Below, in pieces: positions 1 through 64,000 of a stretch of 64,000 nucleotides of DNA (the first letter of the stretch is position 1; every line of letters begins with the position of its first letter). This DNA comes from Lichina pygmaea (lineage: Eukaryota; Ascomycota; Lichinomycetes; Lichinales; Lichinaceae): the NCBI GenBank assembly GCA_963422465.1, contig OY730169.1:310001-374000 (forward strand). Reading direction: 5' to 3'. A program made the translations under genes and the position numbers. Under the pieces are notes generated by a model. It saw only the letters and a program-made list of their open reading frames with translations, was not told where the DNA came from and did no database searches.

Positions 1-1170
1 TGTCAATAGACTTCATCACAAAACTACTCAAGTCCAAAGACCCAGTCACAGAAATCACCTACGACTTGATTATAGTGATAGTGGACAGATTCACAAAATA
101 CCTAATAGCAGTACTATTCAAGGAGACCCACACAGCAGAACAGTTGGGACACCTCTTACTGGACAGATTGGTCAGAGACCACGGAGTTCTGATCATGATC
201 ATTACTGACAGAGACAAACTCTTCACATCCAACTACTGGAAGACAATCAGTGCAGCCATGGGAACAAAACCCAAAATGTCTACAGCCTATCACCCATGAA
301 CTGACAGCCAGACAGAGCAAGCAAACCAAGTTCTGGAGACTTATTTGCAGCATTACATCAACCAGACTCACAGTAATTAGGTACAATTATTACCAGTGGC
401 ACAGCTGGCAATCAACCAGCACAGATCAGACTCAACAAAGGAATCACCATTCTTTGCCAATTTTGGATAACACACAAACATCAGAATGCCAAGCAGAGCT
501 TCACCAAACACAGAGAAAGTACTCCAACATGACAAGCTCCTACGACAAACACACACGATGATGAGGTATTACCTTCAAGAGATCTCAGAAAAGATGTAAC
601 ACCAAATAGACAAAAAATTGAAAATGGCACCTCAGCTGAAGAAGGGGGATAAAGTCTACCTCCTCACAAAAAATTGGAAAGTCAAGAAACCAAGAACAAA
701 GAAACTGGACCATGTCAAGGTCAGACTATTTTCAGTCAAAGAAAGAACTAGACTAGTCAACATCAGACTGCGACTACCAAGAGACACTCAGGTACACCCA
801 AACTTTCACATCTCAATAATTAAATTAGCTGACCAGAGCACACCCTTGCAGGAAACATTTCATTACCAACCAGAGGAAGAACAGGAATTCAAGGTCAAAC
901 AGATCTTGAAGAGAAAAGGCCAGCAATACCTTGTCAAGTGGAAAAACTACCCAGACTCGGAAAATACCTGGGAACCACTCAGGAACCTTGTGAACTGCCA
1001 GCTCCTCCTGCAGCAGTTCTGGCAGAAGCAGGACTGAACAGCTCAGCCTGCAGTGTGGACATGTCAATAACTGTTGCTGACAAGTCTTCACCATCTGCCT
1101 CCATTTCAGCAACAAGGCACTGGAGCTTCTTCTTTGCTTGACTGTCAGCACCTTCAAGAACCTTTCACTT

Positions 1171-1410
1171 TCAGGACACACAAGCCTGCAGCTCAGCAAG
1201 CTGCTTAACAAGAGCATCCTGCTTGGCCTCATCAACAGCCAAATTCTTGTGAAGGTTATCCTGGATCATGTTCAGCAACTCCCAAGAAAGTGACACACAG
1301 AACTTCCCACAACAAGTGCAGTCAGCACACTTCAACTTATTGTTGTTGTCAGACATTTGGAAGCAGGGCTTGTGGTTCAAAACACAGAAGTCACACAGAG
1401 CAAGTGACAT
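1171..1410 (-). CDS. Antisense ORF of Gypsy-1a, Zn2Cys6-like cysteine cluster plus helix
   Basis: An open frame of 79 residues lies opposite to the pol strand, between the chromodomain and the 3' LTR, starting 114 bp inside the LTR edge. Near its N-terminus six cysteines are spaced C-x2-C-x6-C-x11-C-x2-C-x6-C, the spacing of fungal Zn(II)2Cys6 clusters. The rest is rich in Leu, Ala, Lys and Asp and could form a coiled coil. The same frame, with the same cysteines, is kept in Gypsy-1b at 9,562-9,801. A zinc-binding, DNA-binding role is inferred from spacing only. The basic residues expected between the second and third cysteine are sparse here. It is part of a fossil element. Confidence 0.5.
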   Translation of the reverse strand: MSLALCDFCVLNHKPCFQMSDNNNKLKCADCTCCGKFCVSLSWELLNMIQDNLHKNLAVDEAKQDALVKQLAELQACVS

Positions 1411-1523
1411 GAAGTTATGATCACAGATCTGGGCTGCCAGTTGTTTTCAGTAAGCAGAGGCATGTGATTTCGCAGACATACTCAAGAATTCATCAGGACA
1501 ATGAATGAAGGAGAGGAGGGTAG

Positions 1524-2167
1524 TGTTATGACCTATAGGATGGGAGCCACTCATTTATAGGCAATCAGTCTGTGGGCCAGGCAAGAGGACACCATGGAAG
1601 TCAAGTGACCAACCAACAAGGGGTCACGTGACTGTTGAGACACACACAGGAGTCTTGGTGCAGGATGCATGAAGCATCAAGACAATCTCACCAGTCTTGA
1701 CACAGGATGCATGAAGCATCAAGACAATCTCACCAGTCTCAACACAGGATGCATGAAGCATCAAGACAATCTCACCAGTCTTGACACAGGATGCATGAAG
1801 CATCAAGACAATCTCACCAGTCTTGACACAGAGTGCATAACATGGTGGGACTGTCAAGACAATCTCACCTGTCTTGACATCAAGACTGTCAAGACAATCT
1901 TGATTGTCTTGACAGGCCAGCACTATATAGTCTGATGACAGTTCCCCTATGGAACAATTGTCTTCAATTTATATTGTGATCCAGACAACTAGATCTACTT
2001 TAATATAATTCTTTTGTACAAAGCTATTGATCAGGTATCACCACCACCACATTCCACCAAACCCCTTCGCACTCCTTGACACTCCTCTCCTGCAAGAACC
2101 AACCTGCCTTCCACATCTTGCCCTTAATCCTATACTCAGTTAGGATAGCACAGTACAGACTGCAACA
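1524..2167 (+). repeat. 3' LTR of Gypsy-1a with internal 42-bp minisatellite
   Basis: The LTR is 644 bp long, begins TGTTATGACC and ends TGCAACA. It matches the LTRs at 3,973-4,572 and 9,915-10,277 and, inverted, 60,340-60,926. It contains a tandem 42-bp repeat (about 1,668-1,835) built around ATCAAGACAATCTCACCAGT. The palindromic TATA-like box ACTATATAGT lies near 1,921-1,931. Confidence 0.92.
1668..1835. repeat. 42-bp LTR minisatellite
   Basis: At least four tandem units of 42 bp lie inside the Gypsy-1a LTR, against about three in each Gypsy-1b LTR. The roughly one-unit excess accounts for the longer LTR (644 versus 600 bp). No frame through it looks like a real gene. Confidence 0.85.
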
Positions 2168-3715
2168 ACCAGATGTACCACCACCCTAGTTTTTGATGAC
2201 TCTGAGTCCTCTTCTATTCCTATTCACTGTGGAGTTCCCCAAGGTTCCCCTTTGTCTCCTATTCTTTTTCTATTCTATATTTCTGAACTTCATGAGACTG
2301 TACATTCTCCTACTACTGGTGTTTCTGCTCTGGGATTTGCAGATGATACAAATCTGCTTGTATTTGGACACTCTCTTAAAAGCAACCTTCTGAAGTTGAA
2401 GAATACACATCTTAAATGTCTATCTTGGGCTGCAAGACATGGAATAGTCTTCTCTCCTGAGAAATATAAAATACTTTATTTTTCCAGAAGAAGATCAGAC
2501 AATCTGCAGCTCAAGCTTAGACTTGGGAATGTGATTCTAAAACCAAAAGAACAAGTGCGAGTATTGGGAGTGTACCTGGATGCCAAACTCCACTGGCACA
2601 AACACCAGAGAATTATTCTTCAAAAAGCACAAAAAGCACTATCTTCTCTTTCTAGAACCTCTTACTCCACCTGGGGCTTTCCAGTTCTCACAGCACACCT
2701 TGTGTAAACTGCAATACTGAGATCTGTACTGAGCTATGCAGTGGGAATTTGGTTCAACCCACTCAGAAAATCCTCTAATATTTCCTCTCTTATCATATTC
2801 CAAAACAAATGTCTGAGACTTATTGGGGGTGCTTTCAAAGCCACTCCTTCTTTTCTATTAGAGAGTGAGCTTTTTCTTTTACCTCTAGATCTCTATTTTA
2901 AATTTCGCACAGCTTGTTTTCTATCTTCTATCCAAACCTCCTCTCTGAAAGACTTTCTTGACAGTACCTTTTCTACTATTTCTTCCTATGCTTCTTCACT
3001 GAGGAAACTTTTAAAGAAATTCTCAACTATCTCTCCTAATTGGAAGTTCACTTGGTTAAGTCAAAGAACTACTAACCAGGCTAGTTCAAAGAAAGAACTA
3101 CAAATACTCTTTACTAAAGAGTGGGAAAACCAATGGGAGGAGAAGAAAAGAAAAGACTATGCTGGATGGCAGGTGTTTTGCCAAAAACCTCACTACAACA
3201 ACCTAAAGCTCTACAAAGAGCTACAGAAAGCTGAGGCAAGTCTACTACTGCAAACCAGAACTGGGAGAATTAGTCTAGCAAGTTTTCTTTTCAGAGCTGG
3301 AGTCTCTGACTTTCCTACCCCCCTATGCATGTGTGGTCAAGCAGAAAAGACAGTAAAGTATATCACCTCTTCATGCTCTCTCTACTCAAGTCAAAGACAA
3401 CATACTCTCTTTAACCCCCAAGATTTCACTACTATTATTTCAAAGCCAGAGCTTCTACAGAAGTTTCTGTACTGGTTTATGTCTTTAAAAAGACTAAACC
3501 AATTTAATCTGGCTTTCAAACTTCACTATTCACACTCCAACATCTAGAAGCTTTTCCTACCAGACACTACAAGATTTCCTTTTGCTACACTTTCTAGTCA
3601 CCTCTCTGTCTTCAGTTTTTATTTCTTTAAAGGTTTTCTGAAGAAGTTCACTATTAGCTGGAAGATCTGCATGGCTGTAAAGCTACAAACAGTGTAAGAA
3701 TCAAATCAAAAAAAA
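2168..3715 (+). pseudogene. LINE-1a: partial ORF2 (RT to C-terminus) and 3' end
   Basis: This copy of LINE-1 covers the second half of ORF2 and the 3' UTR. It enters ORF2 just before the block [13 protein letters not shown] and carries the RT catalytic motif FADDTNLL (near 2,337). It runs through the Cys-rich C-terminal region (C-x-C-G...H...C near 3,328-3,376) to a stop near 3,547. The 3' UTR ends in an A-rich tail at about 3,715. Compared with the open copy LINE-1b, one tyrosine codon has become TAA at 2,705-2,707, so the frame is split into two. The left edge abuts the Gypsy-1a LTR exactly. The right edge lies inside a Gypsy-2 LTR, which was therefore the insertion target. Confidence 0.9.
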
Positions 3716-3972
3716 GTCTTGTACATCAATCCAAGTCTCAAGTCTCAAGCCAAGTCAGGTCAAGGTTACTGAATAAGTTAGGCTTGAGTTCTGCTCTGCC
3801 ATTGCCTTGTCACACTACGAAAGACCTACCCAACCATAACACACTTCACCAAGCCATGTTCATGTCCTTGTCATATCTCAACAACCAGACCAAGCTATGC
3901 CAGTTGCTGGAAATAACAAGTTCCTTCACAACATGTTTGCAGAGTTCATGCAAATTCAAGCTACTAACACTA
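3716..3972 (+). mobile_element. Gypsy-2 remnant: LTR end and start of gag
   Basis: Bases 3,716-3,814 match the last third of the 275-bp Gypsy-2 LTR. The following 158 bases match the leader and first gag codons of the fuller Gypsy-2 at 20,557-20,713. The match stops where the Gypsy-1b LTR begins, so Gypsy-1b inserted into this older element. The left edge is the tail of LINE-1a. It is a fossil fragment. Confidence 0.88.
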
Positions 3973-4572
3973 TGTTACGACCCAGGGGATGGGAGCCACT
4001 CATTTATAGGCAATGAGGCCGCAGGCCAGGCAAGAGGACACCATGGAAGTCAAGTGACCAACCAACAAGGGGTCACGTGACTGTCGAGACACACACGGGA
4101 GTCTTGACGCAGGATGCATGAAGCATCAAGACAATCTCACCAGTCTTGACACAGGATGCATGAAGCATCAAGACAATCTCACCAGTCTTGATGCAGGATG
4201 CATGAAGCATCAAGACAATCTCACCAGTCTTGACGCAGGGTGCATAACATGGTGGGACCATCAAGACAATCTCACCCGTCTTGATGTTGAGACTGTTGAG
4301 ACAATCTTGATTGTCTCGACAGGCCAGCACTATATAGTCCAGCGATAGTTCCCTTATGGAACAATTGTCTTCAACTCATGTTGTGATCCAGACAACTAGA
4401 TCTACTTCAATACAATCCTTTGTACAAAGCCGTTGATCAGGTGTCACCACCACCACATTCCACCAAACCCCTTCACACTCCTTGACACTCCTCTCCTGCG
4501 AGAACCAACCCACCTTCCACCTCTCGCCCTAATCCTATACTCGGATAGGACAGTACAGTACAGACCGCAACA
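3973..4572 (+). repeat. 5' LTR of Gypsy-1b
   Basis: The LTR is 600 bp, from TGTTACGACC to CCGCAACA, and matches 9,915-10,277 and 1,524-2,167. It has three 42-bp minisatellite units (about 4,112-4,235) and the palindrome ACTATATAGT near 4,329-4,338. Differences between copies are mostly C/T and G/A changes, many of them at CpG sites. Confidence 0.92.
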
Positions 4573-5682
4573 CTTTGAAGACCCTCAAGGATGAGTACCT
4601 CAGGAGCAACCAACCCCAACTTCCCAGATGGAAAGATTAGCGTCACCAAGCCAGACCTGTTCTACGGTGAAAGAAACAAGGTTGACGACTGGCTCATGCA
4701 ACTCCAAGTCTACTTTCAATTCCAACCAGAGACAAAGCTGCCTAAGGAAAAGTGGCCCCTCTTTGCAACCACTTACATGAGAGGCAATGCTTATTGATGG
4801 ATCAAGCCCTACGTCAACAAACATCTCTCAGGAAACAGAGACCACAACAGCACATCAGAATGGATGACAAAATGGACATGATTCAAGGACAAGATCAAAA
4901 GGATTCTTGGACTATCTAACAAAGACAAAGTGGCTATACGAATGATCCAGCACATCAAACAACAACGCTCAGCCACAGAGTACACCACGCAGTTCAAACA
5001 ATACTCAGTACTGACTGACTGGGACAACAATGCCCTGATGGTCATGTACCGACATGGACTCAAGGAAAACATGAAGGATGAAATCACCTTTGACAGACAA
5101 GTGGTCGACACACTGGATGAACTCATCACACAAGCAATCAACATCGATGACAAACTATTCGAGTGAGCGATGGAGAAACACCACGACAGAGGATACAGCT
5201 GCCCCGCATGGCATGTGAGCAACCACTACAAGCCGCCTAACAAGGCACCGCCACATGATCCATATGGCTATGCACCTATGGAACTGGATGCAGTCCACCA
5301 CAAGGGAAGGTTCACGAAGGGAAGAAACAACAAAAAGGGGAAAGCACTGAAGTGCTATGCCTGTGGCAAGCTAGGCCACATGGCGAAAGACTGTTGTTCA
5401 AAGAACAAGGTGCACTGACAGCAACTTAATATGCTTGATGGAGACTGGAATGTCATCAAGCCAGAGGACCCACCAGGAGAGGCTCAGCTATCCCTCGAAC
5501 AATAGGACAACTACAATCAGACATTGGAAGCAGCCCACCAACTGGCAACATCAGGAGGCAAGGACCTACCAGAACTGACAGGTCAGGACAAGGGACAGAA
5601 GCCCTTAACCACCTCTGATGGGGACTGAGACAAACCCACGTCTATCAAAGAAGAAATACCACAAGGAAGCTATGCTTACAGC

Positions 5683-6090
5683 ATGGACCCACAAAATCTA
5701 CAGTACAGCAAACTACAGTGGAGGTTTTGCATGAAGCACTACTGCACCTACCACAAACAACTACGAAGGTACAGAGGACATTCACCCTACCACACCACCT
5801 GCCACAAGCATTGGGTCAATTGCGAGAAGGATGTGTGTGAGATCCATCTTTGGGACAAACGCCAACACACTGCATTCCCTGGGCACACACATGATTGGCA
5901 CGAACACCTTATGTTTCTACAGCAAGGCAACAACCACAACTGCTACATCAACAATTGGCAGTACTGCCTCAAGCCTGGATGTGACAAGCATCAGCAAGAC
6001 AAATTCATGAACAGATTCCTCAGGACTGATGGGAATGGCTGGACCTATTGCCCAGTCAGTGGAAAGACACTTCAATCAGGAAAAGACTGA
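5683..6090 (+). other. Cys/His-rich W-x2-C-x4-C-x2-H module region of Gypsy-1b
   Basis: Between the gag zinc knuckle and the protease lies a stretch of about 135 residues packed with Cys, His and Trp. Three times it repeats the pattern W-x2-C-x4-C-x2-H: WRFCMKHYCTYH, WVNCEKDVCEIH and WQYCLKPGCDKH. The second copy is followed by an FPG-x2-H block. The same module and FPG block occur at the same place in Gypsy-3 (57,859-58,188, minus strand). The spacing suggests metal binding. I know of no named domain with this pattern, so the function is unknown. Fossil. Confidence 0.6.
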
Positions 6091-9000
6091 ACTCCCTTGT
6101 CAAGGGGTGACATCGGGAGCTCAACAACATGACCCCTAGCAACGCAAAGCACCTGCGATTGCCTGTGTCACTATACGCCAACACGCCAGTACAGACATAC
6201 ACACTTGTTGACTCTGGAGCCAGTGGAAACTACATTTCAAGACAACTTTACAACACCCTCAGCACTGGAAGGAGACGCAAGCAGCAACCCTATCAGCTCG
6301 CGATGGCAAATGGACAGACAGAGCTAGTCTGCCATGAGACGCAGCTAATGGAAATAGTTACCGGACACCATGCTGAAAGGATCCACCTTGATATTGTCGA
6401 GTTGGCCACTCAGGATATCTATTTGGGGATGCCTTGGCTAAAGAAGCACAACCCAGTTGTTAACTGGAAGACAGGAGTACTCATGTTTAGGAACTGCACT
6501 AACAACACAGCTCAGACCTGTTACCAGCCGCAGAAGGCGTGGACAGATGAGGGAAGGAGTCCTCAGTGGAACCTCACTGACAGAAAGGACAACTCTCAAG
6601 AGAAGAGGTCCACCTTGACAGGCACACTCCAGAACCAGGTGGCCAAACAGTCAGAGATGAAGAGAGAGGAAGTTGTTAACCCTCTGGAGATCCCTGAAGA
6701 GTACTGACCTGGGTATGATAACCTCTTTCAGGAAGAGACAACAACAGCAGTGTTGCCTAAGCACCAACCTTGGGATCATGAGATCAAGTTGCAACCAGGG
6801 ATGGAGCCAGGATTTGGACCAATTTACCAGTTATCAGAGAAAGAGCTCCAAGTACTTCGCGAGTACCTGGAGAAAAACCTGAAAAAGGGTTTCATTTGAG
6901 AATCTCAATCGCCAGCAGGATACCTGATACTATTTACACCAAAGAAAGACAGAAGTCTTCAACTTTGTGTGGATTACAGGAAACTCAACGATATTACCAT
7001 CAAGAACTGATATCTGTTGCCAAATGCGAACAAATTGCGAGACAGGATCAGCCAAGCTACAATCTTTACCAAGCTGGACTTGAAAGGAGTATACAACCTG
7101 ATACGCATGAAAGGAGGAGAAGAATGGAAGACAGCCTTCAGAACCTGATACAGACACTATGAGTATCTGGTTATGCTATTCGGACTCACAAACACACCAG
7201 CAACATGTCAAGCATTGATCAACAACATCATCAGAGCACACCTGGACCAAACAGCTATCGCCTACCTGGACAACATTCTTGTCTACTCGAACACACAACA
7301 AGAACATACCAAACATGTGAAGGATGTTCTACGATGCCTACAAGAGGCAGGGCTCAAGCTCAACCTGAAGAAATGCGAGTTCAACAAACTGGAAGTTGAA
7401 TTCCTCAGATACATCATAGGGATCGAAGGGATCAAGATTGACCCTGAGAAAATCAAAGTGATTCAGCAATGGCCAACACCAACATCAGTTAAGGAAGTAC
7501 AAGCCTTCCTAGGATTTGCCAACTTCAACTGACAGTTCATCAAGAACTACTCACAGATGGCAACACCACTGACAGAACTCACGAAGAAGGATGTGGAGTA
7601 CTGGTGGACGGAGAGATAACAAAAAGCATTCCAACAGCTCAAGGACGCTTGCGCTAAGGAACCAGTTCTCCTCAACTTCAAGACAGGCCAACCAACACAA
7701 ATCAAGACAGATGCTTCAGATCAGGCAGTGGGAGCATGTCTATACCAACAGGCAGACGGCAAGTGGCACCCAGTTGCCTACTACTCACGAAAAATAACAC
7801 AAGCGGAACAAAACTATGATATCCACGACAAAGAGCTACTGGCAGTCGTCAACGCACTTGAACACTGGAGAGTGTACGTGGAAAGCAGTTCTGAACTCAC
7901 CATTCTCACAGACCACAAGAATCTGACAACATTCACAACAACCAAGAAGCTGAACAGACAGCAAGTCAGATGGGCTGAACTCCTAGGGCAACACAAGTTC
8001 AAGATCTTGTACACCCCTGGACAAGACAATGGGAGAGCAGACACACTAAGCTGACGAAAAGACCACATAGAAGATGATGAATGCCAAGGAACAATCTTAC
8101 AACAGGACCAGCAAGGAAACCTGGTGCCTCAACCACAGATCAACAAGCTCACGGCAGAAGACACTGAAGAACTAATAAGGAACTACCATGATAATCCAGC
8201 ACATGGTCACCCAGGAATCTCCAAGACCACAGACCTTATCCAACAGGCAGGGAACAATGTCATTAACCTCTGACAACATGTCACAAACTACATCAGCAAG
8301 TGTCTACTATGCCAGAAAAACAAACATGGAAGACATAAGCTATACGGAGAAGGACACCCGAACACGATACCGAGAGGCCTGTGGGAAGACGTGTCAATGG
8401 ACTTCATCACAAAGCTACCCAAGTCCAAAGACCCAGTCACAGGAATCACCTACGACTTGATTATGGTGATAGTGGACAGATTCACAAAATATCTAATAGT
8501 AGTACTATTCAAGGAGACCCACACAGCAGAACAGTTGGGACACCTCTTACTGGACAGATTGGTCAGAGACCACAGAGTTCCAATCACAATTATTACAGAC
8601 AGAGATAAACTCTTCACATCCAACTACTGGAAGACAATCAGTGCAGCCATGGGAACAAAACCCAAAATGTCTACAGCCTATCACCCATGAACTGACGGCC
8701 AGACAGAGCAAGCAAACCAAGTCCTGGAGACTTACTTACAGCATTACATCAACAAGACCCACAGCAATTGGGTACAGTTATTACCGGTGGCACAGCTGGC
8801 AATCAACCAGCACAGATCAGACTCAACAAAGGAATCACCATTTTTTGCCAATTTTGGATGACATGCGAACATCGGGATGCCAAGCAGAGCTTCACCAAAC
8901 ACGGAGAAAGTACTCCAACACGACAAGCTCCTACGACAAACACACACGATGATGAGGCACTACCTTCAAGAGACCTCAGAAAAAATGCAACGTCAAATGG

Positions 9001-9561
9001 ACAAGAAATCGAAAATGGCACCTCAGCTAAAGAAGGGGGATAAAGTCTACCTCCTCACAAGAAATTGGAGAACGAAGAAACCAAGAACAAAGAAACTGGA
9101 CCATGTTAAGGTCGGACTATTTTCAGTCGAAGAAAAAACCAGACCAGTCAATGTCAGACTGCGACTACTGAGAGACGCTTGGGTACACCCAAACTTTCAC
9201 ATCTCAATGATTGAATTAGCTGACCAGAGCACACCCTTGCAGGAAACATTTTATTACCAACCAGAGGAAGAACAGAAATTCAAGGCTGAACAGATCCTGA
9301 AGAGAAAAGGTCAGTGATACCTTGTCAAGTGGAAAAACTACCCAGACTCGGAAAATACCTGGGAGCCACTCAGGAACCTCGTGAACTGCCAGCTCCTCCT
9401 GCAGCAGTTCTGGCAGAAGCAGGACTGAACAGCTTGGCCTGCAGCGCGGATGTGTCAATGACTGTCACCGACAAGTCTTCACCATCCACCTCCATTTCAG
9501 CAACAAGGCACTGGAGCTTCTTCTTTGCTCAACCCTCAGCACCCTCAAGAACCTTTCACTT

Positions 9562-9801
9562 TCAGGACACACAAGCCTGCAGCTTGGCAAGCTGCTCAAC
9601 AAGAGCATCCCGCTTGGCCTCATCGACAGCCAAATCCTCGCGAAGGTTATCCCAAGTCATGTTCAGCGACTCCCAAGAAAGTGACACACAGGACTTCCCA
9701 CGACAAGTGCATTCAGCGCACTTCAATTTATTGTTGTTGTCAGACATTCGGAAGCAGGGCTTGTGGTTCAAAACACAGAAGTCACACAGAGCAAGCAACA
9801 C
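9562..9801 (-). CDS. Antisense ORF of Gypsy-1b, Zn2Cys6-like cysteine cluster plus helix
   Basis: This 79-residue frame is the counterpart of 1,171-1,410: same position (start 114 bp inside the LTR edge), same strand relation, and the same C-x2-C-x6-C-x11-C-x2-C-x6-C cluster at about residues 6-37. A Leu/Glu/Ala/Lys-rich helix follows at about residues 50-75. It keeps the six cysteines although the neighbouring pol is broken in many places. Gypsy-3 and Gypsy-4 have longer antisense ORFs with the same design. A DNA-binding or regulatory role is inferred, not shown. Confidence 0.55.
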   Translation of the reverse strand: MLLALCDFCVLNHKPCFRMSDNNNKLKCAECTCRGKSCVSLSWESLNMTWDNLREDLAVDEAKRDALVEQLAKLQACVS

Positions 9802-9914
9802 AAAGTTATGATCACAGATCTGGGCTGCCAGTTAGTTTCAGTAAGCAGAGGCACGTGATTTTGCAGACATACTCAAGAATTCATTGGGACGATGAATGAA
9901 GGAGAGGAGGGTAG

Positions 9915-10277
9915 TGTTACGACCCAGGGGATGGGAGCCACTCATTTATAGGCAATCAGGCTGTGGGCCAGGCAAGAGGACACCATGGAAGTCAAGTGAC
10001 CAACCAACAAGGGGTCACGTGACTGTCGAGACACACACGGGAGTCTTGACGCAGGATGCATGAAGCATCAAGACAATCTCACCAGTCTTGACGCAGGATG
10101 CATGAAGCATCAAGACAATCTCACCAGTCTCAACGCAGGATGCATGAAGCATCAAGACAATCTCACCAGTCTTGACACAGGGTGCATAACATGGTGGGAC
10201 TGTCGAGACAATCTCACCTGTCTTGACGTCGAGACTGTCAAGACAATCTTGATTGTCTTGACAGGCCAGCACTATAT
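9915..10277 (+). repeat. 3' LTR of Gypsy-1b, truncated by LINE-1b
   Basis: The first 363 bp of the LTR are present, ending at the TATA-like box, where the T-rich (antisense poly-A) tail of LINE-1b begins. The remainder of the LTR is not found on the far side of LINE-1b, so the right flank has been lost or rearranged. Confidence 0.88.
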
Positions 10278-10442
10278 TTTTTGATTTGATTCTTACACTG
10301 TTTGTAGCTTTACAGCCATGCAGATCTTCCAGCTAATAGTGAACTTCTTCAGAAAACCTTTAAAGGAATAAAAACTGAAGACAGGGAGGTGACTAGAAAG
10401 TGTAGCAAAAGGAAATCTTGTATTGTCTGGTAGGAAAAGCTT

Positions 10443-13400
10443 CTAGATGTTGGAGTGTGAATAGTGAAGTTTGAAAGCCAGATTAAATTGGTTTAGTCTT
10501 TTCAAAGACATAAACCAGTACAGAAACTTCTGTAGAAGCTCTGGGTTTGAAATAATAGTAGTGAAATCTTGGGGGTTAAAGAGAGCATGTTGTCTTTGAC
10601 TTGAGTAGAGAGAGCATGAAGAGGTGATATGCTTTACTGTCTCTTCTGCTTGACCACACATGCATAGGGGGGTAGGAAAGTCAGGGACTCCAGCTCTGAA
10701 AAGAAAACTTGGTAGACCAATTCTCCCAGTTCTGGTTTGCAGTAGTAGACTTGCCTCAGCTTTCTGTAGCTCTTTGTAGAGCTTTAGGTTGTTGTAGTGA
10801 GGTTTTTGGCAAAACACCTGCCATCCAGCATAGCCTTTTCTTTTCTTCTCCTCCCATTGGTTTTCCCACTCTTTAGTAAAGAGTATTTGTAGTTCTTTCT
10901 TTGAACTAGCCTGGTTAGTAGTTATTTGACTTAACCAAGTGAACTTCCAATTAGGAGAGATAGTTGAGCATTTCTTTAAAGGTTTCCTCAGTGAAGAAGC
11001 ATAGGAAGAAATAGTAGAAAAGGTACTGTCAAGAAAGTCTTTCAGAGAGGAGGTTTGGATAGAAGATAGAAAACAAGCTGTGCGAAATTTAAAATAGAGA
11101 TCTAGAGGTAAAAGAAAAAGCTCACTCTCTAATAGAAAAGAAGGAGTGGCTTTGAAAGCACCCCCAATAAGTCTCAGACATTTGTTTTGGAATATGATAA
11201 GAGAGGAAATATTAGAGGATTTTCTGAGTGGGTTGAACCAAATTCCCACTGCATAGCTCAGTACAGATCTGAGTATTGCAGTGTACACAAGGTGTGCTGT
11301 GAGAACTGGAAAGCCCCAGGTGGAGTAAGAGGTTCTAGAAAGAGAAGATAGTGCTTTTTGTGCTTTTTGAAGAATAATTCTCTGGTGTTTGTGCCAGTGG
11401 AGTTTGGCATCCAGGTACACTCCCAATACTCGCACTTCTTCTTTTGGTTTTAGAATCACATTCCCAAGTCTAAGCTTGAGCTGCAGATTGTCTGATCTTC
11501 TTCTGGAAAAATGAAGTATTTCATATTTCTCAGGAGAGAAGACTATTCCATGTCTTGCAGCCCAAGATAGACATTTAAGATGTGTATTCTTCAACTTCAG
11601 AAGGTTGCTTTTAAGAGAGTGTCCAAATGCAAGCAGATTTGTATCATCTGCAAATCCCAGAGCAGAAACACCAGTAGTAGGAGAATGTACAGTCTCATGA
11701 AGTTCAGAAATATAGAATAGAAAAAGAATAGGAGACAAAGGGGAACCTTGGGGAACTCCACAGTGAATAGGAATAGAAGAGGACTCAGAGTCATCAAAAA
11801 CTAGGGTGGTGGTACGTCTGGTACAGAAAGAGAAGATCCAAGAAGTTAGCCAGAGAGGGATTCCTTTTCTCTCCAGAATCTTTTGAAGAATCTCTGGAAG
11901 AACTCTGTCATATGCTCCTGAGATGTCCAGAGAAAGTAGAGATGCAACCATGCCTTCTTTCCAGACTTTTTCCACTTGGGAAGTTAGAAGGAAAAGTGCT
12001 GATTCAGTTGATCTGCCTTTCCTGAACCCCATCTGGATTTCTGGCAAGAGTTTAGCCTCTTCTGCTACCTTGCTTAGTCTGGCTGCTGTAATAGCTTCCA
12101 TCAGCTTGCCAGTTGTGTTTAGCAGAGCTATAGGGCGCCAGGCTTTAGCTTGGTTATAGATTCCCTTGCCAGGTTTTCTTAGACAGACTGTTTTTGCATT
12201 CTTGAATTTCTCTGGAAAGTATTCCAGTCTCCAGCATGTTGATGTGAGAACAGCTATAGCTTGGCAGAACTTGGGACCCAGAGCTTTCAGAAATCCATTT
12301 GGCAGCTTGTCTTTTCCTCCTGCTGTAAAAGGTTTCTTCTTGTTCAGAATTTGCTCCACTTCTTCAGTGGTAACCTCCTGAGAAAGCTGGATCTCTGGGG
12401 TACTCTGGTGACTTTCTGTACTTGGTTCTGGAACACGTGCTTCTGGAAAGAATTGAGCTGAGAAAGATTTTGTCTTCTCCTCAAAGCTTTTGGCTAGTCC
12501 TTCTTGAGTCTCCAGATCAGGGACCAGAGGAAGATCAGGGGTCTTGTTAGCTTTTGATTTTCCCCACTTTGCAAGCTTCCAGAATTTTGAGGAACTGGCT
12601 AGCTCATGAACTTGTTTTCTGAAGGTGTTCTGTTTGCCTTCTCTGACAGCTTTCTTCTTGAGCTTAGTTGCTTCTTCTAGCTCTTCTTGGCTTGCCTGTC
12701 CTCTGAGCACTTGTCTTCTTATTCTTCTTTCCTGCTTAACTTTAGTTTGGATCTCTTGGTTCCACCAGGGGACTGAGTGGCTAGATTGCTTCTGGAGTTC
12801 TGTGCATCTGTCTGCTATTTCTTGGAGAAAGTGGTTAAGATATTCCAAGTACTCATCCACTTCATGTTTATCTTGAAAGTGGAAGGGCAGCTGCAAATTA
12901 TTACACTCTTGTTTTGCCAGGTTTGTGTCCAGTGTTTTCCAGTTCCTTTCTGGCTTCCAGGTTTTTCTTGGTGAGTCCAGGTCCAGGCTAGTTAGCACAG
13001 GTCTGTGGTCAGACCCATGAAAGAACTGCAAAGCAATTTTAGAAAAGATTAGAGAGTTAGAAAGAGAAGAAGATATAAAGGAAAGATCAATAGGTGAACA
13101 GGGTTTGTGGGAAAGAGATCTAGCTCTTGTGGGTGTAAAAGGTGCAATAGCTAACTCCAGATTTGAGTTTTTCATTAGAGTTTGGAACTTGTGTGCAGTG
13201 TCAGAATATAGTCTTCTTTTCTTTGACCAGTCAGGGTGGTGAAGATTTGAGTCTGTAAGAAGAATATGCTGCCCTTTTGCTTGTAAAGTATTTTGGAGTA
13301 GACAGAGAAGAGCTTCTGATGCTTGTAGGTAGTTCTCTTGACTTGAGGGAGTGAAGTATAGATTATGCACCCACAGAGAAGTAGAGGTGTTTTCCAGATG

Positions 13401-13685
13401 AATTTCAAGAGAAACAAAGTCTTTACTCCAGAAAGTAGGGTGGAGAGATGACAGATTCAGGTTTTTGTTAATAAGAAAAAGAGTTCTACCAATCTCTGGA
13501 GAATATAAAGGAAGAAAAGAAGAAAAAACAGTTGAGGTGCTGGTTTGAAGGTGAGGATTCTTCCAGGGTTCTTGAAGTGCAATAATATCTACTTCTTGAA
13601 GAGTTGGGGTTGCTAGAAGTAGCTCTTGGACTGATTGGCTTTTCTGCACATTGTATTGAAGAAGTGTGAACTTTGTATTCTTCAT
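10443..13685 (-). CDS. LINE-1 ORF2: APE endonuclease and reverse transcriptase
   Basis: The product is a 1,080-residue polyprotein that nicks target DNA and copies the LINE RNA into it. Residues about 5-230 are an apurinic endonuclease-like domain (QYNVQKS start, LQEPW, SDHRPV near residue 225). Residues about 430-760 are reverse transcriptase ([55 protein letters not shown]). The C-terminus has a C-x-C-G...H...C knuckle near residue 1,015. The frame has no internal stop. Its ATG overlaps the ORF1 stop as ATGA at 13,682-13,685, which suggests translation by termination and reinitiation. Other copies in the window match it closely but are partial. No RNase H is seen. Confidence 0.93.
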   Translation of the reverse strand: MKNTKFTLLQYNVQKSQSVQELLLATPTLQEVDIIALQEPWKNPHLQTSTSTVFSSFLPLYSPEIGRTLFLINKNLNLSSLHPTFWSKDFVSLEIHLENTSTSLWVHNLYFTPSSQENYLQASEALLCLLQNTLQAKGQHILLTDSNLHHPDWSKKRRLYSDTAHKFQTLMKNSNLELAIAPFTPTRARSLSHKPCSPIDLSFISSSLSNSLIFSKIALQFFHGSDHRPVLTSLDLDSPRKTWKPERNWKTLDTNLAKQECNNLQLPFHFQDKHEVDEYLEYLNHFLQEIADRCTELQKQSSHSVPWWNQEIQTKVKQERRIRRQVLRGQASQEELEEATKLKKKAVREGKQNTFRKQVHELASSSKFWKLAKWGKSKANKTPDLPLVPDLETQEGLAKSFEEKTKSFSAQFFPEARVPEPSTESHQSTPEIQLSQEVTTEEVEQILNKKKPFTAGGKDKLPNGFLKALGPKFCQAIAVLTSTCWRLEYFPEKFKNAKTVCLRKPGKGIYNQAKAWRPIALLNTTGKLMEAITAARLSKVAEEAKLLPEIQMGFRKGRSTESALFLLTSQVEKVWKEGMVASLLSLDISGAYDRVLPEILQKILERKGIPLWLTSWIFSFCTRRTTTLVFDDSESSSIPIHCGVPQGSPLSPILFLFYISELHETVHSPTTGVSALGFADDTNLLAFGHSLKSNLLKLKNTHLKCLSWAARHGIVFSPEKYEILHFSRRRSDNLQLKLRLGNVILKPKEEVRVLGVYLDAKLHWHKHQRIILQKAQKALSSLSRTSYSTWGFPVLTAHLVYTAILRSVLSYAVGIWFNPLRKSSNISSLIIFQNKCLRLIGGAFKATPSFLLESELFLLPLDLYFKFRTACFLSSIQTSSLKDFLDSTFSTISSYASSLRKPLKKCSTISPNWKFTWLSQITTNQASSKKELQILFTKEWENQWEEKKRKGYAGWQVFCQKPHYNNLKLYKELQKAEASLLLQTRTGRIGLPSFLFRAGVPDFPTPLCMCGQAEETVKHITSSCSLYSSQRQHALFNPQDFTTIISNPELLQKFLYWFMSLKRLNQFNLAFKLHYSHSNI

Positions 13686-15082
13686 GTAGACATTTCATCT
13701 TCAAAGATCTTGAAGGGGTTGACTGACTGCTTTCCCCCTGTGTTTGTTGATCTTGTAGACAGAATTTGCACTTCTGGAGACCCTCCTCTGAGTCTCTCTG
13801 AGCTTCTAGTTGGCTCTGTGGTTTTCCGTCTTTTTCCCCCTGGAAGAGTCTGTATGAAGGGGAAAGTAACTGGAGACTGTGTGACTGGGACAGTGGTAGC
13901 AGTGGAGATCTCATACTTCCCTGGGCGGGAAATCCATGCCTCTCTTGCCTTCTTGACTGTTTCTTGGCGTACTGGGCATGTGCTAGCCCAGGCTGGGTGA
14001 GCTCCTTTGCAGTTGCTGCATTTTGGCTTTAGCAGTTGCTCAGGGATTTGGCAGGTTCTTCTTTCATGCTGGCCTCCACAGGCACCACATACAGCTTGAT
14101 TCCTGCACAGGCGAGCTTGGTGTCCATACCCAAAGCACTTGAAGCATTGTGCCACCACTGTGTTAGCCAGAAAAGGCTCTGCCTCATGCAATCTGTGGCC
14201 CAGCACTACTCCACTCTCAATTAGAAGATTGGCCTGTTCCGGGGTGGCCAGATCCAGGTGGAGTGAAGTAACTGGTTTCTTTTGAGCTATAGCCTTCTTT
14301 GACCAGTAGGCTCTTAGAATAGTGATTTGCTTGCTCAGGGATGGGTTGCTGTTCTGGATAGTCTGGCGAGTTTTTTCCAGGTTTTCTGGCTGGATGTCTG
14401 TGGTTCTGACTCCATGAATCAACACTGGGAATCTCTTGGGTTGGATAGTTGCTTCCTTGGTAAAAATAGCTGATATCCAGGCAGAGTCTTTCTCCAGAAA
14501 ACTCTTAGTCTCTTGGGTTTCAGTGTTAATAAGAATGTCCCCTGAGGGAAGTTTTCTCACTGCTCTGACTTGTTTATTATAGGGACTGGGGAGTCTGTCT
14601 TGGAGAGCTTGAAAGAGCTGGATGTGAGTCCTGTTGGCCATATCAGGTGTCTGGTTACCAGGGTGGACAAGAACTTCCTTCAGAATCCTTGGAGCTAGAG
14701 GGATTTGAGCTGGGATATGTTTCTGAACAGCCTGGGCATATGATGGCTTGGATTCTTGCTTGTCTAGCCGCTTGCTAATATTCTCCAGCTCCTGGAAAAT
14801 CTTGTTGGTCAGACCAGTGGGGAGAGACTGGGTTTTGGTGGACTGGGCTTCATTAGTACAAGAGTTTTTCTTAATATTCTCCCAGCTTTTCAGTACAGAT
14901 TCTGGGGTAGCTTGAGTCTTGAGCCATGAGTCCAGTAGGTTGTAGTCATTCTGGAGAGCTGGATAGGGGGTAGAAGAACTAGGCTGAGTACCAGCAGAAC
15001 TGGGAGCTGGCATTGTTGGAGAAGGTGTTATTTTTCTGGTAGTGTTCTGGGAGGAGTCCGGTTTCCTCTTTTTGACAGGCAT
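13682..15082 (-). CDS. LINE-1 ORF1: gag-like RNA-binding protein with zinc knuckles
   Basis: About 466 residues if translation begins at the first ATG, at 15,082 (followed by PVKKRKP, a basic, nuclear-signal-like start). The frame is open a little further upstream without an ATG. The N-terminal third is Ser/Thr/Pro/Gln-rich. The middle holds a region resembling the folded core of LINE ORF1 proteins. At about residues 325-385 there are three CCHC-type knuckles (CFKCFGYGHQARLC, CGACGGQHERRTC and a third near CSNCKGAHPAWASTC). The family role is to coat the element RNA. The stop shares bases with the ORF2 start (ATGA). Confidence 0.88.
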   Translation of the reverse strand: MPVKKRKPDSSQNTTRKITPSPTMPAPSSAGTQPSSSTPYPALQNDYNLLDSWLKTQATPESVLKSWENIKKNSCTNEAQSTKTQSLPTGLTNKIFQELENISKRLDKQESKPSYAQAVQKHIPAQIPLAPRILKEVLVHPGNQTPDMANRTHIQLFQALQDRLPSPYNKQVRAVRKLPSGDILINTETQETKSFLEKDSAWISAIFTKEATIQPKRFPVLIHGVRTTDIQPENLEKTRQTIQNSNPSLSKQITILRAYWSKKAIAQKKPVTSLHLDLATPEQANLLIESGVVLGHRLHEAEPFLANTVVAQCFKCFGYGHQARLCRNQAVCGACGGQHERRTCQIPEQLLKPKCSNCKGAHPAWASTCPVRQETVKKAREAWISRPGKYEISTATTVPVTQSPVTFPFIQTLPGGKRRKTTEPTRSSERLRGGSPEVQILSTRSTNTGGKQSVNPFKIFEDEMST

Positions 15083-15147
15083 AGGGTAGGTAACCTGCAC
15101 AGTGGGTTGTTCACAAAGGGTCACCTGGTTCCTAGCAGTAATTGCAC

Positions 15148-15445
15148 AATCCTGGGACCACTCCCCAAGACTGTACTTTCCTGGGCAGTCTTTTCCAACT
15201 AGACTCTAGGGAAATCTGGCTGTATTAACTCAAGCTGGAGACCACACCCCCTGCCTGAGCTTTCCTAGAGTTTTTCAACTCTACCAGCACTAGAGGCAAG
15301 CTCTAAACTATTTCTCTTATTCTGGGAGCCCTGATCTCCTTGATGCTAGATGTTTCTCTTGAGAGAAGTTCAAGCTGTTATCTGTCTGACTGGGAGTACT
15401 TGCTCAATCCTGGGACCACACCCCAAGACTGAGTGTTCCTAGGTA
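15148..15445 (-). promoter_or_regulatory. Repeated blocks in the LINE-1 5' UTR
   Basis: Three related blocks of about 35-45 bp, each built on GGGACCAC(A/T)CCCC...TTCCT(A/G)GG, occur near 15,153-15,190, 15,238-15,273 and 15,412-15,445. Repeated blocks ahead of ORF1 are typical of internal LINE promoters. A promoter role is inferred. Confidence 0.45.
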
Positions 15446-15510
15446 ATTGGGGCCTGTCCCCAGTCTTTCAGAATCCCACTGGCCACTCTCTGCCTTGTTA
15501 TAGATAGTCT

Positions 15511-16073
15511 GTTGGTTGTTGAAGTTGAAGATCGAAGATTCAGAGATCACAACTTTTGACAAACAAGCTGGGTTACCCAAAGTGATGGGTTTTCACCTTA
15601 AGGTTTTGGTGGTTCCCAACAGATACTCGCTTGGTTTCCAGAATTTCTGACAAAGTCCGGTGATTATCAGAAGTGATGGTCCTTGAACATAGTGGTACTG
15701 GGAAGAGTTTGGAAGGAGGGGGGTAATGTCACAGTTCTGGCCCAGTTGCATATCTGGCACAAGTCACACACCTTGCTGGGAAGTTCCATCTGCACTGTTG
15801 CCTGTTTACTCTGCTATTACCTTGTTGCATATCTGGCACAAGTCACACACCTTGCTGGGAAGTTCCATCTGCACTGTTGCCTGTTTGCTCTGCTGTATCC
15901 CCTGCCTATAAGAACTTCTCCTGCTCCCCCAGCTTCTTCTCTTCTTCTTTTCTCTTTTCCTTCCTTGTCTTTCGTCTTGTACATCAATCCAAGTCTCAAG
16001 TCTCAAGCCAAGTCAGATCAAGGTTACCGAATGAGTTAGGCTTGAGTTCTGCTCTGCCATTGCCTCGTCACAC
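15511..16073 (+). mobile_element. Gypsy-2-like remnant: 3' end and LTR
   Basis: An LTR of the Gypsy-2 family (15,727-16,073, TGTCACAG to GTCACA) is preceded by a polypurine tract (about 15,711-15,726) identical in its core to that of the fuller Gypsy-2. About 200 bases further upstream (15,511-15,710) do not match the Gypsy-2 interior and may belong to a diverged or non-autonomous relative. The LTR is longer than usual (347 bp) because a block of about 79 bp, starting GTTGCATATCTGG, is duplicated. LINE-1c sequence begins at the next base. Fossil. Confidence 0.75.
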
Positions 16074-18337
16074 CCTGGTCCCAGATTTGGAAACACAAGA
16101 AGGACTAGCTAAAACCTTTGAGGAGAAGACAAAAGTATTCTCAGCCCAGTTCTTCCCCAAAGTACTTGTTCCAAAACCAAGTACAGAGAGTTCCCAGAGT
16201 ACTCCAGAGATCCAGCTCTCTCAGGAAGTTACTGCTGAAGAAGTGGAACAAATCCTGAACAAAAAGAAACCTTTCATAGCAGGGGGAAAAGATAAGCTGC
16301 CAAATAGATTTCTGAAAGCTCTGGGTTCCAAGTTCTGCCAAGCTATGGCTGTTCTCACATCAACATGCTGGAGACTGGAATACTTTCCAGAGAGGTTTAA
16401 GAATGCAAAAACAGTCTGTCTAAGAAAACCTGGTAAAGGATGCTATAACCAAGCTAAAGCCTGGTGCCCTATAGCTTTGCTAAACACAACTGGCAAGCTG
16501 ATGGAAGCTATTACAGCAACCAGGCTAAGCAAGGTAGCAGAAGAAGCTAGACTTTTGCCAGAAATCCAGATGGGCTTCAGGAAAGGAAGATCAACTGAAT
16601 CAGCACTTTTCCTACTAACTTCCCAAGTGGAAAAAGTCTGGAAGGAAGGCATGGTTGCATCTCTACTTTCTCTGGATATCTCAGGAGCCTATGACAGAGT
16701 TCTACCTAAGATCCTCCAACAAATCCTAGAGAGAAAAGGAATTCCTCTCTGGCTATCTTCCTGGATTCTCTCTTTCTGCACCAGTTGTTCTACCACTCTT
16801 GTGTTTGATGACTCTGAGTCTTCTGCTATTCCTATTCACTGTGGAGTTCCCCAAGATTCCTCTTTATCTCCTATTCTGTTTCTATTTTATATTTCTGAAC
16901 TTCATGAAACTGTACACTCTCCTTCCACTGGCATTTCTACTCTGGGATTTGCAGATGATACAAATCTGCTTGTATTTGGACACTCTCTAAAAAGCAACCT
17001 TCTGAAGTTGAAGAACACACACCTCAAATATCTATCATGGGCTGCAAGACATGGAATGGTCTTCTCTCCTGAGAAATATGAAATACTTCATTTTTCCAGA
17101 AGAAGATCAGACAATCTTCAGCTTAAGCTCAGACTGGGGAATGTGATTCTAAGACCAAAAGAAGAAGTGCGAGTATTAGGAGTGTACCTGGATGCAAAAC
17201 TCCACTGGCATAAGCACCAGAGAATTATTCTTCAAAAAGCTCAGAAAGCACTTTCCTCTCTTTCTAGAACTTCATATTCTACTTGGGGTTTCCCAGTCCT
17301 CACATCACATCTTGTGTACACTGCAATACTCAGATCTTTACTGAGTTATGCTGTGGAGATCTGGTTCAATCCTCTAAGAAAATCTTCTAATATCTCTTCT
17401 TTTAGCACATTCCAGAACAAATGCCTGAGACTTATTGGAGGTGTCTTCAAAGCCACTCCATCTTTCTTATTAGAGAGTGAGCTTTTTCTTTTACCTCTAG
17501 ATCTCTATTTCAAATTTCACACAGCCTGTTTTCTCTCTTCTATTCAAACCTCCTTTCTGAAAACACTTCTGGACAATATCTTTTCCAATATCTCCCACTA
17601 TGCCTCTTCTGTGAAGAAACCTTTAAAGGAATCCTCAACTATCTCCCCCTATTGGAAGTTCACTTGGTTAAACTAATTAACTACTAACCAGGCTAGTTCA
17701 AAGAAAGAACTACAGAAACTCTTTGTTAAAGAGTGGGAAAACCAATGGGAGGAGAAGAAAAGAAGAAGCTACTCTGGGTGGCAGGTGTTTTATCAAAAGC
17801 CTCACCACAACAACCTGAAGCTCTACAAAAAGCTACAGAAAGCTGAGGCAAGTCTACTACTACAAACCAGAACTGGGAGAATTGGCCTGGCAAGTTTTCT
17901 ATTCAGAGAGGGAGTTCCAGATTTTCCTACCCCTTTATGTGTCTGTGGTCAAGCAGAAGAGACAGTGAAACATATCACCTCTTCATGCTCCCTTTATTCA
18001 AGTCAAAGACAGCAAGCTTCTTTTAATTCTCAAGATTTCACTTCTATTATTTCAAACCCAGAGCTTCTACAGAAGTTTCTATACTGGTTCATGTCTTTGA
18101 AAAGACTGAACCAATTTAATCTGGTTTTCAAACTCCACTATTCACACTCTAATATCTAGAAGTCTTCTTTCTACCAGTCACTACAAGATTTCCTTTTGCT
18201 ACATCCTCTAGTCACCCCCAGTCTTCAGTTTTTATTTCTCTAAAGGTTTTCTGAAGAAAATCACTCTTAGCTAGAAGATGTGCATGGCTGAAAAGCTACT
18301 ATCAGTGTAAGAATCAAATAAAAATAAAAAAATAAAT
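16074..18337 (+). pseudogene. LINE-1c: partial ORF2 and 3' UTR
   Basis: This copy enters ORF2 at the [10 protein letters not shown] region (about residue 390 of the LINE-1b protein). It carries the RT with [13 protein letters not shown] (near 16,670) and FADDTNLL (near 16,951), and ends at a stop near 18,159. One glutamine codon of the reference has become TAA at 17,674-17,676, with neighbouring substitutions; downstream the same frame continues. The 3' UTR ends in an AAATAAAAATA-type tail at about 18,337. The frame is also open leftwards into the abutting Gypsy-2 LTR, giving a chance fusion from about 15,877. Confidence 0.88.
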
Positions 18338-18790
18338 TATGCTGTGACGCAACTGGAAAGTCGGAAGGATGATCCTGGTAACCTTTCGTTGCGAGTGCCG
18401 CTGGCTACTCTTCTTTTGGCCGGCATCAGGCTTGGCGTGGGGGCTGATCACCATGGGAAGCTTGGTTGCGATCGCGAGGAGTATCGATGTTCGCAAGAAG
18501 AACGATACGTAGACGGAAGATGGCGTGGAAGGAGTTGCTAGGGATGAGCTATGCTGTTCGGAGGAGAGGTGTGAGAGAGGCAGCGAGTGCGAGCTTGGCT
18601 TTACAGCAATAGAGCAACAGCGGGCAGATACTTAAAACTCGAATGGACCCTACCGACAAGAACAAGGTGCTGATTGTCCGGGTCAAGTTCTCTAACAAGA
18701 GCAGCTGGCGCTAGTGGAACACGTTCTTACAAGCCATCGCTGTTCGGGGTTACGGTATCTCTATTACGGGCAATCCCTGGGGCATACGTA
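18338..18790. other. Unassigned GC-richer spacer
   Basis: No gene or element is recognised. Base composition is clearly richer in G and C than the LINE on its left and resembles the host-gene island at 30-50 kb. A short frame from the ATG near 18,642 is only about 23 codons long and is not supported. Confidence 0.4.
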
Positions 18791-18940
18791 AGTAGCAACT
18801 GCGGTGTAGACGTCTTACCCGTAGCCGAAAATCCGTCTTATTCGTAGCAACTGCGACGTCTTACCTCTACCCATACAGTACGTAGCCGGAAATCTGTCTT
18901 ATTCGTAGCAACTGCGCGTCTTACCCGTACCCGTGCCTTG
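18791..18940. repeat. Three-copy minisatellite with GTAGCAACTGCG core
   Basis: Three imperfect units of about 55-62 bp begin with GTAGCAACTGCG at about 18,791, 18,846 and 18,908. Each continues with CGTCTTACC, and the first two also with CCGTCTTATTC-like sequence. No coding sense is seen. Confidence 0.75.
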
Positions 18941-19385
18941 GAGGTACTTCGTACCTCCCCTCCCCTCGCTAGCTCGGTCGGGACACCCTTACTCCATAAG
19001 GGTGTCTGACAGCGCAACAGTGTGGACAGCGCAACAGTCCCACACAAAATTAAGCTGAATTAGTGTTGACCATCTTCAAACTACCATAACTTCTCAACAA
19101 CATGGTCAAATCATACACTGGGGCTGAGGATTATATCCAGAAAGCTCTTGGTTCCATTCTTCCTGACACAGAGTTCTCAATCCCAGAATAGCTAGCAGAT
19201 TCAATGTTCCTGCACAATGTCTTGAAAGTCACCTCAAGGGAACTCCTTCTTGAAGTGGCAAGATTCTGGCCAACAGGAAGCTCTGTCCAGCTGACAAGGC
19301 AGTAGTGGCTAAAGCAAAGGAGGAAGCAAAGGTAGTGAAAGAAGTAGAGAAAGCAGTAGCAGCTAAAGTGAAGGAAGATGTAAAG
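18940..19385 (+). other. Hairpins and possible DNA-transposon remnant
   Basis: Two perfect short inverted repeats lie close together: 18,940-18,958 (8-bp arms, TTC loop) and 18,982-19,006 (10-bp arms GACACCCTTA, 5-bp loop). ACAGCGCAACAGT is then repeated at 19,009-19,021 and 19,026-19,038. An ATG near 19,102 opens a short frame of about 30 codons, and a Lys/Glu/Ala-rich stretch follows. The layout recalls the end of a Tc1/pogo-type transposon with a decayed transposase start, but I cannot identify a DDE motif and the call is weak. LINE-1d cuts it on the right. Confidence 0.25.
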
Positions 19386-20279
19386 ATTTTTGATTTTGAT
19401 TTTGATTTGATCCTTACACTGTTTGTAGCTTTACAGCCATGCAGATCTTCCAGCTAATAGTGAACTTCTTCAGAAAACCTTTAAAGGAATAAAAACTGAA
19501 GACAGGGAGGTGACTAGAAAGTGTAGCAAAAGGAAATCTTGTAGTGGCTGGTAGGAAAAGCTTCTAGATGTTGGAGTGTGAATAGTGAAGTTTGAAAGCT
19601 AGATTAAATTAGTTTAGTCTTTTCAAAAACATAAACCAGTACAGAAACTTCTGTAGAAGCTCTGGGTTTAAAATAGTAGTAGTGAAATCTTGGGGGTTAA
19701 AGAGAGCATGTTGTCTTTGACTTGAGTAGAGAGAGCATGAAGAGGTGATATGCTTTACTGTCTCTTCTGCTTGACCACACATGCATAGGGGGGTAGGAAA
19801 GTCAGGGACTCCAGCTCTGAAAAGAAAACTTGGTAGACCAATTCTCCCAGTTCTGGTTTGCAGTAGTAGACTTGCCTCAGCTTTCTGTAGCTCTTTGTAG
19901 AGCTTTAGGTTGTTGTAGTGAGGTTTTTGGCAAAACACCTGCCATCCAGCATAGCCTTTTCTTTTCTTCTCCTTCCATTGGTTTTCCCACTCTTTAGTAA
20001 AGAGTATTTGTAGTTCTTTCTTTGAACTAGCCTGGTTAGTAGTTATTTGACTTAACCAAGTGAACTTCCAATTAGGAGAGATAGTTGAGGATTTCTTTAA
20101 AGGTTTTCTCAGTGAAGAAGTATAGGAAGAAATAGTAGAAAAAATACTGTCAAGAAAGTCTTTCAGAGAGGAGGTTTGGATAGAAGATAGAAAACAAGCT
20201 GTGTGAAATTTAAAATAGAGATCTAGAGGTGAAAGAAAAAGCTCACTCTCTAATAGAAAAGAAGGAGTGGCTTTGAAAG
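19386..20279 (-). pseudogene. LINE-1d: 3' fragment
   Basis: This antisense copy holds the last part of ORF2 (to the stop near 19,609; the reference stop position is shifted) and the 3' UTR. Its tail reads as repeated CAAAAT units on the sense strand. It is joined without a gap to the Gypsy-2 5' LTR at 20,280. The missing LINE part is not found beyond the far LTR, so either the LINE was 5'-truncated here or the region was rearranged. Confidence 0.85.
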
Positions 20280-20556
20280 TGTCACGGTTCTGGCCCAGTT
20301 GCATATCTGGCACAAGTCACACACCTTGCCGGGAAGTCCCATCTGCACTGTTGCCTGTTTGCTCCGCTGTTGCCTGATCCCCTGCCTATAAGAACTTCTC
20401 CTGCTTCCCCAGCTTCTTCTCTTCTTCTTTTCTCTTTTTCTTCCTTCCTTATCTTTCATCTTGTACATCAATCCAAGTCTCAAGTCTCAAGCCAAGTCAG
20501 GTCAAGGTTACTGGATCAGTTAGGCTTGAGTTCTGCTCTGCTATTGCCTTGTCACA
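20280..20556 (+). repeat. 5' LTR of Gypsy-2
   Basis: The LTR is 277 bp, TGTCACGG to GTCACA, and matches 27,681-27,953, 15,727-16,073 and part of 3,716-3,814. A TATA-like CCTATAAGAA lies near 20,385. Confidence 0.9.
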
Positions 20557-23500
20557 CTACGAAAGACCTACCCAACCATAACACACTTCACCAAGCCATG
20601 TTCACGTCCTTGTCATGTCTCAACAACCAGACCAAGCTATGCCAGTTGCTGGAAATGACAAGTTCCTTCACAACATGTTTGCAGAGTTCATGCGAATTCA
20701 AGCTACTAACACTACTCCCAAGTCCAAGTCCAAACACACTGCTGACCCAGAGATCTTCAGTGGTGATGGTGGAAACACAGAAATCACACATGAGAAGCTT
20801 GAGAGCTTCATCATGTCACTGTCACTCAAGATGATACTCAACACTGACTGGTACCCCACAGAAACATCGTGGATTGTGTACGTCTTTTCACGCACGACTG
20901 GCACTGCGCAGTCCTACATCTCAGCTAAGATCACAGCTGGCCAGTACATTGACTGGCACAACATTGTCCAAGATCTCCGGAACACCTTCTCCAACCCAGA
21001 CCCAGAGTTCCTAGCTCAGAGAAAGCTCATCACCTTGTGTCAGGCCAACTGTTCCTTTGCCAAGTTCTTCACAGAGTTCAATCAGTATACTCCACGCACA
21101 GGCTTTAACAACAAGGCCTTGAAGTGCCATCTTTGATGCGCTATCTCTGAAGAGCTTGCCAAGCAGCTTGTCAGCATCAACCTCAAGGACATCAGCTATC
21201 AGAAGCTTGTTGAGGAATGCCAGCTACAGGACAACCAGTTGTGTGCCACTTCTGCCAACTCTCACTGTCTACGTCAAGCACCTCCCACCCAAGCCTCAGT
21301 TCCACAGTCAGGAGCTTCAGTTCTGTGTCCAGGGTTCATTAAGCCAGTCTTCACACCACAGCCACCAAGTCCTACCATGGATCTCAGCTGCTCTAAGCTG
21401 ATGCCAGAAGAGTGAGAACATCACCAAAGCAAAGGCCTCTACTTCTACTGTGGGAACCAAGGTCACGTCTCAACCTTCTGTCCAGTGAAAAGCATGCCTG
21501 TTGTTGCCACCACCACAACCACCACCAAGTCTGCCATTGTTGAGACTACTCCAGAGTCAGAAAACAAGTAGTCCTTGGTCATCGTCGCACCCAAGAACAT
21601 GAAAAGGATCTCCATGTTGGCTATCTGTCTCCAGACCAGCAGTTGGACAGCAAGTGCTTGTTTCTTCCTTGTATCCTAGATGGGAAATTCAAGTGCAATA
21701 CTCTTATTGACTCTGGCTGTTCAGCATTTGGCTGCATTGGTGCTTTCTTTACGCAATCTCTTCACCAAGAACCTCTCCCCTACCCACACACATTGTGATT
21801 GTTTGATGGCAAGATGTCACAAACCACGCATCTCGCCAAGACAATCATGACCACAGCACATGGCGTGCACCAGGAAGAAGTTTCTCTCTTTGTGTCTCCT
21901 GGTCTTCACTATAATGTGATTCTGGGGATGCCATGGCTCCAGAAGCACAGGCCACACATTGATTGGACAAACACCTCAATCATGTTCAAGTCAGATCACT
22001 GCTGATCTGCATGCCTCAAGTCAAACAATAGCTATCCAATCTCTTTGGATCTTGAAGCCAAGATGTCTGCTGGAAAGCCTCAGAATCCCAAGCCCCTTTC
22101 TGCCACACCAATCTCCATCAATACTACTGTATTTTCTCTCTTTGCTGCCAAGCCAGATCACCAGGTGTTCAGTGTTTCTCTGAGAGACATTGAGCAGGTG
22201 TTGAAGCCAAAGAAGTGCGTGGATCCTGCCACACTTCTCCCTGCTCAGTACCACAAGTTCCTGGATGTCTTCAGCAAGGATGACACTGACAAGCTTCCTC
22301 CTCTACACCCAGGAGTTGACCACAAGATCAAGATAGAACCAGGAACCCAGGCACCCTCTGGACCTCTGTACAGCATGAGCAGAGAAGAACTTGAAGTTCT
22401 CAAGAAGTACCTGACAGAGAACCTGAACAAGGACTTCATTCAAGCATCTTCATCACCTACTGCTGCACCAGTCCTTTTTGTCAAGAAGCCAGGAGGTGGG
22501 TTGTGTTTCTGTGTAGACTACAGAGCACTCAACACCATCACCATCAAGAACTGTTACCCCCTACCACTGATCTGGGAGATGTTGGACCAGCTTTGCAAAG
22601 CTGTGTGGTACACCAAGCTTGACATTGTTGGTGCCTTCAACTATATCCAGATGAAGGAAGGTGAAGAATAGAAGACTGTGTTCCGCACACACTCAGGCCT
22701 CTACGAATACCTTGTCATGCCCTTTGGTCTTGCCAATACTCCAAGCATGTTCCAGAACTACATCAATGATGTTTTGGGACCTGACATCCTTGATGTCTTT
22801 GGTACTGCCTATGTGGATGACATCCTTGTCTACAGTCAGACACTCAAGGAACACTGGAAGCATGTCAAGCTTGTTCTCAGTCAACTACAAGATGCAAGCC
22901 TGCAAGTTGACATCTCTAAGTGTGACTTTGAAGTACATCAAGTCAAGTACCTTGGCCTCATCATTCAGTCTGCCACTGAAGACGGCTGACCTGGATCTGT
23001 GAGTATGGACCCAGCCAAGACTGACGCCATCAAGGAGTGGAAGCCTCCTGCCAGTCTCAAGGAAGTGCAGAGCTTCATTGCCTTTGCAAACTTCTACCAC
23101 CGGTTCATCAAAGACTTTGCCAAGCTTGCATCCCCACTCACAGCTCTGACCAAGAAGAATGTTGTCTTCAAGTGGGAAACCCCAGAGTAGCACTTGTTTG
23201 AAAGCATCAAGAAGACGTTCAGCACTGCACCCATCCTGCAGCACTTTGATCTGGAGAAGGAGTGTGTTGTTGAGACTGACACTTCTGACTATGTCTCTGG
23301 TGCTGTCTTGTCACAGCCAGACTATGAACAAGTTCTACACCCTGTTGCCTTCTTGTTATACCACCACCTGCTGGCAGAATGCAACTACAAGATCTACGAC
23401 AAAGAGTTGCTGGCAATTGTCCGTGCCTTTGAAGAATAGTGAGTAGAGCTTGAAGAATCTCCAGAACCTGTCAAAGTGATCTCTGATCACAAGAACTTGG

Positions 23501-24364
23501 AGTACTTCATGTTGTTAAAGTACTTTTCCCACTGTCAAGCCTGTTGGAGCAAGTTCTTGTCACACTTCAATTTCAAGATCAGCTACCGTCCAGGCAGTCA
23601 GTGCAAGGCCGACGCCCTCACTCAACGTTCCCAAGACCTCCTGTCAGACAGTGATCTCTGTCAAGACTTCATAGAGTAAGTCGTCCTCAAGCCCAAGAAT
23701 CTTGCACATTCAGAGGTTCAAGTCAAGCCCATCCAGATCCTGAGATGTTCAGAAGCTGCACCAGTTGACACTGAACCTGATGCTGCACCTCTTTCAGACA
23801 TCATCCAAGCTGCCTATAACAACCTTGCTGAAGGTGATCCAGTGGCAACAGTGTTACAGATGCTAAGGGATAGTGTCAGGCACAGTCAAGAAGTGTCTCT
23901 CTCAGACTGCAGCTTGGAAAATAACTCTCTTCTACAAGAACTGACTCTGGATCCCTGAGAACAATGAGCTACACCTACACCTGTTCCAAGAAGCCTATGA
24001 CCAAGCAATGGCTGGCCACACTGGGATTGCCAAGACCCACAATCTCCTGTCTTGTTGGTACTATTGGCCAAAGATAGTGAACATCATACAGCAGTACATC
24101 AGGAATTGTCATGTCTGCTCTCAAGCAAAGCCTGCCTGTGATCGCCAAGGAGAACTGCTGTCTCTTTCTGTGCCTCAGCAATGTTGGCAGGATCTGGCTA
24201 TAGATTTCATTACTGACTTGCCCAAGTCAAGAGATGCCTGCTTCCCTGGCGCCAAGCACATCTGGGTTATCACTGACTGTCTCACCAAAAAACACCACTT
24301 TGTGCCATGTGCTGAGATGACAACCTCGCATCTTGTCCAGATGTTCATCCAGTTTGTTGTCTGT

Positions 24365-26700
24365 TTTTTTTTATTTTTTTATTTTTATTTGATTCTTACA
24401 CTGGTAGTAGCTTTACAGCCATGCAGATCTTCTAGCTAATAGTGAACTCCTTCAGAAAACCTTTGAAGGGATAAAAACTGAAGGCAGGGTGTGACTAGGG
24501 AATGTAACAAAAGGAATCTTGAAGTTTCTGGTAAGAGAAGAGAATCTAGGTATTGGATTGGGAATAGTGGAGTTTGAAAGCTAGATTAAACTGGTTTAGT
24601 CTTTTCAAAGACATAAACCAGTACAAGAACTTCTGTAGTAGCTCTGGGTTTGAAATAATAGTGGTGAAGTCTTGGGGATTAAAAGAGACTTGTTGTCTTT
24701 GTCTTGAATAAAGAGAGCATGAAGAGGTGATATGTTTTGCAGTTTCTTCTGCTTGGCCACACACACATAGTGGGGTAGGGAAGTCAGGAACTCCAGCTCT
24801 GAAAAGAAAACTTGCCAGACCAATTCTTCCAGTCCTGATTTGCAGTAGCAGACTTGCCTCAGCTTTCTGTAACTCTTTGTAGAGCTTCAGATTGTTTTTG
24901 TGTGGCTTTTGACAGAAAGTCTGCCAGCCTGGATAGCTTCTTCTTTTCTTCTCTTCCCATTGGTCTTCCCACTCTTTAGTAAAGAGCTTTTGTAGTTCTT
25001 TCTTTGAACTAGCCTGGTTAGTAGTTATTTGACTTAACCAAGTGAATTTCCACTTAGGAGAGATAGTTGAGGATTCCTTTAAAGGTTTCTTCAAGAGAGA
25101 GGCATAGCTGGAAATAGTGGAAAAGATACTGTCAAGAAAGTATTTGAGAGGGGAGTTTTGAATAGAAGAAAGAAAACAGGCAGTGTGAAATTTAAAGTAT
25201 AGGTCTAGAGGTAGAAGAAAAAGCTCACTCTCTAATAGAAAAGAAGGAGTGGCTTTGAAGGCACCCCCAATAAGTCTTAGGCATCTGTTTTGAAATGAAA
25301 CAAGAGAAGAGATATTGGAGGATTTTCTTAGAGGGTTAAACCAGATCCCCACTGCATAGCTCAGTAGAGATCTCAGTATAGCAGTGTACACCAGACGTGA
25401 TGTGTGAACTGGAAAGCCCCAAGTAGAATAGGAAGTTCTAGAAAGAGAAGAGAGTGCTTTCTGTGCTTTTTGAAGAATAATCCTCTGGTGTTTGTGCCAG
25501 TGGAGCTTTGCATCTAGGTACACTCCAAGTACTCGCACTTCTTCTTTTGGTTTGAGAATCACATTCCCCAGTCTGAGCTTGAGCTGAAGATTGTCTGATC
25601 TTCTTCTGGAAAAATGAAGTATTTCATATTTCTCAGGTGAGAAGACCATTCCATGTCTTGCAGCCCAGGATAGACATTTATGGTGTGTGTTCTTTAACTT
25701 CAGAAGGTTACTTTTCAAGGAGTGACCAAAAGCAAGCAGATTTGTATCATCTGCAAACCCCAGGGCAGATACACCAGAAGAGGGAGTATGCACAGTCTCA
25801 TGCAATTCAGAAATGTAGAATAGAAAAAGAATAGGGGATAATGGAGAATCTTGAGGAACTCCACAATGAATAGCAATAGAATAAGACTCAGAATCATCAA
25901 AGACAAGAGTGGTAGAGCGCTTATCACAGAAGGAGTAGATCCAGGAAGCTAGCCAGGCAGGTATTCCTTTTCTTTTCAGAATTTGCTGTAGTATCTTGGG
26001 GAGAACTCTGTCATAGGCTCCTGAGATATCCAGTGAGAGTAGGGATGCAACTATGCCTTCCTTCCAGACTTTTTCCACTTGGGAGGTTAGAAGGAAAAGT
26101 GCTGCTTCTGTGGATCTTCCTTTCCTAAAGCCCATCTGGATATCTGGCAATAGTCCAGCTTCTTCTGCTATCTTGCTTAGTCTGGCTGCAGCAATAGCTT
26201 CCATCAGCTTGCCTGTTGTGTTTAGCAGAGCTATAGGGCGCCAGGCTTTAGCTTGATTGTAGGTTCCTTTGCCAGGTTTCCTCAAGCAGACTGTTTTTGC
26301 ACTCTTAAATCTTTCAGGGAAGTACTCCAGTTTCCAGCATGTTGAAGTCAGAATAGCTAGAGCTTGGCAGAACCTAGGCCCCAGAGCTCTCAGAAATCCA
26401 TTTGGCAGCTTATCTCTCCCTCCTGCTGTGAAAGGTTTCTTCTTGGCCAGAATTTGCTCCACTTCTTCACATGTTACCTCCTGGGAGAGCTGTATCTCAG
26501 AGATAGTCTGGGAGCTTTCTGAGCCTGGTTCTGGAACTAGAGCTTTTGGAAAGAACTGTTGTGAGAAGGCTTTAGTCTTTTCCTCAAAGGTTTTGGCTAT
26601 TCCTTCTTGTGTTTCCAGGTCAGGAACCAGAGGAAGATCAGGAGTCTTGTTGGCTTTGGACTTTCCCCACTTTGCAAGCTTCCAGAACTTTGAAGAGCTG
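24365..26700 (-). mobile_element. LINE-1e: 5'-truncated insertion with target-site duplication
   Basis: The insertion is flanked by perfect copies of AGTTTGTTGTCTGT (24,351-24,364 and 26,701-26,714), a 14-bp target-site duplication. The antisense poly-A tail is a T-rich TTTTTTTATTTTTATTTG tract at the left edge. The 5' end is truncated within ORF2, the usual product of incomplete target-primed reverse transcription. The target is the integrase region of Gypsy-2. Confidence 0.95.
24546..26700 (-). CDS. Truncated LINE-1 ORF2 (open frame)
   Basis: About 717 residues of LINE-1 ORF2, from [15 protein letters not shown] (about residue 365 of the full protein) to the natural stop, with no internal stop. 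It retains [32 protein letters not shown] (one substitution in the usual GVPQGSPLSP) and FADDTNLL, plus the Cys-rich end, and lacks the endonuclease. The frame happens to be open a few codons into the duplicated target. The open frame and perfect duplication point to a recent insertion. It is not expected to be functional without the endonuclease and 5' promoter. Confidence 0.85.
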
Positions 26701-27680
26701 AGTTTGTTGTCTGTACCCATAGCTTACCCAGGAGTATTGTCTCAGACAGAGGAGGTCAGTTTGTCAGCTTATTCTGGAAAGCACTCTGTGCCTATCTTGA
26801 CGTCATGCTACGACTATCCTCAGGACACCACCCAGAGACAGATGGTCAGACAGAACAAGAGAATCAGGATCTTGAATGCTACCTGAGATCCTATGTCAAC
26901 TATCTCCAAGATGACTAGGTCCAATGGCTTCCTCTGGCAGAGTTCACACAGAACAACTCCCAGTCTGATTCCTCTGGCATGTCACTGTTCTTTGCCAACA
27001 AAGGGTTCCATCCACAGCTCAGCATCACACCCACAAGTGAAGTCTGCAACCAAGATGCTATAGAAATCTCTGGAGAAATGACGCAGATTCTAGAACAGTT
27101 GCAAGCTGAACTCCGACTATCCCAGGAAGCTCAAGCTCACGCCGCCAATTTGCATTGAGTCCCGTCACCGTCCTATCAAACTGGAGAGCTTGTTTGGCTG
27201 AATACCAAGAACATCAGGACACGCTGCCTATGTAAAAAGCTTGACGACAAGTGGATTGGACTATTCAAGGTGTTGAAGACAGTCGGAAGCTGTGCCTGCC
27301 ATCTGGAGCTTCCACACACTCTCAAGATCCACCCTGTCTTTCACGTTTCCCTTCTACGTCTGACACCTGCTAATCCTATCCCTGGCCAATCAAATGAACA
27401 CCCTGGCCCTGTCATTAGTCAAGACACAGATGAAGAGTTCCAGGTTGAAGAAATCCTTGACTCCAAGCCAGCAACGTCTCGACAGAAGTTCAAGTACCTG
27501 GTCAAATAGTCTAGATGGCTAATTGAAGATGCCACTGAAGAGTCTATTGAGCATCTTGACAACACCAAAGACGCCATCTACAACTTCCATGAGAAATACC
27601 CAAGGAAACCACAGCCACGGAACTACGCCCACGAGCGGCCTGAGGCTCACAGGAGTTCGCCATGTGAAGGAGGGGGGTAA

Positions 27681-27953
27681 TGTCACGGTTCTGGCCCAGT
27701 TGCATATCTGGCACAAGTCACGCACCTTACCGGGAAGTCCCATCTGCACTGTTGCCTGCTTGCTCCGCTGTTGCCTGATCCCCTGCCTATAAGAACTTCT
27801 CCTACTCCCCCAGCTTCTTCTCTTCTTCTTTTCTCTTTTCCTTCCTTGTCTTTCGTCTTGTACATCAATCCAAGTCTCAAGTCTCAAGCCAAGTCAGGTC
27901 AAGGTTACTGAATCAGTTAGGCTTGAGTTCTGCTCTGCCATTGCCTCGTCACA
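27681..27953 (+). repeat. 3' LTR of Gypsy-2
   Basis: 273 bp, TGTCACGG to GTCACA, directly after the purine tract GAAGGAGGGGGGTAA. Confidence 0.9.
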
Positions 27954-28336
27954 TCAGCAAGCAACAGGAAGCCAAGAGGCTGGAGGCTGAGACTTACCTG
28001 CAAGTTGACACAGTACCTTCAGGGCCTAGTTGCAAAGTTGCTAGGCTGGAAGCCACAACTACCTAGTCAGCAAAAGTGACTACATCACTGACTGTTCTGT
28101 GCTTGAACCAATTCAGGAGCTATGATACTGTGGTGCTCTTCAGAACTCTTTTGTCACTGAAGGCTAACCTATCAGCAAGCAACAGGAAGCCAAGAGGCTG
28201 GAGGCTGAGACTTACCTGCAAGTCAACACAGTACCTTCGGGGCCTAGTTGCAAAGAAGTTGCTAGGCTGGAAGCCACAACTACCTAGTCAGCAAAAGTGA
28301 CTACATCACTGACTGTTCTGTGCTTGAACCAATTCA
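27954..28336 (+). repeat. Two-copy direct repeat of about 165 bp
   Basis: Two near-identical blocks, about 27,954-28,117 and 28,171-28,336, start CAGCAAGCAACAGGAAGCC and end GCTTGAACCAATTCA. They lie between the Gypsy-2 LTR and the LTR at 28,494 and probably belong to the 3' interior or UTR of the latter element. No coding domain is recognised. Between 28,336 and 28,493 there is only a short run ending in a purine-rich tract. Confidence 0.75.
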
Positions 28337-28493
28337 AGAGCTATAGCTCTTGTGGTGCTTTGCATGAAGAATAGCCTAGCTAGAGGTAAACTCTAGCTAG
28401 GTGGGCAGGATTAGGAGTGACCTACTAAGAAGAGCTATAGCGAGCCTATAGCAGAGGCTATTGCAACATCGGGATGATGTTGGAGGGGGGAGA

Positions 28494-28810
28494 TGACAGT
28501 GTCACAAGTGACCGAGTCACCCCATGTCACCTGACTGCACTTAGTCATCTGCTTAGCTTGGCAGCTCTACTTAGCAGCTTCTCACTGAGGATTAGAATCC
28601 TCAGTGATCAATAAACCTACACATCCACTGCAGGCACTTCTGGCCCTGCCCCGACTCAGTCCCAACGTCCCTAGAAGTGCCTCCTAGAGCCCACAGGACT
28701 GCCTTCTTCTCTCTACCTGCCACACTGCTATGCTAAAACTCTAGAGAGGGCTGTTGCCTCTGACCCAGCTCTGACCAGGCATCGCCAGACCTCACCCTCT
28801 TACACTGTCA
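28494..28810 (+). repeat. LTR with 9-bp terminal inverted repeat (unclassified, perhaps Copia)
   Basis: 317 bp bounded by TGACAGTGT and its exact reverse complement ACACTGTCA, directly preceded by a purine tract (GGAGGGGGGAGA, 28,482-28,493). That is the layout of a 3' LTR. An AATAAACC box lies near 28,610. No pol domain of this element is in the window, so family assignment is open. It abuts the LINE-3 fragment on the right. Fossil. Confidence 0.6.
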
Positions 28811-30030
28811 TCCCTAGGTGAGGCCACAGCCACTCTGCCATCAGTCTTCAGAAGGTTGCTCTGAGTTGAGATGTGTCAGTGTGTTGCCAGGCCTGTCAGG
28901 GCCTCAGAGCCTCTTCTGTTGTTGCCAGGTCAAGGTGTGTAAGGACAGGTCTGTGATCTGACAACTGCTCCCAGTGGTCCACCAGCTGGCAGGTGATTAC
29001 CTGGGGGGTGAGTGCTGCAGACACAAAGGTGAGGTCAATGGTACTCTCCAGGGAGTGTGCTCTCCATGTGATGGCGCCTGGAGGTAGGGTGGGGTGAAGG
29101 CCTGTTTCCGCAACCATGTCAAGGAGCTTGTCCACTGCCATGTGTTGTGTGAGGCATCAGTGGCCTCCCCAAGATGTGTGGTGTAGGTTGAAGTCTCCCA
29201 CCACTACATGCAGCCTGTCAGGGGTAGCTTGAAGGCACGCTGCCAGCTTGTTGATCACCAGCGCTTCCATCACTGTTCAGTGGCGGGGGGAGGGGTTGTA
29301 GATGTTGTGTATCTGGACAGTGGCCAGGGCATCCCCGCACATGGTGTGCAGAGAGAGCGTGGTGATGTCAGGATTGCCAGCGTTGTCTATCTTCCAGCAG
29401 TCAGGATCTAGGTGGCTATTGATGTAGAAACAGACCCTGGTGTGGGGTGTCGGTGTGTAGGCTAAATGGAACCCACTGTCCAGGGGGTTGAAGGACGTCT
29501 GACAAAAATGGTTCTGCCACAGTTCCTGTATCGCGATGACATCCAATTCTGCAGCCGCTGTGGGCCCGCGGAGTATGGGGGCCATGGTGCCGTTCTTTTC
29601 TTTACGGACGTTGTACTGCAGGATCCGGAGGTGGGGGCTCACGGGCATTCGTCAGTGCGAGGGCGGTGGTCCTGCGGGGCGATGGCGTCTGCCTGGGAGC
29701 TGCTAATGCTGCTCTGGCTAAGCAGGAAGGGGGGGGGGGGGGGGGAGGGGGGGCTGCCCCGGGGAGCGTCTGGAGAACTTCCGAGGTCTGCCGATTCCAC
29801 GTCGTGGCGGAGCTTGAGGTCCAGCCACTGGGGTGTTGCTGGGCTGCCTGGCTGCCGTGGAAACGGTGGCTGTGTGGCTGTTGTCACTGCTACTGCTGCT
29901 ACTGTTGCGGCCAGGAGAGGTTGGAGAATCGCTGCCTTCACGGGTTCTTTTCAATATCTGCTGGGGGGGGGTGGGGGGTGCTGGGTGGTTGCTGGCGACT
30001 GGGGGCGGGGAGGTAGGGGTACGGAGTACA
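28811..30030 (-). pseudogene. LINE-3: ORF1 end and endonuclease part of ORF2
   Basis: On the minus strand a Pro/Ser-rich ORF1 tail with an AT-hook-like GIGRPRK core (about 30,000-29,640) is followed by ORF2. ORF2 starts at 29,648 (MPVSPHLRILQYNVRK) and encodes an APE endonuclease: LQYNVRK, IAIQELWQN, GDFNLHH near 29,195, SDHRPV near 28,945. The ORF1 stop TGA lies 8 bases inside ORF2 (ATGCCCGTGA). The ORF1 frame changes at a 17-base G run (29,729-29,745 on plus), and the endonuclease frame is broken by stops between about 29,277 and 29,141. It ends at the LTR at 28,810. The protein differs clearly from LINE-1, so this is a separate family. The left (5') limit is approximate. Confidence 0.75.
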
Positions 30031-30470
30031 TACATGCCGTATGGGTGCAGTACTTGTACGCCACTGTACGGAAGGTACATCATACTAAACAAGGCTGGAG
30101 AACATTGCACTACGTATGCACGTACGTACGTACCGTAGAATAGAAATTGTTCTAACCGCAACTGGATACAGCTTTGCGGCTGCCACGCTGAGGGGTCCAA
30201 CCTGTACCAGAACCATCGTCAAAGCCAGCAGGGTTCGAGTCCGTCGTTCGAAAGAAGACATCGAGTCTTCTCTTCTACTTCGCCCTGGATCTTTGCTCCC
30301 GCTGTTTCTCCTCCTGTCCTATCCATTGGTCGGGTGGCCCATTCCCCGTCGGCCGTCGGTCGGGTTGCTGTGCCTGCCCCCCTTCGCCACATCACCGGCC
30401 GTGGGTTCGAGGGGATATCAAGTCGAACATCTATCCTAGCACCTTTCACAATATCTGATATTCTCATGAC

Positions 30471-33400
30471 ATGATGCCAGAATATGAGCCGGTTGGCGAC
30501 GATCTCGCCTTCCTGGGGCAGGGGGTTTTTGGCGTGGTTGAAAAAGTGGCCCGAAAACCCGATGGACAGGCAAGCCACCTTCACACCATGCCTCCAAGGA
30601 ACAAAAGTAACTGGGATAAAACGCAGGTCTTTGCTTGCAAGACAATCCGCTTCGCCAGTGACGAGAAGCACAGGAAACCTGCTCGGCGAGAGTACTCAAT
30701 TCTCTCTGTCCTCAACCACCCAAACATCGTCGAGTATATTGACATTCAGTGGACACGTACCTCAGCCAAGATTTACATGGCTTTTTGTGAAGGCGGAAGT
30801 CTGGCAGAGTTTATATCGCGAAAGGCTAGGTGGGTGATGTATCTGAGTTCTGATATTGATAGCAGCTGATGCTCTTGTTTTCCAGGGCGAAAGAGCACGT
30901 ATCAGAGCCCTATTTGCTCAGTGTTTTTGCTCAATTGAGCGCAGCCCTGTTTTACTGTCACCATGGTGTCAACATCAGCCAGACAGGTTCCGGAAGTGCC
31001 ATGTTGCCTAAACCGACTCAGGTTATCATCCATCGTGACCTGAAGCCTGGAAATGGTGCGCAAGTTGAAGCCTGTTCTGGTTCTTAAATCTTGAAGTAAA
31101 TTGCCACTAACTGCACTAGTTCTATTATCAACTAGAGATGAGACGGAAGATGTTGTTGTCAAGTTGGGGGATTTTGGGCTGTCAACCTTCGTGGACGATG
31201 AGAAGGCACCGTCCACATATGTTGGCACCAAGGACTACATGGCTCCGGTAATCCCCCACTACAAGATCTCTGTTGCTGTAGCTGACACCAGTTTCGGACA
31301 GGAAATCCGCGGCGACAGACAAGACTCCAATTGTTGGACCGAGAAGTGCGATGTGTTCTCACTTGGCTGTATGGCATACAACCCGAGCACATTAAAGCAA
31401 CAGATGACTAACAGTCTCACAGGTACTATGTATGAGCTTGGCAAACTGCAACGTCCGTTTCCTGGCCACATGGAGGAAGATGATGCTTTCAAGCCTCTCC
31501 CAGACCACTACTCTCAAAAGCTCCGGAACTGTGTGGTGGCCTGCATGTCCTATCGTCCGGAGCGCCGCCCTGACGCCTTTGGTCTTGTGAGGTCTACTGA
31601 GGATCTTAGGTCTGGTGGCGCCAGCAACAGTCCATCGCAGGAAAAGCAGAATGGGCCCCTATCTGTACAGAGCTTGAGAAAGACAACCGAGACCATGGAC
31701 ACCAGTCTGGCAGTAAGCTTGCACTTATCACCCAGCTTGAAGTGTAGTGGCACAAGTAACAATTCATCACAGGGAAAGCAAACTGGGCACTCATCTGAAC
31801 AGAGCTTGAGCAAGCCACCGCAGACTAGTGACACCAGTCTGGCCATGGCCTGGCAGTCACCACCCAGTCCTATCTTGCGCTCTGTGTCTGCCAGCACACT
31901 CGACCTAGAGGCGCCAGGCTCTGAGCACCTGAACACTTTAAGGAGTATGCAGGAACTCGCGACAGAGCTCTGTGATCATGACAACTATAAGGCAGCTGAG
32001 GATGTCTACCGAAAAATTCTGGAGACTAATCAGCAGCTACTGGGCTCTAAGCACCCAGACACTCTTACAAGCATGCACAGTCTTGTAAATGTTCTCCACG
32101 AACAGCACAAGTTTATGTCAGCTGAGGATGTCTACCGAAAAATTCTGGAGACTAATCAGCAGCTACTGGGCTCTGAGCACCCAGACACTCTTACAAGCAT
32201 GCACAGTCTTGTAAATGTTCTCCACGAACAGCACAAGTTTATGTCAGCTGAGGTGATATGCCGAAAAGTCCTGGAGCTCCGTCAGAAAGTGCTGGGCTCT
32301 GAGCACCCAGACACTCTGTCAAGCATGCACAATCTTGCAGATACTCTCGAAAGTCAGCACAAGCTTGTGTTAGCTGAGGAGATATACCAAAAAGTACTGG
32401 AGCTCCGTCAGAAAGTGCTGGGCTCTGAGCACCCAGACACTCTGTCAAGTATGCATAATCTTGCATATACTCTCGAAAGTCAGCACAAGCTTGTGTTAGC
32501 TGAGGAGATGTGCCAAAAAGTACTGGAGCTCCGTCAGAAAGTGCTGGGCTCTGAGCACCCAGACACTCTGTCAAGCATGCACAATCTTGCAGATACTCTC
32601 GAAAGTCAGCACAAGCTTGTGTTAGCTGAGGAGATGTACCAAAAAGTACTGGAGCTCCGTCAGAAAGTGCTGGGCTCTGAGCACCCAGACACTCTGTCAA
32701 GCATGCATAATCTTGCATATACCCTCGAAAGTCAGCACAAGCTTGTGTTAGCTGAGAAGATGTACCAAAAAGTACTGGAGCTCCGTCAGAAAGTGCTGGG
32801 CTCTAAGCACCCAGACACTCTGTCAAGCATGCACAATCTTGCAGATACTCTCGAAAGTCAGCACAAGCTTGTGTTAGCTGAGGAGATGTACCAAAAAGTA
32901 CTGGAGCTCCGTCAGAAAGTGCTGGGCTCTGAGCACCCAGACACTCTGTCAAGCATGCATAATCTTGCATATACTCTCGAAAGTCAGCACAAGCTTGTGT
33001 TAGCTGAGGAGATGTGCCAAAAAGTACTGGAGCTCCGTCAGAAAGTGCTGGGCTCTGAGCACCCAGACACTCTGTCAAGCATGCACAATCTTGCAGATAC
33101 TCTCGAAAGTCAGCACAAGCTTGTGTTAGCTGAGGAGATATACCAAAAAGTACTGGAGCTCCGTCAGAAAGTGCTGGGCTCTGAGCACCCAGACACTCTG
33201 TCAAGTATGCATAATCTTGCATATACTCTCGAAAGTCAGCACAAGCTTGTGTTAGCTGAGGAGATGTGCCAAAAAGTACTGGAGCTCCGTCAGAAAGTGC
33301 TGGGCTCTGAGCACCCAGACACTCTGTTAAGTATGTACAATCTTGTATATACTCTTGAAAGTCAGCACAAGTTTGTGTCAGCTGAGGAGATGTACCAAAA

Positions 33401-33524
33401 AGTACTGGAGCTCTGTCAGAAGATACTGGGCCCTGAGCACCCATTAACTCTGTTATGCATGCGCAATCTTGCAAGGATGCTTGACCAGCAGGGCAAGTCT
33501 CAGGCGGCTGAGGAGATGTGCTGA
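30471..33524 (+). CDS. Protein kinase with a TPR (kinesin-light-chain type) repeat array
   Basis: Five exons are inferred: 30,471-30,829, 30,886-31,055, 31,138-31,247, 31,302-31,368, 31,423-33,524. Introns are 54-82 bp with GT...AG ends and CTAAC/CTGAC branch sites, and all phases join. The result is 935 residues. Residues about 1-260 are a Ser/Thr kinase with every key motif: LGQGVFGVVEKV loop, Lys in VFACKTI, Glu in REYSIL, HRDLKPGN, DFG in KLGDFGLS, and MAPE restored by splicing. A Ser-rich linker with an internal duplication follows, then twelve 42-residue TPRs with HPDTL signatures (about 31,948-33,520), several almost identical. No NB-ARC/NACHT domain is seen. Kinase-TPR proteins may act in sensing or non-self recognition; that role is inferred. 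The second intron has a weak GTGCGC donor. Confidence 0.8.
31980..33520 (+). repeat. 126-bp TPR-coding tandem array
   Basis: Twelve units of 126 bp. Units 1-2 form one subtype (TNQQLLGS, LVNVLHEQHKF). Units 3-10 alternate between LADTLESQHK and LAYTLESQHK, giving a 252-bp higher-order repeat. Units 11-12 are more diverged. The nucleotide sequence within a subtype is nearly identical, including third codon positions. Confidence 0.92.
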
Positions 33525-33925
33525 AGAGTACTGGAGACCTGTCAGAAGGTGCTGGGCCATGAGCACCCAGACATGCTATCGAGTATGCATAAGCTTGCAA
33601 GAATACTTGACTAGCAGGGCAAGTCCAAGAGAGCGGAGGAGACGTTCCGACAAATACTAAAGCTCCAGCAAAAGGAGCTTGACCCTGAAGACAGCAGAAC
33701 TCAAGAGATCCAGGATCGTCTTTCAAAGTTAATCAAGCGAAAACACAAGGCAGCCGGAACACACTGGATCAAACGGATGTCGAAAAGATACTGGAAACCC
33801 AGACATACCGGTAAGTCCGGTCTTTACAGATCACGAGCCTTCCGCTCGCAAAACCCTTCGTGGTGTCAACGAACAACTTGTATCTTGGTAGGACACGATG
33901 AACGATGGATAAGGACTGACTGAAA
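33525..33925 (+). pseudogene. Decayed C-terminal extension of the kinase-TPR gene
   Basis: Beyond the TGA at 33,522-33,524 the same frame continues with a recognisable thirteenth TPR (GHEHPDMLSSMHKLARILD). A TAG follows at 33,612-33,614 where the preceding repeat has CAG, then a basic helix-rich tail to about 33,920. The two stops are consistent with C-to-T changes in codons that are Gln in related units, so the ancestral protein was probably longer. Alternatively a downstream intron skips this part; a GTAAGT donor lies near 33,811. Confidence 0.6.
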
Positions 33926-35958
33926 GCCATCGTCAGACGCCTCCTTCGCCCCGGCCTAAGACGAAATTCATACCTTCAGTTCCTCCCACAGCTCTTCCCT
34001 CGATCGAGATTCCCAGGCATCGGCCCAGAGACCCAGACAGCCCTTGGTATAGGACGGTCAGCATTCCATCTCCGCTGTCGAAGCAATCCAGCGAAGATTG
34101 GGAACTCGAAAGAAATCTGGTAGTAAGTTTTTCTTTTGCGATGCGGAGCTGTATCTATTACCGACATTGCCAGAACTAAGGGACATCGATGTAGATACGA
34201 GGCCTTGTTAGGTACAGCACGTGCTTCAAGTGGCTTCGTCCTGTCAATCCTCGCACCTGAAATCAAGAACAGAGTGGGCTTGAGAGATCGACCTAGTTGG
34301 TCATGGTGTCATTGGTGGCTGGATCAGCAGCTCAATGACATACCGTACCTGCACGGCCGACCGACTTCTTTCCGAGAGCGTCCGAGTTCGGGAAGATTCC
34401 ATGTCGAAGGGGTGGAGTACGCAGAGGACGTGGGACGGCTTCAACACGACAGACATCGCGGGGAGGTGGGCGGCGGAGAGGCGACGAGCTGGCTCGAGGG
34501 GGTTCAGGGTTCGGGCCAGTGGTGCCAGTCGGGACAGTTGGCTGGTGGCGTTGGTGTCAAAGCGAAGTATGTTCAGGTCAGCGTTGAATTATATGGCCGG
34601 CATGCGGCAATGAAGAAAGAGTGTTTGCTGACATCAAGCACAAGTCGCCGCAGGAAACACTTCATCAAGGGCGAGATGATGAAGACAGAGTCTTTGCGGC
34701 TATGGAGTGGAAGCCGACAGATGGAAAACTCCATCGAGCATGTAACGACGAGGACAAATCCGCTTCCTGCCATTGAGCACGACTGCGACATGAACGGTTT
34801 CTTCGAGCTACTTTCTCGAAACACTTCCCCGAACACTTCCTCAATCCCCTCCCTCTATCCCCTCCCTCAATCCTCTCCACACACGACACACCACCTCCGC
34901 CGACCTACCTACCGCCACCAAGCACGACCCTCTCCCTCCCATGACAACCCCCCTTCCCCACAGATTCTCGTCGTCGTCCTCGTCATGATGCACGAGTGCT
35001 GGAGAAGCAAGTATCTCCAAATCATCTTTCGTATCCCGTGCGTTAGTACACAGCCTGGAGCGCTTGTCGACATATCTATATTGCCTGCAGAAACTGTCGT
35101 CGACATTGCGCCCCCGCCCCCCACCCCCACAGCCGCAGCCCATGTCATCGACATACCCAAACGCGGCACAAGAGTCAGGCACGCACAGATAGATGTCAGT
35201 CGATAGATCTTGGGACGCTTGTTTCAGTCGCCATATCTCATGCAATAACTCTGTACCATACCTCCGTACCCGTAGCCATTCGTTGCGGGCTGCGAAGCGT
35301 GATTTCGCTCTCCGCGCAACATGACCCTGTGCTTCGCAAGACTCTGTGCTTCGCATGGCTCTGTTGCTCGGCATGGTCCCTCCTACTCTGCGCAACGGGC
35401 GCGGGAAAAGCAAGAGGTACGAGGTACGAGACAGCTCGAGTAGAAGCTGCTGATGTCACCGCTTGATGAGTGCCGATAGGGCTAGTCGTCTCACCCAGAT
35501 TCAATCTAGATATACATGGAGATGACCCCTCCGTACGTACGGCCGGGACAGATTTAGAAATTATATTGTGTAGAAAGTACTTGTCTTCTCTGTAAGAAAG
35601 AAGAAGCGCGCCTTTGAGAAGCACGGCTCAGAGAAGCACCACCGACGTCTCTGTGATGGTGATGGTCATGGTGATGGTCATGGCCGTGGAGGGCGGTAAG
35701 GCAGTGAGAATTGATGGAAGGAATTTGAGTGAGATGATAGACAGAAGCTGACTTGACTGACTGAACGACTGTCGCTGAACGCCCCCTTGTTCCTATTGGT
35801 CCAACCCCCCCCCCCCCCCCCCCCCCCCTTTCCCCCCTCTCCTTTCAAGATTATCAGGTGTTCAAATGAACCTGTAGTGAAACCCCCCTTTTAAACCCCC
35901 GAATATCATTGACATGCTCGTCAACTCGTCTCATCTCATCTCATCTAATCCATGTTCA
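33926..35958. other. Intergenic region, no supported gene
   Basis: A plus-strand open frame of 356 codons (34,136-35,206) has no recognisable domain, ends in a Pro/Ser/His-rich run and overlaps other long frames, so I do not call it. Other contents: a GTAC-rich spot near 35,530, tandem TGATGGTCATGG copies near 35,655-35,690, a 24-base C run (35,805-35,828) and CATCTCATCT repeats near 35,930. Confidence 0.4.
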
Positions 35959-38704
35959 TCAATGCAGGACTTGGTCGTTGCCACCGCCGTGACCGTTCCC
36001 GTTCCCGTTTCCGTTGCTGACGGGACTGACAATCTCGACCTCGTCCAAGGGATTGCCGCGTTCGCGCTCGGGATCTCCGCTGCCCAGCGTCACGGTCGAG
36101 GCCGGCGAGGGGAGTCCCGCCGACACGACGCTGCTGTGTTGGCGTCGGTGGCTTGGAGAGAACTCGGTCGTGGGCGACTCGGCCCGGGGAATGCCGGCTG
36201 CTGCTGCTGCTGCGGCCCCGGAACCGATGGATGACGACGCCGACTGGTTGGACGACTGTTGTCCCATCCGCGGCCGCGACGGCTGCGTCGTCGTCAACGA
36301 CGAAAACCCAATCTGTTGCATCGTTGGTCCAGCCGTCGGCAGCTCGGACGCCGGCGAGCTTTGTTCTGTCCTTCCGTTTAGAGTCATTTCACGCTGGGCA
36401 AGAGAACAGGAGAAAGACATACCGGGAAGCTCGTAGATCTCTTCGGCCGGCACCTCCTGGGGCGCGTCGGCGGCGACGGCCGCCGCCGCCGTGCCGTCGG
36501 GCTGGGCTACAAGGTCCCCGGTCGAGTCCAAGGCCGTCGTCCCGGCCGACATGCTCGAAGGATGCTCCGTCGTGCTGGTGACCGTCGCGGCCTTGCCCGA
36601 AGCCACGCGCGTGTTGCGGATCCAGGAATGCACCTTGTTGCGGTTGAAGCCGGCGGTGCTGACGTCGCTGCTGTTGCTGCTGCGCTTGCGGGTCCGGCGA
36701 CGCCGCAGCCAGACGATGACTCCGATGAGCACGATGAATCCGAGCAGGCCCAGTATGACGCCGAGCACGGGGGCAACCCAGGATGGTACGCCCGAGCCGC
36801 CGGATGTCGCGGTGGCCGAGATTGACGGCTGGGGGGAGTCGGTCCGAGAGCCCGACTCGGCCGAGTACGGGTAGTACGTCTCGACGGTCCCCGAGTATCC
36901 CGCGCCGAAGAGCGACTCCAGCGCGGAGTCTCCCCAGCGCGCGGGCTCGGTCATCGTGGCACCGCCGTCGACGCTATCGTTCAGCTGCCGTCAGCCCACA
37001 CGACCCACGGGTCGCGCCAAGGTCGAAGACACGTACTTGCCACCGATCTCGGCCGTGATCGCTCCGGGGACTCGATAGTCCGACCAGGCCTCTGGGTCGT
37101 AGCGGTCCTCCCATCTCAGCGAGTTGAGGTTGAACATCTGGAGGACGCCGCTGTCGAGACAGTCGAGCGATTCCGATTGGTCGGGCACGCCGCCGACGAC
37201 GAGCATCTGGTCCGGATACGGCCTGGCGCAGCGGTGCGAACGGCGGCCGTGGCGATCCTTCCCCGCGTACACCTTGATCCAGACGAACGAAGGCACCGAG
37301 AGCACGTAGACGTCGTCCGACGGAGCGCTCGTCCGACCGATCCCGTCGTAGCCGCCGTAGATGTAGATGCTGTGCGACGAACCGTCATTTGCCGAGGCGA
37401 CGACGGAGCAGAACTGGGTCAGCGGCGGCGGGCGATCGCCCGAGGTCTCTTGGTTGTACCTGGCCAAACTCAGCACACACGCGAGGCATCCTGCAGAGGA
37501 GGTTCGTCCGACGTACCACGTCTTGCTCTCGATGTCGTACAACGACACGTTCTCCATGAATCCCGGGCTCTCTTCTTCCTGCTCAACGTGTCAGAATCGC
37601 GATCGGTCGCAGAAAGTCGGCCAAGATTCCGTCTTCGAGACGAAAACAAGATCAAAGGCTCACGTTCTCCTGGACCCGGGCCGCAGGGGGCGCTCCCCAG
37701 GCCCACTCCGGACTCACGACGCCGCCGACGGCGACAAGCACGCCGCGCTCGGCCGTCGGGATCCACACGAGCTCGGCGCCGGCGCGGCCGGGCACGGTCG
37801 ACGGCAAGGTCGTGTTCGTCCAGCTCTCGTCGCGCATGGTGGACAAGTCCACCGAGATCAAGGTGTCGGCGACCTCGGTGGCGTTGTAGGTCCGCCTGCC
37901 CGAGGTCCGAATCTCGCCCCAGTCCGGCCGGCGCATGCCAGAGAAGTAGAAGGCGAGGTTCTCCGACGGCACGTTGGCGCCGGCGCCAGCGGTCACGAAC
38001 CTCGTCATCCCCTCGGGCAGTGTGCCGGCGTAGAAGCCCGGCTCCCAGGATTCACGATGAGGGCCGTACTGGAATCTCTCGTAGCCGAGCACCGAGTCGG
38101 CGGGCGGGAACTGCTGGCTCTGGGTGTCGCGCAGGAGACCGCCGTACATGTACAGCTCATGATCGTTGGCCAAGATGGCGCCGTCGTAGTACTCGGGCGC
38201 TAGGTTGTTGCCCGGGCCGCTGGTCTTCTCCAGCCTGGCCAGGACGTCGCTGGCGTTCCCGGCGGTGTCGAAGGCGGAGGTGAAGTTCACCTCGTACATG
38301 GCTCGGCCATCCTCTGGGCCGGGGCGGGTCAGAGACGACAACACTTCCGAGAGAGCGCCGGTCGTCGCTGCGCTCACCTGGTCGTACGGCGCCGCCGACG
38401 GAGCCATTCGCAAAGCCAGGAAGAAAGGCCATGTAGCCGCCGTCGAGGTAGAAGGTGTCGCGGAGGAGGGCCGCTGCCACGTTCGCAGCCGTCAACAAGA
38501 CGTCCCGGCATCGTCAAGTGGGGCCCGTTCGGTCCACCCACCTCGCGGCTGCTCCCACCAGCATATCGTCCGATTGACCTGATCCGGTTCCCAGTCTCGC
38601 CTGGCGAGCTCGGCGGGCCGACCGACGACGAAGACGGGCCAGTGCCGCGCTCCGAGGAGCAGCGACAGCAACGTCGATGCGCCGAGGCATCGGAGCGCAA
38701 ACAT
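35959..38704 (-). CDS. Secreted, single-pass membrane kelch-repeat protein
   Basis: Six exons read on the minus strand: 38,704-38,542, 38,473-38,378, 38,313-37,664, 37,578-37,037, 36,973-36,423, 36,365-35,959. Introns are 57-85 bp with GT...AG ends, all phases agree, and the product is 802 residues. It begins with a signal peptide (MFALRCLGASTLLSLLLGA). Then come NRT/NGS/NFT-type glycosylation sites and a beta-propeller of kelch units (TFYLDGGYMAF, ELYMYGGL, GVLVAVGGV, SIYIYGGYDG, QMLVVGGV). A WVAPVLGVILGLLGFIVL membrane helix is followed by RRRRTRKR and a low-complexity Ser/Ala/Gly-rich cytoplasmic tail. Family members are extracellular kelch/galactose-oxidase-like fold proteins; catalytic residues are not evident. 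The start is chosen because it gives the signal peptide. The partner is unknown. Confidence 0.85.
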
Positions 38705-41700
38705 CACGACGGCGCCCGGTTCAGGATCTCAACGACATCGGCCAAGGTTCATCTACTCCGCAAAGCCTGGGCGCCACCGGTCGTGTCGTCTCGTTCGGCT
38801 GGCGACGGTGGACAAAGAGGCAGTCGGGGCCGGCAGCCAGTGCCCGCGGCGACCGCCCCACATCGACTGGCTGCATCGATGGGGCTAGACCGGCGAGCAG
38901 GTTGGTACTCGTACCGGACGAGTACTTCCCACTCTTTGTGTGGTGCAGCAGCGCCCCGGATCTGGCGATCGCGCTCTTTCTCGCGGCTATCCCGGATCCG
39001 GCTCTTGCGCCTGGGGGGGGGGGGGGGGGGGGCCGCGGCGGCGACCGTAGGGACGAGCAACGACGGCGAACGATCAGCGCGTCACTCAACCGGCCAGGGT
39101 GGGGTGGCGAACTCCGTCGGCCGTCGGGAGGTGGTCATCCCCTCACGCAGCCTCGCGAGATCAGTGCTCGTAGTACGGAAGTACGCACGTACTCGTAGGC
39201 CATCCAACAGTGGGCAACAAGCCTACGTTACCGGTCGACTACCCCAGAGTACCAGTGGTGACAGCCCCATCCGAAAGCATCAGCTGCCGCCGAGGGTGGC
39301 GGCCGTGGCGGTCCTTGAGGAGCTGACGAGGGTCGGGATGAGGGCCTTTCTTTTTTTTCGACGCCCCGCCGCCAGAAAGAAGAGGAAGCGATGACGAGAT
39401 CGCGGCTAGCCTGGCCGAGTCTTGGCAGATATGAGCGAACCTGAAAACAAAGGGCACGTTCTCGCGCGAGTGCTCTGCGGGCGTCATTAGTGCTGCGACC
39501 TCGCTACCGTCCCCACCGTATAATCTCAGCATCTTTCACTCTTGGGGCCTTTTTCTTTTCTAGAGAATTCCGCTGATTTGGCGGTAGCTTACGGCTGTCA
39601 GCTACGCTACCCGTACGTAGCGCCCATGGGAACACCTTCCCTTCCGGGCCGATAGTGCCGGCTACCCCGGCATACCCACGACGTACGTACGTACGCAACG
39701 TTCTTACAGTACGTGGTATTGAATTCCTTCTCCTCTTCAGAACTAGCTACTGCTAGACTATGGCGGGAACACTGCGTAGCTATATAACAAGGAGAACCTC
39801 TGGGCCCTAGAGCTGCAAGGTCAAGAGGCCTCTGGGCTCCAGGACCCGAAGGGCAAAAAACCCTGTTGTCCCACACGTCTAATGAGACGGTAAACTGCTG
39901 AGATTACTGTAAAACAAGGAAAGAGGTCTGCAAAGCAGCAGAACCTTGAGATCCCTCATTCAGGGAAGGTTGGAGTCAAGGTTGAGGAGGCTGGGGGGAG
40001 CCGGTGTTGGTGTTGGGGCCGGGGGGGGGGGGGGGGGGGGGGACGTATGTACGTAGTACGTGTACAGTACGTAGTACGGGGTATGGAATACAAGGTTGAT
40101 AGTCCCAGCCCCTCGGTTTCGAGCTTGGGCTTGGCAGCGAGTGTCCAAGCCTGCATTAGGCTTTCGCCTGGGCAGCTGCGGGGAGGGGGTGGTTGTTGAA
40201 GCACCTCTCCGTGCAGGAATACAGTGTCACGGCACAAGTCTGCGTACACCAGTACAAGATGTCAACTGCTACTTTCATAAGTAGTACGACTAAGTTGAGG
40301 GCTTACACCAGTAACAACATGCAGCTAGGTATTGATTCTCCAGAGTAATCTGAGGTAGATTTTACGTGCCACTGTACACTGTAGCTACTGTAGCTCTACA
40401 GCACCTAATTTACTTCGGCAGACACGCTACGGCATGCCTACCGTGTTTACTACAGTACCGAGAACAGTACTGAGGCGATGTTATAACTTGGTCTGGGTTC
40501 CTTGATCTAGCTTGCTCGAAGCCTGTTCCGGGGCTTCCCGCCGCCTGGCGAAACCGTAATGGGGTTCGGGCCGGACCCCGGTCTGTTGACAGCTGGCCCG
40601 CGGCGTCACCCCGCCGGATCCCATCAAACGCGGTCTGGCCAACGTCAGGACCGCGCGAGCCATCCATCCGAACGTGCGGACTTTCCTCCAACGAGCCTAC
40701 TACAGTAGAGTCATGAGGACCGTCCACTGCGATTCCACGCTCGCCAGACCAAGACTTTCGAAGGGCGGTCGTTTCTTTTGACGGGAGAACCGATTGGTCA
40801 GCCGAGGCGGAGCCGCATCGGTGCGGGGAAGATGCAGCTCGGACCGAGGGACGGCCGGGCTCGTATCCTGATATCGATAATCGCGGTCGCACTCCACTTG
40901 CGACAAGTGCGTATGTACGTACATACAGTACGTATGAACCATCGTACAACGGCGTCGAGCCGTACCGGATCCCCGTGCACGCCTCGACGACCCTGGAAAA
41001 GGCGCAGGTGGCGCACGCGTACTTCCGTACGTTTACGGCCCGCCGACCAGCATGCCCACGCTTCCTTCCATGGCGGGGCAGATGGCCGCCGCTGCTGGGG
41101 ACGCCTCCGGGCTGTGTCTACGAGCACCCGAGTACGGGCTTGTTACCTCGCCGTCGCTGGGTCTCACACCGTCCGTAGGCCCGACGTCAAGCGGCCGGTC
41201 GGTACCTCGACCGTCGGCCGGATCGGGTCGGCTGCAGGATGTCGCGTCGGTGGACGATGGTGGTGCCAACCATCGTCTCGAGGCCGCTTCGGCCGTCGCC
41301 ACTCCTTCCCCATTCGTGTTCCGGCCCGCAAAGACGCTGCTTACGTACGTACGCACCTACAGTACGAGCCTATGACCGCCTAACACAACCCCCCAAGTGA
41401 CCCCCGCACTATGGTCGACGAGCGGTGTCCAACGGCGTGTTATCGTCGACCGTTTTCTTTTTCGGTTCTGGTCCAGGATCCTTGGTGCCGCCTCACCCGC
41501 ATGTGCCGATGCGAGCTTGCTGCAGCGTCGTCGTCGTCGTCGTCCGTCTTCGGCCGTGGTTCGGCCGGGCTCGAGCTACCGCCTACCTTGGCGTGCTTGG
41601 GTAGCAGTAGCAGCTACTGTACGGAGTACAGTCCGATACTGTACTTGTACGTGCTGGACACGATGGGCCTACGTGCTATACGGATACGGCGGCGAGGACG

Positions 41701-42104
41701 AGGCCACTCCATCCCCCGCGAGACTGCGGGCGAAGTCGGGCACGTTGGGCGTCTAGGTACTGGTACTACTGGGGCTACGACCATGGCTGGTCGTAGCACC
41801 CGTACCAATCCCTCGGACCATGTCGATGCTACGGACCGGGAAGGCAATTGCTACCTGATTAATATGCATCCGATGCCGGTTCTGGAGCACCAAGAGCCAG
41901 CGCGAGCGAGAGCTCTGTCGTTGCCGTGCCTGTTGTTGTTGTTGTTCTCGTCCTCGTCGTTTCTTGCCTGCTGCTGTTGCTCTCCTCCTCCTCCTCTTCC
42001 TCCTCCTTCACATCGTCACCGTCGTCCGCCGGCGCTCTCCTCGTCGCACCTCGTCCCCCTCTGCTTCCTCGATCTCGCACGACACGGCACAGAGGAGTCG
42101 TGAC

Positions 42105-42162
<58 letters not shown>

Positions 42163-42649
42163 AGAGAGACGGAGAAACAGACGTAAGAGACACCGACGGT
42201 CTCGCTCGTCGTCGGCCGTTCTCGAGTGCCGCCGCTCGTTTGCCGGACGTGGTTGTCGTTCGTTGTCCCTGTATCCTCCACGTCGGCGCAGTTGCGAGCA
42301 CCCTCGGATCGCGACGCTCGTTGGGCGCTCCGGGTGTCACCGCCGACCAGGTCAGCGTGCCGGCGAATCGAGCCCACCGCCGGTCTTTCTTGGTCCAGGC
42401 GTCGGCGTCCGGCCGCCTCGTGTACCCTCGACGCGGACAGCCGCACGGCGTGCTCGTTCGCTCGTTCCTGACATACGCTCGTTCCTTCTCGGCCGCTCCT
42501 GCGTCACCGCATCGCCTGTGACGCCCGACCGTGACGCCGAGAGAGAGAGAGAGAGAGGGAGAGGGCCAGACCGATAGAGAGGGAGAGAGAAGAGAAGGGA
42601 GAAGGGACGCGCTTGCGCCGTGGATGCGAGCTCGAACGCCGCAGCGACG
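38705..42649. other. Long spacer with homopolymers, GTAC clusters and microsatellites
   Basis: No gene is supported in about 3.9 kb. Long GC-rich open frames occur on both strands but share no domains and overlap one another. Contents: 20-base G run (39,013-39,032); 22-base G run (40,021-40,042); GTAC/CGTAC-rich clusters near 39,680, 40,042-40,080, 40,905-40,940, 41,340-41,370 and 41,620-41,660; (CG)n running into (GA)n at about 42,105-42,160; and GAGA-rich leader sequence just before the adhesin gene (42,539-42,600). The two genes on either side are divergently transcribed, so their promoters lie here. Confidence 0.5.
42105..42160. repeat. (CG)n-(GA)n microsatellite
   Basis: A CGCGCGCG run is followed by about 21 uninterrupted GA units, some 490 bp upstream of the adhesin start codon. 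GAGA tracts can keep promoters open; that function is inferred. Confidence 0.85.
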
Positions 42650-45600
42650 ATGAAGTGCGCCGCCGCCCTGCGTACGAGGCTGGGAGCGCTGGCCGTCGCG
42701 GCCTGCCTCTCCACCCTCGTCACCGCCTTCGCCGGGGTGCCGGTCAATTCGACCCTGAGCGTGGCCTCGGCCTCGAGCACCGGACCGGCCACCGCTTCGA
42801 CGTCCGCGGATCCCATAGGGCTGACGGTAAGGGAGCCTCCCCCGAGCGCGCCGATGGGAGAGGAGGCCGCTTCTGCGTGCGGAGCTGACTCGGCCTTCAG
42901 TCCTACGATGACGACGGAGGCCCCAGCGAGCCAGAGCCCGAGGATAAGGACACGGACAAGGGCGAGGGCGAGAAGTGCGCCAAGCCGTCGACCGTCACGT
43001 CGGTCGTGTGAGTCAAGACCCCTCTACCTCCCTCCCGCCTCCCCCGGATGCCCGCTCAACCGTCTCAGCACGAAGAAGATCTCCGTGACGGACGAGACGA
43101 CCAAGACGAAGACCGAGACCGTCACCCGCGATTGCGTCGATGTGAGTGTCCACCACCCGCTCGGCTCCCCCGGTCCGCGTGGCTTGTGCTGGAACCTGTG
43201 CCGATGCCGGCGCCGGCGAAGGTCGTCTCCCGCAGGATGAATGGCTGAGAATCCCTTCCACCGGAACAGGGCGACGAATACGACCGCTACGGCTACGGCC
43301 ACGGCCACGACGTGAAGACGTGCAAGACCGTCGTCAAGAGGTAAGAAGCCCGCGGTCGGAAGCGTTGGCGCGGTTCGGCGCCGCCAGAACCTGACGGCGT
43401 TTTCGCCTCCAGCACCAGCTACCCCGTCACCCGGACGAAGACCGAGACCGAGACCGAGACCGAGACGGCCACCGTCACGACGCCGACGACCGTCACCCGC
43501 ACCGTCACCGAGACGACGAGCAGGACCGAGACCGAGACGAGCGAGACCACGGCAACGGCCACGGCCACGCAGACGACCTCGACCACGTCGACCACCACGA
43601 CGGCCGAGACGTTGACCGAGAGGTAGGGCTGATCGACCGCTCACTGCTCCTCTTCCCTCCCACTTCTGCTTCGGTCCTGTGCTACGACCGTTCGACGTTT
43701 TTTCTTTGTCGACGGTTGCGGTTCGGTCGAGAGCGAAGCTTGCGGCCGGTCCCCAACCGCATGCCCTTTGTCTTCGTCGGGACCACGGTTCCCTCGCCCG
43801 AATGCATCGACGGCTCGGCCGGGAAGCGGCGGCTCGGGTCGTCGTCGGTTCCAGAGGCTGACTTCCGTCTCCCACGCGACAGTACCACCGACACGGTCAC
43901 GACCGTCTCGACCTCGGTCTACACGTCACTTTCGTCGTGTCAGTTGGCCCCCCTTCCGTCCGAGCTCTCTTGAGGCCGCCGTTGCGGCGCGCGCGCGCGC
44001 GTCCTCTGCTGACGTTTCGAACAGACCCCGTCACCGTCACGACGACGAAAGAAGGCTCGACGATCTACCTCACTCAGTAGTATGTGGTCCGCTCCGATTC
44101 TCTGACGGCCATCGATCCTGACCGAGCGCCCTCCAGCAAAACGAAGACGCTGTACTCGACCACCGAGGTTCCCGTCACGTTCACGACGACCTACTCGACC
44201 ACGACGACGGCGCCGACGACGGTCTACAAGACCTCCGTCTTCACGACCACCACTTCCTGTAAGCCGACCCCGAACGCTCAAGCTTGAACGGCCGAGATAA
44301 CCCGAGAGATCCTCGCTTCAGATCCGGTGACGACCACGATCACCGACATCAGCAGCTCAATCTTGACCGTGACGTTCGAGTAAGTCGCTTCTGCGCATCT
44401 GAGAGGGGCCCCAGACCCGAGACTAAGCTGTTCAGGACCACGGACACGCTCACCGTCACGACCGAGACCCCTACGACGATCGAACGTACCACGTCCGTCC
44501 CCACCACTACGACTGAGACGACGCGGGAGACGACGTCGACCACCATCTTCGTCACCGATACATCTACCATAACCACATCTTGTATGAACTTGACATAGTC
44601 CTAAGCCCCCCCACCAGGGGTGTCTGGTCATCTAGCTGATAAGAGGACAATCCAGTTCCGGTCACGGTGACCACCACGGACACTCGGAGCTCCACCCTAA
44701 CCACGACTTTCCTGTCGGTCCCCCTTTGCCAAAGCAGTTTAGTCTGACAGTCGCTGATCGCGCACGTAGCACTACTGCCACTTCCTTGACAACGGTCATA
44801 TTTTCTACTGTTGTGCCTACCACAATCGAACGTACCACGTCTGTCCCTACAACCACCACCGAGACGACGCGGGAGACGACGCGGGAGACGACATCAACGA
44901 CCATATTCGTCACTGACACATCTACTATAACCACATCCTGTATGACCTGTGACAGTCGTGCCCCCAAGGGGTGCCTGGTCATCTAGCTGACAAGAGCAAA
45001 ATCCAGTTCCGGTTACGGTGACCACCACGGACACCCGAAGCTCCACTCTAACAACAACCTTCCTGTCAGTCCCCCCTTTGCCGAAGCGATTGTTCGATGG
45101 TCACTGATAGTACACGCAGCACTACTGCGACCTCTGTGGTGACAGTCGTATCCTCCACCGTCGTACCTACCACAGTCTCTATCGCCGTGCCCACCACTGT
45201 ACCTACCACAGTGCCCACCACTGTCCCTACCACAGTACCCACCACTGTGCCCACCACTGTGCTAACCACAGTGCCTACCACCGTTCCAACCACCATACCT
45301 ACCACTATTACAGACATTAGTTTCATTTCGACAACGGTCACGGTTGTTCAGACAACTACCACCATGATGTCGTTCTTCACGACGGTGGTCTCCCTTAGCT
45401 CATGTACGTATTAACCCACCCCCGAACCCCGAACCCCGAACGCCGTAGCGGAGATGCTAAAGATCATGCCCCTAGTCCCTGTCACCACTACCTCGACGGT
45501 GTCGGGCACACCAGTCACCGAAGTGTCCAGGTATGTTCATCGGTCCCATCACTCTCGCTTTGATCGGGTAGCTAATTGTCGACAGCTCTACGGTCACAAA

Positions 45601-48600
45601 CTTTGTTCCCACCACGATCACCACGGAGGTCCCCACCACGATCACCACCGCCGTCGCGACCACCATCCCTACCACCGTCACTGTACCCACCACCGTCACA
45701 ACCAGCGTTCCCGAGCTTATCACAGTCGTCAGCGGCACGACGACCACGGTCATCACTCCATCTCTGGTGATCTCGACATTCACCCAATCTGCTTCGACCG
45801 TGACCGCTCTGAGTACCGTCACGAGTACCCTACCCGCCTCGACGGTGACGGAGGACGGGACCACAATTACTCTCCCAGGGAGCATCACAACTCTTACGCA
45901 GACAGCTCTGACAACACTGCCGGGTTCGACGATTCTCACGGCCCTGACAGAGACAGTCACCACTCCATCTCTGGTGATCTCGACAGTCATCCAATCCGCT
46001 TCGACTGTGACGGCTCTGGGTACCGTCACGAGTACCCTACCCGCCTCGACGGTGACAGAGGACGGGACCACAATTACTCTCCCAGGGAGCATCACGACCC
46101 TTACGCAGCTGTCCTTGACAACGCTGCCGGGGTCGACGATCCTCACGGCCCTGACAGAGACAGTCACCACACCGTCTGTGGTGACCTCGATAGTCACCCT
46201 ACCTGCCGTGACTGCGACGTCTCTGATCACCACCACGAGTACCCTACCCGCCTCGACGGTGACGGAGGACGGGATCACGTTTACCATCCCAGGGAGCATC
46301 ACAACCCTTACGCAGACAGCTTTGACAACACTGCCGGCGTCGACGGTTCTCACGGCCCTGACAGAGACAGTCACCACGGTGTCTCTGGTGACCTCGACAG
46401 TCACCCTACCTGCCGTGACTGCGACGTCTCTTATTACCACCACGAGTACCCTACCCGCCTCGACGGTGACAGAGGACGGGGTCACGTTTACCATCCCAGG
46501 GAGCATCACGACCCTTACGCAGCCGTCTTTGACAACGCTGCCGGGGTCGACGAGTCTCACGACCCTGACGGAGACGCTCATCTGTAAGACGGTTCCCGGT
46601 TGGATCGCCTCGATGGTAGCGCACTTTGGATGATCTGACATGCTTGCTGTTCTAGCGTCGTTGACTGTCACCGCGGTGGCCACATCATCTGTACCCACTA
46701 CGGTGACTGTATCACCATCTACAGTGACGGCGACTCTGACCGCGACCAGCGTGCAGCCTGGGACAACCATCACGCAGTCTGGGACGACCGTGACGATATC
46801 AGCCTCCACCTTCACATTCACCTCGACCAGCGTGAGCACTGCTCCGGGATCGACAATCACGCAGGTATCTACACAGCTGGTCACACAGGTTACTGTCGTA
46901 TCCGTGCCTGTGACTGTGCCCACCACAGTCTTCTCGACCGCCATAGAAACATCGCTCGTGACGAGCACAGTGTCGCCTTCGACTACCACCTTGTCTGGGG
47001 AGGTGACAACTCTGCCTGGCTCGACGGTAACCATCAGCTCCGTGGTCACCAACGTCTTGGCAGGCACCACGGTTATTTCGACTTCTGTTGTGCCAGCCTC
47101 CACCGTCACAAGCGTCTCGCTGAGTATCCTCACCGCACCTGCTGTGACGGTGACCGAGTCCGGGGTGGCGACCATCCTCCCTGGATCCACCGCGACAGAG
47201 TCGGTGACCCTACTCAGCACCGTTCCGGCTTCTACCATCCTTCAGCTGTCGACCATATTCAGCACCGTTCCCGGCCCTACCGTCCCCGGCCCTACCGTCA
47301 CCGTCTCCTCTCCCGGCTCCGGCCTCACGGAGTCAACTCAGGACGCACCTCCCGGTCCGGTTGAAGAGCCGCCTACAGATGTTACGAGTCCACCGACCCA
47401 GCTTACCCCAGTCGGGCCGGTGGTGGAGTCGCCCACGGGCATTACGAGCCCACCAGACACGCTGCCGATTGGTCCGACGACGATCGTCGACGTCAGCGTC
47501 GGCGAAACAACCTTCACAACCACCCAGACGCTACCCGCGATCACACTTTGTTCCAAGCGTATGACCAATCCGACCTTCACACCCCCGACACCCCTCCCGA
47601 CCGATTTCGCCTGGGGATGCCGCGCCGGGTCTATCTGCCGGCCGCCACAGGACGACTGCAACTTCGAAGAAGCCCCGCCAGATCCAGGCTACTACTGCGC
47701 TCCTGCCGATTGCTTGCCGGCGCCGCCGCTTCGCGAGTTCCAATACTGGGGAGAGCCTGTCAACTCTACGGAGGCGGGCAAATACGCGGTGCAGGACGGG
47801 TACTACAACCTCGATCCGCGCAACTTTGGTCTCGATTACGAAATCTTTACGCGGGAAGTCGTGCTCGTGGTAACGGCCAACACAACGCTGTCGTCGGATT
47901 CAGTATTGTCGGCGGTGCACGACGGTCCATCTGCACCTCCAACCTCGTCGGAAGATGGCTTGGGCAAGGGTTACGGCAAGAAATACGGCAAGAAATACGG
48001 CAAGAAATATGGCAAGGGCGACGACAAGGACGTCGGCAAAGGGGCCTCAAAGTACGGCCATCATCACAGCAAACGATACTCGAGACGACTCGTGAAACGG
48101 GCCGACCTGGCTCCATCGAATTGCTACGAGGAGTGCAACTCTTGCATCCTCGAGGCCCAGAGCACCGGCAAGAGTCCCGCGTTGTGTGCGGCGGACAGCG
48201 TCTTCACGTCGAACGTCGAGAGCTGTCAAGACTGCATAGCTCTGCACGGCGGCTCAGACTCGACCGCCTTCACCGACGTGGTCGAGCCCGATCTCGGGCA
48301 GTGGCTGGACTACTGTGAAGGCACCGAAGCCACACCGGCATCGCCGGTGGCCGAGAGCATGGTCGACGAAGACCAGTCAGGCATAACAGCCGGCAGCGCC
48401 GTCGAGGCCTCGCCCGCTCTGGAAACAGACAGCGATGCGGGTGACGCGGGCGATGGGGACGATTCATCAGGGACGTCCGCATCTTCCGCTGCCATTGTCG
48501 TCGCTGGTGACAGCTCTACGACCCCCGAGGCCAGCGCGAATGGTGGCTCGGGAGACGGCGATGATGCGAGCGTCGACACTGGCGACGATACATCTGGAGA

Positions 48601-49537
48601 GGAGGATGATGGTTCGAGCACTGGTGCCGGTGCTGAGGCCACCTCCGGAGACGAGGGCGATGATTCGAGCGGTGATGCCGGTGTCGAGTCCACCTCCGGA
48701 GACGAGGGCGATGATTCGAGCGGTGGTGCCGGTGCCGAGTCCACCTCCGGAGACGAGGGCGATGATTCGAGCGGTGATGCCGGTGCCGAGTCCACCTCAG
48801 GAGACGAGGGCGATGGTTCGAGCGGTAGTGCCGGTGCCGAGTCCACCTCCGGAGACGAGGGCGATGATTCGAGCGGTAGTGCCGGTGCCGAGTCCACCTC
48901 CGGAGACGAGGGCGATAGTTCGAGCGGTAGTGCCGGTGCCGAGTCCACCTCCGGAGACGAGGGCGATGATTCGAGCGGTGGTGCCGGTGCCGAGTCCACC
49001 TCCGGAGACGAGGGCGATGGTTCGAGCGGTGGTGCCGGTGCCGAGTCCACCTCCGGAGACGAGGGCGATGGTTCGAGCGCTAACGCCGACGCCAATGGTA
49101 CCTCGGGAGAGGAGGGCGATGATTCAAGTACCGACGCCACAGAGGGTTCTGGCGACGACGTCTCGTCCACGGCAGATGGATCAGGCACAGGAGGCAGCAT
49201 CACGTCGACCGCAGACGCGGCAGCTACCCAAGCGAGCGATGATGCCGACGATGATGATGAGGAGTCGGCTTCCACCACCGCGGATGCCGTGGCTGGCGAC
49301 AGCGACGGCGATGGTGGCTCTGGCGGAGCTTCGACGCGAACAGCGACCGCCGGTGCCGGTAGTGGCGCTGGTGCTTCTGATTCTGGCCGCTCCGGTTCTC
49401 CGACCCAGAGTGCCACCACAAGCCCATCCGTACCGCTCTCGAACGACAGCCGCAAGACCATGGCGCCAACGGTCTCGGCCTTTGTCGCATTTGCCATCTC
49501 GGCCATATTCCTCCCTCTGTTTTCTTTTCTTTCGTGA
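42650..49537 (+). CDS. GPI-anchored Ser/Thr-rich adhesin-like wall protein, 17 exons
   Basis: Exons: 42,650-42,826, 42,901-43,007, 43,069-43,141, 43,270-43,340, 43,413-43,622, 43,883-43,938, 44,025-44,079, 44,137-44,258, 44,322-44,379, 44,436-44,581, 44,656-44,713, 44,770-44,939, 45,007-45,064, 45,120-45,403, 45,476-45,530, 45,586-46,583, 46,656-49,537. All phases join to 1,859 residues. Features: signal peptide (MKCAAALRTRLGALAVAACL); long Thr/Ser/Val/Pro mucin-like stretches; four 70-residue repeats with TLPASTVTEDG (exon 16); a Cys-rich block (near 47,550-47,720); GKKY repeats (about 47,963-48,020); a second Cys-rich block (48,120-48,240); acidic 17-residue repeats; and a hydrophobic C-terminus typical of GPI addition. 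Likely role: cell-wall adhesion or shielding. Exon 7/8 and exon 6 donor choices are the least certain. Confidence 0.8.
44322..45403 (+). repeat. Tandemly duplicated exon pairs inside the adhesin gene
   Basis: Exons 9, 11 and 13 are all 58 nt with the same phases (PVT(V/T)TTTD...TLT motifs). Each is followed by a longer Thr-rich exon (10, 12, 14). Exons 10 and 12 share IERTTSVPTTTTETTRETT, and their following introns are also alike (GTATGA start, GGTCATCTAGCTGA..AATCCAG end). This is an intron-containing genomic duplication. Confidence 0.8.
45820..46560 (+). repeat. Four 210-bp (70-residue) Thr/Ser repeats
   Basis: Units starting ACCCTACCCGCCTCGACGGT recur near 45,824, 46,034, 46,243 and 46,451. 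Each encodes TLPASTVTEDG..T...PGSITTLTQ and is highly conserved at nucleotide level. Confidence 0.88.
48590..49120 (+). repeat. 51-bp acidic minisatellite in the adhesin stalk
   Basis: About nine tandem units encode TSGDEGDDSSGGAGAES with small changes, preceded and followed by degenerate units. The run is strongly acidic and Ser/Gly-rich, as in extended wall-protein stalks. Copy number is likely variable between strains (inferred). Confidence 0.9.
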
Positions 49538-50474
49538 ATTTTATATCTGACGTCGGACTAATGTACAGACGACACCAATGCTGATACCTGTCTTCTTTTG
49601 TTTGTTTTTTCATCCCCAAAATTTCTATACCGACATCTTCTCTCCGCCTAATTCAGCCGCGTAGAGCGATTGCCATCGCATACCGCTCATACTGGCTCTC
49701 CATGCAGGGGCTATCGTTGCTGTTTCTCACAATGAGTGGTCCAGCATCGCATCCGACCCTCTTAATTTTCCAACACGATGGAAGCTGCAGATACTACAGC
49801 ACCCTTCCCTCTTCTCCTTCTCTTTCCCCTCTATATCTCCCTCTTCCAATTCATCAACGCCTCAACCCGCAGAGAGTTCAAAGCGAAGGAAGATTACGAC
49901 GAGGGCCAAAGAACCCTCAGAGCCATCAGATGATCGACGACTAATTCATACTTATATAATGGTATTGGAAGCGAACGCGTCTCACGTTCAATATCTGCGT
50001 GTGGTATTAGAAGTAATTTACAGGGATACTCTTGGGAACAAGCAACGAGCTCTTTCATGTTAGTCTGGCCAGTGACGTGGAAGACGTAGCAGCACCGCTT
50101 TACACCTCATACAGTACCTCTGTATAACGCCGACAACACCGTCAGTAGTTTGTGCGTGTTACCCCCCTCCCTCCCCCCCCCCCCCCCCCCCCCCCCCCTC
50201 CCCTCCGGCTCGGGACCTCGTTCCAGACATTCCAACTCGTCCTGGACAACCCAAGAAAGAAAGAAAGAAAGAACAAAAAGGATGAAAAGGATGAAACCCC
50301 CCCCCCCCCCCCCCCAAACATCTTGCAACGACAAAGATACCGTAGGGGGGTTTTTTTCTCGGCAGCTCCAATCATCTCGAGCGAGCCCTACCGGTACGGT
50401 ACAGCTCAGTTGAGATTTGACCCTTGTAAACCATATCGGTCGTAGCAGCGGGTCTGAGACTACACGCACACACA

Positions 50475-50573
<99 letters not shown>

Positions 50574-51008
50574 TTCTTGCTCGTTCGCACTTTGTTTCTG
50601 TGCCGGAAAAGTATCTGTTTGGTTGGGAGCTTTTTCCGGTCGAGACGTCTTCGACTAGGGGATGCAACCCCGCTTGCCCTGCCCTCCCCTCCCCACAGAA
50701 TCTCTCTCCCTCTCTCCCGGCACTACCTGGTAACATCCAAAGCACGATGAGCGCGGAACGTGACAGAGAGGAGAGAGAGAGAGGACAGAAGAGGTGAGCT
50801 CTCCGATCGGAAGATCGGCCAAGGAGGACGACAGAGATCGTTGCAGGTATCGAGGGCGTTGCGGCTAGGATTGCCTGCTTAGTTGAACCCCATGCCACCG
50901 TCGCTGAGTTTCGCGGTGCCGGTACCGTACTGTAGCGAGAGCACGGCAGGTTGCCTCGTACTGTGCATACTTGACTATGCTACGCATGCATGTGTACGAA
51001 CATGGTTG
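49538..51008. other. Spacer with poly-C tracts and a long (CA)n microsatellite
   Basis: No gene is supported. Notable: 26-base C run (50,173-50,198), AAAG repeats (about 50,253-50,275), 19-base C run (50,297-50,315), an almost 100-bp (CA)n (50,476-50,570) and GAGA-rich sequence near 50,765-50,790. Open frames through these repeats are artefacts of the repeat period. Confidence 0.55.
50476..50570. repeat. (CA)47 microsatellite
   Basis: About 47 uninterrupted CA units, preceded by a short imperfect CA stretch from 50,465. Confidence 0.97.
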
Positions 51009-51317
51009 TTTTTTATTTTTTTATTTATTTTTTTATTTGATTCTTACACTGATAGTAGCTTTTCAGCCATGCAGATCTTCTAGCTAAGAGTGATTTTCTT
51101 CAGAAAACCTTTAGAGGAATAAAAACTAAAGACTGGGGGTGACTAGAGAATGTAGCAGAAGGAAATCTTGTAGTGACTGGTAGAGAGAAAACTTCTAGAT
51201 ATTAGAGTGTGAATAGTGGAGTTTGAAAGCCAGATTAAACTGGTTCAGTCTTTTCAAAGACATGAACCAGTATAGAAACTTCTGTAGAAGCTCTGGGTTT
51301 GAAATAATAGAAGTGAA
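51009..51317 (-). pseudogene. LINE-1f: short 3' fragment
   Basis: The last 40 or so codons of ORF2 and the 3' UTR are present antisense, with a T-rich ATTTTTTTATTTATTT tail at the left edge. It is 5'-truncated at about 51,317. It sits at the border between the host island and the right-hand retroelement block. Confidence 0.88.
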
Positions 51318-52434
51318 GGCCTGCAACAACTCGAACCTCCACGTGGTGCAGGCTGGGAACCTCGGGGCAGTCGATGGCGGGCGGCTTCCCAGGCTGCTCG
51401 TAGTCGCTGCACCGAGAGCTAATCGAGTCACCGGTCGAGCTGCTGGTGTTGCGGAGCGACGGGCCACCGGAGGTGTCGCGCAGGCACCCTGGATGCCCCC
51501 GTGAAACAGCTACAGCAGAACAGAGGACTGCGACCAAGCTTGGGAGAGGAAAACCACCCGACAGACGACTGCCGTGTACGCTACAGCCTGAAGCCAGCCC
51601 CACAGCTGGTGGATGTGAAGTCTAGGCGTCTGATAGGGCACCTCTGGAGTAGTCGAGAGGAGTTCTCGTCACGTCACCCTCCTAGCAGAGTCTCCAGCTA
51701 ACGCGTGAGGATCTGCTAGGAGGGGAGTGGCCTTGGCACCGCGGCGTTGTTAATCAAACGGGGACCACCTGTTAAAGAAGGAGAGTGGTCGTACGAGGAG
51801 ACGTCGCCGCTCCAGTGCCTAAGGGCTGTGTGATAGCCAAAGTGCTGGCTTGATGGTTTTGCCTAAGGCCTTGCCACGAAGTCTCTTCGTACGATCCACA
51901 ATCTGGGGCCAGGGGACTGGGTTATCCAGTGGGCCAACAGGTGCAACCGGGGCCCCACAGGCGACAGCGGACCAAGGAGAACTCCTCCCTACTTGGTTAG
52001 TGGGCTGGAAAGGCGGCCCTGCAGGTGCTGGCACGGCCTGCAGGATCCGTAAGGCCTGCGAGGCATGGTCGGCCTTCGTACGAGAGATCTGCGAAGGTAA
52101 CGCGAAACAGTTAACAACTGCGAGGCGTGGCATATAATGGCAGTGACAGAGGTAGGGCCTGGGCCTACTACGAGACTGTCTATATGGCCCGAGAGGACGG
52201 ATGCGCATGCCGGTTTGTACGGAGTGCAGGCTTAGGCTGCAAACGACAAACTCAGGGAGCAAACTACAGTTGGAGCGTGGGCTCTGGGCTGGTGACCCAG
52301 CGCTCCGAAGCAGGATCCCAGGGGTGAGCACGTACAGCGGAGTGCAAGAGACCTCGGGACTGTGGGAAAGCGTGGTAGAGACCCTGTGGGGGGGTGCCAA
52401 CTCTACACTATGTTCTGGCATAGTACGACTGTGG
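51318..52434. other. Unassigned GC-rich stretch
   Basis: No domain is recognised on either strand. Open frames of up to about 200 codons (for example 51,819-52,439 on minus) lack recognisable features. It directly precedes LINE-2 and could be LINE 5' sequence of another family or disrupted host sequence; I cannot tell. Confidence 0.3.
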
Positions 52435-53472
52435 CCCAACTCTACTCTGAACTAGCTACTAAGTTCAAAGAACTCACAGATGATCAAGGACTAGAGCTGG
52501 CAATAGCACCTTTCACACCAACAAGAGCAAGAACACTGGCAGAGCCTCCCTCCTCTGCTATTGACTTATCTTTTATTTCTATATCACTTCTTAATTCCTT
52601 TATTTCTTCCCAGATTAACCTAGACTTCTACACAGGTTCAGACCATAGACCAGTTCAGACAAGTCTAAGTCTGGAAACACCAAAGAAAGCCAGAACCCAC
52701 CAAAGAAACTGGAGAACACTAGATCTGGACCAAGTCAAGAAAGAAGCGAAGAATCTTCCCCCTATTCCACCACCACTTAACAGAGAGGAAGTGGACAACT
52801 ATCTGGAGAACCTGGACAAAGCTCTTCAAGAACTGGCTGACAAGACAACAAGACCTCTGAGAGACTCAAAGTACACTGTTCCCTGGTGGAACCAAGAGAT
52901 TAAAGAGAAAATTAAAGAGGAAAGAAAACTAAGAAGAAAAGTCTTCCAAAACCAAGAACCAGTCTACAAACTTGAAAAGGTAATAAAGGAAAAGAAACAC
53001 CTGATCAAGAATGCTAAAAGAAAGACATTCAGAGAACAACTCCAGAACCTGGCTGAAACACAAAAGCACTGGAAAATAGCCAAGTGGGGTAAAGAAAAAG
53101 CTGGCAAACCACCAGAACTTCCAATTGTTCCAGAGCTCACAAAGCAAGATGGAGAAACTGCCAGAACTTTCACAGAAAAGGTAGAAGTATTCAAAACCCA
53201 GTTCTTCCCTCTAACTCTCCAGCCAGTACCAGAATCCCAGGACCAGCCAGCCAACCACCAACAACACCCGCTATCTCAGGAAATCTCCAAAGAAGATATC
53301 CACAATATTCTGAAAAAGAAAAAACCTTTTACAGCTCCTGGGAAAGACACTCTACCCAATGGATTTCTAAAGGTATTAGGAGACTCTTTCAATGAAAAGA
53401 TAGCCAAAGTTCTGGAGGCCTGCTGGAAGCTAGAATATTTCCCTGACAGATACAAAGCAGCCAGAACAATAT
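52435..53472 (+). pseudogene. LINE-2: endonuclease end to start of reverse transcriptase
   Basis: An open stretch of about 345 codons is related to LINE-1 ORF2 but clearly diverged: LELAIAPFTPTRART, IDLSFIS, GSDHRPVQTSL (endonuclease end), YTVPWWNQEIKEKIKEERK, KKKKPFTAPGKDTLPNGFL and KLEYFPDRYKAARTI (entry to RT). It lacks the N-terminal endonuclease half. The frame is interrupted at 53,473 by Gypsy-3 and resumes at 59,837. The last five bases (53,468-53,472, AATAT) are the target-site duplication. Confidence 0.88.
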
Positions 53473-53909
53473 TGTTAAAGGCCAGTCCACGTTCACACAG
53501 AATGTGGGTGGTCCTGTCTTCGACCGAGGAGGGCAGGGACTCAATAGATGAATAGCAAGTGGGGTAACTCTCTTGCTATTGTCGCTCGTAATGTGCGTTC
53601 AGCCTGGAGAGCTATTCTCTCCGGCTATCTGGGTTCTTATATACAGGAGCCTGAGGGGGGGGGTCCTCCCGAGGGGTATCAGCTTTCTGCGTGGACGAGC
53701 TGGACAAGCTGGTTACACGTCGTCCGCCTCGTCCACCGTGGACGAGCTGGACGAGCTGGTTACACGTCGTCCGCCTTGTCCACCGTGGACGAGCTGGACA
53801 AGCTGGTGACACATCGTCCACCTCGTCCACCGGGTCGGGTGAACATTGTTCCGTGTACCTCTGTACACTCGCTTCGGTCGGCTCAGCCGTTCCGGCCTGG
53901 GCCTTAACA
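53473..53909 (-). repeat. 3' LTR of Gypsy-3 (three 47-bp units)
   Basis: 437 bp, TGTTAAAGG to CCTTAACA. Three 47-bp units (GTGGACGAGCTGGAC start) lie at about 53,690-53,830. CTTATATAC near 53,636 reads TATATAAG on the element's sense strand. Confidence 0.93.
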
Positions 53910-53961
53910 CCATCCCCTCCCTCCAAAGGTTCTGTCCCCAGATCCTTTCGCTTCTCTTACC

Positions 53962-54492
53962 ATGACCCGGACATCTCGTGTTAATCATCGTGGAGTCCTC
54001 GGTTCTCGTGTTGGCAAGATGGGCAAGGTGTCCAAAGTTTCATGCAGCGCATGTCGTCGTGACCGTGCCAAGTGTGTTGTCAGTTCAGAGTCCACACTTT
54101 GCGGTCGGTGCCTTGAGAAGGGTCGCCGTTGCGATCTCCATCTCGCGGAGTCGGAGTGGGAGAAGATGGAGCTTGAGCGCACTCAGCTCAAGGCTCAACT
54201 GAAGGAGATCAAGGAGCAGGAGTCTGTTCTCCTTCCTCGCAAACTTCGTCTCCGTCGTCAGTTGGGTGTGTTGTCCAAGAAGGAGGGTGAGGCCATCAAG
54301 CGTGAGCTTGCTGCGATCGAGGATCAGGAGGATCTCGAGCAGGAGGCTACGCGTGTGGAGTCCCCGCCGCCTTTGGAGGACTTCTTCTCTTCGGAGGCTT
54401 TGGCTTCTCTCGAGCCTTTGTCTCCATCAATCCTGGCTTCTGCGGGTTTTGTCGGTGGAAACTCCGCAGTTTCTCGTTCGTCGCAGGGCTGA
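53962..54492 (+). CDS. Antisense ORF of Gypsy-3: Zn2Cys6-like protein with coiled coil
   Basis: The frame is 176 residues, opposite to gag-pol, with an ACCATG start 53 bp inside the 3' LTR. Residues about 28-57 have C-x2-C-x6-C-x8-C-x2-C-x6-C with a basic RRDRAK between the second and third cysteines, the canonical fungal Zn(II)2Cys6 binuclear cluster layout. A strongly charged helix (about 65-130, EWEKMELERTQLKAQLKEI) follows, likely a coiled coil, then an acidic, Pro/Ser/Leu-rich tail that could be an activation-type region. It is open throughout although pol is broken, and Gypsy-4 keeps the same design. Its 3' end overlaps the chromodomain end tail to tail. Transcription would start in or near the LTR. 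Role inferred. Confidence 0.65.
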   Translation: MTRTSRVNHRGVLGSRVGKMGKVSKVSCSACRRDRAKCVVSSESTLCGRCLEKGRRCDLHLAESEWEKMELERTQLKAQLKEIKEQESVLLPRKLRLRRQLGVLSKKEGEAIKRELAAIEDQEDLEQEATRVESPPPLEDFFSSEALASLEPLSPSILASAGFVGGNSAVSRSSQG

Positions 54493-54640
54493 AGTTCTCG
54501 GTGGGTTCCCACGAGTTCTCCTCATTGTCATACCCTAACCACTTGACCAGGTATTCGATTTTCTGTCCGCTTCTCCGGCTGTCTAGGATCCTTTCGACAT
54601 CGTACTCTTCTTTGTCGTCCTCAAAGTGCCATTCTGTTTT
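54480..54640 (-). other. Chromodomain of Gypsy-3
   Basis: On the minus strand the sequence encodes the chromodomain core YLVKWLGYDNEENSWEP, with the aromatic residues used in methyl-lysine binding. In chromoviruses it follows integrase and guides insertion to marked chromatin. Confidence 0.8.
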
Positions 54641-57600
54641 GATTGCTGCGTCGCTGGGTGCTGGCTCAAGCAGCGAGACATGGAATACTCGGTGTATCCG
54701 TGCCTTTTTTGGCAGTCTCAGTCGGTAGTTGACTTCTCCAGTGCGCTTCTCAATCTCAAACAGTCCGATTCGTACATGATCCAGCTTTTTGCTCGGTCAC
54801 TTCGAGCGCAGGTTTTTTGTTGACAAATAGACCTTATCCCCTCTCTCCAGGGTTGGTCCCTTCAACCTTTTGCTGTTTAGGCAGTGGCTTGTTGTCTTTT
54901 GTGCGGATTCAATTGCAGTCTTCATTTCCTCATGCATAGCAGTGAGTTTTTCGATGTTCGCTGAAGTGCCACTTCCAGCCACCATCGCTTCCCAGCGGGG
55001 GTTTCTGCCGTAGTTCGCAAAGAACAGTGTCATGCCTGTCACGCTGTGTTGCTGATTGTTGTACGCAAACTGAGCCATTGGTAGCAGTTCTACCCAATCG
55101 TCCTGTCGGTGGTTGACGTAGTGGCGTAGGTACTGTTCCATCGTCTGGTTTGTTCTCTCAGTTTGTCTGTCTGTTTGTGGATGGTAGGCAGTAGACATCC
55201 TTGTGTCTATCCCTAGCTGTCTTGTCCACGTGTTCCAGAATTTCGAGGTGAAGAGTTTGTCTCGATCTGAGATAATCTTCTTGGGTAGCCCTCGCTGGCT
55301 AACCAATTCTTTGAGCAGGACATTGGCGAGTCCGCTCGCTGTTCCTGTCTCTCGCCACAGGATCAGGTGAGCGTATTTGGTGAGGTTGTCAACAACCACC
55401 AAGATACTGTCATATTTCACCTTTGTTACCGGGTCCTCTGACCTCGGCAGCTTCACCACAAAATCCATTGTGATAGTATCCCAAGCCGCTTCTGGGAGGT
55501 CCATTTGTTGACTCTCTCCATAGGGTTTGTGGCGTGACGGTTTGTTTTTCGCACACTCTTCGCAGTTGCGAATAAATTCTGTCACTTTCCACTTCATTCT
55601 GTTGAAGTGGTAACATCTCCGGATCTTTTCCAGGGTCTTGTCTCGCCCAGGATGTCCGTGTAGAGGTCTATCGTGATGTTGTCGAATCACGTCCTCTTGT
55701 GCGCTCTCTGGCACTTCTTCCTTGTTCGTGGCCGCAACATTGTGGCCTAGGGTCAGGAGTGCACCCATTTCTTCAGTTTTCGCTAACTGAGGTTGAGCAT
55801 AGACCAGAGTTTGTCCTTTTGTCACAAGGATTGGGCGCTCTTCTGTCGTGTCGTCTGTCGTCATATCAGGCCGCCTGCTAAGCGCGTCCGCTCGTGCGTT
55901 TTCTGATCCTTTTCGATAGAAGATCTGGAAGTCGTATGAAGCTAAAAGCTCTGCCCATCAGACTTGTCGTCTGTTTAGCTTCTTCGTCGTCGTGAAGTAA
56001 GCCAAATTCTTGTGGTCTGAGTACACGTCCACTGTGTACTTTGCTCCTTCCAGGTAAGGTCTCCACTCCTGGAATGTGTCGACAATCGCTAACAACTCCT
56101 TGTTGTGAACATCGTACCTGAGTTCTGGGCCAGAGAACTTTCTTGATCAGTATGCGACAGGGTGTAGGCGGTTTTCGGCGTCTGGTTGACACAAGCAAGA
56201 TCCAAGTGCTTGGTCCGAGGCATCCGTCTCCATGATGATCCGCCGTCCGGGATCAAATGATGCCAGTATGGGTGCGGAGGTGAACTTCTCTTTCAGCTCC
56301 TGGAACGCTCTCTCTTGGCTGTTCCCCTATGTGAAGGTTTCTTCCTTCTTTGTTAGTTCAGTCAAGGGTGCTGCTGTCCTCGAGTACTTCTTGATGAATC
56401 GTCAGTAGAAGTTCGCAAATCCCAGGAAGGATTGGACTTCTTTGAGGTTTTTGGGTGTTGGCCAGTCTCGTACTGCTGTGATCTTTGTATCGTCCATACG
56501 GATTCCTTCTGTCGTCAGGATCGATCCCAAATATTCCACTTCTTTCACGTGGAAGACACTCTTATCAAAGTGTAACCTCATTCCTGCTTCTTGGAGCGCA
56601 TGTAGGATCTTCTTGACATGCTGTCTGTGCTCCTCCAGGGTTCCATTGGTGTAAACCAAGACATCGTCGATATAAGCGGTAATAAATATATCCAGGTATT
56701 GTCGGAGGATGGCGTTAATAAGCGATTGGAACATCGCCGGTGCATTCGTAAGGCCAAATGGCATAACAGTATACTTGTAATGCCCGTTCCTTGTACGAAA
56801 GGCTGTCTTCCATTCTTCACCATCTTTCATCCTAACCAGGTTGAAAGCGCCTCGGATGTTGAACTTGGTAAACTACTTGGCTCCTTGGATTCAGTCCTGG
56901 ATTTCCGATATTAACGGTAGCGGGTAGCGATTCTTAATCGTGATCACATTAAGCTGCCAGTAGTCGATGCACAGTCGTAATTTGCCGTCCTTCTTTGGCA
57001 CAAACAATATTGGGTATCCGGCCGGTGATGTTGAAGGTCTTATGAACCCTTTCGCTAGGTTCTTGTCCAGGTAATCTCTTAAGACCTCAAGCTCCTTTGC
57101 TGATAGGGTGTAAATAGGGCTGTGTGTGGGTTTCTTTCTGTCTTCCAGCAGAATTTCGTGATCCCACTCTTGGTGTTCTGGTAGCGTCGTGACTGCTTCC
57201 TCACCAAACATCTCCTGGTAGTCTTTATACTCACTTGGCAGCTGCGGTGCCTGAGTCTCGCCCACGGCGTCATGCGTGGTGCAAAGTTGATGGTTTCAGG
57301 GCTTCATCCAAGCCACATAGGCTCGCCCTCGCCGGTGGTGCTTCTTCCACCCTGCATATGAGATCTCTTTGATTCTCACTTTTTCTGGCTCTGCTCGAGT
57401 TGCCAGACTCCTCTTCGGAAAGACTAGGTGCCTTCTTTTCCAGTCGATCCTTGGGTTTTGACTTTCCAACCACAGAAGACCCAATATAACTTCATGTGGT
57501 ATCTGGACCAAGTCGAATTCTTCTGATCCAATTGTCGTACTGTCGACACACAGTTGTAGATTCTTGGTCTCCTTCATCACTCGTCCTTGGTTGTTGGAGA

Positions 57601-57858
57601 GTGGTGTCCTGTCCACTACTGTTAGTTGGTATGGATTCCTCTTTTCCTGAGTCGGGATCTTGTGCTTCCTGGCAAAACTTTCTGACATGAAGTTGCCAGT
57701 AGCTCCAGAGTCAATCATGGCGTTTGTCAGATGCCTGTTGACTCTCATCTTGATGCGAAAATGCGGACTGCAGGCTGTCACGTCGAGGCTCTGCTCAACC
57801 CCTTCTCTCCGGAGTGTTGTCTTGCCTGCTCTTCCGACTCCGGATTTGAAGAGCACTG

Positions 57859-58188
57859 CTAGTTTTTTGAACGACCAAGGCCCTGAGCCTGGTGTTCTGC
57901 CATGTGTCTTTCACATTTTTCGGTGAAGCATAGCTCCCATGCGTCTTCTCCGCAATCATCGCGTTCTTTCCCTTGCTGGCTTAGCTGGTGCTTGATGCTC
58001 CAGGCTTTTTTGTGGTGTTCTGGGCCAGGGAAGTAGTGCCTTCTCCTTTTCTCTAGGAGATGTTCCTTGCAGTGGTGGTCCTCGCATCCTTTCCAATAAG
58101 GACGTCCGCAGGCTGGTGTCGTAGCCTGGTGAAGGTCCACTTGCGCTATGATGTCTCGGGGCTGTGAGATGCTGATGGTGTCGTCCAC
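57859..58188 (-). other. Cys/His-rich W-x2-C-x4-C-x2-H module region of Gypsy-3
   Basis: Between zinc knuckle and protease there are two clear copies of the module, WKGCEDHHCKEH and WELCFTEKCERH. The first is followed by an FPG-x2-H block, exactly as in Gypsy-1b. The pattern is shared while the surrounding sequence has diverged, which suggests that it was once under constraint. Function unknown. Fossil. Confidence 0.6.
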
Positions 58189-59441
58189 CCATCACGTCAC
58201 TCTTGCTTCGCTGTCCTCCAACAAGGTCGCATCCTGTCGTTGGAGTAGTGGTGTCTCAGGAACTGGTGGCATGCCGGTTATGTCAATCTCGTAGTCTGTT
58301 GTGTCGAATTCAGAGATCAGGTCATCCTCCCAATGAACCTTATCGATCTGGTCTTGGGTTGCGTGCAGGTCCTCCAGTGACCTCTGCAGATTGTTCTCCA
58401 GTCTTTCGATGTGCCGTCTGAGATTGTCCTCCTGTCCGAGGAGTGTTGCTTCTGACCGGTTCATGGGTAGCGTGCCTCTGGGAGCCCTCGGTGGCTCCTG
58501 AATGCACTTGCCTTTCCAGGCACTGGTGGCATTCAACTGCTTACCCTTGCCTTCTTTCTTCTTCTTGCTTTGGCAGTTGGCTGCGAGGTGTCCTACCTTC
58601 TGGCAATTGTAACACTTCCGTGTTTCTTTCTTCTTTGTTGCCTGTGGTGTTGTTGCATCAATCTCCATGGGTGTCAAGCTGTACTTGTCTTGTGCTGGCA
58701 CTGTCTTTTTGCCCCATGGCCTTGCATGCTTGCCTCACTTCTCGAGTTCTTGTTTGAACTGTCGGTTGTCGATGCGTACCGCTGTGTCAATCATATCCTC
58801 AAGGTTGGTGGGTCAGTCTCCTTGTGCGATGTCATCCTTGACTTGTTCCTTGAGAGCTTGGTAGAATAGTGCCGTCAAGGCACTGTCTCCCTATTGCGTC
58901 CTCACTGACAACTGTTGGAACTTCGCCGTGAAGTCTGATGCTGACCCTGTCTGCCGTAGTGCTTGGAGCTTTCGTTCCGCATCTTGTTCTTCATCAATGA
59001 CCCCGAAGGTCTTCTTCATCTGGGTCTTGAAGGTAGAGAATCTCCCAATGATCTGCCGTGTCGTGGTCTCCATGCTAGAGGGATCTTCCTTGTTGTCGAG
59101 GAAGTCTTGTAGGTAGACATTGAACTAGGCAAATGTCAGTCTGTCCAGGTAGGAAGCTGTGAACAGCACCTTCTCCTGTTCCGTAGGGAATTGTGCGGTG
59201 TTGAATCTGTAGTAAAGCTCAAGCTGAGAGAAGAATAATTCTAATCCCCCTTGTGATCCATCGTACCTCTTTAGTGTACCTACCTTCAACGGCTTTGGAG
59301 GTAAGGTGAGGGTGGTAGTGACAGGTGGTTCCTGGGCTTGCGCCTGAGGCGCAGCCCAAGCTTGGCCTGCCTGCGAAGGGGTAGGGCTGCGTGGATCTGC
59401 CATCATATTGAGCCGGTGTCCTATGTGTTAGAGGCTGAAAC

Positions 59442-59831
59442 TGTTAAAGGCCAGTCCACGTTCACACAGGATATGGGTGGTCCTGTCTTCGACCGAGGAG
59501 GGCAGGGACTCAATAGATGAATAGCAAGTAGGGTAACTCTCTTGCTATTGTCGCTCGTAATGTGCGTTCAGTCTGGAGAGCTATTCTCTCCGGCTATCTG
59601 GGTTCTTATATACAGGAGCCTGAGGGGGGGGGTCCTCCCGAGGGGTATCAGCTTTCTGCGTGGACGAGCTGGACAAGCTGGTTACATGTTGTCCGCCTCG
59701 TCCACCGTGGACAAGCTGGACGAGCTGGTTACACATCGTCCACCTTGTCCACCGGGTCGGGTGAACATTGTTCCGTGTACCTCTGTACACTCGCTTCAGT
59801 CGGCTCAGCCGTTCCGGCCTGGGCCTTAACA
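59442..59831 (-). repeat. 5' LTR of Gypsy-3 (two 47-bp units)
   Basis: 390 bp, TGTTAAAGG to CCTTAACA. It is exactly one 47-bp unit shorter than its partner. Confidence 0.93.
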
Positions 59832-59836
59832 AATAT

Positions 59837-60339
59837 GCTTGAGAAAGTCTAGCAAAGGATCCTATTGCTATGCCAAAGCTTGGAGGCCAATAGCACTTCT
59901 CAACACAATTGGGAAGCTGATCGAAGCTCTGGCAGCCACAAAGCTAAGTGAACTGGCTGAGAAAGAAAACCTACTACCAGAAATCCAGATAGGCTTTAGA
60001 AAAGGAAGATCAACTGAGTCTGCACTATTTCTACTCACTTCCCAAGTTGAAAAAGTCTGGAAGGAAGGAATGGTAGCCAGTCTTCTTTCTCTGGATATCT
60101 CAGGAGCTTATGATAGAGTTCTGCCAGAAATTCTCAAGAAAATCCTGGAGAGAAAAGGAATCCCCAGCTGGTTTGTTAACTGGATTTTTTCTTTCACTAC
60201 TCAAAGAAAAACCTCTCTTGTTTTTGATGATTCAGAGTCTTCTTTGTTTCCAGTATACTGTGGAGTCCCTCAAGGTTCACCTCTCTCTCCTATTTTATTT
60301 CTTTTCTATATTTCAGATCTTCATAATACTGTTCATACA
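59837..60339 (+). pseudogene. LINE-2: reverse transcriptase continuation
   Basis: The RT palm region ([55 protein letters not shown]) is open from just after the Gypsy-3 duplication. It stops where the antisense Gypsy-1 LTR begins at 60,340, before the FADD motif. The rest of LINE-2 is not found in the window. Confidence 0.88.
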
Positions 60340-60926
60340 TGTTGCGGTCTGTACCGTGCCGTCCTAACCGAGTATAGGATTAAGGGCAAGATGCGGAAGG
60401 CAGGTTGGTTCTCGCAGGAGAGGAGTGTCAAGGAGCGCGAAGGGGTTTGGTGGAACGTGGTGGTGGTGACACCTGATCAATGGCTTCGTACAAAAGGATT
60501 GTATTGAAGTAGATCTAGTTGTCTGGATCACAACATAAGTTGAAGACGATTGTTCCATAAGGGAACTATCGCCAGACTATATAGTGCTGGCCTGTCAAGA
60601 TGATCAAGATTGTCTTGACAGTCTTGACGTCAAGACAGGTGAGATTGTCTTGACAGTCCCACCATGTTATGCACCCTGCGTCGAGACTGGTGAGATTGTC
60701 ACAATGCTTCATGCACGCTGTGTCAAGACTGGTGAGGCTGTCTCAATGCTTCCTGCATCCTGCATCGAGACTGGTGAGATTGTCTTGATACTTCATGCAT
60801 GCTGCGTCAAGCTGCCTGTGTGTAGGTCAACAGTCACGTGACCCCTTGTTGGTTGGTCACTTGACTTCCATGGTGTCCTCTTGCCTGGCCCGCGGCCTGA
60901 TTGCCTATAAATGAGTGGCTCCCATC
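60340..60926 (-). repeat. Antisense Gypsy-1 LTR, truncated by Gypsy-4
   Basis: This is the reverse complement of the Gypsy-1 LTR, from TGTTGCGGTCTG (LTR end) to GAGTGGCTCCCATC, missing only the last few bases (the LTR start), where Gypsy-4 inserted at 60,927. It contains diverged 42-bp minisatellite units (about 60,640-60,810) and is more diverged than the copies at the left of the window. Confidence 0.88.
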
Positions 60927-61318
60927 TGTTAAAGGCCGGGCCGGGTTCACACAGAAACTGGTACAGTCTGTTGCTTCGCAGGGCGGATTCTAGACAGGGA
61001 CTCGGTAGAGAAATAGACAGGTGGGGTAACTCTCCTGTGCTATTGTCTCAGTATGATGTGTGCGTATTGTGTGTTCAGCCTGGAGAGCTAATCCCTCCGG
61101 GCCCTTGGGGTGGTCTTTATACAGATGCCCTAGGGGGGGGGTCTCCTCCGAGGGGTATCATCCTTTTGCGTGGACAAGCTCCTCGCTTAGCTCCTGCTTG
61201 TCCACCAGACAAGCTCCTCGCTTAGCTCTTGCTTGTCCACCAGATCAGTCAGATGTTGTTCCGCATGACTAACACTCCTCCCTCACTTACCTGGGCTGTT
61301 CTGGCCTAGGCCTTAACA
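60927..61318 (-). repeat. 3' LTR of Gypsy-4
   Basis: 392 bp with the same TGTTAAAGG/CCTTAACA ends as Gypsy-3. Two units of about 39 bp lie near 61,168-61,245. Confidence 0.9.
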
Positions 61319-61379
61319 CTATCCCCTCCCTCCAAGGGTTCTGTCCCCAGATCCTTTTCGTTCCTGCTCCTCTTTTGTC

Positions 61380-61952
61380 ATGAACCAAGGCCAGACAACT
61401 CAAACTTGTTGTCGCAGTTTTCTTTCTTGTCATATTGGCAAAATAGGCAAGGAATCGAAAATCGCATGCGGTGCTTGTTGTCGCGACCATGCCAAGTGTG
61501 TTGTGAGCTCCACATCATCTTTTTGTTGTCGGTGTGTTGAGAAGAGTTGTCACTGTGACCTTCATCTCTCGGAATCAGAATGGAAGAAGATGGAACTTGA
61601 GCGCAAGCAGCTCGAGGCTCAGCTGCGGGAGACTGATGACCAATTGTCAAAGTTGCTTCCCTGGCAGATCTGCCTCCGCTGGCAGCTGGGTTGTCTCTCA
61701 CAGAAGGAGGCTGATGCTATCTGTCGTGAGCTGTCAGCCATCAAGGATCAAGAGTCTCTTGATGCTCAGGAACAAGAGGCTCTCCGTGTTATCTGCGAAC
61801 AGGAGGCCAGTCAGGCTGCTGCTCCGCCGTCCTTTGAGGATGTCTTCTCTTCAGAGACTTTGGCTTCTCTTGAGCTGTTGTCCCTGTCAGACCTGGTCGC
61901 TGTGGGTTTGCTCAGTGGTAATCCACCAGCTTCTGGTTCATCGCAGGGCTGA
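61380..61952 (+). CDS. Antisense ORF of Gypsy-4: Zn2Cys6-like protein with coiled coil
   Basis: The frame is 190 residues, opposite to gag-pol, starting 62 bp inside the LTR. It keeps the six-cysteine cluster C-x2-C-x6-C-x8-C-x2-C-x6-C (about residues 32-61, with a few additional Cys). A charged helix (ESEWKKMELERKQLEAQLRE) and the acidic Leu/Ser-rich tail (FSSETLASLELLSLSDL) follow, and the same SSQG end as Gypsy-3. The residues between the second and third cysteines are less basic (CRDHAK). An extra helix segment (about 135-150) is absent from Gypsy-3. Conservation of cluster, helix and tail across diverged DNA supports past selection on this frame. Function inferred. Confidence 0.65.
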   Translation: MNQGQTTQTCCRSFLSCHIGKIGKESKIACGACCRDHAKCVVSSTSSFCCRCVEKSCHCDLHLSESEWKKMELERKQLEAQLRETDDQLSKLLPWQICLRWQLGCLSQKEADAICRELSAIKDQESLDAQEQEALRVICEQEASQAAAPPSFEDVFSSETLASLELLSLSDLVAVGLLSGNPPASGSSQG

Positions 61953-64000
61953 AGTTCTCAGTTGGTTCCCACGAATTCTCCTCTTCGTCAAATCCTAACC
62001 ACTTCACCAGGTACTTGGTTTTCTATCTGTTTCTTTGACTATCCAGGATCCTTTCAACATTGTACTCTTCTTCATCATCCTCAAAGTTCCATTCTGTCTT
62101 GATTTCTGCGTCGCTGGGTGCTGGTTCAAGCAGCAAGACGTGGAATACTCGGTGTATCCTTGCTTTTCGTAGTAGTCTCAGTTGGTAGTTGACCTTCCCA
62201 GTGCACTTCTTGATTTTGAATAGTCTGATTCGTACATGGTCCAGCTTTTTGCTCAGTCACTTTGAGCGCAGGTTTTTTGTTGATAGGTAGACCTTATCCC
62301 CCCTTTCCAGGGTTGGTCCCTTCAACCTTTTGTTGTGTAGTTGGCGGGTGGTGGTGTTCTGGGCACAGTCGATTGTTGTTTTCATTATCTTGTGCATAGC
62401 AGCAAGTTTGCTAACATCGACAATGTTGCCTCTTGCTGTTGCCTGCCATCAGAGGTTTCTTCCGTAGTTCGCAAAGAACAGTGTCATCCCTGTCACGCTG
62501 TGTTGCTGGTCATTGTACGCAAACTGAGCTATTGGTAGCAGTTCCACCCAGTTATCCTGCTGGTGGTTGATGTAGTGTTGTAGATACTGCTCCATTGTCT
62601 GGTTTGTCTGCTCAGTTTGTCTGTCAGTTTGTGGGTGGTAGGCTGTTGACATCCTTGTATCAATGCCAAGTTGCCTTGTCCACGTGTTCCAGAATTTTGA
62701 GGTGAAGAGTTTGTCTTGATCTGAGATGATTGTCTTTGGTAGCCCTCGGTGGCTTACCAGCTCTTTGAGTAGGACACTTGCGAGTTTGTTCGCGGTTCCT
62801 GACTCTTTCCACAGGACCAGGTGGGTGTATTTGGTGAGCTTGTCAACAACTACCAAAATACTATTGTATACCACCTTTGTTGCTGGGTCTGTTGACTTTG
62901 GCAACTTGACCACGAAATCCATCATGATAGTTTCCCATAGTGCCTCGGGTAGGTCTATTTGCTGTGCCTGCCCATAGGGCTTATGTCTTGATGGCTTGTT
63001 CTTTGCGCACTGTTCGCAGTTGCGGATAAACTCTGTCATCTTGCACTTCATTCTGTTGAAGTGGTAGTTCCTTTGGATTTTCTCCAAGGTTTTATCTTGC
63101 CCGGGGTGTCTGTGCAAAGGCCTGTCATGGTGTCTCTGGATCACCTCCTCTTGTGCTCTTTCTGGCACAATTTCCTTTTTGTTTGCCACCTTGTGGCCAA
63201 GGGTAAGGAGTGGACTCTTTGTTTCAGTTGTTGCCAGTTGGGGTTGGGCATAGACCAGGGTTTGTCTTTTTGTCGCTAGGATTGGGTGTTCCTCTGTTGT
63301 TTTCTTATTCATCAGGTCTGGTCACCTGCTGAGTACGTCCACTCGAGCATTTTCGGTGCCCTTCCGGTAGAGGATTTGGAAGTTGTATAATGCCAACAAC
63401 TCTGCCCATCGAACTTGTTGTTGGTTTAGCTTCTTTGTTGTTGTGAAGTAAGCTAAGTTCTTGTGGTCTGAGTACATGTCTACCGTGTATTTTGCCCCCT
63501 CCAAGTAAGGCCTCTATTCTTGGAATGCGTTGACAATTGCTAGCAACTCTTTGTTGTGAACATTGTACCTCAGTTCTGGGCCAGAGAACTTTCTCGATCA
63601 GTACACAACAGGGTGTAAGCAGTTGTTGGTGTCTGGTTGACACAAGCAGGATCCCAATGCTTGGTCTGAGGTATCAGTTTCCAGAATGATCCTCTTCTCG
63701 GGATCAAATAATACCAAAATAGGTGTGGAGATGAATTTATTCTTCAACTCCTGGAAGGCTGCTTGTTGGCTCTCCCCCCACCTGAAAGATTTGTTCTTTC
63801 TGGTTAACTCTGTCAAGGCTGCTGCTGTTCTTGAGTAGTTCTTGATGAATCATCAGTAGAAGTTTGCAAATCCTAGGAAGGATTGTACTTCTTTGAGGTT
63901 TTTGGGTGTTGGCCAGTCTTGTACTGCTGCCGTCTTTGTGTTGTCTATTCAGATTCCTTCTGTTGTCAGGATCAACCCCAAATATTCCACTTCTTTTGTG

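Follow-up and report, generated by a model that had tools for sequence, protein, structure and literature searches.

The window analysed here is a 64-kb stretch of a 32.5 Mb genome assembled in 8 contigs (contig 1, positions 310001–374000); judged by its content, the source is probably a filamentous fungus. It contains two minus-strand chromoviruses, called elements A and C here, and each carries an open reading frame on the opposite strand. The antisense ORF of element type A encodes 176 amino acids (53962–54492, + strand). That of element type C encodes 190 amino acids (61380–61952, + strand) and is open despite CpG decay. Both ORFs begin immediately internal to the 3' LTR and end at the chromodomain end of pol. 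A preliminary description of the locus had reported two such antisense ORFs, and both are present at these positions.

Element A is bounded by a 5' LTR (59442–59831, − strand) and a 3' LTR (53473–53909, − strand). AATAT flanks both LTR ends, and the element is nested within a LINE that we take to be Tad-like. Of 437 columns in the alignment of the two LTRs, 381 match; the differences are 9 transitions and 47 gap columns, without any transversion. The gap columns correspond to one unit of a 47-bp tandem array, by which the 5' LTR is the shorter of the two, so the copy number of the array changes between or after replication rounds. The integrase portion of pol (INT; 54797–55864, − strand) is open in this copy. 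A stretch read from the sequence as the polypurine tract (PPT) of the sense strand lies at 53910–53961 and would form a CT-rich leader for the antisense ORF. A TATA-like box at 53637–53643 (− strand) belongs to the putative sense promoter of gag-pol. The 5' end of R is predicted at 53598–53605 (− strand), where 8 nt can pair with the start of the internal region as in a self-priming primer-binding site. A match of equal length was seen in 10 of 1000 shuffles, and the stretch sits approximately 30 nt from the TATA box. Judged from the sequence, the pairing and the spacing fit a self-primed element with its U3/R boundary at 53598–53605.

Element C extends beyond the window edge; its 3' LTR lies at about 60927–61319 (− strand). 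Just before this LTR, the region 60340–60926 shows inverted matches to LTR stretches of a further gypsy family (family E, see below); it appears to be one more neighbour, of element C or E, that sits inside the LINE. Elsewhere in the window, two host-like ORFs (31868–33679 and 48488–49252) contain long in-frame tandem repeats with units of 126 bp and 51 bp.

Both antisense ORFs contain a zinc-cluster-like motif, CX2CX6CX8CX2CX6C, at 54043–54132 in ORF A and at 61467–61556 in ORF C (both + strand). The canonical spacing attributed to them earlier is therefore confirmed. Fungal Zn(II)2Cys6 domains follow the spacing CX2CX6CX5–12CX2CX6–8C, and ORFs A and C have the cysteine spacing of PF00172. 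The two proteins are 59% identical. A six-frame scan of the window found zinc-cluster spacing in an open frame four times; in 40 Markov-simulated 64-kb sequences it was not found. Two of the four matches are ORFs A and C, and the other two are antisense near the 3' LTRs of family E.

The ORFs are repeated in the genome. With ORF A as the query, at least 61 matches showed 85–100% identity when 150 of 288 candidates were scored, and 53 of these 61 had no internal stop. With ORF C, 46 of the 150 matches scored (of 272 candidates) were stop-free, so that most of the C- and B-type matches listed are broken; type B is described below. These stop-free tallies were counted by hand from tables. The copies compared with one another numbered 50 of type A, 12 of type B, 11 of type C and 2 of type D. 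All six cysteines are kept in 45/50 A, 11/12 B, 9/11 C and 0/2 D copies, the B and C counts of intact frames and cysteines being biased because all fetched B and C copies were chosen stop-free. The two type D copies (L079 and L080) are approximately 60% identical to ORF A, both contain stops and have lost cysteines; they are an older, decayed relative.

To read the selection on these frames, only comparisons between types are informative. Differences within a family are 89–100% transitions, depending on the position, and within-family dN/dS was left unused for this reason. Over 124 codons of one A–B pair (L009 and L059), dS is 1.02, dN is 0.21 and dN/dS is 0.20 (bootstrap confidence interval 0.11–0.34). 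The antisense ORFs of A and C give a dN/dS of 0.26 (0.13–0.48), and INT of A and C gives 0.14 (0.10–0.21). We also compared all reading frames over 150 sampled A–B pairs, with frames assigned by coordinate. In the first part of the ORF the median pN/pS of the ORF frame is 0.34, and the other two forward frames give 1.10 and 1.93. The reverse frames give 1.06, 0.58 and 1.56, the last being the pol frame. The value of 0.58, also below 1, belongs to the mirror frame (−1), which has its third positions in common with the ORF. Transversions in the ORF are distributed as 18/11/24 over the three codon positions, a pattern that CpG transitions could not produce.

Could the frame be a by-product of sense coding, or open by chance? 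The last third of the ORF does overlap the tail of pol, and CpG decay seldom creates stops in the ORF frame. In the overlapping tail (50 codons) pN/pS is 0.56 for the ORF frame, 0.47 for the mirror frame and 1.06 for the pol frame; as the mirror frame is the lower of the first two, constraint in the tail is the weaker evidence. Among 49 A copies, 39 have the stop codon of pol at ORF nucleotide 385, 448 or 490 (in the other 10 the chromodomain motif was not found); 11 of 12 B copies have it at nucleotide 409, and it was located in 2 of 11 C copies. These positions place ORF codons 1–128 outside pol. The pol frame itself shows no constraint over the ORF, the simulated windows lack the motif, and the ORF recurs across families that differ widely in INT. 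The pol-stop positions, the frame comparison and the simulated windows lead us to reject a sense by-product or a chance ORF over the first part, and for the ORF as a whole we consider this explanation barely credible. The preliminary description had named a dN/dS near 1, or a frame that arises from sense coding, as grounds for abandoning its reading; neither holds for the first 124 aligned codons. It is also very improbable that the antisense RNA alone matters, for example in dsRNA silencing, with the open frame incidental. The accessible text of PMC7264820 notes that retroelements can have antisense transcripts that function at the RNA level, but the constraint seen here is at the protein level in the antisense frame, and the cysteines are kept. 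We are confident that the antisense gene is real and under selection.

The frames had also been described as open while pol is broken. As an observation this holds: stops are present in the ORF in 4 of 49 A copies and in INT in 24 of 49. As evidence of function it does not, since CpG decay acts on sequences of differing codon content. Among A copies 83% of C/T differences are at CpG, and CGA codons number 0 in the window ORF A versus 6 in INT. Selection after insertion to keep the frames open was considered and rejected, as CpG decay and codon content account for them. Across family A (e.g. L009–L058), C/T differences per C site reach 0.243 at CpG, compared with 0.011–0.017 elsewhere. RIP is usually described as CpA-preferring. 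The usual CpA-type RIP was rejected as the source of this decay, which is centred on CpG instead.

The predicted protein is zinc-cluster-like, and we use this term rather than filing it as a PF00172 member because it misses the Pfam cut-off. ORF A scores 16.3 bits against Zn_clus (cut-off 21 bits), and ORF C gave no match to this profile. Zn_clus was found in 7 of the 17 members of an alignment (A3) at E up to 10, with a best value of 7.6e-4, and in none of six family E members. No significant sequence match to solved zinc-cluster proteins in the PDB was obtained (best E 0.95–1.2). Searches with ORF A, A3 and A2 against viral contigs, and with A2 against genome contigs, found no relatives outside this genome; both collections are non-fungal.

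A structure model of ORF A was built from 2 sequences (mean pLDDT 67.7, pTM 0.32). It consists of short helices at residues 29–33 and 48–53 and a long helix at residues 63–132 (54148–54357, + strand; block pLDDT mostly 79–95) that may form a coiled coil. The coiled-coil-like helix of the preliminary description thus reappears in a model of modest quality. The acidic tail mentioned there is present as well, but as read from the sequence it is modest. When the model was compared with 350,542 PDB chains by Foldseek, there were 13 matches at E up to 10, and all 13 were Leu3, Pho7, Put3, Gal4, Ppr1, Hap1, AlcR and two CBF3 chains. The E-values were all 0.39 or higher, so that none is individually significant. 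The matched CBF3 chain presumably carries a zinc cluster.

Family E extends the same layout to a second lineage. It is a gypsy family that lies on the plus strand in the window, and its two motif matches (9688–9786 and 1297–1395) are found close to 3' LTRs on the opposite, minus strand. They belong to decayed copies of an antisense ORF at 9370–9870 (− strand; open homologues have 166 amino acids, e.g. L083:112–612) and at 979–1479 (− strand; ends set by offset from the first copy). When 150 of 493 candidates were scored, a hand count gave at least 20 stop-free matches with open frames of 191–206 codons. Each of six fetched open copies has a 166-residue ORF with the motif CX2CX6CX11CX2CX6C. The E ORFs end where the chromodomain on the opposite strand begins, as in types A and C. 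The INT regions of A and E are only 42% identical over 307 residues, and the two lineages are accordingly far apart. That the gene occupies one and the same site in A, C and E speaks for a long history within these elements. In a global alignment, ORF A and the E ORF score above 2000 of 2000 shuffles (z 8.6). With the cysteines masked, z is 2.1 for A–E and −0.1 for B–E, and when the comparison is limited to the sequence beyond the cluster, z is 3.2 and 2.1. A comparison by hhalign of ORF A with E gave a probability of 2.4% (E 0.019). ORFs A and E may share descent, for which the alignment with masked cysteines gives no clear support. In the E LTR (9915–10000, minus strand), CCTATAAATGAG can be seen by eye approximately 80 nt ahead of the E antisense ORF; it is a possible TATA box directed at this ORF.

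The LTRs carry tandem arrays. The U3 array of element A (53690–53832) has a 47-bp unit repeated 3.0 times with inverted arms GTGGACGAG/CTCGTCCAC, and it is a candidate operator. The U3 array of element C has a 35-bp unit repeated 2.1 times (61173–61244), and the type B array has a 35-bp unit repeated 4.1 times, from which the C unit differs by CpG-type changes only. The LTR array of family E (10042–10187) has a 42-bp unit repeated 3.5 times with arms GTCTTGA/TCAAGAC. The units of A, B/C and E differ, and each has inverted arms (9 bp in A, 8 in B, 7 in C and 7 in E). Arms as good were obtained in 18 (A), 35 (B), 25 (C) and 35 (E) of 500 shuffles, so they are individually weak. GGACGAG/CTCGTCC is common to the A and B arms. 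The arrays have the sense TATA box on one side and the antisense ORF on the other, which is where an operator shared by the two transcription units would be expected.

Type B copies combine the two element types. The B ORFs are 80–85% identical to ORF C versus 61–64% to ORF A, and the differences between B and C ORFs are almost all transitions. The INT beside them is A-like, for example 96% at C6:2320724, which adjoins the B ORF at C6:2322102. We followed informative sites of the transversion type along one B copy. There are 16 A and 0 C sites up to 53614, 3 A and 96 C sites from 53615 to 54549, and 4 A and 0 C sites from 54550 to 54789. Type B, in this copy, is thus of mosaic origin: its R-U5 and pol come from type A, and a single block that runs from the predicted U3/R boundary into the chromodomain comes from type C. 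Within the exchanged block lie the TATA region and the U3 array, the edge of the LTR and the PPT, and the complete ORF together with the chromodomain end. The interval of the left breakpoint (53591–53615) holds the predicted U3/R boundary. R-U5 and U3 are A and A in 50/50 A copies, A and C in 4/4 B copies, and C and C in 4/4 C copies; the ORF type therefore equals the U3 type in 58/58 copies (50 A, 4 B and 4 C). Strand transfer and template switching belong to the general mechanism of reverse transcription, and the B recombination fits an intermolecular first-strand transfer plus one template switch. The mosaic amounts to a natural swap, present in many copies, in which the gag-pol of one lineage is joined to the U3-ORF block of another. 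The joint block is the newest fact in this analysis, and adjacency alone may explain it, as one recombination could carry both U3 and ORF without a functional tie.

We propose, as the best single mechanism and with somewhat more confidence than doubt, that the antisense gene encodes a zinc-cluster DNA-binding regulator that acts on its own U3. An antisense accessory gene would be common to a group of fungal chromoviruses. Its product would be a small zinc-cluster-like protein in which a six-cysteine, zinc-binding module is followed by a long, probably dimer-forming helix and by a short tail of acidic and hydrophobic residues. The 3' LTR or the adjoining CT-rich leader would drive its antisense transcription. 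The dimer would bind the tandem inverted-repeat U3 array, which has the sense TATA box on one side and the antisense gene on the other. In this way it would control its own transcription and also how strongly the identical 5' LTR transcribes gag-pol in the sense direction. The regulator and the array, neighbours at the 3' end, would move as one block during recombination in reverse transcription, by first-strand transfer at R and then a template switch in the chromodomain. Of the earlier claim that the element encodes its own zinc-cluster regulator, the coding and selected frame and the zinc-cluster-like pattern followed by a helix stand, and the regulator role is what we infer from them. Action on the LTRs, also suggested earlier, receives indirect support from the joint block and the complete linkage of U3 and ORF types; the action itself would follow from the proposed mechanism.

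The same constraint data would fit a nuclear protein that is not a transcription factor but an accessory to replication or integration (a chaperone, or a factor for nuclear import or targeting), with the U3 array unrelated. The zinc-cluster match under the Pfam cut-off agrees with this, and the accessible text of PMC7264820 discusses plant antisense aORF proteins as nuclear or replication-related, with function not known. The linked U3 and ORF types and the zinc-cluster fold neighbours point to promoter DNA instead, and we regard an accessory factor as rather unlikely. More improbable still is that the ORF is a zinc-cluster gene captured from the host whose targets are host genes, such as those of silencing or stress, and not the LTR of the element. 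The host genome is rich in zinc-cluster domains (27 Zn_clus matches), and the ORF motif resembles them. No host gene was identified as the donor by a profile search that reached the repeated copies only, the shared site in A, C and E speaks for an old element gene, and the U3 linkage favours a target in cis. If the regulator is extended to a portable cassette, in which a zinc-cluster regulator gene and its own U3 operator array are swapped between gag-pol lineages as a unit through strand-transfer recombination, the proposal becomes tentative, and we would put it a little short of even. Exchange of the ORF and the control region together between families looks as if a switch and its control site were paired, and under the cassette proposal each family would keep a matched regulator and LTR.

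Plants, Boty and some retroviruses provide known cases of antisense genes beside the 3' LTR, and mostly no function has been assigned to them. The brtn gene was reportedly described by Zhao et al. (2011, Virology) as an antisense gene of Boty-like chromoviruses in Botrytis cinerea. The accessible parts of several papers treat brtn of Boty as an antisense gene in fungal chromoviruses (PMC8365987, PMC7264820, PMC4227169, PMC5987419), and one places it as an antisense aORF between pol and the 3' LTR, in Sclerotinia too (PMC7264820). The earlier remark that no description of such an ORF was known is wrong for position and strand (PMC8365987, PMC7264820, PMC4227169, in their accessible parts). Compared by description only, brtn likewise adds an antisense gene to a fungal gag-pol element that has a chromodomain; U3 linkage is absent from the accessible descriptions of it. 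A zinc cluster in such antisense ORFs was not described in the literature searched, with subscription papers mostly outside its scope, and a term search of PMC3248453 found no mention of zinc or antisense.

The plant aORF-3R genes (Grande gene23, RIRE2 and Retand) are likewise antisense between pol and the 3' LTR, and a nuclear or DNA-binding role is suspected for them in the accessible text of PMC7264820 and PMC11963269. The former text states that, as of 2020, aORF-3R proteins had no clear similarity to other proteins described. Retand antisense ORFs carry TRP28 (PF04195), as far as the accessible part of PMC11963269 describes them. Retand differs in being a non-chromovirus, and a Pfam search found no TRP28 match in ORFs A and C, the alignment or the E members. 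The fungal Zn(II)2Cys6 regulators (Gal4, Hap1, Leu3 and Put3) resemble the ORF product in their cysteine spacing and in the helix after it, which is of a kind that suits dimers, and zinc-cluster proteins are the sole fold neighbours of the ORF A model besides CBF3. Unlike these regulators, the ORF scores below the Pfam cut-off, is encoded by a retrotransposon and is without a long regulatory domain. With a frame under selection, a protein that points to a well-studied DNA-binding class and a linked U3 array as a concrete candidate target, the purpose of antisense genes can now be tested in yeast with short pieces of DNA.

HTLV-1 HBZ is also an antisense-encoded regulator near the 3' LTR of a retroelement; it is expressed from a 3' LTR promoter and acts on transcription from the 5' LTR (PMC10186651, accessible part). 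HBZ is a bZIP protein instead of a zinc cluster and belongs to a retrovirus, bZIP is absent among the Pfam matches of ORFs A and C, the alignment and the E members, and we claim no sequence relation. If the cassette proposal is correct, the antisense gene would parallel HBZ in a retrotransposon, with a DNA-binding module typical of fungi in place of bZIP.
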